Source: Lophium mytilinum (lineage: Eukaryota > Ascomycota > Dothideomycetes > Mytilinidiales > Mytilinidiaceae). From it: 64,000 nucleotides of DNA. The translations under genes and the position numbers were made by a program. The stretch is from positions 1,197,897 through 1,261,896 of the forward strand of contig MU004184.1 of assembly GCA_010093605.1 (NCBI GenBank), written 5' to 3'. Below the pieces are notes generated by a model. It worked only from the letters and a program-made list of their open reading frames with translations. It was not told the origin of the DNA and ran no database searches. Below, piece by piece: positions 1 to 64,000 of the stretch (the first letter of the stretch is position 1; each line of letters opens with the position of its first letter).

Positions 1-450
1 CAAACTCCGAATGATTGCGCTGCTTTCCCGCAATCCATCATACATGATCTCTTGCCTCTTGGTAGGGTCGTCGAGCGAATAGTTGTCGAACCATTGGTTT
101 ATCCAGGCTCGGTTGTAGAGGGCAGCCCGACGTTTCTTTGCTGTGAGAAATACGAGCTTGACTCCTGGAAAGCACTCTTGGAGGGTGTGGCCAGAAGAAG
201 TACGGGCTGATGAGAATTTAGGGCCGAAGTCATGGGCATTACTACCCCGGCCATGCAGTACGATGAATGTGTGTGTATGCGTTGTTTTCGATGGTACGAT
301 GAGGGGTTTGGAGTCGTCTCGAGGGGCGTCAAAGGAGCTTTGAGGTGACGAAGACGCTATAGCTGCAGGTGTTCTGCGGCGGAAGCTGCTCACCATGTCC
401 GTTAGTATCTCAGGTTCATACTCCGATTGTCTCTCAACTGGCTGCGGCAT
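1..450 (-). CDS. Phospholipase/carboxylesterase (acyl-protein thioesterase-like), N-terminal part
   Basis: Partial gene read from the ATG at 450 leftwards off the window edge: 150 codons open to the edge. After a 50-residue low-complexity leader comes HTHTFIVLHGRGSNAHDFGP, the oxyanion-loop motif of the fungal phospholipase/carboxylesterase alpha/beta-hydrolase family. It is followed by FPGVKLVFLTAKKRRA and NQWFDNYSL, which are hallmarks of that family. The family hydrolyses carboxylic or thioester bonds, and related yeast and human enzymes depalmitoylate proteins. The nucleophile Ser and the Asp/His of the triad would lie beyond the edge, so activity cannot be judged. The start is the first in-frame ATG. 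No intron is needed in the visible part. The substrate is unknown. Confidence 0.85.
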   Translation of the reverse strand, partial: MPQPVERQSEYEPEILTDMVSSFRRRTPAAIASSSPQSSFDAPRDDSKPLIVPSKTTHTHTFIVLHGRGSNAHDFGPKFSSARTSSGHTLQECFPGVKLVFLTAKKRRAALYNRAWINQWFDNYSLDDPTKRQEIMYDGLRESSAIIRSL

Positions 451-1142
451 TTTCGAAGCAGCTTGTATCTGGGGATATTGTGGTTGACAGGTGATCTAGA
501 ATAGCTCGGCATCTCTCCACAACGTAGGTATCCGCTAGTCCCAAAACTCTCCCGCTAAACGTTGGACTTCGAAACCTAACATCCTCGTAGCTTTTAACCC
601 CTGACACAACACTCGAAGGTAATCAGAGATGCTAGCTCCAAGCTTAACTGTCCATGTATGTACCTAAAGACATAAGCTACCACCAGTATTGAAATAGGCC
701 TTCGAAAATTTGCAGCACCATCATATCATGTCTGAAAGTAGTTGCTGGATTTAGCAGAGTGACAAAAGCACTCCTGTACCCTTCCCCCTCCTGCCCTCCA
801 TCGACGTCAGTCGATTTGTCGAATTCAAAACAGCGTACAATCGCTTGGCGATTTCTCCCGCACCCTCCACTTGAGAGGGAATACTCCGTGAATGACTCAG
901 GAGTAGGAGATTGATTACTATGCAAATTCAATAAAGCGGTGGCAATGTGCTGAATATGAGCGCCGTCGACCAAAGCCCCTCTGGAGTATCCCGCGAGCTA
1001 GAATGAGGAACTTAATTTGGGTTCGAGTATGGATTGACACACCTGCCGCTATTTCCCACTCTTGCAAAACGCCTGACGCCTAAATCACCTACGGGATATG
1101 CCATATGAATCGTAATTCGCATCATGATGTTGTCGAGGCCGC
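451..1142. other. Intergenic stretch, upstream of the hydrolase and downstream of BUD23
   Basis: It holds the promoter side of the left-edge gene and the 3' side of BUD23. Short open frames exist (for example 677-973 on the minus strand), but none shows a recognisable domain, signal peptide or intron structure. No RNA gene or repeat was seen. Confidence 0.6.
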
Positions 1143-2037
1143 CTAGAAAGCAATTCTCCTCTTTCGCCCGGTATACTTCGAATTTGTCTTCACCACCTTG
1201 CCTTTCCTCTCCATCTGTTCTTTCTTCCTCATGATCCATCCCTTACTACCTTTGGCCTCCTCACCCCTCTTCCTCCCCTTCGTCCTTCTCCGACTATCCA
1301 TCACATCCACCCCCTCCATACCCCTCACTACACCCGTGATATCCCCGTCTAGCTCGCCGCCTCCAACTGTCAGCACGAGATATGTCTTGGCGCTCTTGGT
1401 CCCAGGGTCATCTTCCAGAAGACCAGCCCCAAAACCAGCTCTTACTGCGGCACTCGACACCATCTTCTTCTGTTCGTCGTTCTTCGGGTAGAATTGGCAT
1501 ACTGCGCGTCCACCTCTCCGTAAGCTAGCATAGAGGCCATTGAAAAACCGCGATAGCCGTCCAGCAGGTGACTCCTCAGTCGACTCCGCATTGCACAGCC
1601 ATTGCACCGCCGATATACTGATCGCAGCATCGAATGTTCCAGGGCGGAAAGGTACGCCCTGCCCCGCATCTGCGAGAAACAGATCTCCTTCCACCTCCTT
1701 TTCCAAGGCAACTGCGAGCATAGAGGAGGATATGTCGAGGCCAATCCAGGTATGTGGTCCGCCGGGGTTCGTCTCCGGGGAGAAAGTAGATAGAATTTCG
1801 CCGCTAAGGCCGGAGCCGCAGCCGATGTCGAGGATGAGGCTAGGGCTGCGGAGGGAGAGAAGGGAGAGGGCGCGGTGGGTCATCTGGGACTGGATGTGCT
1901 GTATTCGAGAGGAAGTGGTGTATTTGCGGGACTCGGAATCATTGTAGAAGAGATCTGGGGGGCTGTTTGAGGGAATCAGTGAGGTTCTCGACCGCGATAG
2001 ACTTTGAAGCATACAGCGTGTCTTCGGGGCGCGACAT
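1143..2037 (-). CDS. BUD23: 18S rRNA (guanine-N7)-methyltransferase Bud23
   Basis: Two exons: 2037-2015 and 1962-1143, with a 52-nt intron (donor GTATGC, acceptor ACAG). The product is 280 aa (yeast Bud23 is about 275). The intron joins MSRPEDT-L to PPDLFYNDSESRKYTTSSRI, the conserved Bud23 N-terminus. An uninterrupted ORF upstream to 2213 is therefore spurious. The SAM-binding motif I LDIGCGSG lies near residues 52-59, with ISAVQWLCNA further on. The basic C-terminus GWIMRKKEQ...KYTGRKRR is diagnostic of the family. Bud23, with Trm112, methylates a guanosine of 18S rRNA and supports 40S subunit export. It is divergently transcribed from SVP26 across about 310 bp. Confidence 0.96.
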
Positions 2038-2351
2038 GATTGCGGAGGTGAGCGGAGGTCGTGGAGGTTCAGAATCTGCATGCGAGCTGGAGCAGATGCA
2101 GCTGTCGCACTGAGGACGGTATTACGAAGCACTAGTTCGACAATTGTAGCTGCGGCTGTTCTAGTTGCGTATAGCATGTTCTGTATCGAAGAGTCGAAGT
2201 GTTGCGGGGCCATCTTTTTTCCGCGAAATAGTCGTGCGGTGAAGATCCCCCACGAACGTCATGTGAGCCATGACTCGCGCGCAATATGCCACCTGGCTCT
2301 GACCTCATTCCTCTTTGCATTGCGGGCCTCAAGCTTCATAACTCAACAGCT
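2038..2351. promoter_or_regulatory. Bidirectional promoter BUD23/SVP26
   Basis: This 314-bp space lies between two divergent ATGs, so both promoters must be here. No clear TATA box was seen. The shared promoter is inferred from gene layout only. Confidence 0.6.
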
Positions 2352-3279
<928 letters not shown>

Positions 3280-5067
3280 GGACGTGCAGAGGAGTTTGAT
3301 GGAAACAATTAAAAGTGCTGCAATCCCGTATCTCTTGGGGTTTGTATAATGATTTATGTAAGGATATACCGATACACGATTAACTTAGCGACCGGGGGTT
3401 GCAATTCTACTGGAAGTCCACCCCGATAGGCTTGTAAAACTCTAAGTGCGATGTAAAGGACGATACATATAATGTTAGACTGCCTTTGGACCTCGCTAAC
3501 ACATACTATCTGCGTGCTCCTTGCAGCGGCGGTGGGCAGGCAAAACTACAGGTGTAACAGTTGTATATCCGTCGGCCTAAGCTCAAAAGCTCGTAGGTAC
3601 TCCTTGTGCGATGTGAAAGACGATGTGGAGTATATCAGACTCCCTTTCAACCTGGCCAACACGTGCTAGCTAGGGTACTCCCTACAGTGTTGTTGAGCGA
3701 GCAAGACCGAAGCTGGCAGCGTGTTCAAGCCAAAGTGGTTTTATATCCGTGCGCCCAGGCTTCCACTCAAAATACAGGAGTGACTGGAGGAAGGAGTTGA
3801 GGATTCTTAACGGTGGGGCAAGTAAGGGCAATTAGACGCAAGGTTAGGTCATGTTGCAGTGAAGCTATATTTATTCCGCCCTTCACGACGTACCAAAGTA
3901 CTCTGGGGTGGCTGTTAGGGCTATTGGAACTGGATCTGAGTGGTGAAGGACGAGGAGTGGGACGTAAAGGGGATCTGCATCGAAGACGTGAAAGGCGCAA
4001 GTGTTATTGTTGAAGCTTTCGACAAGTAGGCGTAGGTTGTGGCAACGCCGAGTATAACCGTGGTGAGTGGGCTTTGCTAGAGTGGCTGGCTGATATGTGA
4101 ATGATGTACGGCAGTCTAAGGTATGAACCATAGGAGGATATAATAATGGTACATAATGATCTTTATTTTCTTGAGTTTTCAATCTTAGGTGTGGACCAAT
4201 AGTACTGCTCTATTGCGCCACGCACCAACCTGAGACCAAAAAACCCAAAACCTAAAACAAGGGGTGCGGAGAGATTACAACTAGTACTGTTCTAGTTCGA
4301 ATCCAGCTTCGGTCCTTGAGTTTTATTTTTATGTCTAACGTTTTATTTTGCTACCTGTACGATGTCCTTTTGCTACACGTACGAACTCTCCCCTAGCAGC
4401 CCTTTCACCGCGAACCCTCCAGTAACACGTCTTTCCGGCTGAATCCTTGCAACGTTTCCATAGCGCGCACAACTGCGTCGAACCTTACCCAGGACTTCAA
4501 ACAACGCTATCAGAATAGTAAAGCATTTATTGTCAGGTCTCAGTATGAACAACAAGCTCAAACTCATTCAATATCCTAAGTACTCTCGACTTCCCAGCAG
4601 AATCAACGCGAAAGACCAGGCAAATCACACCAATGAACCCATCATATCACCGCTCTGCCTACTGGATCAGACACAAACATCTCCCAGAACGTGCGCGGAA
4701 GTTTCTTGGGCAGAATGTGATGCCCGTGACTTGGGCACTTTATAAGTAATCTTATCAGGATGTGACATGTGCTATATAATGCTTAGTATCTTTTTGGAGT
4801 ATTGGAGCACTTCAAACAGTGCTAGACAAACAGGTGTTCAAGGCAGAGTTGGGTTTTCAAGAGATCATTTCTATTGGAGTTTCTCTTTATTTTTAGGGTC
4901 TGAAGTGGTGGAGCTTTAGTACACGCCCAAACCAAATTCGACCCAGGGTTCCATCAAGACATCCGAATGAGAGTACAGCAACGGGGAAAACGCCAGAAGC
5001 ACTCACGCCCTCCCCCAGCTATCAAGATCCCCGAGCTAATACATCTCCGTCTCTCCATCCCGTCGAC
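3280..5067. other. Gene-poor stretch with decayed repeat at 3447-3775
   Basis: This region is AT-richer than its flanks, and no coding region is supported. Apart from the diverged duplication described separately, I see only short random ORFs. A GTTCGAATCC string near 4293 resembles a tRNA B box, but no cloverleaf can be folded around it. Confidence 0.6.
3447..3775. repeat. Diverged direct duplication, about 160-bp period
   Basis: Unit 1 begins at 3447 (TGCGATGTAAAGGACGATAC) and unit 2 at 3607 (TGCGATGTGAAAGACGATG). Both continue with TTAGACTGCCTTTGGACC versus TCAGACTCCCTTTCAACC, then CTAACACA versus CCAACACG. Both end with TATATCCGT. The differences are mostly C/T and G/A transitions, as expected after RIP. 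It shares weak similarity with the repeat mosaic at 17.3-17.8 kb (TATATTAGACTACC). The parent element is unknown. Confidence 0.55.
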
Positions 5068-6164
5068 TCACGGCAAGTCCTTCCTCTTGGTCCCCTTCCG
5101 CTCGGCTTCGGTGTCTCTACTGTCTTCCACGGCGAGGAGTCCCTCGTTCTTCGTATCTAGCCAACGCCCTCCAATTTTAGACATGTAGTCCCTCATGAAG
5201 CGTCCGGGGAGAGTCCTGGCCTCGATTGCCATCTGGAATCCGTCATTGTTCCAAAGCTCCTTATAGTGCGCCAGCGCGATGGCCTTGACATCTTCATAAA
5301 TAGGGGAGGGTTCGCAATGGTAGCCTGCGTTGATGACGTCGGCGAATCCTTCGGCAGAGAAGTTGCTACGGTACAGCTTAGTATGGAGTTGCTTCTCGGC
5401 AAATTTCATGCAGGAAGGATGGCTGAGGACGTTGGCCACCTGCCATACTATACAGTGCAGCTTGCTGACCTGGTTGTCCTTGCTCGCGGGGACGTCCTTC
5501 GGGGATACATAAGGATCGCGGAAGGGATACGAGAAGTACTTCGTGTCGGGGTCGCCCGCAATGTAGGTGCGTGTGTCGCTCCACTCGACTACGCGGTCCA
5601 CGGCGACAGCGAGCTCCTCGCTCCAGGGGCTTAACGTGAACACCGGTATGCCGCCTGTGTCGTACGAAAACTCCTGTGTACTACATCAATGGCCATACTT
5701 GACAAACGATAGCACTGCGAGTCAAGGAAACTTACCACGTGGTTGTATACTCCGGGACCCTATAGTAATGGTGTAAGTCTTGATTTTAACAGTGTGGTGA
5801 TGGAATTTGCAGGGTCAAACGTACGTCGAGGAGAGCTTTCCGAACGATTGATGAATAGTACTCCCAATTATGCTTCCTAACCCGCCACTCGACCTCGCCA
5901 ACCTCAATGACTAGCGAATAGTCCACTGACTTCAGGAGGCGCAAACCGTCCATGCTAGACCGTGTGAGTATTGGCATTATATGCTGTCATGGCTCCTTTG
6001 CCGAGCACTCACTCTTTGCCGCGCCACTCCCCAACCAATTCTTTCAAGCTGTTCTCACAGTGATAGGCGCAATAGTCGGCGTCAGCGTCATTGACCACGT
6101 CCATCAAAAGCCGGTAAGCTGGCATCTTGAACTCGCCAGCAGACTGGGTGCTGAGGCTCGCCAT
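5068..6164 (-). CDS. BTB/POZ-like domain protein
   Basis: Four exons: 6164-6013, 5954-5825, 5759-5736 and 5673-5068, giving 303 aa. The introns are 58, 65 and 62 nt with GTGAGT, GTACGT and GTAAGT donors and CTAG, ATAG and ACAG acceptors, and all phases agree. The order MDGLRLLKSVDYSLVIEVG, VEWRVRKHNWEYYSSIV, FSYDTGGIPVF resembles a fungal BTB fold (DLTI..G...F.VHK....S.YF), but in a divergent form. The C-terminal half, with CMKFAEKQLHTKLYR and DVKAIALAHYKELW, matches the helical part that follows BTB in fungal proteins of this type. The ligand or Cullin partner is unknown. The start is the first ATG after the upstream non-conserved frame. The BTB call is moderate, but the gene structure is well supported by phase. 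Confidence 0.7.
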
Positions 6165-6954
6165 GATGAGTCTTACGATGTGGCTGTGTGTTCGATGAGG
6201 GTGGCTATTTTGGCCTCGCGCGCAGAAGCTGAAGAGAATAACGCCGTCGCCAAGCCATAGACTTTTGATGGTGAATAGAGAGTTGATTTCGCGCGCTAAC
6301 ACGGCATTCCACCTGCACCCGCTATACTACTGCTTGGAGCCCGTTTACACGCTCGTATGTACTCTAGACTGAATGCTACCTACAGCCAACTAATACTGGG
6401 TGAACAGCCGTTATCCCTAAACAATACGAGGAGTCAATATGTTGCCTATTATTAGTAGTCCCAGCAGAGCAAACTAATAAGCTAACGGTGGACTAGAATA
6501 ACCTTTGAAAAGAAGTTGTAGGCGGCGAGATGTACTGCGTTGAAAGGGGACGCTCGCATTTAATAGGGTTATTGAGGGGAGCTATGAGGTTAAACATTGA
6601 CATTGAGGGAGGTGTGATACGCAGAATCCGGATTCGTTCATGATGGCGCCGTCTGGGGCCCGTCCGTAAAGTCTTAAATTCTGCCTTAAATTCTGCCAGT
6701 GATGGAGACGTTCTGAGAGTATAAAAGTGGGCCGTGTTACCGGAGTGTTTTGAGAGTTCGACAGCAGCGTTTGTAGTGCTTCATACACTCGGGTAAGATC
6801 TAGAAAGGATATAAGGGTTCGAGGGCGTGAACTGAAGTCTTCCAATCTGTCACTTAGATACGCCTTAGCTTGAATATTAAATCTAAACAATATTACCCAT
6901 AGCTGACGTGCACATGATCCCTAGAATCAATTAGAAAGGACCCACCCAAACTGG
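6165..6954. other. Intergenic, no gene seen
   Basis: This stretch holds the promoter side of the BTB-like gene and low-complexity AT-rich sequence. There is a perfect 12-bp tandem duplication (TTAAATTCTGCC) near 6674-6697. The minus-strand frame 6582-6890 has no recognisable domain. Confidence 0.55.
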
Positions 6955-7465
6955 GTAAGAAAGATATACCAATGATTCGCAGTAATCGACCCCCCTATCC
7001 TTGGGCTCCTGATCCCTCCACTGCGCCCACGGCATAACCTTATCCCTCGACGTAGTCCAAATCTTCTGCACTCACATCACATAGCTCAGATTGAGTTCCT
7101 TCGCATGGTGCATGGTGCATGATCCACTCCACGATCTCCTGGCCCGAGGTCGTCCTAACCTACATAACCCCTCATCAGAAAGTCGTTCAAAAGTTTAGTT
7201 CTGCGACGCTTACACCCCCACCGCCTGATCTGGGCACGCAGCACTGGACATCGTTGGACTCGGGGCAGAAACCTAGTGCTGGGGTCGTGCTGCACTGGGA
7301 TGTCCAGCGGCAATTGTCTCCGCCGGAGCAGGTGGTCTTGGTGCAGCATTTGATGTTCTCGGGAGTCTCGGAGCAGGCGTTGGAGGTGTATCTGCCGCCG
7401 GCCAAGATGTAGTCGGAGGTTGGGATTCAGACGCCAACCGCAGGAGGCTCGCATGTCTTGTTCTC
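6955..7465 (-). pseudogene. Decayed Cys-rich secreted protein with ARB_07466-like C-terminal domain
   Basis: Minus-strand reading from about 7465 gives a Cys-rich module (SNACSETPENIKCCTK, CRWTSQCSTTPALGFCPES, VQCCVP). After a plausible intron (GTAAGC..GTAG, about 7230-7160) come EIVEWIMHH, AKELNLSYV and QKIWTTSRDKVMPWAQWR. These match the two ends of fungal secreted cell-wall remodelling proteins of the ARB_07466 type. The reading frame is broken: a stop sits where a cysteine is expected in the first Cys repeat, a 7-bp tandem copy shifts frame inside EWIMHHAKEL, and a TGA replaces the Trp before VQKIW. The block that normally carries DHPSGRA is absent, so there is an internal deletion as well. 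No signal-peptide exon was found. It is a relic, not a working gene. Confidence 0.7.
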
Positions 7466-9079
7466 CATATACTCGTGCTATTGGCACAGTACTAGGTTAT
7501 AAGTTCGGGCACATGAATATATCACTGCTACCGCTTTGCTCTTGCTCTCTCGGCGCCAATTTAAGGAGTCCCCTAAATGGCAGATAGTAGCTTCATCAAA
7601 AGGTAGTCTGGTTTCCATTGCTCTGGTTTTACATTGTGCTTGAGGTTGTAAAAGCTTATCAGAGGTACCCCAAGCAGTTGCGAAGAGTGCTCAAATTCAT
7701 ACCTTCGTACGGTAGGATATCCGAGCGGCGCGAGTTGGCACACATCTCACCAAAATGGGCAACCTTGTAGACTCCTTTCATCATTCCAAGAAATACGAAT
7801 CGCACAGGACGTTCAGCTTTTTATTTTTTGATGCCCATACTTATCGAATGATGGATTTGTAGCACAAGATTGATAGTGACACAATGAAAGCGCACAGAGA
7901 AGGAAGATCAATGATTGAAAGGCTGACTCTTTTCTATCGTGGTCGCCAATGACATTAGCTGGAATGCTTCTCAAACCAAAGAAAGAGGACGTTCCACTCA
8001 TCTGAAACAATTACCTTTGCTAGAACGGCTAACCAGAAGCTACGTGGTAGCAAGGGGAGTCTCTGGGAGTTTTGTGGTAGTTAGAGCAGCTAATAACTAG
8101 GTAAGTAGCAATATCTCGAAATAGGCGAAACTCTGCATTGTCGGCTTGCTGGACCGAAACTCAAGCATTGACGTGGACTTTACCCGGCCAGTCAGAGGTT
8201 TCCACTTTTCAAGCAATTGGGTCCCGATTGGTCGTTTAGGGGCGGTGCCTGAAAGACTTCGGCTGGATAATGATGCGGCTCGCTAAAGGGAGAGATGAAA
8301 GATGACGAGATGCAACAGAGCCGCCACAGCGAGTGGAAGGAGGCAAACTTGTAGGGACAGGAGGGTCGCGTAGACAGAACGCGTAAAGCAGCGGTCAGAG
8401 GTTGAGGCCAAGATGGGGCGCGAAATAGCAGTTGGCATGATCAACGGTCGCACTGCCGGTTGCGTGATGCTGCGGCAAAGCGGAGGCCAGGGTTGCTCGA
8501 CCGGGCCTCGTGGATCGGCTAAGGATTGCTGCAAGGGAAGAGGCAAGATATTTCCGATGGCAGTGCAGCCGCAATAATGGCCGCAGCAAGGCTTTGTTAC
8601 GAAAAGTGGCGATGGGCGAGGGCAAACAGGATTTTGGCCATGGTCTAGCATCGCGCCACTCCCGAACCGTGCTCGCGTCCCCTGTTGTTACAGAAACGCG
8701 GGGGCTGGCCTGGCTGCCACCAACGACGGGGAATAACAGGGCAGTAACGGGCTGGGGCTTGTGTCTTACCTGCACTGGCACCTCTCCCCGCCGCCCTCAT
8801 TCACTTATGTCCAGCCTGGAGTGTCTCGTTGCGACCGAATATACCCTCTCCTAGTCCCACGGCCAGAGCAATGCCGTTGCATTGATCGGTAAACAACAAC
8901 AGACCGTCTCAGTGTCTCAGTAGAGCACCAGATATAGTGAGCTCAGTCCACACCACACTCGCTTTAATAACCATGTGACCTTCTCACACGTTGTAGAGTT
9001 CTCTTGGCCTGTAATGCCGTGTATTTGAGCGCCCATCTGCTCCAGCAGCGACTTCACAGCGGCATTCGTCGACTCCACC
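7466..9079. other. Intergenic region with dispersed repeat scraps; promoter of the 9.1-kb gene
   Basis: Two scraps link this region to the 17.5-kb mosaic. CAGTACTAGG plus a diverged GTTCGGGCACA lie at 7487-7512, and the exact 15-mer GGTACCCCAAGCAGT lies at 7664-7678 (also at 17520-17534). From about 8280 the sequence is GC-richer and probably holds the promoter and 5' leader of the gene at 9080. Open frames there (8283-8854, both strands) show no domain. Confidence 0.5.
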
Positions 9080-12000
9080 ATGGGCAACACACAGTCTGCG
9101 CCGCAGCACAACAGGCTGGTAAAACCCAAGACGAACAGCAACTCGCCGTTTTCGTCTCCGACCATACCTTCTCCCGGCTCAGTCCCGACCAAGTACTCCG
9201 ACTTGCACCTAGACACTGTCATACGTTCGCCCACGGGCGACTTCCGCAGTCGGAATGATACCAGACACCAGCTCAGGGCCCAATTGACGTCGCCAATGGA
9301 CGGAGACTGCTCCCAGGAGTCTGACGAGGATGACAGTCTTGGAGAACTTGCTACTCATGTTCGCGACCGTCTTCAGAGCCTGTCAAGGTCCAATTCCGTG
9401 GCCTCCCAGTTGCCTAGCTCTCAAGCTTCAACCACCAAACTCAGTAGTCTCTCGGGGTCGAAGCTCTCTTTAGTGTCCGATACTCGACCGGTAGATCTAG
9501 AAGCTGCGATTTCCATTCTGCAAGAGCTGAGGAAGAATGCCTCCCCAGACGATCTGGCCGCTTTGCGTATGTCTCTTTTATTCATTCCGCTTCTTAGGAA
9601 TGTACACTTACGCGTCCGCTCCTATAGGTGAAGCACTCCAGCCAGTGAACTCTGCTGAGCCTGTACCGGTATCCTCACGCTGTCCAACAACACGAAAGCC
9701 TGTGGGCGGAAAGCCGTGTCAGTCCCTCATTCGCCGTCGCTCATTAGCCACACCAGGCCTTGCAACTCGTGGTTCGCCCACCGATGTGCTACGGAAACCT
9801 GTTGAAAACTTGGAGGCTCAGATAGACCAGAGATCGGAGCATGAGTGGCGGGTTGATAAAATGATGGGACATTCGCCCCTGACCCGCTTAGCAGCCTTGG
9901 ACGCCGCCCGCGAAGGACAAGATTCGTCAACTCCGCGATGTCAAACTCCTGGCGATATGGCATACTCGCACCTTGGCGCATTGAAGCTCGGTTCCTTGAC
10001 CATCACCAATGGTGCAGCGTCGCCAGCTCCAAGCGTTCGCTCGAACATGATGGACCGGCGAAAGTCCACTCCGGATATGAATCAAGAGGAGGATTATTTC
10101 ACGGCATCTGAAGGCAGCTCTAGTCCCTTAGCTGCACTGCAGCATCATCGTGGCAACCGAATGCATTTCCGAGTGCAGTCTTCTGTGCTTCCCATGCCTT
10201 CACCACTGTCCCGAGAAGCCCACATCTCCGGTGGCAGCCAAAAGGCAGATCCTGCTCCCAGGAGCGGGAGCCCTCTCAAGAGAGAAGCCATCTTGAACAT
10301 TTCCAAGAATAGGGGGCATCAACATGAAAGGGGCAGATCAACCGACCATGTCAAGAACAAGAGTGCCCCTTCGATTGCTCAGGAATATATGGACGAGCTT
10401 GCGACCAGCCCCTTCGCCGCACAGGATGAGTTCTCGGAACGGTTTGATGAGCCTCGCGAGTCACTAGATTCGGGATTCGCCGAAAAAAGTCCAGAAGATG
10501 CATGGACGTATAGACAAGAGGCATTTCGAATGCTAGACGGGACCATGTTCGAGGACTCGATACCGCGAGTTGACTCAGTCTTGGAAGCCACTCGCCAAAA
10601 GCGAGCAGACCGCCCGTCGCACACCAAGGCTGACTCCGGATACTCATCTGGGGCGAGTCTTCGTGCAATGGAGCCTAATACTCGAGTCGGTGATTGCACT
10701 GTTCCTTCACTCCCGCAACTTGCCGTTCTTGCTGACGGGCAAAAACGAAGTGGGTTTCATGCAGAAGACCCGAGAAACCTCCAAAAGTCCGACCAAACGC
10801 CATCGCTTTCCGCTGCTGCAAAGCCGCTACCAGCCCCTCCGGAAAAGCAGGATGTAAGGCCGAAACCATCGCGACTGTCACTGTCTAAATCATGGAAGAG
10901 AGCATCAAGTGGCGCCACACCAACAGTATCTGCACCGCATACTCCAAGTTCCATCGTATCGTCGGAAAGTGCCGATGGCAAAAAGTCAGCGATGTCCAAA
11001 CGTCTCCAAAAACGGCGCCCTTCAGCCCCTGCGGTACCACAAGTACAGGCCTGCGAGCCAGTCAAAGAGGGAACTATTCCTACGATACCAGACAACGTTC
11101 GGACCCATTTCACCCGTCGCCTGTCTGAAGCTCCAGGAATGGATCACTTAACGCAGACTTTTGCTTCACCCTCCACTACAAAGCCCGAAGAGGTTAGTAT
11201 GGAGGCTCCTGTAGTCTCTGAACCAGTACGCTTCCCTTCCCCTGCCGATGATGAGCCTCGTCAGAAGAAGCATCATCATCGATCGCAGAGCGCCCGGCCA
11301 CCAACTCCTCCTCCCCATCGACAAAGGCGAAGCCTCTCCCTCTTCCGAAAAGAGAAGCCTGACGTTGATCGAAGCGAATCTGGCGCAGACAGCGAACTCG
11401 AACTCCTGGGGATCGCCGACTTTGGTACTGTAGCACAGTCACTGGGCAGCTCGCCTTACGATATCGCTGCATCGTTGCTCCGGAAACAGCCCGTCGCTTC
11501 GCCGACCCACCCACATCAAATGGGTGCAGTCTTTCCCCGTGCCAAACCTGTGGTCAACATGGACGCGTCAACTGCTGTTCAGGTCGCAAAGATGCGCAGT
11601 CGGGACCGTGCTGCTCCTGACGCACACACGCATAGGCCTAGAAGCTACCACGAATACAACCTCGAGGCCGGTGAAGCGACAGTAGCTAGACGAGTATCAT
11701 CGCAAGGCCGTACTGCCGTACCTCCGATGCCACACATGGACTCGAACAGGCTGTCTCTGGTAAGAGCATCGACATCTCGGACCGGACACCAGGCTTCGGA
11801 CAGCACCAGCGCGCGGCCAAAACTGATAACTCGCGAAACCTCAGTGTCCGCCCTGATCGAAAAATTCAACGAGGCACCCGCGAAGGAAACATCACCAGAC
11901 TGGGACGCCCCTTCACAACTCTGGCGCCAACGCCGCAAGTCCATCGGCGAGGGCCTGCGTCGTCAGCACGGAGACAATTCCCATAAGCACTCAAAGTCGC

Positions 12001-12257
12001 ACGCTGGGCTTCCCATCACGCGACCGACACCACCGCCCACGTCGCCAGCTGCGCCCGAACCTACAAACTCTGACGGCGGCATGTTCGACCGCTACGGCGG
12101 CGGCCTGGGATACGGCTACGAGCACGGCTTCGGGGTGGGAGGCAGCGCGGGAACGCGCCATTTGCGGAGCGGCGCGAGTAGGAAGAGTATGCATTTTAGC
12201 AACGAGTTTGGCATCGATTTATCGGATGTTCCGGTGATTTTGCAGAGAGCGCGCTGA
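9080..12257 (+). CDS. Large disordered protein with N-myristoylation start (MGNTQS)
   Basis: Two exons: 9080-9566 and 9628-12257, giving 1038 aa. The intron (GTATGT..ATAG, 61 nt) restores the frame as LAAL-R-EALQPV. The start MGNTQSAPQ fits the N-myristoyltransferase consensus (M-G-N-x-x-S), so the protein is probably lipid-anchored to a membrane. The rest is low complexity: many SP/TP and RSxS sites, basic patches (KKHHHRSQSARPPTPPPHRQ), and a Gly/Tyr-rich stretch near the C-terminus (YGGGLGYGYEHGFGVGG). A short helix-like segment (LEAAISILQELRKN) lies near residues 139-152. I do not recognise a catalytic domain. The abundance of S/T-P and basic-directed sites suggests a phosphorylated scaffold (inference). 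Confidence 0.85.
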
Positions 12258-13680
12258 TTTCTTTTCGCTTTGTGGATACCCGGTTCTTTTCTGTATATGG
12301 AGCGTAATAGCATTTGGAGAGGCGGTTTGGCTGCATGGCATTGGAACTTATGATTGGCATGACGGGATGGGCTGGGTATACTAGGCAACAAGGGAGAAAT
12401 CTGATGTTCGGGCGATTGGGCTGGGGTCGGATTATGTATATATGTGATGGCTGGGGCGGAAGAGATGGGGGTGTAGTTAATACAACGTGCTAGACACGTC
12501 GATTGCCCATATGTTCTAGGAGCTTTGCGTCTTGATTGAGGCAGTGATATTAATAGAAGAATATTTTTGTATGCAGTGATCTAGGAGGCAGCTCGGAGGT
12601 CTATCTGGTGGTCCGCTCGTTCAGCTAACTAGCCCTACTCAGAAAGCATTTCCCACGGATGCCATCGGTATAATTGCCTGTCATTGACACATGTTATACA
12701 GTGAACCTACATGCATCGAAAGGCGGAGAAATAACAGTGCCACCATAGACGTTGGCGTTGCTATGCACCTTCGTCGCACGCCGAATTTGGCGCCCTTCAT
12801 ACACCCCCGCCCACACAACTCCCAAAACCCTCGCTGGAAATTTTTCATGCTACCATATATAATACAGCGGATTGATCTCTCTCAAATGCCGTCATGAGAA
12901 GTCTTGCGGAATCGATACTGACGTTGCTGTGTAGATTTGTAGTGCGCTCAAGTACAAAACCTAGTCTCCCATCTCTCCAGCCCCAGATAACAGCCAAGGC
13001 AGTGGTCAGAAAGCTCTCATATTCACACGTCTGATGTAGTGACAATGTGGCTTTCGAATGGTGTAACGAGTTCTATCTGAGCTGCTATAGTTATGGTGAT
13101 GCAGGGGTTGGTAGTGGAGAGTGTATGTTGGGGCTGGCTCGGCCCCACGATGGGGTCAGCCCAACCCCACGGTATCCGATCGGGTTCTCTTCTGGCGGTG
13201 TTTCTGACGCGAGTATTGAAGTTCCAGAGAAATTGAGCACAGGGCTGGAAAGAGGAGAAGGGGTTTATTTTATTGAGAATGATAAATGAGATTTCTATCT
13301 ACTATTGCGTTACGCAGTCGCTGTTGTTCTCGTGTCGCGTCGTACTTACCGCCAGCCTGACGCCTTTCAAGTTTCGACTTCCATTGCGCATACTGCAGCA
13401 GGTTGTTTCTCTCCGTTCCAGAGGCTGGTCGCATGACGCAAGAAGTTCACAGCGTTTGGGCATATAGAGTGATGAAGTGCATCCAGCAAAAGATACACTT
13501 CCAGATTCCATTGGTGGGCAATGCAACCTGGGGAGTGGAGGGGGTTTCTTACCTTTGTAACTCCATGTGTCACAGCACCTAGATAAGCAGGAGATGGTGG
13601 CTAACAAAATCAAGGAAGAGTCCTTACATATGCATACTTTTAACCTACTTAGGGTAGCATATTATTTAGCGCTTACTTTC
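12258..13680. other. Intergenic, 3' of the myristoylated protein gene
   Basis: No supported gene. Frames at 12691-12897, 13047-13289 and 13302-13613 lack domains and codon structure. A GC-rich imperfect palindrome (GGGGCTGGCTCGGCCCCA and relatives) lies near 13128-13172. The sequence becomes AT-rich from about 13620. Confidence 0.5.
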
Positions 13681-13684
13681 CCCG

Positions 13685-14070
13685 CTTTTCTTTAAGTATA
13701 TTAAAAGAAGCTTCTCCCCTCTATCTATCTACTACTTTTTCTCTTTTACTTACTACTTTTAGTCTATAGTTTTTAGCTTACTAAGCTTTTTCTATTCTTA
13801 AATTAAGTAGAAAACCTTAGTATTACTACTTTAAGATACTTAAACTAAGCTTTAAAAGCTTTTAAAGTAAAACTTTAGTAGTAATAAATACTTATTACTA
13901 CTAGAATTTAAACTTACTAAAAAGGTTAGAAATTCTTTACTAAGTAAAGCTAAAAAGCTTACTAAGTAAGATACTAAAAGACTGCCTACGTATTAAGCTT
14001 AGTAAGCTAAATTTTAGTAAGCTAGGCCTTATATAAACCTTAATTTAACTAGCTTCTAATTTAGATTTAG
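13685..14070. repeat. Fully RIP-mutated AT-rich island
   Basis: This block of about 385 bp is made almost only of TA, TT, AA, CT and AG steps. By eye I find no CpA, TpG or CpG at all from 13741 to 13980. There is only one TpG (ACTGCC, 13983) and one further CpG (TACG) before 14070. Complete loss of CpA and TpG on both strands is the end state of repeat-induced point mutation. Palindromic AAGCTT and CTTAGTAAG strings recur. No protein similarity survives, so the original element cannot be named. The block ends about 30 bp before the ATG of the DUF262 gene. Confidence 0.75.
14030..14037 (+). promoter_or_regulatory. Possible TATA box inside the RIPped island
   Basis: TATATAAA lies 61 bp upstream of the ATG at 14098, inside the RIPped block. 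It may serve the DUF262 gene, but in such AT-rich DNA a chance match is likely. Confidence 0.3.
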
Positions 14071-14097
14071 TAAATACACCCTACTATAACACCACCC

Positions 14098-16807
14098 ATG
14101 GCAACCACCACCCAGGTAAGCACTAAGCTGCATCTAGTATTCCTGCATGTTTACTTGTCGCATTGCTCTGCACAATACAGCGCACGCATCGCATCGTCCT
14201 GTCCACAAGATTTGTTTGACTCACAACATCGCAGCAGGACACGTCTGTCGTGAAGAACGAAGATGACTATTTCGACGACGATGATTCGGACGCGGAAGCT
14301 GCCAGCGACGGCTCTGGCAATGAAGTGTTCGAGCCCGCAGAGAGGCTGAAGGACCCAGGAGTAGAGCGGAGACCCATACGCCAGATCATAGGTGAGTCTA
14401 AGAAACTCAAGCTCCTAAGAGTGAAATCGTCACGGTTTGCGGCTTGGGCTAACATTGGTGCAAGCTCTGGTCGATGGTCCGTATCTAGATCTCGAACCCG
14501 ACTATCAACGAGGGGTCGTCTGGTCAGGTATGTTCATTTCACTAGGCTTGCCACCATATTAGTTCCCCAGCTAACCCTATGATATAGAGGAGCGGATGGT
14601 CAAATTAATCGATTCACTGATGGGTAAGTGGACTCCGCCTTCGGAGCTCCGTACTCAGACGCTTACACTCAACAGAGAACTACTATGTTCCTCCCGTAAT
14701 CTTCAACTGCGAGAGACTACCGGCGAATGACGCAGGCGAACGATGGAAGCGTGTATGTGTGGATGGGAAGCAGCGCATCTCATCCATTCACGCTTTCATC
14801 AAAGGCAAAATCCCGTGTCATGACAAAGACAAGAACAAATGGTATTTCACGGCGCCGGATCACCCGAGGCGCCGCGTGCTTCCGCAGCGCGTAAAGGAAC
14901 AATTCCAGAACAAGGAGATTGTATGCTTTGAATATCCAAGTCTGAGTAGGCAACAAGAAGAAGACTTGTTCGCGCGCGTCCAGCTGGGGATGGCACTTAC
15001 GCCAGCTGAGAAGATGCGAGCGACCAACGGACCATGGCAAGAGTTTGCCCGAATGTTCGAAGAGGACTTTAGACCCATCATGAAACTACTCACCGCGCAA
15101 ACGCAAGCTCGCTCTGGAGGATTTAGGCTGTTCCTGGGATGTTTCAGCCAGATTCTGGAGGTCCAACATCCGACAAATGCAAATGGTATTCCAGTTTTGA
15201 AGACGAGCGTATCGGCGATCGACAACCTTCTTCGCAATCCGGAAGCATTGGACGACTCGACGAAGAGCCATCTGGCAACAGTCTTTACGACGTTCACAGA
15301 ACTTGTCAGTGAGAAGGAATCCGTTTTCAAAGACAATGGTTACGAAAGAGTGAAGACGTTCTCACCACTAGAGGTAGTGGCAGTAGCCGTCTTGATCTCG
15401 AAGTATGGGGATGCGCGAAATCATGAGATGTTGCTTGGCGACATAAGCATGATGAGAATTACCTTCCGTGTACAGAAGTTAGACCTGAAGCTGAACGGCG
15501 ACTGTTGGAAAATGGTCTGGGAGTTCATCGACACACTGGAACAGTTCCGTGGTGCGATCGATGGAGAGACAGTTCAGCCGCCCGATTCTACACCACAGGC
15601 AAGCGCCGCCGCGAAGTCTGCGAAAAAGTCTGCAAAGAAGACGACCGATAAGACGCCAAGCCGGAAATCAAAAGCATCACCTTCGAAGGCTTTGGCGATC
15701 CCGGATATTGTGGTACCCAGGGGTACCAAATCGAGACCCGTTGTGGAATCTGCTTATGTCGCTCCCGTAGAATCTGCAGCGGAGACATCGAGACAGCCCC
15801 TTGCTGAGTTTGCAGACATCCCTGTCGTAAAACCTACTGCTAAGGTCAGGCGACAGGCTGCCGCTGAGGAATCTATGCTTGCGGCGGCGAACCAGAGAGT
15901 TAATCAGGAGACGAGGCGCCCTGTCGGGGCGAGCAAGGACGTTCATTGGAAAGATCCGGTGACAGCAAACGCTTCGCATGCTCAACAATCACCGCGAACT
16001 CGACCTCTTCAAGGCCAGCCAACGTCACCAGCCGTACCACCTAGTTCTGTTCTAAGACGTCGCACTGAGGATGAGAGCCTCGCGCGCGACATTGTCAACC
16101 ATCGGGCCCACGAGCTGGGAGCCCATCAACCAGAAAGCACATCGAGGCCTTCCAGAGAACTATCACCAACCCAACCAGAGTCACCTTCTCTCTTCGTGCG
16201 GTCGACATCTCCAGATTCCGTGATCGAGCTTGATTCAGATGACGAAATGCCCGATGCTCCACCAGTTCCGCCGAAAACCAAAACTACGGTCGGCGTCCCG
16301 AAATCTTCACCATTCTCTCCCGTAAAGACCTCAAGCCCTCTTGCTCCGCCACGTAGACCAGTCGCCCCGGTTGCGCCAATGGCTTCAATGGCCCCCACGT
16401 CTCCAATGCCCTCTCGTCCTAAGGCTCCGATTGCTCGTCCGCCAATGGCGTCTCGACCCAGTGCGAACGTCCTGATGGCCCCTCGAGCCAGGCCTACTAG
16501 CATTCCAAACAAGCCTTTGATATCGATAGCAGACGAAGTCGACATACAAGCGCAGCTATCACAAGAATCTCTTGAAGAAGGCGAGATCCGCGAGAGAGAT
16601 CCACAGGATGCCATCGAGAGACAGCGACGGAATCTCCTGGCTGAGTTTAGAACCACTCGGACTCCCTCGACAGGTGCTAGTCGCAGCGGAGATGATGACG
16701 ATGAGGACGGCCCGCCCATCATCCGCAAGCGACGCGCGGATGGGTCATTGGGCGGATCTGGAAATACCCCACGAACGACTAGCCACAAGAAAATGAGACG
16801 TCCGTAG
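14098..16807 (+). CDS. DUF262 (GmrSD N-terminal-type) domain protein
   Basis: Five exons: 14098-14115, 14238-14391, 14465-14527, 14588-14623 and 14676-16807, giving 800 aa. All phases agree and junctions fall inside conserved motifs (DYQRGVVWS-EERMVKLIDSLM-ENYYVPPVIF). The N-terminus is acidic (DDYFDDDDSDAEAASD). The DUF262 domain occupies about residues 50-270, with YQRGVVW, VCVDGKQRISSI and RVQLGMALTPAEKMRA. In bacteria this fold is the NTPase half of GmrSD type IV restriction enzymes, with DGQQR as its nucleotide motif; here it is DGKQR. There is no HNH nuclease domain (DUF1524). Instead a Pro/Ser-rich disordered tail of about 500 residues ends in basic KKMRRP with a likely nuclear signal (IRKRRADG). 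The function in fungi is unknown. It is flanked on both sides by RIPped repeats. Confidence 0.9.
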
Positions 16808-17036
16808 TACCGAGGAGAGTGCGGGTGGGGATGTCGAAGCTATGGACCCGGCGAGGGAAGCTCAGAATGACTCCAGTTCTCAATCCAAAGCTTCTACTTG
16901 GGTTCTCCTCTTTTCTTTTTCCTTTTCCCTTTCCTTTTAACGATTATCATTCCTTTTAGTGTCTACATTCCCTTTAGTGTCTAAATTCCCCTTTCCTAAC
17001 TGGCAGTTTTGCGCAATGGGCCGTCAGTACGGACCC
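16808..17036. other. 3' flank with polypyrimidine tract
   Basis: Downstream of the DUF262 gene lies a C/T-rich run (about 16910-16945) and a duplicated CTTTTAGTGTCTA/CCTTTAGTGTCTA pair (about 16953-16983). It is probably the 3' UTR and terminator area. No gene was seen. Confidence 0.45.
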
Positions 17037-17219
17037 CTATTTCACGAATTTCCTTGGTAGTCTCCCTATCTGCATTCTTATCCTTTTGCTGAGGTACTTG
17101 GCGGCCTTTGGAGATAGATAGAATGCATCCCTTTGCTTTAGAGCATCTATAGACAAATTGATTTGCATTGACTCACAGAACACGGCAGTCGGTGACTCTG
17201 AATCGAACAAGGTGGGCAC
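17037..17219 (-). mobile_element. Scrap of a DNA-transposon DNA-binding (HTH) segment
   Basis: A 60-codon frame contains MQINLSIDALKQRD followed by LSPKAAKYLSKR. This resembles the first helix-turn-helix of fungal pogo/Fot1-type transposases (the ..ALxAIxxG..S.RxAAxxY pattern). No DDE domain is present nearby and the open frame is short, so it is at most a truncated remnant. Its place next to the repeat mosaic at 17.25-18.1 kb supports a transposon origin. Confidence 0.3.
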
Positions 17220-17251
17220 ACGGATCTATTACAACTCTGCTCCAACTTGCC

Positions 17252-18110
17252 CACTCAATACCACTGTGAGGGGTAGCCTGGCCGCTAAGCAGGCAATTAG
17301 TCAAGAGGCAGTTTAATCTGTACTGCTTAAACCTTAACATTAACAGTACTATACTATAAGTCCAGGCACTTAAAATAATTTCTGCCTTAGTCCAACTTTA
17401 CTTACTTAATACTACTATTAGGGGTGCCCTAGTTACTATATATCTAGTTAATTAAGAGAGACTTTAATATAAGCTGCTTAAAGCTTAACATCGCCCTCAG
17501 GTCCTAGAAACCTTGTGGGGGTACCCCAAGCAGTGGCATACCAGTGTGCCCAGACTTGTGACCTGTCACTGTATATTAGACTACCTCTTAAGTCTGAGCA
17601 CATGAAATTGTTTCTGCTCGGCTCCTCCGCTTCCTTCACGTCAAGGTACTGCAGCCAAGCAATCTCCACCTCAGGATGCCACACCTCAGGATGCCACACC
17701 CCAGGGCGCCACACCTCTGGCTGATTCTGGCCCATCGCGGGCTCCGACTGCATCAGCGCCAACACGGGCTACAGTACTAGGCCACAAGTCTGGGCACACC
17801 TAACTGTCACTGATTGGCTTTAGTATTGCTCACTCGATACTACTGTAGGGGATAGCCTGGCCGCTACAGAGCTACATAGTTAATAGGCTATCTAACCTAC
17901 GCTGCTTAAAACTTAGCATCGCCTTTATATCTTTAAAATCCTATAACACGTGGTTCTATTACTATAGGCTCTAATATTGCTCCCTTAACACCACTGTAGG
18001 GGGTAGCCCAGCAACTAAGCAGCTACTTAGTTAAGAGGCAGTCTAATCTACGCTGTATAAAACTAGACATCGCCTATCAATCTTCTAAATCCTTGGGGGG
18101 TGCCCCTAGC
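17252..18110. repeat. Mosaic of four diverged copies of a ~110-150-bp module
   Basis: Four copies start at about 17252, 17404, 17834 and 17982. Each reads roughly ACTCAATACCACTGTAGGGG, then TAGCCTGGCCGCTAAGCAG, a TTAGTTAAGAGGCAGTCTAA-like stretch, CGCTGCTTAAAACTTA and CATCGCC. Copies 1-2 and 3-4 are 152 and 148 bp apart. Differences are nearly all transitions, as in RIP. Copies 2 and 4 run on into a shared GG(G)GTACCCC/GGGTGCCCC..AGCAGTGG(C/T)A segment. A MITE-like element sits between copies 2 and 3. No coding content. Confidence 0.6.
17544..17799. mobile_element. MITE-like element with 21-bp terminal inverted repeats
   Basis: The segment 17544-17564 begins GTGTGCCCAGACTTGTG. It is the reverse complement of 17779-17799 with 20 of 21 positions matching. 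The 256-bp interval carries no transposase. Near its middle is a tandem repeat of 15 bp (TCAGGATGCCACACC) in three copies at 17671-17715. TA dinucleotides lie close to both ends, but an exact target duplication is not clear. A right-end-like scrap recurs at 7487-7512, so the family is dispersed. Class assignment (non-autonomous TIR element) is inference. Confidence 0.55.
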
Positions 18111-18667
18111 AGTGGTACACATAACTGCACAAGTAGTTCTTGGAAAGAAAGTCTGCCATTTCTGCTGAGAATGTTGAAAGCTCAAATGAGGATAATTGTT
18201 ACACCGTCCCCGTTCCTCCCCACTAGTTTCCGGCACCATGTTCCTAACAGATGCTCCTACCCCTATCCCTGGAGCCCAAAGCATTACACGCCAGCAAAGC
18301 CAAGCGTGTCCCCTGCCAGAAGTAATAATAACAACAATAATCCTGGGCCTTTCCCTTGAATATCGAAAAGCCCTTTTTGATACCCCTTTCCCAATGCAGC
18401 AAAACGACAGATAATAAAAAGCGAAGTATTCCGTAGATCGCTGGAAAGACCCGAAGAACGCACAAAAGGGCTCCCACCCGTCGTCCTCCTTCCACTCCAA
18501 CAACTTCACGTTCTTCTTTGTTGCCACGACGCGTACCCACGCATTGTGCCTTGATACTGACTTAGGGTGATGTATCAACGAAATTCCGAAACGGTTCTTT
18601 GAGAAGATGGTCCCCGGGACGCCACGTACAACCCGACTCGTTGCATTTCGACGATACACACCTATCG
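18111..18667. other. 3' flank of the INSIG gene, no other gene
   Basis: It contains a short AAT/AAC microsatellite (about 18321-18343). Long minus-strand frames here (such as the one running 18063-19001) are shadows of the INSIG second exon in the wrong frame. Confidence 0.5.
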
Positions 18668-19912
18668 TCACCGCGACCACCTCGTGTTGTCTAGCACCGC
18701 TAAACGACGTCCGATGTTGCCAAAGCAGATGCAACTGCAGAACAGAACACTGGCTATCCAGGTGGCTACGCCTAAGCTTTCGTAGCTTACCACGCCGGCG
18801 AACAAGGTCGCCGGGGGGACGTTGGCGCTCGGGTTGCCCGTGAAGACGGCGCTGGACGGGGGTAGGCGTGTTGCGTTTGAAGCAAACACCGCAGGCGGCG
18901 GCACGACGTCCGGCTTTGCGAGGAGAAGGACTGACGTAAGGATGACGGACACGAGGGTTGATAAAGTGAGGCCGGGTTTGCTTCGGTCTAGTATGTACCA
19001 CAGTGCTGGGTTCACGAGAGCTAGAGTTACGGAGACCTGGAGCGTCGACGTCCAGGGCAGTTTGCGCTAAGGGTTGTTAGCAAAGAACTAGCAAGTCGGG
19101 GTAGGATCTGAACTTACAATTGCAAATGCGATCCCCACGAAGGCGCCAATACTTCGAACGACGGGGTTCCACTGTTCGCTTAGAGGGCTGCGCGACGGAG
19201 CGTTCTTCCGTTGCGCTTGTTCCGGCACATGACTTCTAGCCCACAGCAGATCCACGTATGGCAGTAGGCTACCGAGCACGATCCCCGCGATGCCCCAGAC
19301 GGTGTAGTACTGCCATTGTGTCCGGTCCACGCCCTGCATCCGCACCGGCGCAAGGTTCCGAGTGTCGTGGAGGTGCGAAACGATAATTCCATAGACGACT
19401 CCAAAGCCAAAGAGAGCAAGGATCCGGCCAGTCAGCAAAAGGTATCCCCATACGCCTTGGATTTGCTTCTGTTGCGCTCGCTGCCACAGTTCTCCGCCCT
19501 TTTTGTCCAATGCCGCCGTCTGCTCTGGTAGGTTGTTGTCCCATGCGTCACCCCCATAGCGGGCGGGCGTTTCTGCTCCTGTGCCCCATGGTGTCTGTGG
19601 TTCGGTCCTATCTCCTGTTCCAGCGTCTGAATATATTCCGAATAGCGTTGAGGAGGTCATGTTGAGGAAGGACTTTGTACGAGACGTTGCGTCCAAGTCG
19701 CCGCCATTGCCACTCCCGGTCCGCGACCGCCGCAGCTTCGCGTCTAGCTGGGCAACAAAGTCGGAGGAGGCACCACGAGTAGGTGAGGACGAGTGGGAGC
19801 CTTCAGAGGCCGGAGTCGACATCTCGAAGTGGCGGCGCGCAACGGGGCGATGGATGTGATTTGGATTCGACGTTGGGATGTCTCCGGGCAGAGGCGACGG
19901 TTCTTCGGACAT
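18668..19912 (-). CDS. INSIG-domain protein (regulator of HMG-CoA reductase / sterol sensing)
   Basis: Two exons: 19912-19118 and 19066-18668, joined over a 51-nt intron (GTAAGT..TTAG), giving 397 aa. The first about 135 residues are Ser/Thr-rich and disordered. Then come the INSIG membrane segments: YLLLTGRILALFGFGVVYG, WGIAGIVLGSLLPYVDLLW, and VRSIGAFVGIAFAI joined across the intron to RKLPWTSTLQVSVTLALV. NPALWYILDRSKPGLTLSTL follows. PALWYIxDRSKPGF and RKLPWxSxLQ are characteristic of fungal Insig homologues (Ins1/InsA/Nsg family). In yeasts these ER proteins bind HMG-CoA reductase and control its stability or phosphorylation. The final segment GVATWIASVLFCSCICFGNI closes the fold. The identity is firm; which sterol branch it controls here is not visible. 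Confidence 0.92.
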
Positions 19913-20649
19913 GTTTTCTGCTATGTATAGGGTGGTTTAGGGCGAATTGGCGCGTTGGAAGAAGAAATGAGAGCTGGAATGCTGTTATGGATGCGGAGGG
20001 ATCTGCGAAGTTGAGATGTGAGCACGTGGACCGCAAAGACGGGAACGGCTTGGCGGAGGGCGTTGTGAGCGGACGTGGTGCTCGCTTTATAAACGATGGC
20101 GGGAGACTAGAGATGGCTCCAGTAGTGCTGAGGCGCCCTATGCATGCTGTGACGTTGGGGTGAGCTGGAGGCGTTGTTGGGGTGAGAGTCCGTATATGAG
20201 CAAGCATGCAGCATGATTTGCATGTGAAGGTGTCCGAAGCCCGGCCTCTGATTCGGAAAGTCCGGGGTTCCGCTGCTGAACCCACTCGCTTTTACTACAG
20301 CCACCTCACGATCATTGATTTTTAATTTGAGAAAGAGCGAATGCTGTCTTTATGCTCGGATTCTGAGAACTATGAGTATATGCTTCCGACACCAAATTCA
20401 CTAGGCCGTCCGCAATGCACTTTTCCAACCAGGAGGCCGCATGCCTGCAGTCTCCGCCGTCTATCCCCTCACAGATCCCCTCACCATGCCGCTCCTGAAT
20501 CCCAGGATCATGGCTGCGTGCTACGAAGGTGCAGAGGTGCGAAGCAAACCAAGCGCTGAACGTTGCAGTTCTACTAGCCTTGTGACACTGTCCGCAGGAC
20601 TTTCATTGGCCTTTCCCTGCTCGAGGCGCCCCAACTGGTGGACAAGCGC
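19913..20649. other. Intergenic, INSIG promoter side and eIF2-gamma 3' side
   Basis: Open frames on both strands around 20107-20653 show no domain. No repeats or RNA genes were seen. Confidence 0.55.
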
Positions 20650-22404
20650 CTAATCAATCGTGGGCGTGAGAGTAGATCCCCTGTTGCATAGATTAGCAAT
20701 GCACTGGACCCAAGCCTTTGGTTTACTTACGCAACGATGTTCGCCCATCCAATCAACCGCCAGTGCTTCTCTATCCGCCGCGAGAGAGCAATCTTCTCTC
20801 CAATTTCGGTACACGCTGGAGATGTGAGAGAAAGACGTGCAGCATCCGCCTTGACCGCAATGACCTTCGCTCCAGTTGCCGTACTACCAATGTTGACCAT
20901 CAGCACCTCATTCTTGCTTAGCTTGGCCACCTTGGCCTGCTTGCCATCTGCCGTCTTCACACCTAGCAGACGTCGCAGAAGGAAGTAGTTGACCTCGAGT
21001 TCGGTGTAGATGTCGGGTAGATGTCCTCGTAGACCCAGTACGAAGCCAACAAGACGATCCGCTCGGCAGAGGGTTGGGTCGACTCGAGTACCAACACCTG
21101 CGATATAATTAGTCGACGACTTCTGAGACATAGTTGCAGAACGTACCAATCAAGCCTCCCGGAACAGCAAATTTGAGATCATTGTGTTCTGCGAACAGCG
21201 TCACGACTCTCGAGAAGATGGGCTTGCACTGGATCTTGCCTGTGCTGTCTTTCGAGACAATCCCAGGCCTGATTTCAATCTCGTCTCCGAGCTTGAGCAC
21301 ACCAGTCAGGATACTTCCTCCAGCAACTCCACCCTTGAGTTCGTCAATCTCTGCACCAGGCTTGTTCACGTCAAACGACCGAATAACGATCATGTGCGGC
21401 TTCGCGGTGAAGTCTCGAACGGGCACGGGTATCTTGGTGATCAGGAATTCGTTGATTGCATCGATGTTGAACTTGAGTTGGGCCGAGATGGGAATGATTG
21501 GCGATCCGTCGGCGACTGTGCCCCGAATGAATTTCTAGTCTACGTCAGCTACGATGAGCAAATCGAGTCGAGTGGTCGAACCAGAATGGATTGATAGTGT
21601 GCTTCGGCTCCTTCTTCTCTCATCAGGTCAACCTTGTTCTGCAGAATGATTATGTGGTTGAGCTTCATGATTTCGATAGCGGCCAAGTGCTCGGAGGTTT
21701 GAGGCTGGGGGCAGGTTTCGTTTCCTGCAATCAGTAGGAGGGCTGCGTCCATGACGGCTGCGCCAGACAACATTGTGCTCATGAGAATATCGTGACCGGG
21801 GCAGTCCACGAAGGAGACATGTCGCATCAACCTGGAAACTGATTAGCTGAAGGCCCAAGCCGTTCGATTCGACATAACGTACCTATATCGCCCCGAGCAT
21901 CCATCGCGCTCGCACGGCGGGTCCACTTCCTTTTCGCTCTTGTAACTCCGGTAACCTGCCAGTATAGTCAGCCTACAACTGACCTTGCCACCTGTACAAG
22001 CCCAGATTCCACTCACAGGTGGGGCGTGGGCAGTCCTCGTTGTCACACTTGTAGATTTTGGCGTTGGCATATCCCAGCTTGATGGTAATGTTCCTTTCCA
22101 GCTCGTTCTTGAATCTGACGGTTTGCACTCCCGATATCGCCTTCACCACAGTGCTCTTCCCGTGAGCGACGTGACCGATTGTTCCGATATTGATCGTTGC
22201 TTGACGGCTAATGATCTCGGGCGAGAGGGGCGTTAATGTCGTGAGGTCCAAGTCCTTAGGCTCTGGCTGCTCTGGGAGCTCTGGTCGCTTCTCCTCCTCC
22301 TTGGGCTGGTGCGAGGACTTCTTCAGCGCCGACTTGGGCTTCACCTCGACTTCTTCGGGCTCCGAGTCCTGGAGAGTCTCGTCGTGCTCGGAGTCGGAAT
22401 CCAT
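20650..22404 (-). CDS. GCD11: Translation initiation factor eIF2 gamma subunit
   Basis: Six exons: 22404-22017, 21955-21883, 21831-21582, 21534-21147, 21097-20731 and 20680-20650, giving 498 aa. All phases agree. The GTPase motifs are present: GHVAHGKST (P-loop), DCPGHD, NKVD and a SAQL-type G5. A zinc-knuckle region ([11 protein letters not shown]...CERDGC) spans the first intron, as expected. Domain II/III motifs include [16 protein letters not shown]. The last exon supplies only [10 protein letters not shown], completing GWANIVAGSTL, the usual eIF2-gamma end; reading through the fifth donor would stop ten residues early. Intron 3 uses an odd donor (CTG|GTTCGA) but joins QSIL to [11 protein letters not shown] exactly. 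The factor carries Met-tRNAi to the 40S ribosome. The acidic 60-residue N-terminus is variable between fungi. Confidence 0.96.
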
Positions 22405-23429
22405 GCTGGGCAGTGTCGTTGGTGTCTTAGTCGAGGGGGGCTTCTGAGTAAGACAGACACGCAGTCGTAGGCGGTTGTTGTCTGAGGGGTCGGTGAGTTA
22501 ATATTGTTCCGCATCCGATGGCATGAAATCGCACAGTCAAAGGCGAAAACCCACGCCATGACTCAGCCCGCGATTGGCGGGGCAGCGGTCGGAGCTGGAA
22601 AAACGTAAGCGCCGAGGCCAGTCATTAAGAAATCTCTGGCGGCCAACCTTCTCTTCTTCTTCATGAACAACGCAAATTCATCACACTCACAAAAAGCATT
22701 TTCGGCTGAGATACCCGCTGTCCTCGCGATGGTGTGAGGTTCCATGACTACGAAGACCGTCAAGATGAGTGGAGAACGACTTCCAGCAGCCGATCTTGGG
22801 TGCGGTCTCTCCTTGCTCTCGAGCTGTGGGAGAGAGCGCAATGATTAGCCGTACACACCTTTTTCTATCCATGCGGCTCTATACGGGTTTTGCCCTGGAC
22901 CTGGCTCCGTCGTCTGTTTGCTTCGTCTGGGAGATTCTCGACCAGTATGAAGCTGCCTCACGGAGGTTATTCCTAAACAGAGCAGTGCAAGAGCAGCACA
23001 TATGCGGTATTCACGTCTCGGCACCTTTGTATGATTCCCTGGCAGACTATTACCACCAGGGGCATCATTCAGTAGACGGTGCATCTTGAGACAAGCTTAA
23101 GCTGAAGCTCGAGTACGGCGTGCCTAAGACGTACGAGTAACAGACGAGTTTTCGCATCCGAAGTGCAATCATGAGTGCTTATGAGACTGGCTGATCCATG
23201 ACACGACACAGAGACTATTAAACAGTTGTAACGCTGATACTTGCGGGCTCAAAAATCTTATATTGAATTGGTGAAAGGTACTGGCGCACTCCGAGCACAT
23301 CATCGGATGCAGGTCCGCTCTAGTGTCGCAACGTGACGCGGGAATGCCTCTCTCTTCAACCCCTCGCATTGCCTCCCACTCTTGCCATTAGCCATTGGGT
23401 TTCACCAGGCTGTTGAATTACTCGTAACT
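22405..23429. other. Intergenic, no gene recognised
   Basis: This stretch holds the eIF2-gamma promoter and the upstream region of the M20 peptidase gene. Frames at 22563-22872 (minus) and 22769-23089 (plus) have no recognisable domain. No repeats were seen. Confidence 0.5.
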
Positions 23430-24700
23430 ATGCTTTTTAGATCAGTTATACTGGTCTTATCCAGTTTGACAGCATATATTACCGCTGAACAAGCTACTTT
23501 CCAGCTTCCGCGGCCCGCAGAGCTCTCCCACGAATCCCGCATCCTCCCCGCCTCAACCTCCAAAGAGCTTCTCTCCTTACACCGCAAGCTTGTCGAGATC
23601 GAATCAATATCAGGCAACGAGGATGAAGTAGGACATTGGCTAGCCTCCTACTTGGAGTCCAAAGACTACACTGTCGAGCTCCAGGAAGTGCGGCCAAAGC
23701 GCTTCAACGTATTTGCATACAAGGGCAAGAACAGAAAGACGCCGATACTAGTGTCGAGCCACATTGACACTGTGCGTAGGAGCTACTCCACACGTATTCG
23801 AACGCTACGTCTTCTGTCTATTGACTCCATGACTAATTCGAGATATCTGCTTTCAAGGTTCCGCCGTACTGGCCCTATGTATACAACAAGACGTCCAACA
23901 TAATCTCCGGCCGCGGGTCTGTGGATGCAAAAGCGAGCGTTGCCGCCCAGATAATCGCCGTGCTCTCCCTCGAGGCCGCCGTTGCTGAGAAAGTGTCGCT
24001 CCTCTTCGTTGTTGATGAAGAGAGGTATGGCTTGGGCATGCAGTACTTCTCAGATCACGCCCAACACGCCTACGACGCGGTCATATTTGGGGAGCCTACT
24101 GAAGCGAAGCTTGTTTGCGGTCACAAGGGCATACTCAGCTTCGAGGTCAACGTGAAGGGCAAAGCTGCTCATTCCGGGTACCCATGGCTCGGCGTCAGCG
24201 CGAATGACGCCCTCGTCGAGGCGCTGGAGAAACTGATACAGCTGAGGGAGAGCTTGCCATGGAGCGCCAAGTATGGAAACACTACTATGAACTTCGGGCG
24301 GATTGAGGGTGGACTAGCTGCGAATGTCGTTGCTGAGTCGGCGATGGCTAAGATGGCTGTCCGGATTGCTGCTGGCACGCCGAAAGTAATTGAAGGCCTT
24401 GTTATCAATGCGTTGAAAGATGTAAAAGCAAAGGTTGAGGATGAGGGGGGCGCCTTGGAAATCAATTGGACACAAGAGGGCTATCCGCCCGTGAACATCG
24501 ATTGCGATATCAAAGGCTTCGAGACCATCACGGTGAACTACGGGACAGACGTTCCAAACCTCAAGGGCGATCATAAGAGGTATCTCTATGGACCGGGAAG
24601 TATTTTCGTTGCGCATTCCGCACATGAGACGCTAAAGGTTGAGGACTTGGAAAGAGCAGTAAAAGATTTTGAGAGGTTGATACTCGCAACCCTAAAGTAG
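23430..24700 (+). CDS. Secreted M20A-family metallopeptidase (acetylornithine deacetylase/carboxypeptidase-like)
   Basis: Two exons: 23430-23771 and 23858-24700, giving 394 aa (intron 86 nt, GTGCGT..CAAG). The start is the first ATG and opens a signal peptide (MLFRSVILVLSSLTAYITA). M20 motifs follow: LVEIESISGNEDEVG, then VSSHIDT-VPPYWPY with the first metal His/Asp, and GRGSVDAKAS with the bridging Asp. FVVDEERYGLGM carries the catalytic Glu pair, FGEPTEAKLVCGHKG the next ligand, and AAHSGYPWLG the dimerisation-domain His. The C-terminal VAHSAHETLKVEDL carries the last His. Such fungal enzymes cleave small peptides or N-acyl amino acids outside the cell or in the vacuole. The exact substrate cannot be told from sequence. 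Confidence 0.92.
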
Positions 24701-25278
24701 ATGCAGTTGTCTCTGCTCAAAATATTACGAAGCCTTTTCGAATCAACAGTGTCCAACGAGTCAGCTTCTTAGACTTATATCCTTCAATAGCACAAGCCTC
24801 AACATGCGCCTACGAAGTTTCGCGGTTACGGGGCTCTGTTCTACATACGCCATAGCCCGCGTCCGATTCTCTACATTCTTATATCTCATTGATAAGATGA
24901 CTAATTTTCTCACTCCCCCTAGTTCACCTCATAGCAGTACTTTTACAACGAGTTACCGATGCCGGAGTCTCTCTGAGTGGTCAAGAAGAATCCAACGTCG
25001 ATATGATAGGCCAAAAGCCGTATACCAGACCGCAAAGTTCCAGTACTTTTCCAACGGGACGGCAATGTCAGGCGTACCCCCGGGAGAAATCCGAATCCCA
25101 TGTAAGTGTAACGATCCGGCAGGTGATTATCAGACCTCGCAGAATCGCAGCATATCGACCAAGATGCCGACGTCAAGCAATCACATTTGCGAACATGCCT
25201 TGGGGCAATTCCATTAGTGGTATAGAATCTCCTGCTTTCCAACCTCCTGAAGCCTTCCTCCATTCCACATTACATCCA
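24701..25278. other. Convergent intergenic space between M20 peptidase and RAD1
   Basis: Holds the 3' ends of both genes. The plus-strand frame 24804-25217 shows no domain and is probably chance. Confidence 0.55.
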
Positions 25279-28103
25279 TCACTCATCATACACACTCCGA
25301 TTAAAGAACCGCCAAATCTGCCGCCCCGCCACTTTCCCTACAATGCCCACAATCTCCTCCTCCTCCATATTCGCCAGCTCAAACAAACTACCCACCTGCA
25401 GCGTCAGCCTGACCAGATTTTTCTCATTCACGCCCGGCACCACACGCAGCATATCCTGCGGCACCTGATTAAACGTGCGCGCCTCCGCATCCTCCCCATC
25501 CTCAAGCCCCAAACTAACCGCCTTAACCGGATCCGGCTCATCCTGCACCTTCTTCAACTCCGCGAAGATCTCAGCCGTCTGGTACGGCGACGACGACCAA
25601 ATGATGCGCAAGCGCGGGAACGCGAGCGTGAGCATCACGAGCTTCGACTGCAGGTCCGGCGTCGCATTCGCGCCCTGGTTCGCCGCCGACGCGAAGTCGG
25701 CAAAGGGTTCCAGCGTGAAGGACTTGTTGGCGTCGAACTCGATGAGCAGCATGGGGGACTTGTAGTGCTCCGTCATGGCCTCGACCTGGTTGAAGAGGCG
25801 GCCGTTGGTGAAGGAGGAGATGAGATCGCGCACGCTCTTGCGCTCGATGCAGATCTGCGGCGTGAGGACGTAGTCGCCGACGGTGAGCATGCAGGGGACG
25901 AGGACGATGTTCTGGCCGTGGAGGAGGGAGGGGAGTGAGGAGCGGAACTCGCGGACGTCGACGACGACGCGTGGGGGAGTGGCTGTGGCGGCGAGGCGAC
26001 CGCCGCCCGCGATGCGGGTGTTGATGGTGCGGAGGAAGGACTCCTCAGGGGCTATGGCGGCGGAGGTGAGGGTGATTGCCATGTTGCCGCGCTCGCGGAT
26101 TAATCTAGTAAACGCATCTTTTTCTCTGCGTACGGCACTGAGATAGCGCTGTTCCTCGACAGAGCCGCCGTAGTACATGAAATAGACTTTGACGTTCCTG
26201 TCGCTGTGGGAGCTGCGGTATACTTCTATCCGGCGGATGAACGCGGCGTCTGGCTCGTACATAATGACATATCGAGGTTTGACTTCTTCGAGGACGTGCT
26301 CATCCATGTCGCCTTCGTACGGATGGACCACGACGAGCTCGTTCATGTCGAAGAGCTCGTAATATTCTTCCATGTCTTCAAGCGTATCAAACGCGATCTC
26401 TCCTTTTTGCAGGTTCTCGATCTCTGTAGGCTGGAGTTCGGCCATCAAGCTGGCGAGATGTGCGTCTCGATCTCCAGCCGTACGAAGAGCCCCGGTAGCT
26501 GATCGATCACCAGAAGTTGTCCCGCCACCACGCATCCGACGACGCTTGCTAGGGGGCGCCTTGCCTCTGCTGCTACTTTGGCCGCTCCGCTGGTCGGTCG
26601 CACCGTTGATAGCCTTCTCATTCTCTGAAAAAAGCGCGTTACTGACTTTCGCAAACTCCCTTTTCCAGGCGAGATAATTACGAAGTCTTCGGCGCATCAT
26701 GAAGGAAGCAGATGGGGTAGAGTCGTCTGCATTCTGTTCTTCGTTTTCGTTCGCCTCTACCTTCACCCACATTGTTTGAAGATACTCTCGAAGCTGCCGG
26801 CAGGTCCCTTGATCGCCACACATGATCAGAATAGACCCATTGGAACCATCATAAGTGATCGGATTCAGATACATGTCTTGCTCGGTTTCCTGCAGGATTT
26901 CAGCAAGCAGAGCCCACTTAGGGAACTCTTCGAGGACTGGGTGCATAGAGTCCGGTACGGCGTTCGGATTGGCAGTTAGATCGGCGTTGGTCAGTTTGCC
27001 TGCGTAGACTCTCCGTTTCGCAGTTTCAAAGATAGTATGCGCCGAATCCAGAAAGAGCCAAGGGGATTGGTTCTGCTTATTGGAACCAGGCGGAGGTTGA
27101 GAAGCGGCAAGGACGGTGTCTAGATAGCGGTTGAAGTTAACGGCATCATAACTAAGAAGGGCGCTGATCTCATTAGTTGACTCAAATTTACCATGGTAGG
27201 GCCAGCTTACCCCAAGATATTCCGAAGAAGAGTCAAATCTCGCACTATTTGTCTAGTCTTAAAGCTTGTCCGATGCCAGACAGGGTCCAGCTGCCTTCGT
27301 ATAATGGTATCGAAATTCTTGTGCAGCGCACTATCAAGCGTCCAGTCCTCCATTTCTATACCAGAATTGCCTTTCTTTAGCTCGCTGATGCTGACCTCCA
27401 CGCACTCAAGAACAGCAAGCTGTATATCTTTCATGGCATCCGTCATTGGAACTTCCAACTCAATAACCTCCGCCTTCTTCCTCCCCTCCAACGACTTCGC
27501 AACCGCAAGATGAAACCTCGGATACAGCGACGGTTTCTGCAAGAACAAATTCTTCATCATATTCGACAGCGGCGAGAACCCCGACGTAAACGGCTCCGGG
27601 CTATCCGAAAACGCCTTCAGAAACCCGCTCTTATTCTTCTGGCGATAGATGCGCAGTATAAACGCCTCCAGCGACGTCGCCACCACCCTCTCCGCGTGGA
27701 GCACCACAATCCCCGTCACGGTCTCCGGATTCAGCAGATTCGACAAAAAGTCCACGATCAGGATGCGCGAGGTGATGCTGAAGATGCCGCCCTGCGTGTA
27801 CATCTTCTCCCGCGTCGCGACACTCATCACGTCGGTGTTGACCAAGCTGAGCCCTCGCGCCTTGGGAGACATGCTGATGGCCGCATGCTCCGCCAGCGCT
27901 TCGCCGATCCATGTATTCTCCCGCTCGTCGGCTCCGAGGAGCAGTATTAGATTGTTCCCGGCCGCATCGTAGGAATGCAGGAGGTTGGTCACGATGCGGA
28001 GGAGTCCCAGGCCGCGAGCGAGCAGGACCAGCTCATCTTCCTCCCGAAGTTCCTTGAAGATGTCTTGCTGGAATTCCTTAGGCGCATGGTCAGCTACGCT
28101 CAT
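25279..28103 (-). CDS. RAD1: XPF/Rad1 structure-specific DNA repair endonuclease subunit
   Basis: Two exons: 28103-27211 and 27163-25279, giving 925 aa (intron 47 nt, GTAAGC..TCAG, branch CAACTAAT). The N-terminus FQQDIFKELREEDELVLLAR, LGLLRIVTNLLHSYD and the degenerate helicase half are typical of Rad1. The join gives LLRNIL-GALLSYDAVNFNRYL, also typical. The ERCC4 nuclease motif GDYVLTPQICIERKSVRDL (GDxn-ERKxxxD, near residues 727-745) is intact. A helix-hairpin-helix pair (QDMLRVVPGVNEKN..., residues about 865-915) ends the protein and would bind Rad10/ERCC1. The heterodimer cuts the 5' side of lesions in nucleotide-excision repair and trims flaps in recombination. The start is the first ATG; upstream non-ATG codons in frame are not conserved. 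Confidence 0.96.
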
Positions 28104-29313
28104 TGTTATCTTCAAGATGGACTCACAAGAGGAAGAGAGAGCTTCACCGGCGCTTTCTCATCGCTGGGCATTGGGAAAAGTTGATGGAGTTGGTGGAGTG
28201 GGGAAGTGGAACGCGTCAAGGATGTCGCGCTTTGGCCATTTTGTGAAAGCTCATCTCGTGGTCACGTTACAAGGCACTTCATACAGTGCTAAGACTTTAT
28301 TTTGCTTGTACCGTTCTGAGACTCATTGTGGAGCTACAAATGGCTTTCAGTATGTAAAGCATATACATGATTTGGAGAGCCCAAAGCTTTGCCGAGAAAC
28401 CTCAGGCGGTGCCATAAAATATGGATGTACGCAAGTCGGACCTGTGAAATGTTGCTCCAGTTACATGTTAGCATAGTTTAACGCTACAAGCAGCGTTAAT
28501 AACATTTAAGAATTCGGTTGCCCTCGGACTATACATCAAAGACCTCCTTCACTACTAGAAAACAAAGCATATGAAAGCAATAGGGTATTTGATTCGTTTG
28601 ATATGAGTATACAGTGCTCGTCAGCGCCTGGCGACCGCAATCGCGTAGTCCCAGTCTATTCCGTCCTCAAAGGTTGTGGTTTGAGCCAATCGAGACCTTG
28701 TCAGTAATACTGTCCAGATGAAGCCGCTGCATGCAGCATCAACGCCCATAAAAACACCTGTAGAAACAATCGCAGAAGAAATATCGACGTCGATGACAAT
28801 GAAGACCTGGCCCTTAGACGCCGCGATCAAAACTCCTCCGCCCGAGTCATCGGCTCTCTAGCGGCCTCCAATGATTTGGCATCATGTGCAATCTGGTATC
28901 TCCCGCCCTGGCTAATGCGCCTTCCCAGTAGAATAGCGCCTGGCGGAAACTTCAAACTCCGAACGTATTTCCTACCCAAAACCAAGAACCTGTCGAAACC
29001 AACCAATAATGTAAAGGACAAATGTGAAAGATCAAAGGTTTGTGAGAGGAGACGGTTCCATAACCATGAAAACGCCCCGCCAGCTCCACCGGATGCAAAA
29101 TTATAGGAAATAGTGGAAACAAAAAAGGAAACGTGATGCTTGAAAAAAAACTGATCGTCGCTGATAATCATGTGAGCAGTGGGAGCGAGTGTCCCAAGGT
29201 TCCCGGAGTAGACAAAAATCGGTCCAACTCCACAAGTAAATCCATGGAAAGGATGTACGCAAGATTGCGTGTATGCGAAATTTCGAAATCGTGTCAGCGG
29301 CACACAGCCGAGA
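28104..29313. other. Intergenic between RAD1 promoter and ATG1 3' end; possible orphan frames
   Basis: The first part is the RAD1 promoter. At 28621-29170 on the minus strand two long frames abut and together read as one hydrophobic protein-like stretch (see the separate entry). Nothing else was recognised. Confidence 0.45.
28621..29170 (-). pseudogene. Unidentified ORF pair, possible frameshifted gene
   Basis: From an ATG near 29170 a frame reads MIISDDQFFFKHHVSFF, later GGAGGAFSWLWNRLLSQTF and RYQIAHDAKSLEAARE. It stops at 28827. A second frame overlaps it and continues ADDSGGGVLIAASKGQVF, IDVDISSAIVSTGVF and FEDGIDWDYAIAVARR to a stop at 28621. The two would be continuous if an AGAGAG near 28857-28862 were two bases shorter, so slippage or a base-call error is possible. 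An intron ending at CTAG (28860) is another option. I recognise no family. It may be chance within the ATG1 3' region. Confidence 0.22.
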
Positions 29314-32300
29314 CTATCTGGCAACACCACCAGAAGAGGGAGAGCTCCGGCTGGATGGATGATGAATGGGGTTTCCTGTTGAGACTCGTTTCGAGGCCTT
29401 TTGGGCTTCAATCTTCCTCTTCAACGCTTTGAGACGGGCCTTCATGCTTTCAAGAACTACACAGCTGTTAGGTAAGGCGAGATGCAGCGGAGGGTTCAGA
29501 ATACATACGTTTGATCACGGACTGGCGGTCTTCATCCTCGAGCCCGTTGATGTTGTCGTCGTCGCTCCGGCCGCGCGGCGGCGAATCGTCGTCTACCTCG
29601 ATAATGGCCTCGAGCATTCGGATCGCGGTCCAGTAGTTGATCTCACAGCCTGGGAGATCCTCACCAACCAGTTCATTCACAGCAGCCGCGCGACTCATTT
29701 CCAGAGCTCTCTCATACATCAGCTTCTCTGCGGTTACGCCTGTAGTCAGGTGTATATTTCCAGCGGAGGCAAGGGTAGTGTTGGAGCCAGATCCAGATGA
29801 GTGGTTGTTCGGATGGTTTGGATGGTCAGCAGGCAACTGCTTCTGAGTGTCTTGGAGCTTTTGCGCCACAAAGTCGGCCTTGTCACAGCACTCATTGAAC
29901 CTATTGCGAATCCATTGAACAACGTGGTTCATCCTGTCAGCATGTGCAGTAGAATTCCCACTTGAGGGGTTGGAACGTGGGGACGCTGTCTCGGAGCTAG
30001 GCACTGTGCGTTGACGGCGGTTCCACCAGGTTCCTGCGAGGTCCATAGCGCGATCCAGAATGCCCAAGGATTTGACATATAGAACAAGGGCCTCTTCCGA
30101 AATGACAACCGTAACGTCAACAGTCAGTTCGTCGTCATCGTCGTCAGCATCGTCCTGTCCGCTTGGCCTACGAACCATGTTGGCTGCATCAATTCCAAGC
30201 CCCTGATCACTCGGAGGAGCTGGAATCAGCTGCTTGTATTTGACTTCCGCAAAACCAAATACAACGTGACTGCGATGAGCAAGGTCCTCCACAGCAGATA
30301 TCGTTCTGGTGTCCTCATCCTTGATCGAAGAGGTCTTTCCAGCGTCGCCTACCAAGAGGAGACTGCTTTGGGCGGTTGGATAAGTCGGGAAAGCGGAATA
30401 TCCTTGTGGAGGAGAGACTCCTTTCATCATGGGCGGGGACAAGCCAAGGCCACGGATATTGACCATGTTCATGGCCTTTGATAATGCCGAGGTTGCACTC
30501 TCGAAGCTTGGACGATACCTTCGTTCGTAAGACGCATTCCGTTGATGTAGTGCTTCTGGGTGCTGACGATTAGAGGCAATCTGGATCGCACGCGAGGGGT
30601 TTGTGGCCCCAGTGTTCGAAGCAGGAGTCCCCTGAGTGGTCGCGCGCCGTACCATTGCTCCATACTTCGGCGATGAAGGCTGCTCTCGCGTTGTATGGGG
30701 ACTAACGGCAATTTCATCTGCCAAAGCATCGATCTCGACCCTTCGTTTCTCCACAAGAACGTAGTCTCGCTCAAAAGCAATGTCCTGTGCAGCTCGTTCC
30801 CTTGCATCCCGAAGAGCACGCTCATCCGCACGTTGAGGGATGCGCTCACGATCCAGATGCTCTTTCAGCATTGACGAAGTAGGGGACGGAGAGTTCCGAC
30901 TGTTGCGCCGATCCATAGCGATCGCTGCTGGCACTGGATTACGATCCTGTATGAGGGTTGGGCGTGCTGGAGCGGTCGCGGTACTTGTGAATGTCGGACG
31001 TCTCTCCCGTTGCGATGGTCCTTGCGGCTCAGCTACATGCATTTGAGCATTGCTAAACCTACGCGCCGAGGTGGGTCGCGGTGGAGTGCCAAAGTTCTGT
31101 CCTGAGGTTGGTCTAGAATTAGGCCGAGATGGCGGTGTGGTGCCAAAGCTAGTCCTCTCCCGTGGCGACTGGGAATATGGACTGTCCTGCATTCGCTGGT
31201 GCGCATCCACCGGCATCTTCTGCACGTTCTTTGGCAGAGGTAGAGCCTCGATTTCCGGCTCGGCTACACGATCCTCCCCAACGAGCCCAGGGATTACGTC
31301 GCAGACTACAGCGTCGTTGAAAAAGTTGTCATAGGACATTCTTTCGGTCGGGACTCTCTTCAGAAGCGCACGAATGAGGTTTTTCATGTCTCTGCTGATT
31401 ACGACGCCTTCCAAAAACTTGATGTGGTCCTTCCGTTCCTCGATCCGGCGGAGGAGCTCGACATGATTGTTGGCTCGAAAGGGAGGCCTGCCGCACACCA
31501 TTTCGTAGAGGACAGTTCCTACTGACCACAGATCTGCTTTAGCGTCATATTTCTCATATCGTAGAATTTCAGGGGCCATGTAGAGCGGAGAGCCGCAAAG
31601 GGTTTCGGCCAAAGATGTCGTAGGCAGGATCCTTGCGAAGCCGAAGTCGGCAATTTTGAGCATAGGCAGCGATTCAATGCCAGCTGCTGGGATCAACGAA
31701 TTCGCATCGGCAGACATGGGCATCCTATCCAGTATGTCGTTTCTGGCGTAGTACAAGGACGAGGGATTGAGCAGCAGATTCTGTGGCTTGAGATCCCGAT
31801 GGATGTAGTTCTTGGACCGCAGGAACTCGAGCGCGCTAGCTATCTGCTTTGTAAAATGGCGGACAATAGCCTCGTTGAGGCCACCAACTGCGGGATTGGG
31901 ATACTTTTGGATCATCCGTCGTGTCTCTGGATGGTCTCCCAGGCTGTTGCGCTTCTTGATGAAGGCGGACAGGTCTCCAAGCTCGCAGAACTCCATTATG
32001 ATGTGCATCTTGGTGGGGCTTTCCTGGCAACCGATGAGCGCAACGATGTGTGGGTGGTGTAAGCTCTTCAGTATCGATATCTCGGAGACAAGGTTTTGTT
32101 TTAGCTTTGAGTTCAGTTTGGTCATGTTTACGGACTTGATGGCGACATTCTGTTTCTTTTCCTAAATAACGAAGACGCATTAGCATAGTTCATCGAATAC
32201 TTGTTCGAGGATAATCGGGCAGGGTTCGCGCTTCAACACGGGCTCAGGACGTTGAGGCTGGGGACGTACGATGTGTATGCCACGATAGACCTCGGCGAAG

Positions 32301-32425
32301 CTGCCCTTCCCGATGTGGGAGAGCCTCCTGAATTGTCCTATCTCGGTCTCGGAGGCTCCTTGAGATGAGGCCTGCGTCGAGGTCGACGGCCGCCTCGATT
32401 TGTGCGGCAGGCCCGGGGTCGCCAT
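29314..32425 (-). CDS. ATG1: Autophagy-initiating serine/threonine kinase Atg1
   Basis: Three exons: 32425-32270, 32161-29509 and 29456-29314, giving 983 aa. Kinase domain: glycine loop IGKGSFAEV (about 38-46), Lys in NVAIKSVNM (about 61), HRDLKPQN (about 173), DFGFAR (about 224) and [11 protein letters not shown]. The insert between HRDLKPQN and DFG ([16 protein letters not shown]) is typical of fungal Atg1. A long Ser/Pro-rich linker follows. The C-terminal tandem-MIT region, which binds Atg13, begins near [20 protein letters not shown] and runs to the end. The last 52-nt intron (GTATGT..GTAG) adds [17 protein letters not shown], a conserved Atg1 tail. The start is the first ATG ([12 protein letters not shown]); the in-frame codons upstream lack an ATG. 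Together with Atg13/Atg17 it starts autophagosome formation when nitrogen is short. Confidence 0.96.
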
Positions 32426-33955
32426 GATGGCGGAGTGCCAGCCGGTGAGATTTCGAAGCTGTTGCAAGCCTAGGGGCGGCGAGTTGTTTAACTACCAACG
32501 AAGATGCGGGTATAGGGACGGCGTGAGGCGGTTGCACATGGACTGAAACGCTGAACGAGTGTTGGGGATGAGGAGGGTGAAGGGCGGTAGGAGTAGGGCG
32601 CGAGGTGGAGGGGAGGGGTATAGAATCTAGGAAGGATGATTCAAGAGGTCTAGGGGGAGGATGAAGCCAGTAGCGCGCAGGCAAAGGGCGAAGAATCAGA
32701 AGGGATGGCGGCGGCGGGTGTTGGCGGTTTTGGGGGAGAGGAGGGAGGAGGTGAATTCGGGCGTGGATGTCGTGACGACCTGGAGTCAGAGAGTCGGGAT
32801 GCTGGCGAGCTGGCCGCCTCAACGCGCTTCGATAGGCCTTATCGACGGCTTGGCTTAGAGTGGACCCCTGCGCTGCACCTCTGGCACCCGTCGCGCGCTC
32901 TGCAGCGGGACTTGCACGGTAGCGGACCTTAGAGCAGCCGCGGGACGGCCAGTAGATGCGAGTGCCTGGCGAGTGAGGCCTGGTAGTGAATTATTGTGCA
33001 GCCGTGTATGTATTCCAAGGATGTAGTTCCAAGGTTGTATGTATGTATATACCGCGGCCGTCTCGTGCACGAGAAGCGCACGCGAGGCCGTCACCACCTG
33101 GGCAGGCCGCCGCCTTTTGGCATACGCTACGTACTGTCACAGCTGTCACGGCGGCCTCTATCGCAGGGCCCGCTTACTTAACCATCGCGCGCGCACCTGG
33201 GTAGTGTGACGGGTCTGAGGTCTGACCAGACCACGAAGCACTGCCTGCGAGTGTCGTCGCCGTCAGAGCTGCCTGCAACAAAGCCCACAACGCTTCGGGG
33301 AAGGCCAGCCGCCGGTGATCATCTGCCACTGCAAAGCAGATCCGGCTAGCGGCTGCTGGCGACGTCCAAAGTCACCGGCAGCTGTCTGAGATCAGTGAGC
33401 ACGCAACGCCGGAGCCGCCAATGCCACAATCATGGCGCAAGAAGACGCCAGGACACCTGCCTCAGCATCGCCGCCGAAGCACCGCAGCTCGCAGCCGTCC
33501 AGCGCTTGTCTGGCCGTAGTGAGCTGATGCGCGTGTTGCACTGTCGCGGAGTATACTCCCATGCCCGATTGGGCGTCCTCGGATTGCTCGAAGCGGCTAT
33601 CCTGAAGCTGTACTTCGAGCAGGTCTGAGGATCTGCAATCTCCGCAAATCATCGCCGCCCGTGTGCGGGATCGTGGGGAAATCAAGGTTCGGCATGCCGA
33701 CGATAGCGAAGCAGAGCCTGTCTGGTGAATTGCTTGGGGTGGGATGCTGGAGGGAAGTCAAGATAGCCGCGTTAAGCTGGCTAAATCTGGACGCTACTCC
33801 ACGTGCCAGAGTCACAGAATGTACCCGGTGCTCCGTGCGCTCACGTGGCCTGGCCCTCCAAATAGTGAATGCCATGAATACGCAGGGCCGCCAACGCGCG
33901 TATCTCATTTCTGCCACTATCCGCAATACCATTACTAATACAGCGCTGGCTACAT
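32426..33955. other. Long intergenic region, ATG1 promoter and SEC59 3' side
   Basis: About 1.5 kb without a supported gene. It contains a pyrimidine-rich leader upstream of ATG1 (32500-32760) and a TATGTATGTATATA stretch near 33040. Open frames on both strands lack domains. A large 5' regulatory region is plausible for ATG1, but this is inferred from spacing alone. Confidence 0.5.
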
Positions 33956-36829
33956 CTACAGCCTGACCCCTCGCACGAGCAGCCAGAGCATCACAGGCAC
34001 AACAACATTGTCGTTTCCCCCGGTTAGCACCGCCTCGTTGAGACTGGCGCCACAGGCCGACACCGCTGCCTTCGCCACTGTGAGCAACCAGCCATCTGCT
34101 GCTCCCTCGTCGTCCCATTGCCCGAATCGCAGCCAGGCCTTTCCAAACACTAAGCCTACTGTCACTGCGACGGCAAAAGCAACACTTCCCTCTAGACTCT
34201 TTCCGCCTGCCCACGGCCACTTTCGTCTGCCGTAGCGGCGTCCGATCAACGAGGCCGCTGCATCGCCCATACCAACGCACACGACTCCCGCTACCATGCT
34301 GACATCACGAGTAGGCACTTCCCAGCCCTCCCATGGCCTGTCTCCGGTGCGTCCAATGCCGGCGAGGGAGAGCCAGAGCGGTATGGCACATCCAATCAGG
34401 AGGAAAATGTGCGAGACGACAACCGGGCCTCGAAGGTCCCGCCCGTCGACGTAAGGGGTCAAGAAATAAGCCAACGGCTTGGACAGTGGAGGTAGTTGAG
34501 ATGCCCGAAGGAGGTCTAGAAGCAGGAAAATTGCCAGTACGAGCACCAATGCGAGTGCTACGAAAGCAGGGTCAACATAGATCGTAGGAAGCAGCATCGC
34601 GACCATCATGCCATGGAACACTTTCCGGCGCGTGTCCACTTCGACGACCGAGCTCAACCTGAGCACAACGACCATGCCAACCGCTATAACGCTGACGCAG
34701 TAGCCGCACAGGACAAGTCGAGTGTTGGCTTCCCCAGCTACAAATCGCCGAAGGTATTCTACTCGACCTGGGCGATGTGACCTTGATGTGTCGTCTGTGC
34801 CGAACAGTGGTGGCAAGACAATCCAATCCTCAAGGTTCCAATTCACCACCTCAAAGCGTAGAGGCTGGATATGGCCGAAAAGGTATCCAATAGCCCATCC
34901 GAATGGTTCGTTGCCATTCAGCGCGTATTCGCCTACAACGAATCGGATGGGCCCTAGGATCAGTATGGCTATAACCATGTAAACGTAGCCTGCATATGCC
35001 CATTTCCTCACGGCCGCCTGGGTAGGTGTCAGGGACAGATATGATTGCATAGCTGATGATTTAGCACGTCTGTGACGAGCGAAGGATAGTGGCCGCTGGA
35101 CAGAAATCGGCTCTGGTAAATTTGCCAAGGTGTTCCGGCGCTTCCGAGTCGGGCTTGTGGCTCCCTTGATCTCGACCTCAGGTGGAAATTTGGGTGATGC
35201 TGTCCGCTCAACCGCAGACCTCGTTTCGGAAGGTTCGAAATGATTGAGAGGATTTGACTTCTGGATCGAAGAAGCCAACGTATTTAGCTTCAGAGTCCTT
35301 TGGGCCTTCTTGCCGCTCCCGTTGCCGTTGCCGATATCGATGACATCGTCGTCGGCGTCGCTGTCGGAAACGTTCTGCTTTGCCTTGTGCGGGTACCTGG
35401 GTGCCAAACTCTGGTTCAGTATCTCTATGAACGATTGCCTGGCTTTGATGACTCGTCCGGCATGTCTGAACCTCCACCTAGGGATTCGTGCTAGTGCTAC
35501 TCCCCACTTGAGAATGTGGCCGCAAAGGACAAATAGCCCCAGGCCCCCAATCCAGATGACGGTAGTCAAGATCGTCATTTGCGGAGATTTGGCAAATAGG
35601 AGAAGGTTTATCAAAGCTATTGACAGAAGATGCAGCTCGGTAGGAAGTAAGCTTGTGGTAGTGAGATAATGTAGTGGCGGTAAAAGTGCCTGGTGGAGTG
35701 CGAATAAGGACACAAGAATCTCAGGGTCTAGCCCATCGGGAGGTGGTGATTTTAGCATGTAGGGTTTTGGAGCAGTCAATTTAGAAGGCCACTCGGTGTT
35801 TTGTGAAGCTATGAGCGGTAGCGCAGAAATCAGCCAATGGCTTGAGCAAAATCCAGGTCCGCGGCCAGAAAATGGTATGAGTTGGGTTGGCAAGGCAGCC
35901 AAACTTAGTATGATATTGGGAAGAAGTATCGGTCCAGATTTTGGGAGGAGAGACAGTGAAATAAGAAAAGGTATCGTAGCGGGGTATAATATAGGTGCCG
36001 GGTCAAATGCGGCAGGTATCCGTATCCGTTGTCTGAGCCGGTGGGCAGGTCCTTTCGAAATAGATCGCGAGTATTTAAGAAGTCGTAGGGGGTATAACAG
36101 GACCAGTGAGGAGATTATTGCTACGTGGCTGAGAATTTCTACTGGGAGTCAAGTTAGAGATACCAGATTAGAATTATATATGATCGTACCTCTATGCCAA
36201 ACGATAATGTTTTCCCAGCAGTTACAACCTTGGACAACCAGAAGCCCCAGAAACGCCAGCAAGCCTACTTCGGTGCTACGTCTAACCAGCTCGGCTCGTC
36301 TTCTCCTTAGGTATTTCTGCCTTGTAGCCTTTGTTTCTTCATCGGAAGGGGAGGGCCCGTCGAGGCCTGCCTTGAATTGGTTTGGGAATCTCTTGCCCTC
36401 CTCATCTACCTGGGACGGCGTGAGGAGGGGTGTATATACTCCATCAATCGCACTGCCTCTAGAATCCCGAAGCCCTTTTCGAGGCCGCACGGGAGGGGCA
36501 GGCAGTGCTCGCACGAAGCCGTATCCTTCATCGTCCGCTTCTGTCCCACTGTCACTTGGTGTACGGGATATTTTCTTGCGCCCCCTCGCTTCCTCGTCGG
36601 ATATTATTCGCTCGCGGTCAGAACCGGACTGAGGGGTCTTCAGGGTGGTGCGGGGAGGAGAGCCATTGTTGGAGGACTCGCTGGATAGGTTTGAGAGCGC
36701 AAAGTCTGTCTGTCGTCGGTGATACGGGTGTGGAGAGCGGCGGAGTAGGGCGAGCGCATCAGCATCAAATGGTTCGTCTTGTTCGGATCTCAAGTCAGTT
36801 GGTTCAGGCGGCTTCAGCGCGTTCGACAT
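33956..36829 (-). CDS. SEC59: Dolichol kinase Sec59
   Basis: Two exons: 36829-36190 and 36138-33956, giving 940 aa (intron 51 nt, GTACGA..GTAG). The first about 180 residues are disordered and rich in SP sites. Then come many membrane segments, starting with EVGLLAFLGLLVVQG. The join gives WHRG/E-ILSHVAIISSLVLLYPLRLL with no phase break. The C-terminal CTP-dependent kinase core is recognisable: RRKVFHGMMVAMLLPTIYVD, GMGDAAASLIGRRYGRRKWP and KSLEGSVAFAVAV, as in SEC59/DOLK. It makes dolichyl phosphate in the ER, the lipid carrier for N-glycosylation, O-mannosylation and GPI anchors. Length is near the usual for moulds. The ATG at 36829 is supported because the exon-2 frame upstream of the acceptor has no Met. 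Confidence 0.95.
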
Positions 36830-37522
36830 AGTGTTGGGTGTCTTCGAAGGGACTCCATAGATGGCGGTGGACTTTAGGAGATGTGTCGGGTTGGGATATG
36901 CATGGGGAAGAAGCAGCGAGGGCGAGGAATTTGGGCGAGAGAGAGCTGATTAAAAGTAAGTCACTACGAACGCAACTCGAGAGAAGCTTATTAAACTGGG
37001 GCAAGCTGCGAAGCATTCACATGTTTCGGGTGCATCGCCCTAAAACGTTGGGGTGGTTCGCGTCCCGTCGGGATCGTCGTCAGCCTTGCAGCCAATGGCG
37101 GTCTACGTCACCAATCGCAACTGTTAGTACAGTTTGTGGTACACTTCCAATCCGTGCACAGCCCTCTGCCACTACTTGGGATGGCCTAACGAATTTACGA
37201 AGCTCTTATGAAGCCAAAACATCCGTATGATCTGGAACTCTGAAAATAGCATGAGGGGCCACAAGCGGTGTAGAGCCGTGTGCAGACAATGCAGATTCAA
37301 ACATTCCACGAAACCGATAGTGGATCAAGGTCAAAAAGGGGAAAACTTTTAATTGACACCCATTCCTTCCAAACCCCACACGCCTGGACAAATGCCCCTG
37401 AAGAAATTTACAAGAAGATACATCTATGACCTTTCAATTAACACCAAGCACTCCAACATGTCTGAGGCGACTCGTCTCCTATTTACCATTGCTTCCCATC
37501 TACGTCTCGTCACTAGACGCCA
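36830..37522. other. Intergenic, SEC59 promoter and ARG5,6 3' side
   Basis: No gene, repeat or RNA gene was recognised. The short frames at 36838-37230 lack domains. Confidence 0.55.
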
Positions 37523-41494
<3,972 letters not shown>

Positions 41495-42547
41495 CTACGC
41501 CTTGAGTCCATCAATCTGACTCCACTCCCTCCACCTCTCATCCGCTCTCCTCACCAGCCCCTTCATAACCTCCCTCCCCACAACCCCACCCCCTCTCTTC
41601 TCAATCCGCCGCATCCTCCTCTTTCCCCCAGACCCGTCCACAACCACCGTGACAACCTCTTTGCATAGCCCTTCCTCAAACGCATCCGGATCACTAAGCA
41701 CCCACGCCTTCTCCTCCTCATTCTCTTCATCCTGCTCCCCTTCGCTCAACAGCTCCGTAGGTTTAAACACCGCAAACGTCACCGCCATCGGCAAGCCTCT
41801 CAGCCTCAGAGACCGCGCGTCGGATACAGAGGGCGAGCAGAGTATATTCTGTGCGTCCTCGTCCCACCACGCGGAAGGAAGCAGTGTATCACGAAGCGCG
41901 GCGACTACAGCGGCCCAAGCCACGTCGAGCGCGTTGCCGTCCAGGCTTATGAACATGATGTCGATGTAGAGTGCCCAGTACGCCTTGACCTCCTTTTCCG
42001 ACGGCTCGTCATCTCCGGAAGCCTCTGAAGGCGGAGGCGTGTATATGATCCTCAGGTCCCGCGCACGGAGCAACTGCGTAGAGTATAGTAGCGCGCGGAT
42101 ACGAGAGGTGAGTGATTGCGCGAGTGTAGACGGTGGTGAGCCCGGGAGGTGGGCGGGAGACGCGCCGTTTGCGAGTTCGATGTTCGGAACCAAGAGGGAT
42201 AGGCTTGATAGCTCTGACGCGTCGTTTTCTGCGTCATCCTCTCTATCGGAGTTGAGGTTCGTTGGGAGGACTGGCGGATTCGGGATGTTGGAGGCCAGCA
42301 GGAGTTCTCCTCGTACGCCGCATACGACAGCTGTGTCGCCTAGTCGCACTACAGCGCTGCCGGAGCAATGGCTTAAGCTGCCTGTGTTTATGGTGGGTTT
42401 ACGGAATTCAAAGGGGGCGCGGCCGTTGGGTCGGGAGGGGTTGGTGGAGGGGGAGTCGGGGGATAGGTGGGCGAGGAGGAATGGCGACGGAGAGAGGGCT
42501 GCGAAGATGTCGCGCGGGAAGGAGAGCGAAGGGGCTGCGGTAGCCAT
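41495..42547 (-). CDS. RRP43: RNase PH-family exosome core subunit Rrp43-like
   Basis: Single exon, 350 aa. The start is the ATG at 42547 (MATAAPSLSFPRDIFAALSP); frame codons upstream lack an ATG. The order FLLAHLSPDSPSTNPSRPNG, then FRKPTINTGSLSHCSGSAVV and RLGDTAVVCGVRGELL, is the start of the RNase PH fold in exosome ring subunits of the Rrp43/OIP2 type. ALYIDIMFISLDGNALDVAW and LPMAVTFAVFK are its second half. The usual phosphorolytic residues are not evident, as in other eukaryotic ring subunits. There is an acidic insertion (SDREDDAENDASE). The exosome degrades and trims RNA in nucleus and cytoplasm. It is divergent from the small gene at 42891. Confidence 0.9.
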   Translation of the reverse strand: MATAAPSLSFPRDIFAALSPSPFLLAHLSPDSPSTNPSRPNGRAPFEFRKPTINTGSLSHCSGSAVVRLGDTAVVCGVRGELLLASNIPNPPVLPTNLNSDREDDAENDASELSSLSLLVPNIELANGASPAHLPGSPPSTLAQSLTSRIRALLYSTQLLRARDLRIIYTPPPSEASGDDEPSEKEVKAYWALYIDIMFISLDGNALDVAWAAVVAALRDTLLPSAWWDEDAQNILCSPSVSDARSLRLRGLPMAVTFAVFKPTELLSEGEQDEENEEEKAWVLSDPDAFEEGLCKEVVTVVVDGSGGKRRMRRIEKRGGGVVGREVMKGLVRRADERWREWSQIDGLKA

Positions 42548-42890
42548 TGCGTGTTTAATAAGGTAGTTGTGATCGTCGCGGTGGCAGGAAGGAAGGATGT
42601 TCAATGATTGTTTGGAGCTCTGGAAATCTTTTTGAATAGCTTGCAGGGGGTTGTGTCCATTAGCGCACTTTGGGAAGAACGAGCAAGATCAAGGCGGCTG
42701 AACTGGATCCTCGGGTTGAGCTAAAACCCTGGGTGAGAACTCGATGACTGAGCGGTTCCCTAAGGTAATAGCAGTATTGATCACAAGTTCCTTGTTCATA
42801 ATGCCTTTCACTCATCCCTGCCCCGCTGTAGATGCCCCGCCGTGACCTTCCGCGTGCCCAGAACGACGTCACCGGCGTCATATATATCTA
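42548..42890. promoter_or_regulatory. Bidirectional promoter RRP43 / small disordered protein
   Basis: A 343-bp space lies between divergent starts. TATATATCTA occurs just before the ATG at 42891. Shared promoter function is inferred from layout. Confidence 0.5.
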
Positions 42891-43408
42891 ATGGCCTTCC
42901 AAAGCAGCACACCTTCCAAGCCTCTCCCCGAACTCATCAACGACTACTACGCCCAGAAACCAAGCTTCTCCTCCCTCACCACCACATATCCAGACGAGAA
43001 CTCAAAACCACAATCTACTTCCATCATGCCTGTCCACCCCGCTGAAGAGAACGCCACTGGGAGTACGTCAAGCTCTTTAACAAAGCCCGAGTGACCTCGG
43101 CATACTGAGTGGAAATGAGGAACTAACATCATCTCTAGGTATCACCGATCAGGTCGCTAAGGATTCATCCGACTCCACAGCATCCACACATGAGAGTCAT
43201 AATGTGGATACTGGTGTAAACCCAGGAGGCGTGCATGCCAACGCCCACAAAGCCAACCCGGTGAGTGAGGCTTGACCTTCTTGTCAATCGTTGCCCATTG
43301 TACAAATGCTGACTAGCAGTTTGGCAGGGACCTGTCATCGCTGAGAACATTGGAAAGCCGGAGAGCAAGGAGGCGTTGAAGAAGAGAGCCGAAGAGCTGA
43401 ACCAGTAG
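42891..43408 (+). CDS. Small disordered protein of unknown function
   Basis: Three exons: 42891-43062, 43139-43260 and 43328-43408, giving 124 aa. Introns (GTACGT..CTAG with branch GAACTAAC; GTGAGT..GCAG) keep frame. The product has no Cys, no membrane segment and no signal peptide. It starts MAFQSSTPSKPLPELINDYY and ends with a basic/acidic helix (SKEALKKRAEELNQ) after ANPGPVIAENIG. Endings of the type ANPGP..SKEELKxRAEELN occur in many small fungal proteins of unknown role. Splice sites and frame support make it a likely real gene. Its position next to the copper genes may be accidental. Confidence 0.7.
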
Positions 43409-43696
43409 ATGGAACTAACTGGTATCTCACGAGTTCATGATATGGGGACGAGAGGAATGAGAGGAATGACCATAGGGTGCCTCTTCTAGTGGCATATGAA
43501 TAAAGATACCAAATCATGACTTCGTGCATTTAGAGTTCAATCACGCAAGATGATAATTATAGGTAATGGCCACAAGGCTATGCCTTGAGTTCATAATAGC
43601 TTTTATACAAGAGTGCTCCTATCTTAGGTCACTCATTCACAATGGTATCATTCGGAAACCTGTCCTGTGTAACTCCTCGCCGCTCTTTGCTCCTAC

Positions 43697-44471
43697 TTAT
43701 AGGCCAGCTAGAGCTCCGACAACCGCCATTCCGCCCAGAGCCCACGCAGCCATTGTCTGGTGTGGCGCCATGCCAGTCGAAGTCGCGGTCGCGGATGCCG
43801 CAGTTGCAGAACCGGAGGCAGACTTGGAAGAAACAGCACCAGTGGCTTCTGGGTTGGTCGTGTTCGCAAGAGGGGATCCTGAGACAGTCGAGACCTTGAC
43901 TCCAGTGTTGTTCTTGCAGTTGGTGTTATAGTCGGTAGTGGAGAGCGCAGTCTTGGTAAGAGTGATATCGGCACACTGTAGAAGCCGTCAACGCAAGCTC
44001 CTCTAACACAGTCGCACATAATGTGACTCGAAAAGCTATCTCCCGGATTCTGGGAGAAAAGAATCTTACCTGGTAGAGTCCGCCATCTGGGTCGCCGTTC
44101 GACACGACCTGGATAGTCGCCTCCTGGCCCTCAGTGAAATTGACGCCCTCGGGCAGGCTCACTTGACCCATGCAGAAGTTGCCGAGGCCCTCTTCTTCGA
44201 AGGTGGGACGCAGGATGATGTTGTAGTTGACGCCAGGGTCGCTGCCGAGGGAGAGCAGCACCATCACGTCGGTCTGCGTGTGGTGCATGTCTAGCTGGAT
44301 GGGGGCGCCGACTGCGGGCCACGAGGTTCGGGTCTTGCTGACAGTATCGAAGCCACCGCAGGGGAAGTTGACGGCCTTGTCATCGTCGAAGCCGCGTGCC
44401 GGAGGCCAAGTGAGGAGGAAATGGGCGGAGGTGATGGGGAGAAGAGCGAGGAGAGCGAGGTTGGACAACAT
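43697..44471 (-). CDS. GPI-anchored X325/BIM1-like copper-binding protein (LPMO-like)
   Basis: Two exons: 44471-44070 and 43975-43697, giving 226 aa (intron 94 nt, GTAAGA..ACAG). The signal peptide MLSNLALLALLPITSA is followed directly by His17, so the mature protein starts HFLLTWPPARGF, the copper-brace His of the X325 family. NFPCGGFDTVSKTRTSWP, a second His-rich site (LDMHHTQTDVMVLLSLG) and QCADITLT with the conserved Asp after Cys complete the family pattern. A Ser/Thr/Ala-rich stalk and a hydrophobic end (ALGGMAVVGALAGL) form a GPI signal. X325 proteins look like LPMOs but do not cut polysaccharide; Cryptococcus Bim1 helps copper import with Ctr1. The neighbours here are a CTR transporter and a metalloreductase. 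Confidence 0.9.
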
Positions 44472-45423
44472 GGTGCAATTGAGGTGTGAATTGACTTGTT
44501 GGTGTTGTTACGGAAAGTAGTTCAAGATTGGAAAGAATTGAAGCAGGAAAAGAGGTTCAAGGGGATTAGAGGAGGAAGTTGCGAGAAAGGCCAAGAGAAG
44601 GGTTGCGTTCCTGCAGGCAACCCGAGCACCTTATGAATGAATGCACGGCAGGGCCTTGGGATTCCGGTGGCTGGATACACGGCCACAATAAGCTCACAAT
44701 GAACGCCAGGTCAAATGTGCGGCACTAAAAGAACGGAGCTGCTACGGGTCTGGGTAAGCGGCTATCAAAGGGTGCCATTTGTCTCGACGATGCAGGTGAG
44801 CAAGTTTCTACGGCTTGAGCACATTTGAAGCTCGAGCCTTTTAGGGGGCCTAGCTCGCGTCCTGCATCTACCCCTGCTGGCCCACGATCAGCACCAGCAA
44901 CGTCGGAACGCAGAATTCACAGGACACACCAAAAATGGACCGTGCGCAACACTTCATCACGCTTCCACAACGCAGTACAGTCATGGTAACAACAATGGAC
45001 AAATAGCTTGGTTGACCACTTGCGTGGGTCGTCCGACAATTTTAGGATAGTTCTGGGTCTGTGGTGTGGAGAGACTTGTCAGTGAGAGTGCTAACTGAGT
45101 GGGCCGAAGTCGACGGCCCCACCAAATGCCCCGCCACCAAGGTTGTCTTGCGGCCGAGCGACTGTCATCCCAAGCTTTGTTACAGGATTCATTGTGCTCA
45201 ATAGTAGGCAACTACTGTCGTTGAAGTGAGGTATATGAGGTGAGTTCTATTGCTAGGGTAGTGTGCCGCTCCGCACTGGAATAGCTATCTCGAGGAACCC
45301 AAACTCCTCCGATCCCAGCCATGATATTGTCACCTTCCACGAATGGACCGCAAACGCCGAGCCCGATGCAAACAATATTAATAACTCCCAAACAACTGTC
45401 CAGACGGCTAATAATATCCAGCA
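44472..45423. other. X325 gene promoter and CTR 3' side
   Basis: No gene was recognised. It contains two Mac1/MacA-like copper-response motif candidates (44797-44806 and 44816-44823). Minus-strand frames at 44981-45211 and 45212-45424 have no domain. Confidence 0.5.
44797..44823. promoter_or_regulatory. Paired copper-response-like motifs
   Basis: TGAGCAAGTT (44797-44806) and TGAGCACA (44816-44823) lie 10 bp apart, about 330 bp upstream of the X325 ATG. The reverse complement of the second, TGTGCTCA, equals the site reported for Aspergillus MacA. The first (CTTGCTCA) is one base from the yeast Mac1 site TTTGCTCA. Function is inferred from motif and context. Confidence 0.45.
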
Positions 45424-46005
45424 TCAGTTCCCAGGTGCTCCGTAGCGGCCAAATGCCAGCTCTCCGAGAAAGACACCCCCGAGCACTGAAAGAAAATAGC
45501 CCACGTTGAAGGTCATGACAGCCAGCATGCTGTGGACTATTAGCGATACGTTACAAAGAAAGACATCTGCCAAAACTTACAGGAGATAGCCCACTCCAGC
45601 TATGCAAGTGTATATCAATGCTCTCGGGAGGTCGACACTGAATCGCCATGGCTGGATGTGCTGGATTGGACTCTGCACAATCATGACATGCTCTTCCACA
45701 CCGTTTGCTGATATAACCGCTGTTTTGGAGTCGGCATCCGAACTGATGCGCTCGGCGATAGGTGTCTTGTCTGCGACTACGACGTATCGGCGCTTCATGG
45801 CAGACTCCAGCCATTTGTGCTCCAGGAAGTGCAGCAGCTTGAAGCTGCCTCGATACAGGGCCGCAAACAGAATGAGGAAGATGCAGGTACCCGCATAGGC
45901 TCCGGTTGATTTGGGTGACCATTGCTCAGAGTAGAGAGGCGTCGACGAAGAGGTGAAGAAGGTCATGACCATCTCGCTCGCCGGCATCATTCCAGACATG
46001 TCCAT
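45424..46005 (-). CDS. CTR-family copper transporter
   Basis: Two exons: 46005-45581 and 45529-45424, giving 176 aa (intron 51 nt, GTAAGT..ACAG). The start MDMSGMMPASEMVMTFF is the first ATG and gives a Met-rich outer N-terminus, as in CTR proteins. TM1 is AYAGTCIFLILFAALYRGSF. A cytosolic loop (LEHKWLESAMKRRYVVV...) follows. TM2 (RALIYTCIAGVGYLL) runs across the intron into MLAVMTFNVGYF, holding the MxxxM filter, and TM3 contains the GxxxG packing motif (VLGGVFLGELAFG). CTR proteins form trimers that import Cu(I). Short length and single Met cluster resemble Ctr2/Ctr3-type members. Plasma membrane or vacuole cannot be decided. Confidence 0.93.
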
Positions 46006-46900
46006 ATTTGCGGTATTGGTGGCTACTACTGTGATGGTGTTGGGGTTTGCTTTTGAGTGTCTTCGAAGTTGTCCTCTGGAGTCTTTCTGGGGAGTGACGA
46101 GGGAGCGCACGCGATGGGTTTTGGCTGCCAGGCGAGGGTCTGACGCGCGAGTTTAGTACGAGCTGTTATCGTCCTGTGTGTGAAGGATAGACAGGCGCTT
46201 TGGTGCGAGCAGAATTGAGAGCAATGGTGCTACGGGGGTAGTAAGAGAGATGTGTGGGACGCACAGAGTGTGTCACGGCAGATTTGGAATGCGGGAAGCT
46301 GCAAGTACTACCCTTGCTCGGGCCCCACGGCACGCTGTGGGCAGTGTGGCCCGACAAGCTTATTCTATCGCGTTGGATTGAGCTTGTCGAGCTTGCAGTG
46401 GTCGGGTTGTCGTTCATCGGGTAGGTGAATGTCACGTGGTGAGAGGTATTGAGCAAGTTCTTTTGCCCCTGATTGGCGGATTTGCCTTGATTCTCCGAAC
46501 GCCACCACACAAAGCGCTAGGGACGGGCTTGTATCAACTGCATGCCACCAGATCATGACAATGCGCCGATGCACTCGTCGAACCGGCAACCCGAATTAGA
46601 AGCAGGCGTGCCCATCTAAGCTTTCCCGTGTGTGCGGGCTCGCGGCACATATCATGTACATGCCTGGCGGGAACGCTTCTGGCACTTCACATCACTTGCC
46701 CCTCGTCCTCACACGCCTTCGTTTCGCGCCGTGACACTGACACCCCTACTATCGCCGTTGGATTATCCATGGATGGCATAGCTGGCTAGACGTCTACTCC
46801 CTCTTCCCTCGCACTTGAGTTGATCAAGGCCTCGAAACTCTCCAAGAGCTTCTGGCCATACTTTTGATTTTCCGCATTTCCACCCTCAAAATTATCCAAG
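46006..46900. promoter_or_regulatory. Divergent promoter region CTR / metalloreductase
   Basis: About 0.9 kb lies between the starts of the CTR gene (minus) and the reductase gene (plus). It contains TGAGCAAGTT at 46450-46459, the same ten bases as upstream of the X325 gene. No ORF here has a recognisable domain. Confidence 0.5.
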
Positions 46901-49071
46901 ATGGACATGGATATGACAATGGGGAGCATGTCCATGGGGGGACTGCCAAAGCTGCTCGACTTCCCATCCTTTTATTGGGCTGTTGTTGGAACGGCCATTG
47001 GGATAGCAACTTTTGTCAACTTCTTTAATTATATCATATACCGTCAGAGGTAAGTCACCTCCCTCCTAGATGACAAAAAATTGTAATTGACAATCAAAGG
47101 CTATCAGCAGCTAGCAATGGCAACGCAAGACCTGCAAAGCCGACATCTTTCCTCGCTAGGACGTATGCTACTATCACTGCCATAACGCGAGAAGCGTCGA
47201 ATGCTTCAGTACGAATCCCCTCCAAAGGACGCGTCTTTAAGTTACCAACGGTTGGCCGGACCAGCTTGGTAGTCGGCAATGTTGTTCTTCTTGTCGTTCT
47301 CTCATTTTACGGACTCGATGTCAAAGACCGGTGGAAGTATGAAGATATTGGCTACCGGACCGGATTTGTGAACATGGCCCAGCTCCCGTTGATTTTCTTG
47401 CTCGCTGGAAAGAACAACATCATCGGATTCCTCTCTGGGATTAGCCACGAGAGACTGAACTGGTTGCACCGCTGGGCTGCCCGATGTCTTCTCTTCACCA
47501 CCACGATCCACATGGGCTACTTCTTTGCAGATTGGGCGCCTTACGATTACATCATCCCCCAGATCAAATCAGCACCTTTGGTGAAGGAGGGCGTGATTGC
47601 TTGGGCTGTGCTGCTTTGGATGGTCGTCAGCTCCATGACGCCGATCCGCGGGTTGTACTATGAAGTGTTTGTCATCCAGCATCTCGCGTCGTTCGCTGTG
47701 TTCCTCTACTTTGTGTACAAACACACACCTGCAGAGGTCCACGTTTACATCTGGATACCCATTGGAGTCTTCGTCTTCGACCGCGTGACACGGGGTTCAT
47801 CGGTAATATACACAAACCTATCCCTCTTCCACCCTAAGCAACGGAAAGCTGGGCAGATGTCTGGACTTTGGGCGTGCAAGGCTGAGTTCACGCCTCTTGC
47901 ACACGATACTACAAGGATTACAATCAACAACCCGCCAATTAGCTGGTCCCCTGGCCAGCACGTTTTCCTGTCCTGTCACTCTATCGTTCCACTCCAAAGT
48001 CATCCATTTACCGTCGCCTCGATTCCAGAGGACGGCAAGATGGAGTTCCTTGTAAAGGCAGAGAAAGGCGGTACAAAACGATTCTTCAAGCATGCGGAGA
48101 AGTTGAGCGGGTTACCTAGTGCGTCTCCAAATGCCAAGCCAAAGGTAAAGAGCGTTGCTATCGAAGGTCCGTATGGCTGCCTTCGACCTCTACGGCAATT
48201 CGACAGCGTCGTGCTACTAGCCGGTAGCACCGGAGCAACATTCACCATCCCACTGCTTCGGGACATTGTCCAGGGTTGGAAGGAAGTCTCAACATCGTCC
48301 AATCAGAAACAGTCGATATTCCGTAAACCAAAGGGCGCTGTAACACGGCACATCCGCTTTGTGTGGGTCGTCAAGTCTCGGGGCCAGCTTGGCTGGTTCG
48401 CCGACCAGCTCTCGGGCGTCTTCGAAGATATCGAGAACCTCAAAGCCCAAGTCAAGGGGTTGGACGTTGATATGACTATATACGTCACTTGCGACAACTC
48501 GTTCACAGAAGAACACAAATCGCTCTTGTCAACAGTGAGAGCTCCGGTCAAAACGAACTACCGGGGTGCCGTGGAGATGGTGGAGGGCGACGGAGACGAG
48601 AAGTCCGGATTGAAATACGACGAGCAAAACGGTGCACGGGAAGTCGGCTCAGAAACCTCGTCCCTCAGGAAGCCTACACAGCAGACATCATGTGGACCAA
48701 ACGGCGAATGTTGCTGCAGAGACACCGTCGAAAGCGAAGACATAATCGGCCCCGCGACCTGCTGCTGTTGCTCATCACCCCCTGCCACGACTGATCGCAC
48801 ACAATCGGCGGTCTCGTCAATTACCAAGGGGTCAGCACAGCAATTGCTCCATCCCAGCATCGCCGTCATCAGCGGTCGGCCGCAGTGCCACAGTGTAATT
48901 CGCAAGATGCTAGAGCAGGCGCTGGGCGAGAGCGCGGTAGTCGTTTGCGGGCCACAAGGCCTTGTAGCCGACGTCAAGCAGAGTGTAGTGGCCTTGAGCG
49001 ATGAGCGGGCGGTGCACAAGGGTACGGGGGCACAGGGAATCTATCTGCACACGGAGTCCTTTGGATATTGA
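46901..49071 (+). CDS. Ferric/cupric metalloreductase (FRE family) with Met-rich N-terminus and Cys-rich insertion
   Basis: Two exons: 46901-47049 and 47100-49071, giving 706 aa (intron 50 nt, GTAAGT..AAAG). The N-terminus MDMDMTMGSMSMGG holds six Met in 12 residues, likely on the outer face before TM1 (WAVVGTAIGIATFVNFF). The ferric-reductase core holds heme His in HERLNWLHRWAARC, TTTIHMGYFF and VIQHLASFAVFLYF. HPFTVAS is the FAD motif; LLAGSTGATFTIPLL and VVCGPQGLVADVK are NADPH-binding parts. Between them lies an insertion with eight Cys (CGPNGECCC ... TCCCC, residues about 581-603). FRE enzymes reduce Fe(III) or Cu(II) at the plasma membrane before uptake. It diverges from the CTR gene, which favours a copper role. 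Confidence 0.93.
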
Positions 49072-49837
49072 TATTAATGTTGATGCAGCACGCTGGAACT
49101 GATGTACTAGGCGTTTGGGATTCGGTTTAATGCATTGGGCGGCGTTATTGCATTCGGGGATACGGGACTCTGCGCTATGATATCCGTCGAGTGAATAGAA
49201 ACAAGAGCTTTGTTACCCATATATCTGAAGACTTTGTTGCAAAAGCCTTCCGGTAATATAGCTATACCACGTACTTCTATTGATTTTATAGTCTTGAACT
49301 GTCCAAAAGTCGATCATTTCGAAGTATCGATTAGCTAGCCATACTGCGCTGCCTCGGCGGCGTTATCCTCAAGACTTATGAACAGCTTCGTAACCGACTG
49401 GAGTCGTTTGTTACGTTTGTCAGCTTTGTAATCGGGTTCTGTGCCTTCGGGAGCGGATTCTCCAAGACATCCGATAATCCCTGCCGCTGGTCAAAGCTTC
49501 AATAGCTTCAACATTTTGCTTGTCAACATTGGAAATCCACTGCGAATTGCGAGGAGTTGCTAAGCTAAACTGACTCCAAGACTCCTTCGGCAAGGTAATA
49601 GGTACAGCTATAAGGCCACCCACTACGTTAGCCTCAACTCATCTGACTAACCCTTGGTGCTGACCTTCACTAATTTGTTGATCCTTCCTGCCGCGCTTCG
49701 GGCCCCCTCAACTCCACTGCTAATATAAAACGGCATCCCCCCCAACAGCAAACGCTGCTTGTACCACCATCCTCCTCAACACCACACAGCAAGCCCCAAC
49801 TACAGCCCCACTACCTACCACCCATCAATCGCACAGC
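49072..49837. other. Intergenic, promoter of the AIF-like gene
   Basis: TATAAAACGG near 49725 is a possible TATA box, followed by a C/A-rich leader typical of highly expressed fungal genes. Nothing else was recognised. Confidence 0.5.
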
Positions 49838-51037
49838 ATGTCTGCTCGAACAGTCCTAGTGATTGGAGGTAGCTGGGCCGGTATCAGCACGAGCCATTAC
49901 GCTCTCAAGCACATCCTACCGACACTCCCCAAGGACGATAACTTCACCTACAATGTCACGATGGTCACTCCCTCGGAGGAGTTCTACTGGCGAGTTGCAG
50001 GTCCCCGTGCCTGTCTCTCCGGGGAGGCTCTTCCTGAGAGCAAGTACCTGTACCCCATCAAGAAGGAGTTTGCCAAGTATGGCGACAGCTTCAAATTTGT
50101 TAAGGGTACAGCTACGGCACTCGACACCGCCGCCCGCACTGTCACCGTCTCCACTGGCGGCGCTCCCGAATCCATCCCATACTACGCTCTGATCCTCGCC
50201 GTGGGCACCCACACTCCAGCCCCCTTCCTATCCCTCCAGACCGACTCCGACGCTGTGAAGACCGACCTCGACAACTTCCGCAAGGCGCTCCCGAACGCAA
50301 AGACTATCGTAATTGGAGGTGGTGGGCCTGTCGGCGTCGAGGTCGCCGGCGAGATTGCGGAGTATCTCAACGGCACCGCAGGCTGGTTTGCGCCGGCCAA
50401 GCCAGCTCACCCCAAGGCCCAACTCACCCTTGTCTGCGCCGACAAGAAGCTGCTGCCCGTCCTCCGGGAAGCTCTCGCCAAGACGGCCGAGAAGTATCTC
50501 AATAGGGTTGGCTGTGATGTTGTCTACGGCACCCGCGTTGAGTCCACAACTCAGACTGCCGACGGCAAAACTACTGTCTCTCTCAGCGGCGGCAAGACCC
50601 TCGAAACGGACCTATACATCGACGCCACCGGTGCACGCCCGAACACCGGCTTCCTCCCGAAAACCATCCTCAATGAAAAGGGCTACGTCGATAGCGACAA
50701 GACCCTGCGCGTCACCGCTGCCGGCGAGCGTGTCTACGTCCTCGGCGACTGTGGTTCCTACACCCGTGGCGGCATCATAGATATGTGGGACGCGCTTCCG
50801 GTTGTGGTGGCCAACCTGAAGAAAGATCTCAGCGGCGCTGAAGTACCGGATAAGGAGTACAAGGCCAACCTCACAGAGACCCAGGTCGTACCAGTTGGCA
50901 AGAGCAAAGGCGTTGGTGCTTTCGCCGGCTGGAAGCTCCCCTCGATGATGGTGGTCATGATCAAGGGTAAGGACTATATGGCAAACTTGGCGCCCCCAAT
51001 TGTCAGCGGCAAGCAGTGGGACAAGGCTTTCAAGTGA
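49838..51037 (+). CDS. AIF/AMID-type FAD-dependent NAD(P)H oxidoreductase
   Basis: Single exon, 399 aa, start MSARTVLVIGGSWAGIS with the FAD-binding dinucleotide fold. A second nucleotide fold follows at TIVIGGGGPVGVEVAGEIAE (about residues 152-171). LYIDATGARPNTGFLP and VYVLGDCGSY are the usual ATG and GD motifs of the pyridine-nucleotide disulfide reductase family. No signal peptide or CxxC redox pair is present. The family includes AMID/FSP1, which reduce quinones. Codon use is strongly biased to C-ending codons, so the gene is probably well expressed. It lies 766 bp downstream of the metalloreductase in the same direction; a link to metal handling is possible but unproven. Confidence 0.92.
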   Translation: MSARTVLVIGGSWAGISTSHYALKHILPTLPKDDNFTYNVTMVTPSEEFYWRVAGPRACLSGEALPESKYLYPIKKEFAKYGDSFKFVKGTATALDTAARTVTVSTGGAPESIPYYALILAVGTHTPAPFLSLQTDSDAVKTDLDNFRKALPNAKTIVIGGGGPVGVEVAGEIAEYLNGTAGWFAPAKPAHPKAQLTLVCADKKLLPVLREALAKTAEKYLNRVGCDVVYGTRVESTTQTADGKTTVSLSGGKTLETDLYIDATGARPNTGFLPKTILNEKGYVDSDKTLRVTAAGERVYVLGDCGSYTRGGIIDMWDALPVVVANLKKDLSGAEVPDKEYKANLTETQVVPVGKSKGVGAFAGWKLPSMMVVMIKGKDYMANLAPPIVSGKQWDKAFK

Positions 51038-52142
51038 GTGGGACGGATCCGCTCGAAGTGGTTGGAAAGAGACCCTATTTGAGGGTGTGTTCGGTGGTAT
51101 GTGGTAATGTGCTCAGTTATGTCCTGAGCGACATCGAGAAGATGTCAAAAGGGGGGTGGTAGGCGGATAGTGGTCACGATACCCGGTGCGGAGCATTTGG
51201 AGTTTTCCTCGGAAAGGTTCGAGGGGGCCGTTTTGGTCCCTGCTGTGTGCCTCCTGAGCTTTTTAGGAATCCCATAGCATACCTTTGTAGCGCTGGGTTG
51301 CTGGTGCGGGTATACCAATCCGCTGTGATTAGTTTAGAAGGAATTCAGAATCTCCCGAACTCAAGGTGTGCTCTTCGCAAAAAAGATGGCCCCCGGCATG
51401 CACTCATTTGATATGCACTCATTTCGACATGGTAACGGCGTTTGGGGTAGCCCAGCGAGCTCACAGCATGTTCGGAAATGCTAGAGAACAACCTTAGAAG
51501 GCTTACCGATTTTTCGAAATTTTTCAAAGCATAGGCGAACATACTTTTGAATAGTCTCTAAGAAATAGTCACGGTTTTTGAATCTCTTAGGCGGGAGTCT
51601 TCCAACTACGAAGGTCAGGAAGATGGTGTCCAATGTGCTGCTATAGAACTTTATAACGTGTGCTAGTCAAGAGTTCATGAATACAGTGCAGTCTTCTTAC
51701 GCCTTGAAAATTCACATAGGTGTGCCAAGACAAAATCTATATTGCGTCTAATGCCAGCTTCGCACAGCTTTTGTCCGAAATGGCAAGTCGGTCTTTGGCA
51801 AAACGCGAGATAACAGGTAGCTTGAGGTATTATACCTCCCGCTCACACTCATCCTGCCATTACAAAATATGTGAGGTCCTCACCTGTGAATGTTAGAATT
51901 TAGCGAGTTGAGGCACACAAACTGTGTGGCCCGGGCAGCCGAAGGCCGATCATCACGAACCAACCTCAGCACCTCGCACCGCCCGCCAGCCTCCATCCTA
52001 CAACTCTCAAGGTACGCCTCACCGCCCTTTCCCTACCTCGCATCGACTCAATCCGATACCCGAGAAGCTTTCTCAAACGTCTCGCTAATTCTCTGCCACG
52101 ACACAGCTCCTCCAACCCTTCTCTTCTTCATCAACCGCAAAT
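51038..52142. other. Intergenic, no gene seen
   Basis: Holds the 3' end of the AIF-like gene and the EGD1 promoter. There is a near-perfect short duplication CACTCATTT(G/C)ATATGCACTCATTTCGA near 51401-51429. No domain-bearing frame was found. Confidence 0.5.
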
Positions 52143-53063
52143 ATGGATCAGGCCAAGCTGGCGCGGATGCAGGCTTCGGTGCGAATTGGTGAGTTTAAGC
52201 CCAAGGTTCCATCATCTTGATGGAGTTCCAACGCTGTTCTGTGAGCTTTTGGAGATGAACAATACTAATGCGAGTGACTAGGGTAAGCAACTCTTCCACT
52301 CCTCGAAACTTCGTCTCGAATACCTCCGAATCTCCGACTCCGACTCTACATATCCCTTCGGGACCCTCGAAAATCTGCGGTTGCGGTTCTGGGTTCTATA
52401 ATGGAGCGAAGAGGTTGAAGCAGCTTACGAAGTGAAGAGCACGAATGGCTAACGAATCCGGCGTATAGTGGAAAAGGCACCCCGCGCCGGAAGGTTAAGA
52501 AGGTCCACAAGAGCGCTGGCACCGACGACAAGAAGCTGCAGACGAGCTTGAAAAAGCTGAATGTGCAGCCAATTCAGGCGATTGAGGAGGTCAACATGTT
52601 CAAAAGCGACGGGAATGTCATCCACTTTTCTGCGCCAAAGGGTTAGTTTGATTCTTTCCCTACATCTGCTCAGGAAATCTCTAGGGCTGGATGAGCTACA
52701 AAAGGGAGATGTTGGCGAGAGCCGCGGGTCAATGTCTTGAATCCCATCCATGTCGACATACGACGGGCGCTTGCAGAATCTAGATTGCTAACTATCTTCA
52801 CCACAGTCCATGCGTCCGTCCCCGCAAACACCTTCGCCATCTACGGCCAAGGCGAAGACAAGGAGCTCACGGAGCTCGTCCCCGGTATCCTCAACCAATT
52901 GGGGCCGGATTCGCTGGCGTCGCTGCGCAAGCTCGCCGAGAGCTACCAGAGCATGCAGAAGGAGAAGGGCGAGGACGGCGAGAAGGGTGAAGATGATGAT
53001 GATGACGACATCCCGGAGCTGGTCGAGGGCGACAACTTCGAGTCGAAGGGGGAGGTCGAGTAG
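52143..53063 (+). CDS. EGD1: Nascent polypeptide-associated complex subunit beta (BTF3/Egd1)
   Basis: Exons 52143-52188, 52282 (one nucleotide), 52469-52641 and 52807-53063, giving 158 aa. The product [39 protein letters not shown], ...[17 protein letters not shown] is the conserved NAC-beta sequence; the NAC domain is near 35-100 and an acidic tail ends it ([17 protein letters not shown]). Joining exon 1 straight to 52469 breaks frame; adding the single G at 52282 restores exactly RIGGKG. Each flanking intron has its own signals: GTGAGT..TACTAAT..CTAG (52189-52281) and GTAAGC..GCTAAC..ATAG (52283-52468). The third intron is 52642-52806 (GTTAGT..ACAG). NAC binds ribosomes and shields nascent chains. 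Confidence 0.93.
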
Positions 53064-54376
53064 AGGACGGGATCTAGGTTAGATGCACACATACTGGAAC
53101 CCACAAGTTTGCGCATTGGGGCACTCCAGCAACTTACTGCTGGTAAGGGAAAGCGAAAACTGGGAATATCACCATACTCTTTCTTTCTGGCCTCTCTTAG
53201 CTGGTCCAACCACTGCTCTGCTCTCCTCTAGTTGTGCTCGGTGGTGTATCTAACTTTCAGTGCCTTTTTCGTTCATAGGATGGGTGTTTCTATTGAGCTG
53301 ATGTTTTCTTGGCTCAGGCGTTGAACGAAAAAGTGCATATGTTATATTACGCATTCGGAGTCCACGACCACCCTTTCTCACTGCTGCATGGATTCGTTTT
53401 GCTGTTAGCCTCGCTCCGTGAATCCTAACAGCTATTTGACAGAGCAAGTAAAGGGGCATGTTCTTTGAGCGCTCTTAGCATTACTTTTATTTGACTGAGC
53501 AATTACTCCCAGGTATATATATGTATTGAGGTGTCTCTGCAGCAAGCGTCTTGATGCTCGCAATCAAGTCACTAGTGCAGGGCTGCACCAGATAAAGAGC
53601 TCCGGAAGTCTACCATGGACAACGCGATACACTCTCTTCCATCCGAATCTTCTACCATCCACCTTAATGCTTCGTTCACGCGGTCTAAATGGCCCTTTGC
53701 GTTAATATGAATGTAGCAGGCTATTATGCTAATTGTATAAGTGTCGAGGTGGCGCTGAAGTGCCGTTCAACTCAGGCGGTAGCTGTGGCGAGGCCGCGTT
53801 GTTTGATGCGTACGTGGACAACAGCCACAGCCTGTTGTGTCAAAGCCTGAAGATGAAGCCTTAGTAGGCATCAGCTTGCGAAATCTGCTATCGGCATTGT
53901 TGTTAGGACTGATGTTGCCGAATTGTCAAGATTGAAATAGCAGCGCCCCGAGATGGTGGGTGACGTTGGAGAGTCAATAACACTCCGTCGCAGGCGAAAT
54001 TAGATACAAGGCCTTTGAGAGAATGTCCAGGGTAGGTATGAGTTTGGGTTAATGGAATCCGACAGACGGGGTTCGACGTCTTGGCAGCTGACTTCAAGTG
54101 CGCGGCTCAAAGCCACAGCTCCACATCCCAGTTGCTGCCCACGCCCAACCTCCAGGTACACCAGCGGCCTTCCCCATTCTTCCGTGGAGCAGTGATTTAC
54201 CCTCTCCAGCTAATCATTAATCCACCGCCGACTCGGTCCTCGCTGCTGGCGGCCTCGCATCGCCTGCTCGTTCCATGCGCTGTACCTGCCAGGCCTCACC
54301 CCTCCCGTTCTTCCAACACTCGCCGCAACCCTCGAGATTACCACGTCAGAGACTGTAATCGACCACACTCGACACC
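53064..54376. other. Intergenic, EGD1 3' side and LAS17 promoter
   Basis: No supported gene. The leader before 54377 is C/T-rich. The short frames at 53250-53459 and 54081-54479 lack domains. Confidence 0.5.
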
Positions 54377-56441
54377 ATGCCTTCGATACTCAATGACGAC
54401 GATAAGCAGACGGTCAAGCGGACCGTGCCCAAAGCTTCGAACAAGATCCATGCCGTCGCCGTTGCGAAGCTCTATGTAGCCTATCCGAACCAGCAAAGAT
54501 GGACATTCACGGGGCTGCAAGGAGCAGCAGTGTTGGCGAACGATCTGGTCGGGAACACTTTCTGGATCAAGATGGTTGATGTTTCGGTAGGTTGATGAGC
54601 AATTGTATGCTGTACACCGCAAGAGATGTGCTGATAGCCCCAGCCTGCCAACCGTGGAGTGATATGGGACCAAGAAATATATGACTCTTTTTCCTACAAC
54701 CAGGACCGGGTTTTCTTCCATACTTTCGAGCTGGAAGATTGTCTCGCCGGACTGTCATTTGCGGACGAGAAGGAGGCTAAAACGTTCAAGAAGAAGATGG
54801 ATGATCGGGAGAAGAATGCGCATAAAAATACTAAGTCGAAGCCGTTTGGGTCTGCTATGAACACTGCGGCCTCGAATGGAGGCGGGAACGGCGGAGGGAA
54901 ATCACACGGCCTTCTAGGTGGTCTGTTTGGCCACAGACATTCGTCCGCCTCGCATCATCCTCCGGCGCAGTCGATTATACCACCCAAGGAATTCGCTGTA
55001 ACCTCTCCTACTCAACATAGCCACTCCAACGCTGCAAGTAGCCGAAATTCAGCAAGTGAACTTACGGATCCGACCTTGGTGAAGGAATTGCTGGCAATGG
55101 GCATCACAGAAGACCAGATTGAAGAGAACGCAGACTTCATCAAAATGTACATTGAGCAGCGGAAGGCGCAAGAGAATGTAGAAGATAGTGCTGCGGAACG
55201 ACGATCAAGGGCTCCACCGCCTCCGCCACCAAGTGCACCACCCAAAGCAAACGCCCTAAGTCCGCAGAACACGGGATCATCGAGAAGAGGACCGCCTCCA
55301 GCCCCTCCGCCAGCACGAAGGACTAAGACTGACGCCCTCCCCTCGGCATCACCAGCTAGCCCGGCACCTTCTCCACCTCGCCAAGCCTCTCCTCCTGCAC
55401 CACCAGGCCCCAGATTCCGTGCTCCTCCTCCAATTGCAGACGCTGGCAAATTCGCGCACACGAACGCGCCTCCACCTCCATCGAGAGCGAGAGCTGAATC
55501 CAACACAGTGGCGAATCCAGGGCCCCCACCACCTCCCAGACCGCCAAAGACGCCGATGGAAGATGCTCCAGAGCCAGGACACAGGTTTGGCGTACCACCT
55601 CCTTTCGCAGGCTCCAGGGCTCCGGCAAACCCACCTCCTCCGCCAAGTCGTGGACCTGTTCCTCCACCACCACCAGCTCGAGAAACTTCAACAACACATG
55701 TCCCACCACCGCCAACTCGACAGACTGCACCTGCACACATTCCGCCGCCACCATTGCCTCCGAAGACATCCTCGGCGCCTCCACCATTGCCGCCCTCGAA
55801 CAATGGGCCCCCGCAACCGCCTCCGTTACCTCCCTCATCTACTCGACATGTTCCTCCTCCGCCATCAAGCCACGCACCACCTCCGCCCTCTCGGGATATC
55901 CCTCCGCCTCCCCCCATGCCTGCCAGCTCGATTCCTCCTCCCCCTCCCATGCCCGCGAGTTCAATCCCGCCCCCTCCACCTATGCCGCACTCAGCAGTCC
56001 CTCCGCCACCTCCTATGCCCAATTCTTCCGTTCCTCCTCCGCCGCCAATGCCACCTGGAAGTGGTCCGCCACCACCACCTCCCATGCCCGGCGCGCCTGC
56101 AGCCCAGGGCCTGCCCAAAAGAGCTCCTGTTGTCGACAACCTACTTGCAGATATCCGCGGCGGCGCTAGACTCAAGAGAGTCAGCTCTCAAGAAAAGCGG
56201 GATCGAAGTGCCGCCCTGGTGCCCGGTGGCGACACGGCGGCTGCTGGGGGCGCGGCCGGTGGAGCTGCTCCGAATGCTGCAGAGGGAGGCTTGGCTGGGG
56301 CACTGGCGAGTGCGCTTGCGGCGAGGAAGGCGAAGGTCAGCCATAGTGGTAAGGTTTACCCTTTTCTATTGACTTCATTTTCTTTTAAGGAAAAGGCGCT
56401 AATACCTTGCAGATGACGAAGATGAGAAGGATGATTGGTGA
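54377..56441 (+). CDS. LAS17: WASP-family actin nucleation promoter Las17
   Basis: Three exons: 54377-54586, 54644-56348 and 56413-56441, giving 647 aa. WH1 domain: MPSILNDDDKQTVKRTVP, KIHAVAVAKLYVAYP, WTFTGLQGAAVLANDLVG, VIWDQEIYDSFSYNQDRVFF and FELEDCLAGLSFADEKEA. Then come a basic Gly/His stretch and LVKELLAMGITEDQIEEN (GBD-like helix). About 270 residues of polyproline follow, with repeated PPPPPMPASSI units. The WH2 domain is VDNLLADIRGGARLKRV. The last exon adds only the acidic tail (DDEDEKDDW), which recruits Arp2/3; without that splice the tail is lost. It starts actin assembly at endocytic sites. Intron 1 (GTAGGT..CCAG) joins DVS to PANRGVIW as in other fungi. Confidence 0.96.
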
Positions 56442-57065
56442 GAGCTTGAAGATGGGAGAATGGCAATTGGATCGTTTTTGTTGCTTTGCGTGGAAAATGG
56501 TTTTAGGGGGAACCATTGGCAAGTACTGAGATCGAATCTTAACATGGTTCGAGTTTTTGATACCGCTGGGTTAGGCGTGATGAGGCATGCCCGGAGGTAG
56601 CGATGCGAGTGACGTGCTCGCCAATCCGGCTGAACGGCGCTATTGGGGATGGTATGAGTCTTTTAGCCTCTATTAGGGAGATTAAAGGAAGTGGTGGAGC
56701 TCAAAGTAGTAGTCTTTGACTCCTAGACTTCTATCTAAGTTGACCATGAATCTAGCTTTTCATGTTGCTCTCTTGACTGCTGATACGCTATACGTTAACA
56801 TCTATCGATACGTCTATCATCAAACGGGTATTCCCCGAGATTGCAATCTGCCTTACAAAGCCGACACATGAAAAGTACAGTCGAGGAGCCCCTGTAACTT
56901 GTAGTCACACGTGATGTGATGGAAGGGCTTGATTCACAGTGCATGCGGCGAGGTAAATCCTGAGCCTACTAGCTATCTTGAGTACGTGGTAACTTGATTC
57001 ACTCGTTCCAACGCTATCGACTTTGACATCCAAAATTCAAAGCTTTTAATTCACGCACAGAACAG
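56442..57065. other. Intergenic, no gene seen
   Basis: 3' flank of LAS17 and the upstream side of the decayed gene at 57.07 kb. No repeats, RNA genes or domain-bearing frames were seen. Confidence 0.5.
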
Positions 57066-57768
57066 ACATCTAGCCAACTCTCAAGAAAGTCAACTCTCCT
57101 CCAAACACTTGCGCTTTGCACCATCTCGACTGCCTTTGCCCACCAAAAGCTCATAGCCCACGTCCAAGTCATGGCTGCAGTAGAGGGCGCGCTCACAGTT
57201 CCCGGACACAATAATGCTATGCACGGCCCAATTCCCAAGGCCTCGCGACTGTTTAAAATTGAGCTGCTCGAGATTGCTCCGTCACCCATCCCCACGTAAG
57301 TTAATAGCGTCATGCTAGACCATGATTAAGATAAGTAGGTCACAACTAATGGAATAATCAAAGCGACCGAATCTTCTTCACGCTCCTCCGGGGCACTATT
57401 TTTCCCATCCAAGACAAAGGACTCGGCCGATCTTGACAAACTCCTTGCCAACGCGACCCTCACTCTAACTATGTCCGCTGTTCTAGCAAATGGTGAGGTT
57501 GAGGACCCGCAGAGCTACACTGCACCGCTGCCAACTACGGGATATAGCCTCGGAGGCCAACTCTCGATCCGCAATTCCACGGGCGCCTAAACGGAGCATC
57601 TGAGTAGTAGCGGCCACAATGATATCATAACCGATTGTCAGCTTCCGACTTGGTTGATTAAGACCGGGACGTGGACGTTTGAGATTGTTGCTGAGCTTGG
57701 AGATGGGACTTGTTTGTTTGCAATAGCCTTGACGCAGTGGTTGGAGGGCGGGGGCGGGAAGTGGTAAG
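57066..57768 (+). pseudogene. Broken gene for a small secreted protein of unknown function
   Basis: Plus-strand reading shows a leader-like stretch (LQTLALCTISTAFA) followed by VEGALTVPGHNNAMHG and SRLFKIELLEIAPSPIP. There is a plausible intron (GTAAGT..AAAG, 57296-57360). Then come DRIFFTLLRGTIFP, LLANATLTLTMSA, VEDPQSYTAPLPTTGYSLGG, DIITDCQLPTWLIKTGTWTF and CLFAIALTQWLEGG. The pieces look like one conserved secreted protein with several Cys, but they lie in more than one frame and no start codon is evident. About three breaks are visible, so it is a relic. I do not recognise the family with certainty. Confidence 0.55.
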
Positions 57769-58161
57769 AGTACGACTACTGTAGTAAGCAGCACCTCGAG
57801 TCAACTTCGAAACTAGTTCTACCAGTATCCTCGAACGCAACTTTGATGACTGAACGGTGTCTAGTGCAAATCAGCGTGAACATTCTGTAATTCCCCATCT
57901 TCTGTGACAGATACTGCGTAGGACCCGGGCCTGAGCCGAACTCAGCCACAGCAGCGCGAGATCATGTGAGCAGGATGGGTTGCGTAAGGTGATATTGGGG
58001 TTAAGAAATAGGAATACGATGATAGTGTGGAAAAAAAGCCATGATGGGGCGTCTAGAAACAAGCTATTCTAGCCTCAACACTTCGACTGACTGCGAATCG
58101 CTACATTGACGATATTGTCTGGTGTAGGTTGGGACACAAGCCTTGCCATTCACTACCTACA
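57769..58161. other. Intergenic, no gene seen
   Basis: 3' flank of the RapZ-domain gene and of the decayed gene. No features were recognised. Confidence 0.5.
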
Positions 58162-58797
58162 TCAATCACCATCATCCCCACCTTGGTGCCTACTCCCCTG
58201 CCTCGCAACTCTCCACTGCCCCTTCTGCTGCGCCCTCACACCGCTCGACCGCTTCTTGTCGACATCGCGGTGCACAACCTGAACCCGCCAATCGCCGGGC
58301 CACTCCTGGCGTGCGAGCTCTTCGACGAAAGCAACACTACGGTGGTGGCCGAGAGCGCAGTTGCAGCCCACTCGTAGAACTGGACCATCGGGGTCTTCGT
58401 CTAACGACTCTACGTTGATCGAATCGCCGTCGTCGTCGTCGTTTGCTTCTTCTTCTTCTTCTTCTTCTTCTTCTTCCGCCTCAATTGGTGCATTTGAAAC
58501 GGCATCGATCTTCCCCTGCATCGCACTTTCAATCTCACCCTTCACCTCCTCCAGCTTCCGCGTGAACCGCGCATCTCCGAGAAGATGCGCGCGTAGCCGT
58601 TTTGAGCGGCCGTCGTGGGCGTCGCGCACGCTTTTGGGAGGGTTGGGGATGGTGCGGAGGTCAAACTTGAAGTCTGGGGGTGGGTTGAGAGGCGGGGTGC
58701 GGCCGTGAGAGTAGATGATGAGAAGAGGAGAGCTAATTGTAGGGTTTATGCCGCTGGCTGGAGTTGAGTTCGGCGGAGTAATCGATGTGGTGGCCAT
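58162..58797 (-). CDS. RapZ C-terminal-domain-like protein
   Basis: Single exon, 211 aa, start MATTSITPPNSTPASG. The core is IIYSHGRTPPLNPPPDFKFD, LRTIPNPPKSVRDAHDGRSK, then RVGCNCALGHHRSVAFVEEL and WRVQVVHRDVDKKRSSG. HRSV..EEL with HRDVD is the pattern of the C-terminal (RNA-adaptor) half of bacterial RapZ, also present in fungi as small stand-alone proteins. The N-terminal P-loop half of RapZ is missing. A run of ten Glu (CTT repeat at 58447-58473 on the plus strand) and a DDDD stretch interrupt the domain near residue 110 and may vary in length between strains. The C-terminal end is basic and Gln/Arg-rich. The role in fungi is unknown. Confidence 0.85.
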   Translation of the reverse strand: MATTSITPPNSTPASGINPTISSPLLIIYSHGRTPPLNPPPDFKFDLRTIPNPPKSVRDAHDGRSKRLRAHLLGDARFTRKLEEVKGEIESAMQGKIDAVSNAPIEAEEEEEEEEEEANDDDDGDSINVESLDEDPDGPVLRVGCNCALGHHRSVAFVEELARQEWPGDWRVQVVHRDVDKKRSSGVRAQQKGQWRVARQGSRHQGGDDGD

Positions 58798-59635
58798 TTT
58801 GGGATAGATGTATTTTTGTTAGTGTTCGAGGGAGGTGAGATTGTGATTGTGTATGCTAAGGGTGGGATGGCATTGGTTGGCTGTTCTGATGAGCTTTGCA
58901 GGTGCGTTATTGTGGTCAGGTTTATGTCAAGACGGTTTGTTGAAGGCCTTTCGTCGTGCACTTAAGGTCGTGCTTGAAAGCATGTAGTTAGTCCATGTCT
59001 TTGGTCGTCACGCGAAGTTCGAAGTTCGGCGAGTTGCTATAGTGAATGATGACAAAGCATATCCAAAGAGGCAGGTCAACGTCCACGCTTCCAGATCCAC
59101 CACTCACAACGAGCAAAACATGGAAGCCTGATCGCTTAAGCTCAGTCTGCCATTGCTAGAACTAACTGGCCATGGCGTGACGCACAGCGTGGACATCGGA
59201 GCTTAACCCCCTGACTACGGACTGGACTGAAAGGCGCTACTAATTCCGACTCCGATGTAACCACAGCCCTTTTCACTATAAGATTTCAGGCATCACTTGG
59301 AGACGCGTAGGCCTTCTGTATCGCTTCATTTCCTATTTCGTCTCTTTCCACAATAACCAAGAAAGAAACAAGGCAGCGATTCGCCCGCTCAGAAGACGTA
59401 CGAAGGCAGCCACGAAAGCACCCACGACTTTATCTATCTCCTTCCTATTCTCGTTCTATATTCCCCATCCTTACCTCTCCTTTCAATCATAAAAGAAGCC
59501 ACCTAGAACCCTCATAGCACCCTGACAAAACATATCACAAAAGAACCTCATACTCCTTCCCCCATCCATCCCAACTCTTCAAACGCAAACTCGCAAGCAC
59601 ACTCCGCGTCACCTTCCCCCCTATTCGCCCTCATA
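58798..59635. other. Divergent promoter region RapZ-like / GNAT
   Basis: About 0.84 kb between divergent starts. A long C/T-rich leader (59330-59630) precedes the GNAT gene. No ORF or repeat was recognised. Confidence 0.5.
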
Positions 59636-60413
59636 ATGGCCCCCTTCACCCATCGCCCCACCACCCTCGCCGACGTCCCCGAGCAACTCAGCATGGGCGA
59701 GCGCGCCTTCGCCGACGACCCCATGGCCCTCGTCATCTTCCCCCCCTCGCGCCGCGACCCCGCCCACCCCAACGCCGAGCGCGAGTACCGCGAAGCGCGC
59801 TACAACAAGCGCCTCTCGAACCCCGCGGGCTACTGGTGGACGTGCGTGGACGAGGGCGCGGGCGGGCGGATCGTGGGGAGCTCGGGGTGGACGCGGGAGG
59901 TGAAAGAGGCTGCCGACGCGGACGCGGATCCGGAGGCCGCAGCGAAGAAGGCGAAAGAGAAGGAGGAGGAGGAGGCGAATCTGCCGGTGAGCGCGGATAA
60001 GGAGGCGCTGAAGCGGATTATGGAGATGATGGAGACGACGAAGAAGAAGTGGACGGGGGAGATGGAGGCGGTGTGGTGTGAGTATTCCCATTTTACCTTT
60101 TGCATATTTTGGGGATTGGTGGATGAGAAGCTAATTGAGGGCAGATCTTGGGCATTTGGCGACGGATCCGGATTATCAGCGGCAGGGGATCGGGAAGGGG
60201 CTTGTTCAGTGGGGGTGTGATCAGGCGGATAAGGAGGGTGTTTGTGCCTATCTTGAGAGTACGCTTGCGGGCCGCAGACTCTATGAGAGTCTGGGGTTTG
60301 AACGTGTAGACGAGCTTAAGCTGTCGACTGTAGTGGAAGGTGATCAGCATGCTAGTTATTGGGTCATGTTGAGGAAACCTCAGGGGAAGGTAGAGGGGAA
60401 CGCACAGAGCTGA
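59636..60413 (+). CDS. GNAT-family N-acetyltransferase
   Basis: Two exons: 59636-60077 and 60145-60413, giving 236 aa (intron 67 nt, GTGAGT..GCAG, branch GCTAAT). Start MAPFTHRPTTLADVPEQLS. The acetyl-CoA-binding motif A is built across the junction: VW-YLGHLATDPDYQRQGIGKG (R/Q-x-x-G-x-G). AYLESTLAGRRLYESLGFE is the motif B helix-strand common in fungal GNATs. An insertion of alternating Glu/Lys/Ala (residues about 85-135) lies between the N-terminal strand pair and motif A. Substrate cannot be predicted. Codon bias of the first exon is extremely GC-rich compared with the second. Continuing the first exon past the donor gives a stop soon after an unrelated sequence. Confidence 0.9.
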
Positions 60414-60712
60414 AGACACATATAGCAGATTTACTATGGGCAAGCATGCATTCTAGAGGCGGGGATAATGTCACTGTTGATAGAGAGAACAACGAGGGCA
60501 TACGATAATGAATTCTCATTAGACTAAAGTACTCTGCCAGTTGTTACAGTGACTCTATCTTAGTACCTCATGCTATGTCTAGCGGCACCAGGCCTCAACA
60601 TTCAAAACGCCATGCTATGCAACAGTGAAAGCATCCAACTCCATAGCACCCAAAAACAACCGCTATGCCAAACAATCACTCATGCAAACAATGCAGTACG
60701 ACAGACAAACAG
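60414..60712. other. Convergent intergenic space GNAT/CDC6
   Basis: About 300 bp holding both 3' ends; nothing else seen. Confidence 0.5.
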
Positions 60713-62740
60713 CTAAAGAGATTCCTCCCCATCGAGAATGCCCCTGAGAATACGGCTGCCAGGGCCGACGAGTGCAGCCTCAAGCTCTTTGTTGGCAACA
60801 GTACTCGCAACCCTCCTCTCTTCAACAACAGTGGCACCGAAACCACCCTTTGCCCTTCCCCTCTTGCTTGGTGTACCAGCAGTAACGACCAACGACCCCG
60901 TCTTGCCCTCAACGGACGAAATCAGCGAAAGCGTCTCCAAGCTACCGACAATGTCTCGGAACTCAGTATTTGTGAGGGGGTGAAGAATATCCTCTCGCTT
61001 GCACAAGCTAGTGTAGGCCTCGAAGATTGCTTTGATGGTCGGCGCTGTGCTATGGGTCTTCGACGGAGTTGCGAGAACGCTCTCGGAAAACGCGGTTCGC
61101 TTCTTCTTCTCAAGCGCTGCTAGTGCGCACAGGACAGCCTTTTGTTGGAGATTGAGGTTCTGGAGCCTCTGGGTGGCGCCGTTGCTGAACACAGCAGAAG
61201 TAATACGCGTCATGTGGTTGATGGTGGCGCGAGGCGCATTTTCAATTGTGATTTGAGACAGTGAGGTAGCAACGCTATCCAAACGAGGCGTCTTAAGGAT
61301 GAACCTAGCGACGGGTGGAGATGAGAGGTTGATGTTCTCGACAAGTGGAGTCTTGGAAGGAGATGGCGTAGGAGAGGGAGTGATTTCGTTAGCCATCTTC
61401 GCGTGTTGGTCGCGAGTATCAGCTTCGACCAGATCGATGGCTCGTTTGCAGATGTCAAAGGCCTTGCGCAAATCGCCTGATTGGGTCGCGACCTTGTTGG
61501 AAAGGTATCGGATCGCCGTAGGATGGATGAAAGGCACAAATTCCGCAGAAGTAGTAGTGGTATCATCGGGTATAGCTGACCTGAGCTTCGATGTGATTAC
61601 GGACGCGATCTGAGCAGCGGTGTACGGCAGAAATGGAAGAAGTTGAGGCTTAAGGCCACGAGCCTTGAGGCGTGGGAGGAAGCGGTCCGTAAAGTCAAGA
61701 GCGTTGGCAATTCCAACCAAAACTAGACTGGAAGAGGGCTGGAGAGACCACTCAAATAGGCGGTAGAGAAGCTCCAGGTCCAGATCCAAAAGGTGGTCAA
61801 CCTCGTCAAGTGTGACAACGTATGAGCGATCACGCTTCGTGAAGATCTCATGGAGCGCGTCCACCTCAGCGCCCTCGGTGATAGTACTGATGTCGACCAA
61901 TTGCTCAAGCAAGGTTCGGTAGAGGTCACTGGCATTCTTCACGCTCATGCAGTTGATGTATGCGGTTTTCGCAGAGTTCTCGGACTCCAGTCCGCGGCAC
62001 ACATCGCCCACGAACGCGCTTTTCCCGGTTCCTGGTGGCCCGGAAACGTAGATGCATCCAGACTTGCGGCCCTGGGTACGCGTGGACACGAATTTCTCCA
62101 GCTCTTTGCGCTCGGTCTCCCGGCCGAACAGTGCTGGCGGTGCGGATCCTCGAGCAAAAAGCTGGCGAGCGACATTGTAGACGGTAGGGACATTATGACG
62201 CGGAGTTATCGGTGTCCGGGGAGTGCGAGGAGTCAAGGGCTTTCCACCAACAAGGACCCGATGCCGAGGAGTGACAGGGACCTTCTTCGAGAGCGCGTCG
62301 CGGTGCCGAGGAGTCTGAGGAGTGGCGGCTTGGACAAGTTTTGAGTCTGATCGAACGACGGGCTTAGAGGCCTTAAAGTGTGCATTGATTTTGGCAGGAG
62401 ACAGAGCGACACGGCTTTCCGGGGCTCCATGTTTCGCGGGGGTGGATCCGATCTTTCGGACGCGCTTTCCAGACGGCAAGACATCCTGCGCCAGCTCGTC
62501 CAATTCCATAGCATCGCCATGACGGACAACCTTCTTGTTCCTCGGGGTGACAAAAGGGTTTTCATTGTCGCCATCATCCAGGATCACGAACTGGGCCTGG
62601 CGTTTGGCCCGCGTTGTGACTCTTAAAGCAGCATCTACAAGCACCGAGTCAGTTTGTTGACAGGAGAGAAGGGGCGGATCGTGCCTACCTGGCGAGTCTG
62701 TGGAGCTGCGAGTTCTCTTTCCGAGCACGGTGGAAGGCAT
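60713..62740 (-). CDS. CDC6: DNA replication licensing AAA+ ATPase Cdc6/Cdc18
   Basis: Exon 1 62740-62689, intron 62688-62635 (54 nt, GTAGGC..GTAG), exon 2 62634-60713, giving 657 aa. The intron is a multiple of three without a stop, so its retention would give 675 aa. The N-terminus is disordered and rich in CDK sites (TPRHR, TPRTPRTPITPRH). Around PPALFGRETERKELEKF the AAA+ module begins: Walker A GPPGTGKSAF (near 62020) and Walker B YVVTLDEVDHLL (near 61800). VGIANALDFTDRFLPRLKAR and LPFLPYTAAQIASVI follow. A winged-helix end lies near YTSLCKREDILHPLTNTEF. Cdc6 loads MCM helicase with ORC and Cdt1; CDK phosphorylation marks it for loss. ORC1 was considered, but no BAH domain is present. 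Confidence 0.92.
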   Translation of the reverse strand: MPSTVLGKRTRSSTDSPGRHDPPLLSCQQTDSVLVDAALRVTTRAKRQAQFVILDDGDNENPFVTPRNKKVVRHGDAMELDELAQDVLPSGKRVRKIGSTPAKHGAPESRVALSPAKINAHFKASKPVVRSDSKLVQAATPQTPRHRDALSKKVPVTPRHRVLVGGKPLTPRTPRTPITPRHNVPTVYNVARQLFARGSAPPALFGRETERKELEKFVSTRTQGRKSGCIYVSGPPGTGKSAFVGDVCRGLESENSAKTAYINCMSVKNASDLYRTLLEQLVDISTITEGAEVDALHEIFTKRDRSYVVTLDEVDHLLDLDLELLYRLFEWSLQPSSSLVLVGIANALDFTDRFLPRLKARGLKPQLLPFLPYTAAQIASVITSKLRSAIPDDTTTTSAEFVPFIHPTAIRYLSNKVATQSGDLRKAFDICKRAIDLVEADTRDQHAKMANEITPSPTPSPSKTPLVENINLSSPPVARFILKTPRLDSVATSLSQITIENAPRATINHMTRITSAVFSNGATQRLQNLNLQQKAVLCALAALEKKKRTAFSESVLATPSKTHSTAPTIKAIFEAYTSLCKREDILHPLTNTEFRDIVGSLETLSLISSVEGKTGSLVVTAGTPSKRGRAKGGFGATVVEERRVASTVANKELEAALVGPGSRILRGILDGEESL

Positions 62741-63378
62741 CGTGGACGAGGGCAGCAATTGCAATGAGGAAGTTGTGGGTGGTGGTGGAGTGGGAAGGAG
62801 CTACGCGGGTCGAGGTTGAAGATGGGAGGGAAGGCGCGTCGCCGGGACGCTAAACCGCGCCTGCCCAATAAAAGCGGGCCCACGCGTAAAGTGGTACGCC
62901 TTGGCATCACGTCCAGCCTCATCTTTCACCTTTCCCTCATTTGGACACCATTCACCTCGACTATGGTTTTCGATACACCTCAAGCAAATCCAGACTCTTG
63001 AATAGCTCAGCCTTCACTGCTGAGGTGACTGTGTACAGAAGCCCGTGTATACCCTTCGGTCACCGTTCGATAATCTGGCAAGCATTTCACGGCATTTGCA
63101 TTCACTCAACATCTTTGGACTTTGGAAGAGGGGTGGTGTTGCCAAAGTGATGATGGCACTCTTTCAACCAGGGTCTCGTTCCAATCATTATCAGATTACC
63201 ACGATACTGCTATATGCCGTGTGCTCATGAGACAACGTACAGCTAACGCAAAACCCTCGCAAGCAATTTCAATTCCTGACTGCACGAGCAGTGCAGCTCG
63301 TAAAGCTCAAACAAACAAAAGGTATCATACCGTGCGTCTCAGCACAACAAAGGAGACGAAGTACAACTCTGCCATCTC
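62741..63378. other. Intergenic, CDC6 promoter and 3' side of the right-edge gene
   Basis: CACGCGTAAAG near 62881-62891 contains ACGCGT, the MluI cell-cycle box (MBF site) that drives S-phase genes such as CDC6/cdc18 in yeasts. It lies about 140 bp upstream of the CDC6 ATG. No gene was recognised. Confidence 0.5.
62882..62887. promoter_or_regulatory. MCB-like element ACGCGT upstream of CDC6
   Basis: ACGCGT is the core MBF-binding site of budding and fission yeast. It sits about 140 bp from the CDC6 start, the expected position for G1/S control. A single copy could also arise by chance. Confidence 0.45.
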
Positions 63379-64000
63379 TCACAAGATTTCCTGAAACTTG
63401 CTATCCCGGTTCGGGCTTCCTTTACGTGCCGCAGCACCTGCCTCACTCTCGAAAGTCGGCGGTGGCACAAGACCGTCATCGAATGTGTCGCGCGCCTCCT
63501 CAAACTCTTCCTCTCGACTCACACCACTCACGCCGCTGATCCCACTAGTGGTGCGTGCTGGCCTTTGGCGACCTCTAGTTGCAGCTTCCCCGTCGTCGCT
63601 AGACAGCGAAGATATGCTCGGGGATCGGGCACGGGTAGGCGTGGAGACTCCCTCGTGTTGTGTGGCCGACGCAGTGGTTGCCTGCTCTTTGGACCTGGCC
63701 CCTGTGAGGGCAGAGCCTCCTGAGAAAGAAAGTTTCCCAGGCTCGTGTTTAGAGCGGCGGCTCTTGAACTTGCTGAAGATGCCTTTGAGGCCCTTAGAGT
63801 CTGATTTGGTCGGAGACACAGGGGACGTAGGGGATGTAGGAGAAGTTGCCTCCTCCTCCGCAACTGATTTACGCTGAGCGGTTTCAGGTGCCTCTGGAGC
63901 GGCGGTGGGAGCCTCTACCGGCGTCGGGGGTTCATAAAGGTCGGCATCAGCCTCCTCGGCCCCAATGACTGGAGCTGTAGCGGCAGTGGTGGGAGTTTCA
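63379..64000 (-). CDS. Disordered protein, C-terminal part (gene runs off right edge)
   Basis: An open frame runs from the right edge to the stop at 63379 (207 codons visible). It is rich in Ala/Pro/Glu/Ser/Thr: APVIGAEEADADLYEPPTPV, TSPTSPTSPVSPTKSD, KGIFSKFKSRRSKHEPGKLS, SSLSSDDGEAATRGRQRPAR and a conserved-looking end (FEEARDTFDDGLVPPPTF ... GSPNRDSKFQEIL). The basic GIFSKFKSRR patch and the FEEARD..FD and RDSKFxE(I/V)L endings recur in a family of long fungal proteins I cannot name with confidence. No start is visible. SP/TP and RSPS sites suggest phosphorylation. Confidence 0.6.
   Translation of the reverse strand, partial: ETPTTAATAPVIGAEEADADLYEPPTPVEAPTAAPEAPETAQRKSVAEEEATSPTSPTSPVSPTKSDSKGLKGIFSKFKSRRSKHEPGKLSFSGGSALTGARSKEQATTASATQHEGVSTPTRARSPSISSLSSDDGEAATRGRQRPARTTSGISGVSGVSREEEFEEARDTFDDGLVPPPTFESEAGAAARKGSPNRDSKFQEIL

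Follow-up and report, generated by a model that had tools for sequence, protein, structure and literature searches.

A predicted single-nucleotide exon in the NAC-beta gene EGD1 of Lophium mytilinum

The interval 52189-52468 of the window (the whole stretch of 64,000 nucleotides analysed here) very probably contains two ordinary U2-type introns of 93 and 186 nt separated by an exon of a single nucleotide, a G that would be the second base of the codon for Gly16 within the motif RIGGKGT. We place the probability of this reading at roughly 0.88, and the evidence for it, drawn from the sequence, is strong. A first-pass annotation of the same DNA had proposed such an exon, and its coordinates and both sets of splice signals (GTGAGT/ACTAAT/CTAG and GTAAGC/GCTAAC/ATAG) proved correct to the base.

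Identity and exon-intron structure of EGD1

NAC-beta (EGD1/BTF3) is a subunit of the nascent polypeptide-associated complex, a ribosome-bound protein chaperone. By its predicted product, the gene at 52143-53063 is the one for NAC-beta, called EGD1 in fungal naming, because the product matched BTF3 (PDB 7qwq chain u, which we take to be the human protein, and others) over residues 1-156 with 174.0 bits (2.2e-50) and NAC-alpha with about 23 bits only. It showed the Pfam NAC domain PF01849 (83.2 bits against a cut-off of 21.3; 1.2e-23), the end-to-end likeness to BTF3 and the N-terminal RIGGKGT-x-RRK segment of the NAC-beta family. A comparison with NCBIfam gave zero matches. Relatives were also looked for with the 158-aa protein and with a 61-aa fragment: 29 and 37 pattern matches, respectively, were obtained in viral contigs and 182 and 197 in prokaryote genome contigs, none of which was confirmed.

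Table 1. Predicted features of the EGD1 gene, with the two rival splice sites.
Feature	Coordinates	Strand	Remarks
EGD1 (NAC-beta) gene	52143-53063	+	Spliced product 158 aa; ORF intact with the lone G
Exon 1	52143..52188	+	ATG to first base of Gly16 codon; ends CGA ATT G; BTF3 match ungapped from residue 1
Intron 1, 93 nt	52189..52281	+	GTGAGT...CTAG
Branch element ACTAAT, intron 1	52264..52269	+	9 nt before TAG
Exon 2, single nucleotide G	52282..52282	+	Second base of Gly16 codon
Intron 2, 186 nt	52283..52468	+	GTAAGC...ATAG
Branch element GCTAAC, intron 2	52448..52453	+	12 nt before TAG
Exon 3	52469..52641	+	T of Gly16, then GKGTPRRK...SAPK; opens TGGAAAAGGC (TGG-AAA)
Intron 3, 165 nt	52642..52806	+	Ordinary intron, GTTAGT/GCTAAC/CAG; no gap here in the protein alignment
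Exon 4	52807..53063	+	Stop codon 53061-53063
Rival donor GTTTAA	52193..52198	+	Judged non-functional; 2/9 U1 consensus matches
Rival acceptor AAG	52474..52476	+	Judged unlikely

The predicted structure is given in Table 1. One base, required for the frame, lies between the AG of intron 1 and the GT of intron 2, and each of these introns has a donor, a branch element and an acceptor of its own. Exactly one RYTRAY element was present in each of the three EGD1 introns, 9, 12 and 11 nt before the acceptor triplet. Introns 2 and 3 are both long, seven other introns read in the window being shorter (47-108 nt), and the donor of intron 3 is slightly unusual. From donor to branch element, intron 2 measures 159 nt, which exceeds the range of 25-120 nt used in a study of stwintrons (PMC6616335). 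RNA folding of 52189-52468 revealed nothing unusual (z +1.43), 184 of 200 shuffled sequences folding at least as well.

Reading frame, conserved motif and splice signals

The first-pass annotation had claimed that joining exon 1 straight to 52469 breaks the frame, and this was borne out: the frame shifts and the first stop appears at codon 43. Retention of intron 1 leads to a stop at codon 26, and retention of intron 2 to one at codon 17. Addition of the lone G at 52282 restores the motif RIGGKGT, where the aligned BTF3 reads VRIGGKGTARRK without a gap. The mature mRNA predicted by the one-base model would contain ATTGGTGGAAAA, with the junction ATTG/G/TGGAAAAGG, and in it ATTG would be followed by GTGGAAAA; junctions contrary to the model would read ATTGGTGATGGAAAA (with an additional Asp), ATTGGCACCC, ATTGGTGATGG or ATTGGCACC. 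Alignment with BTF3 scored 174.0 bits for the one-base form, 168.0 bits for the form with the extra Asp and 158.9 bits for a form lacking three residues. According to a published description of the rice protein, VRT stands at residues 13-15 and RRKK at 22-25 of rice BTF3 (PMC4058115); the one-base model, with VRI at 13-15 and RRK at 22-24, has the same spacing, and RRK would start at 23 in the form with Asp and at 19 in the shortened one.

Splicing programmes were enumerated from GT or GC donors within 52150-52459 and AG acceptors no further than 52499, with a minimum intron length of 40 nt; programmes with two introns were restricted to GT-AG, and those that stayed in frame without a stop through exon 3 were kept. 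None of the 41 single-intron programmes obtained in this way gave the conserved motif, and among the 137 two-intron programmes only one did, namely 52189-52281, G, 52283-52468. The earlier claim that the G at 52282 yields the conserved motif is thereby upheld, this being the sole motif-restoring programme enumerated and BTF3 aligning with its product without a gap in the motif. The consensus described for Aspergillus is GTRWGY for the donor, RYTRAY for the branch element and YAG for the acceptor (PMC6616335). Two GTRWGY donors together with two YAG acceptors occurred in 2 of the 137 two-intron programmes; the other of these lacks a branch element for its downstream intron and adds residues encoded by intron sequence to the protein. 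All six consensus elements, each of the three kinds twice, were found in the one-base programme only, among the programmes enumerated.

Compared with the U1 consensus, the two proposed donors each agree at 6 of 9 positions, as does the donor of EGD1 intron 3, and seven other introns of the window agree at 5-8 of 9. In the eight reference introns (these seven and EGD1 intron 3), position +5 is G, position +6 is C or T and the acceptor is YAG; the set is biased in that joins with good donors were chosen preferentially and a branch element was a precondition. In order to assemble this set, 12 joins were picked by eye and one was arbitrary, and seven of these 13 were kept; candidates numbered 559 joins across 237 ORF pairs, 45 of which were listed for the choice. 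Four of the introns kept are backed by Pfam domains over the joined protein (ArgC, WH1/Las17, Atg1 intron 2 and INSIG), and three were judged by the joined translation and by recall of the families (ERCC4/Rad1, Ctr and Atg1 intron 1). The six joins dropped were the arbitrary one, one variant for Ctr, two for a GmrSD_N-like gene and two for a ferric reductase intron, the likelier of which ends in AAG. Unsupervised learning of introns from the window was judged to choose false introns inside exons, and its output was not used. GTRWGY donors were enriched only weakly near branch elements, both those followed by YAG (108 elements; 26 donors upstream, 13 in the control region downstream) and those followed by AAG (52 elements; 15 upstream, 4 in the control); the corresponding counts for GTTTAA were 3 against 2 and 2 against 0.

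The window looks fungal, with spliced genes containing Pfam domains such as Atg1, WH1 (Las17-type), ArgB/C, INSIG and a Cdc6/ORC-type ATPase. A gene for a BIM1-like copper acquisition factor (43929-44507, - strand), an ORF for a Ctr copper transporter (45580-46152, - strand), which probably extends past an intron at 45530-45580, and a gene of ferric-reductase type (47074-49068, + strand) adjoin one another, and this region (43929-49068) is a candidate metal-uptake cluster. In the probable 5' intron of the ferric reductase gene (47050-47099), an AAG end is apparently preferred over a CAG 8 nt further on, and this end would bring an upstream MDMDMTMGSMSMGG start into frame; AAG acceptors may occur in the window. 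Downstream of the WH1 domain, the Las17/WASP-type gene at 54638-56413 encodes a repeat very rich in proline (PPPPPMPASSI and the like). The gene at 14220-16804 has candidate introns, in two variants, near 14528-14628 and a GmrSD_N-like stretch scoring 23.5 bits, below the Pfam cut-off of 33.2. GmrSD_N is a domain of bacterial restriction systems.

Chance expectation and rival explanations

The composite RYTRAY-N4-24-YAG-N-GTRWGY had a single match across the two strands of the 64 kb, at the EGD1 site. In dinucleotide shuffles of the 245-nt interior it arose 9 times in 20000, and twice in 20000 with G as the single base. As a mean over exon sizes of 0-100, the background of the window was 0.38 sites per size on both strands, equivalent to 0.0007 per 245 nt for a given size. 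Looser yardsticks are weaker evidence against chance: a relaxed composite appeared in 422 of 20000 shuffles (about 2 per cent) and at 10 places in the window, the EGD1 site included, and any strict internal exon of 1-60 nt in 76 of 5000. These chance rates do not yet include the further demands that frame and motif make.

The most serious alternative is an error of one base in the assembly, or a real loss of one base, at an exon edge, because such an error would create exactly this need for one base. A single undercalled base at either edge would make the one-base exon needless, leaving one ordinary intron with inner signals present by chance. We give this explanation a low probability, as it needs the error to fall on precisely one of two positions together with an independent match to the composite (9/20000 shuffles); besides, the remaining exons of EGD1 read open, and several genes nearby contain long ORFs without interruption. 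The first-pass annotation had overlooked it, together with an in-frame rival acceptor at 52476, and had named as competitor the donor GTTTAA four bases downstream of GTGAGT. The joined translation agrees that this donor would give RIGDGKG.

A single 276-nt intron from GTTTAA (52193) to the TAG at 52468 would be open and in frame, would need one intron only and would employ the good GCTAAC/TAG end, at the cost of one extra Asp. It is nevertheless very improbable: TGA/GTTTAA matches 2 of 9 positions of the U1 consensus against 6 of 9 for GTGAGT, the eight reference introns carry G at +5, the insertion breaks the motif (168.0 against 174.0 bits), and the whole inner set ACTAAT-TAG-G-GTAAGC would have no role. 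The in-frame 288-nt intron from GTGAGT (52189) to AAG (52476) has a strong donor and would give RIGTPRRK, three residues shorter. Saccharomyces Egd1 is itself shorter in the RIGGKGT stretch, which counts for this intron, and its acceptor type alone is not enough to dismiss it, because the probable ferric reductase intron at 47050-47099 seems to use AAG. Yet splicing would have to skip the TAG at 52468, which lies closer to the branch element (12 against 20 nt), and would remove three residues of a motif intact in BTF3 (158.9 against 174.0 bits), the inner signals again being left unexplained; we consider its use highly improbable. A nested stwintron of the published type ([D1,2] and the like), in which the inner intron splits the outer donor, is extremely improbable here, even though such introns are described in filamentous ascomycetes and share the same logic of sequential splicing (PMC5639578). 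At EGD1 the inner acceptor is followed by G/GTAAGC with the outer donor whole (52283-52288), the split falling between exon positions -2 and -1, and the inner intron interrupts neither the outer donor nor the branch element nor the acceptor. In formal terms the structure thus counts as a pair of introns with a 1-nt exon.

Proposed splicing and comparison with known one-base exons

For the one-base exon, each flanking intron would be recognised on its own, by intron definition, with the two being removed in succession, because an exon of 1 nt is too short to be bound by a 3'-splice-site complex and U1 simultaneously; sequential removal is argued for in the same way by the authors of the APC11 work (PMC4674806). 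Either order would be feasible, both leaving an ordinary second intron. Removal of intron 1 first would produce TGG/GTAAGC, an ordinary donor, and removal of intron 2 first would produce CTAG/GTGG, an ordinary acceptor. The arrangement may act in the manner of a recursive splice site, or of a stwintron with its inner intron placed one base upstream of the donor of the outer one. Any product without the one-base exon ends early and would be expected to be a target of NMD. As EGD1 is short and presumably well expressed, it could serve as a practical test bed for a fixed order of removal of introns one base apart.

Two routes of origin are conceivable. A lost exon base could have been rescued by a cryptic AGGGT, as the authors of the CYP621A study propose for their gene (PMC12940212), or, in our own view of a second route, an intron may have been gained one base from an old one. 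It could also be imagined that a whole fungal clade has the 1-nt exon as a fixed feature of EGD1, there highly expressed, and that splicing of this exon is a control point whose rate sets the amount of NAC-beta and hence of the nascent-chain chaperone, because both introns would have to go in sequence and exon skipping or retention of either intron leads to an early stop (codons 43, 26 and 17); we regard this idea as unlikely.

The first-pass annotation was right in calling one-nucleotide exons rare, but it cited one in APC11 alone, whereas VPS55 (PMC8831610) and CYP621A (PMC12940212) have been published too. One-base exons are reported to be missed by annotation, both in the CYP621A paper (PMC12940212) and in the plant papers. 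In plants, the exons of APC11 and VPS55 are supported by RT-PCR and RNA-seq (PMC8831610). Like EGD1 as predicted here, Arabidopsis APC11 is a conserved eukaryotic gene with a constitutive 1-nt exon for which sequential intron removal has been proposed, but its exon is an A in a plant gene, proven by cDNA and reporter constructs (PMC4674806). VPS55 of land plants shares with EGD1 a 1-nt exon that affects the N-terminal part, as well as GTRAGT donors; in contrast to EGD1, it is a plant gene whose exon is described as conserved across many species and alternative in some plants (PMC8831610).

Among fungal systems, the stwintrons of Pezizomycotina also consist of two U2 introns back to back that are spliced consecutively by intron definition, but their inner intron lies within a splicing element of the outer intron, with zero exon bases between them (PMC5639578, PMC6616335). 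A one-base exon between two introns is likewise described in a fungal mitogenome, that of Ophiostoma (rnl-576/577), although there the introns are mitochondrial tandem group II introns and the gene is an rRNA gene (PMC12308204). No report of a one-base exon in EGD1 was found in the open-licence PubMed Central literature searched. The closest counterpart is CYP621A of Fusarium, documented by RNA reads of two species and 20 orthologues, with an insertion of 139 nt in F. graminearum (PMC12940212). Both are ascomycete genes with an AGGGT in which the lone base is the central one of a Gly codon belonging to a conserved motif and its omission breaks the frame; CYP621A is a P450 gene with proof from RNA (PMC12940212), whereas EGD1 is a NAC-beta gene with a 280-nt insertion known from one genomic sequence. 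The AG-G-GT arrangement in a Gly codon, common to both, suggests that such exons may recur. If confirmed by RNA, EGD1 would be a second case of a one-base exon in a fungal nuclear gene, CYP621A being the sole other one found in the literature searched, and, unlike that P450 gene, a conserved translation-associated one. As predicted from its sequence, EGD1 represents a well-supported further case of a rare exon type already known from plant APC11 and VPS55 and from Fusarium CYP621A.
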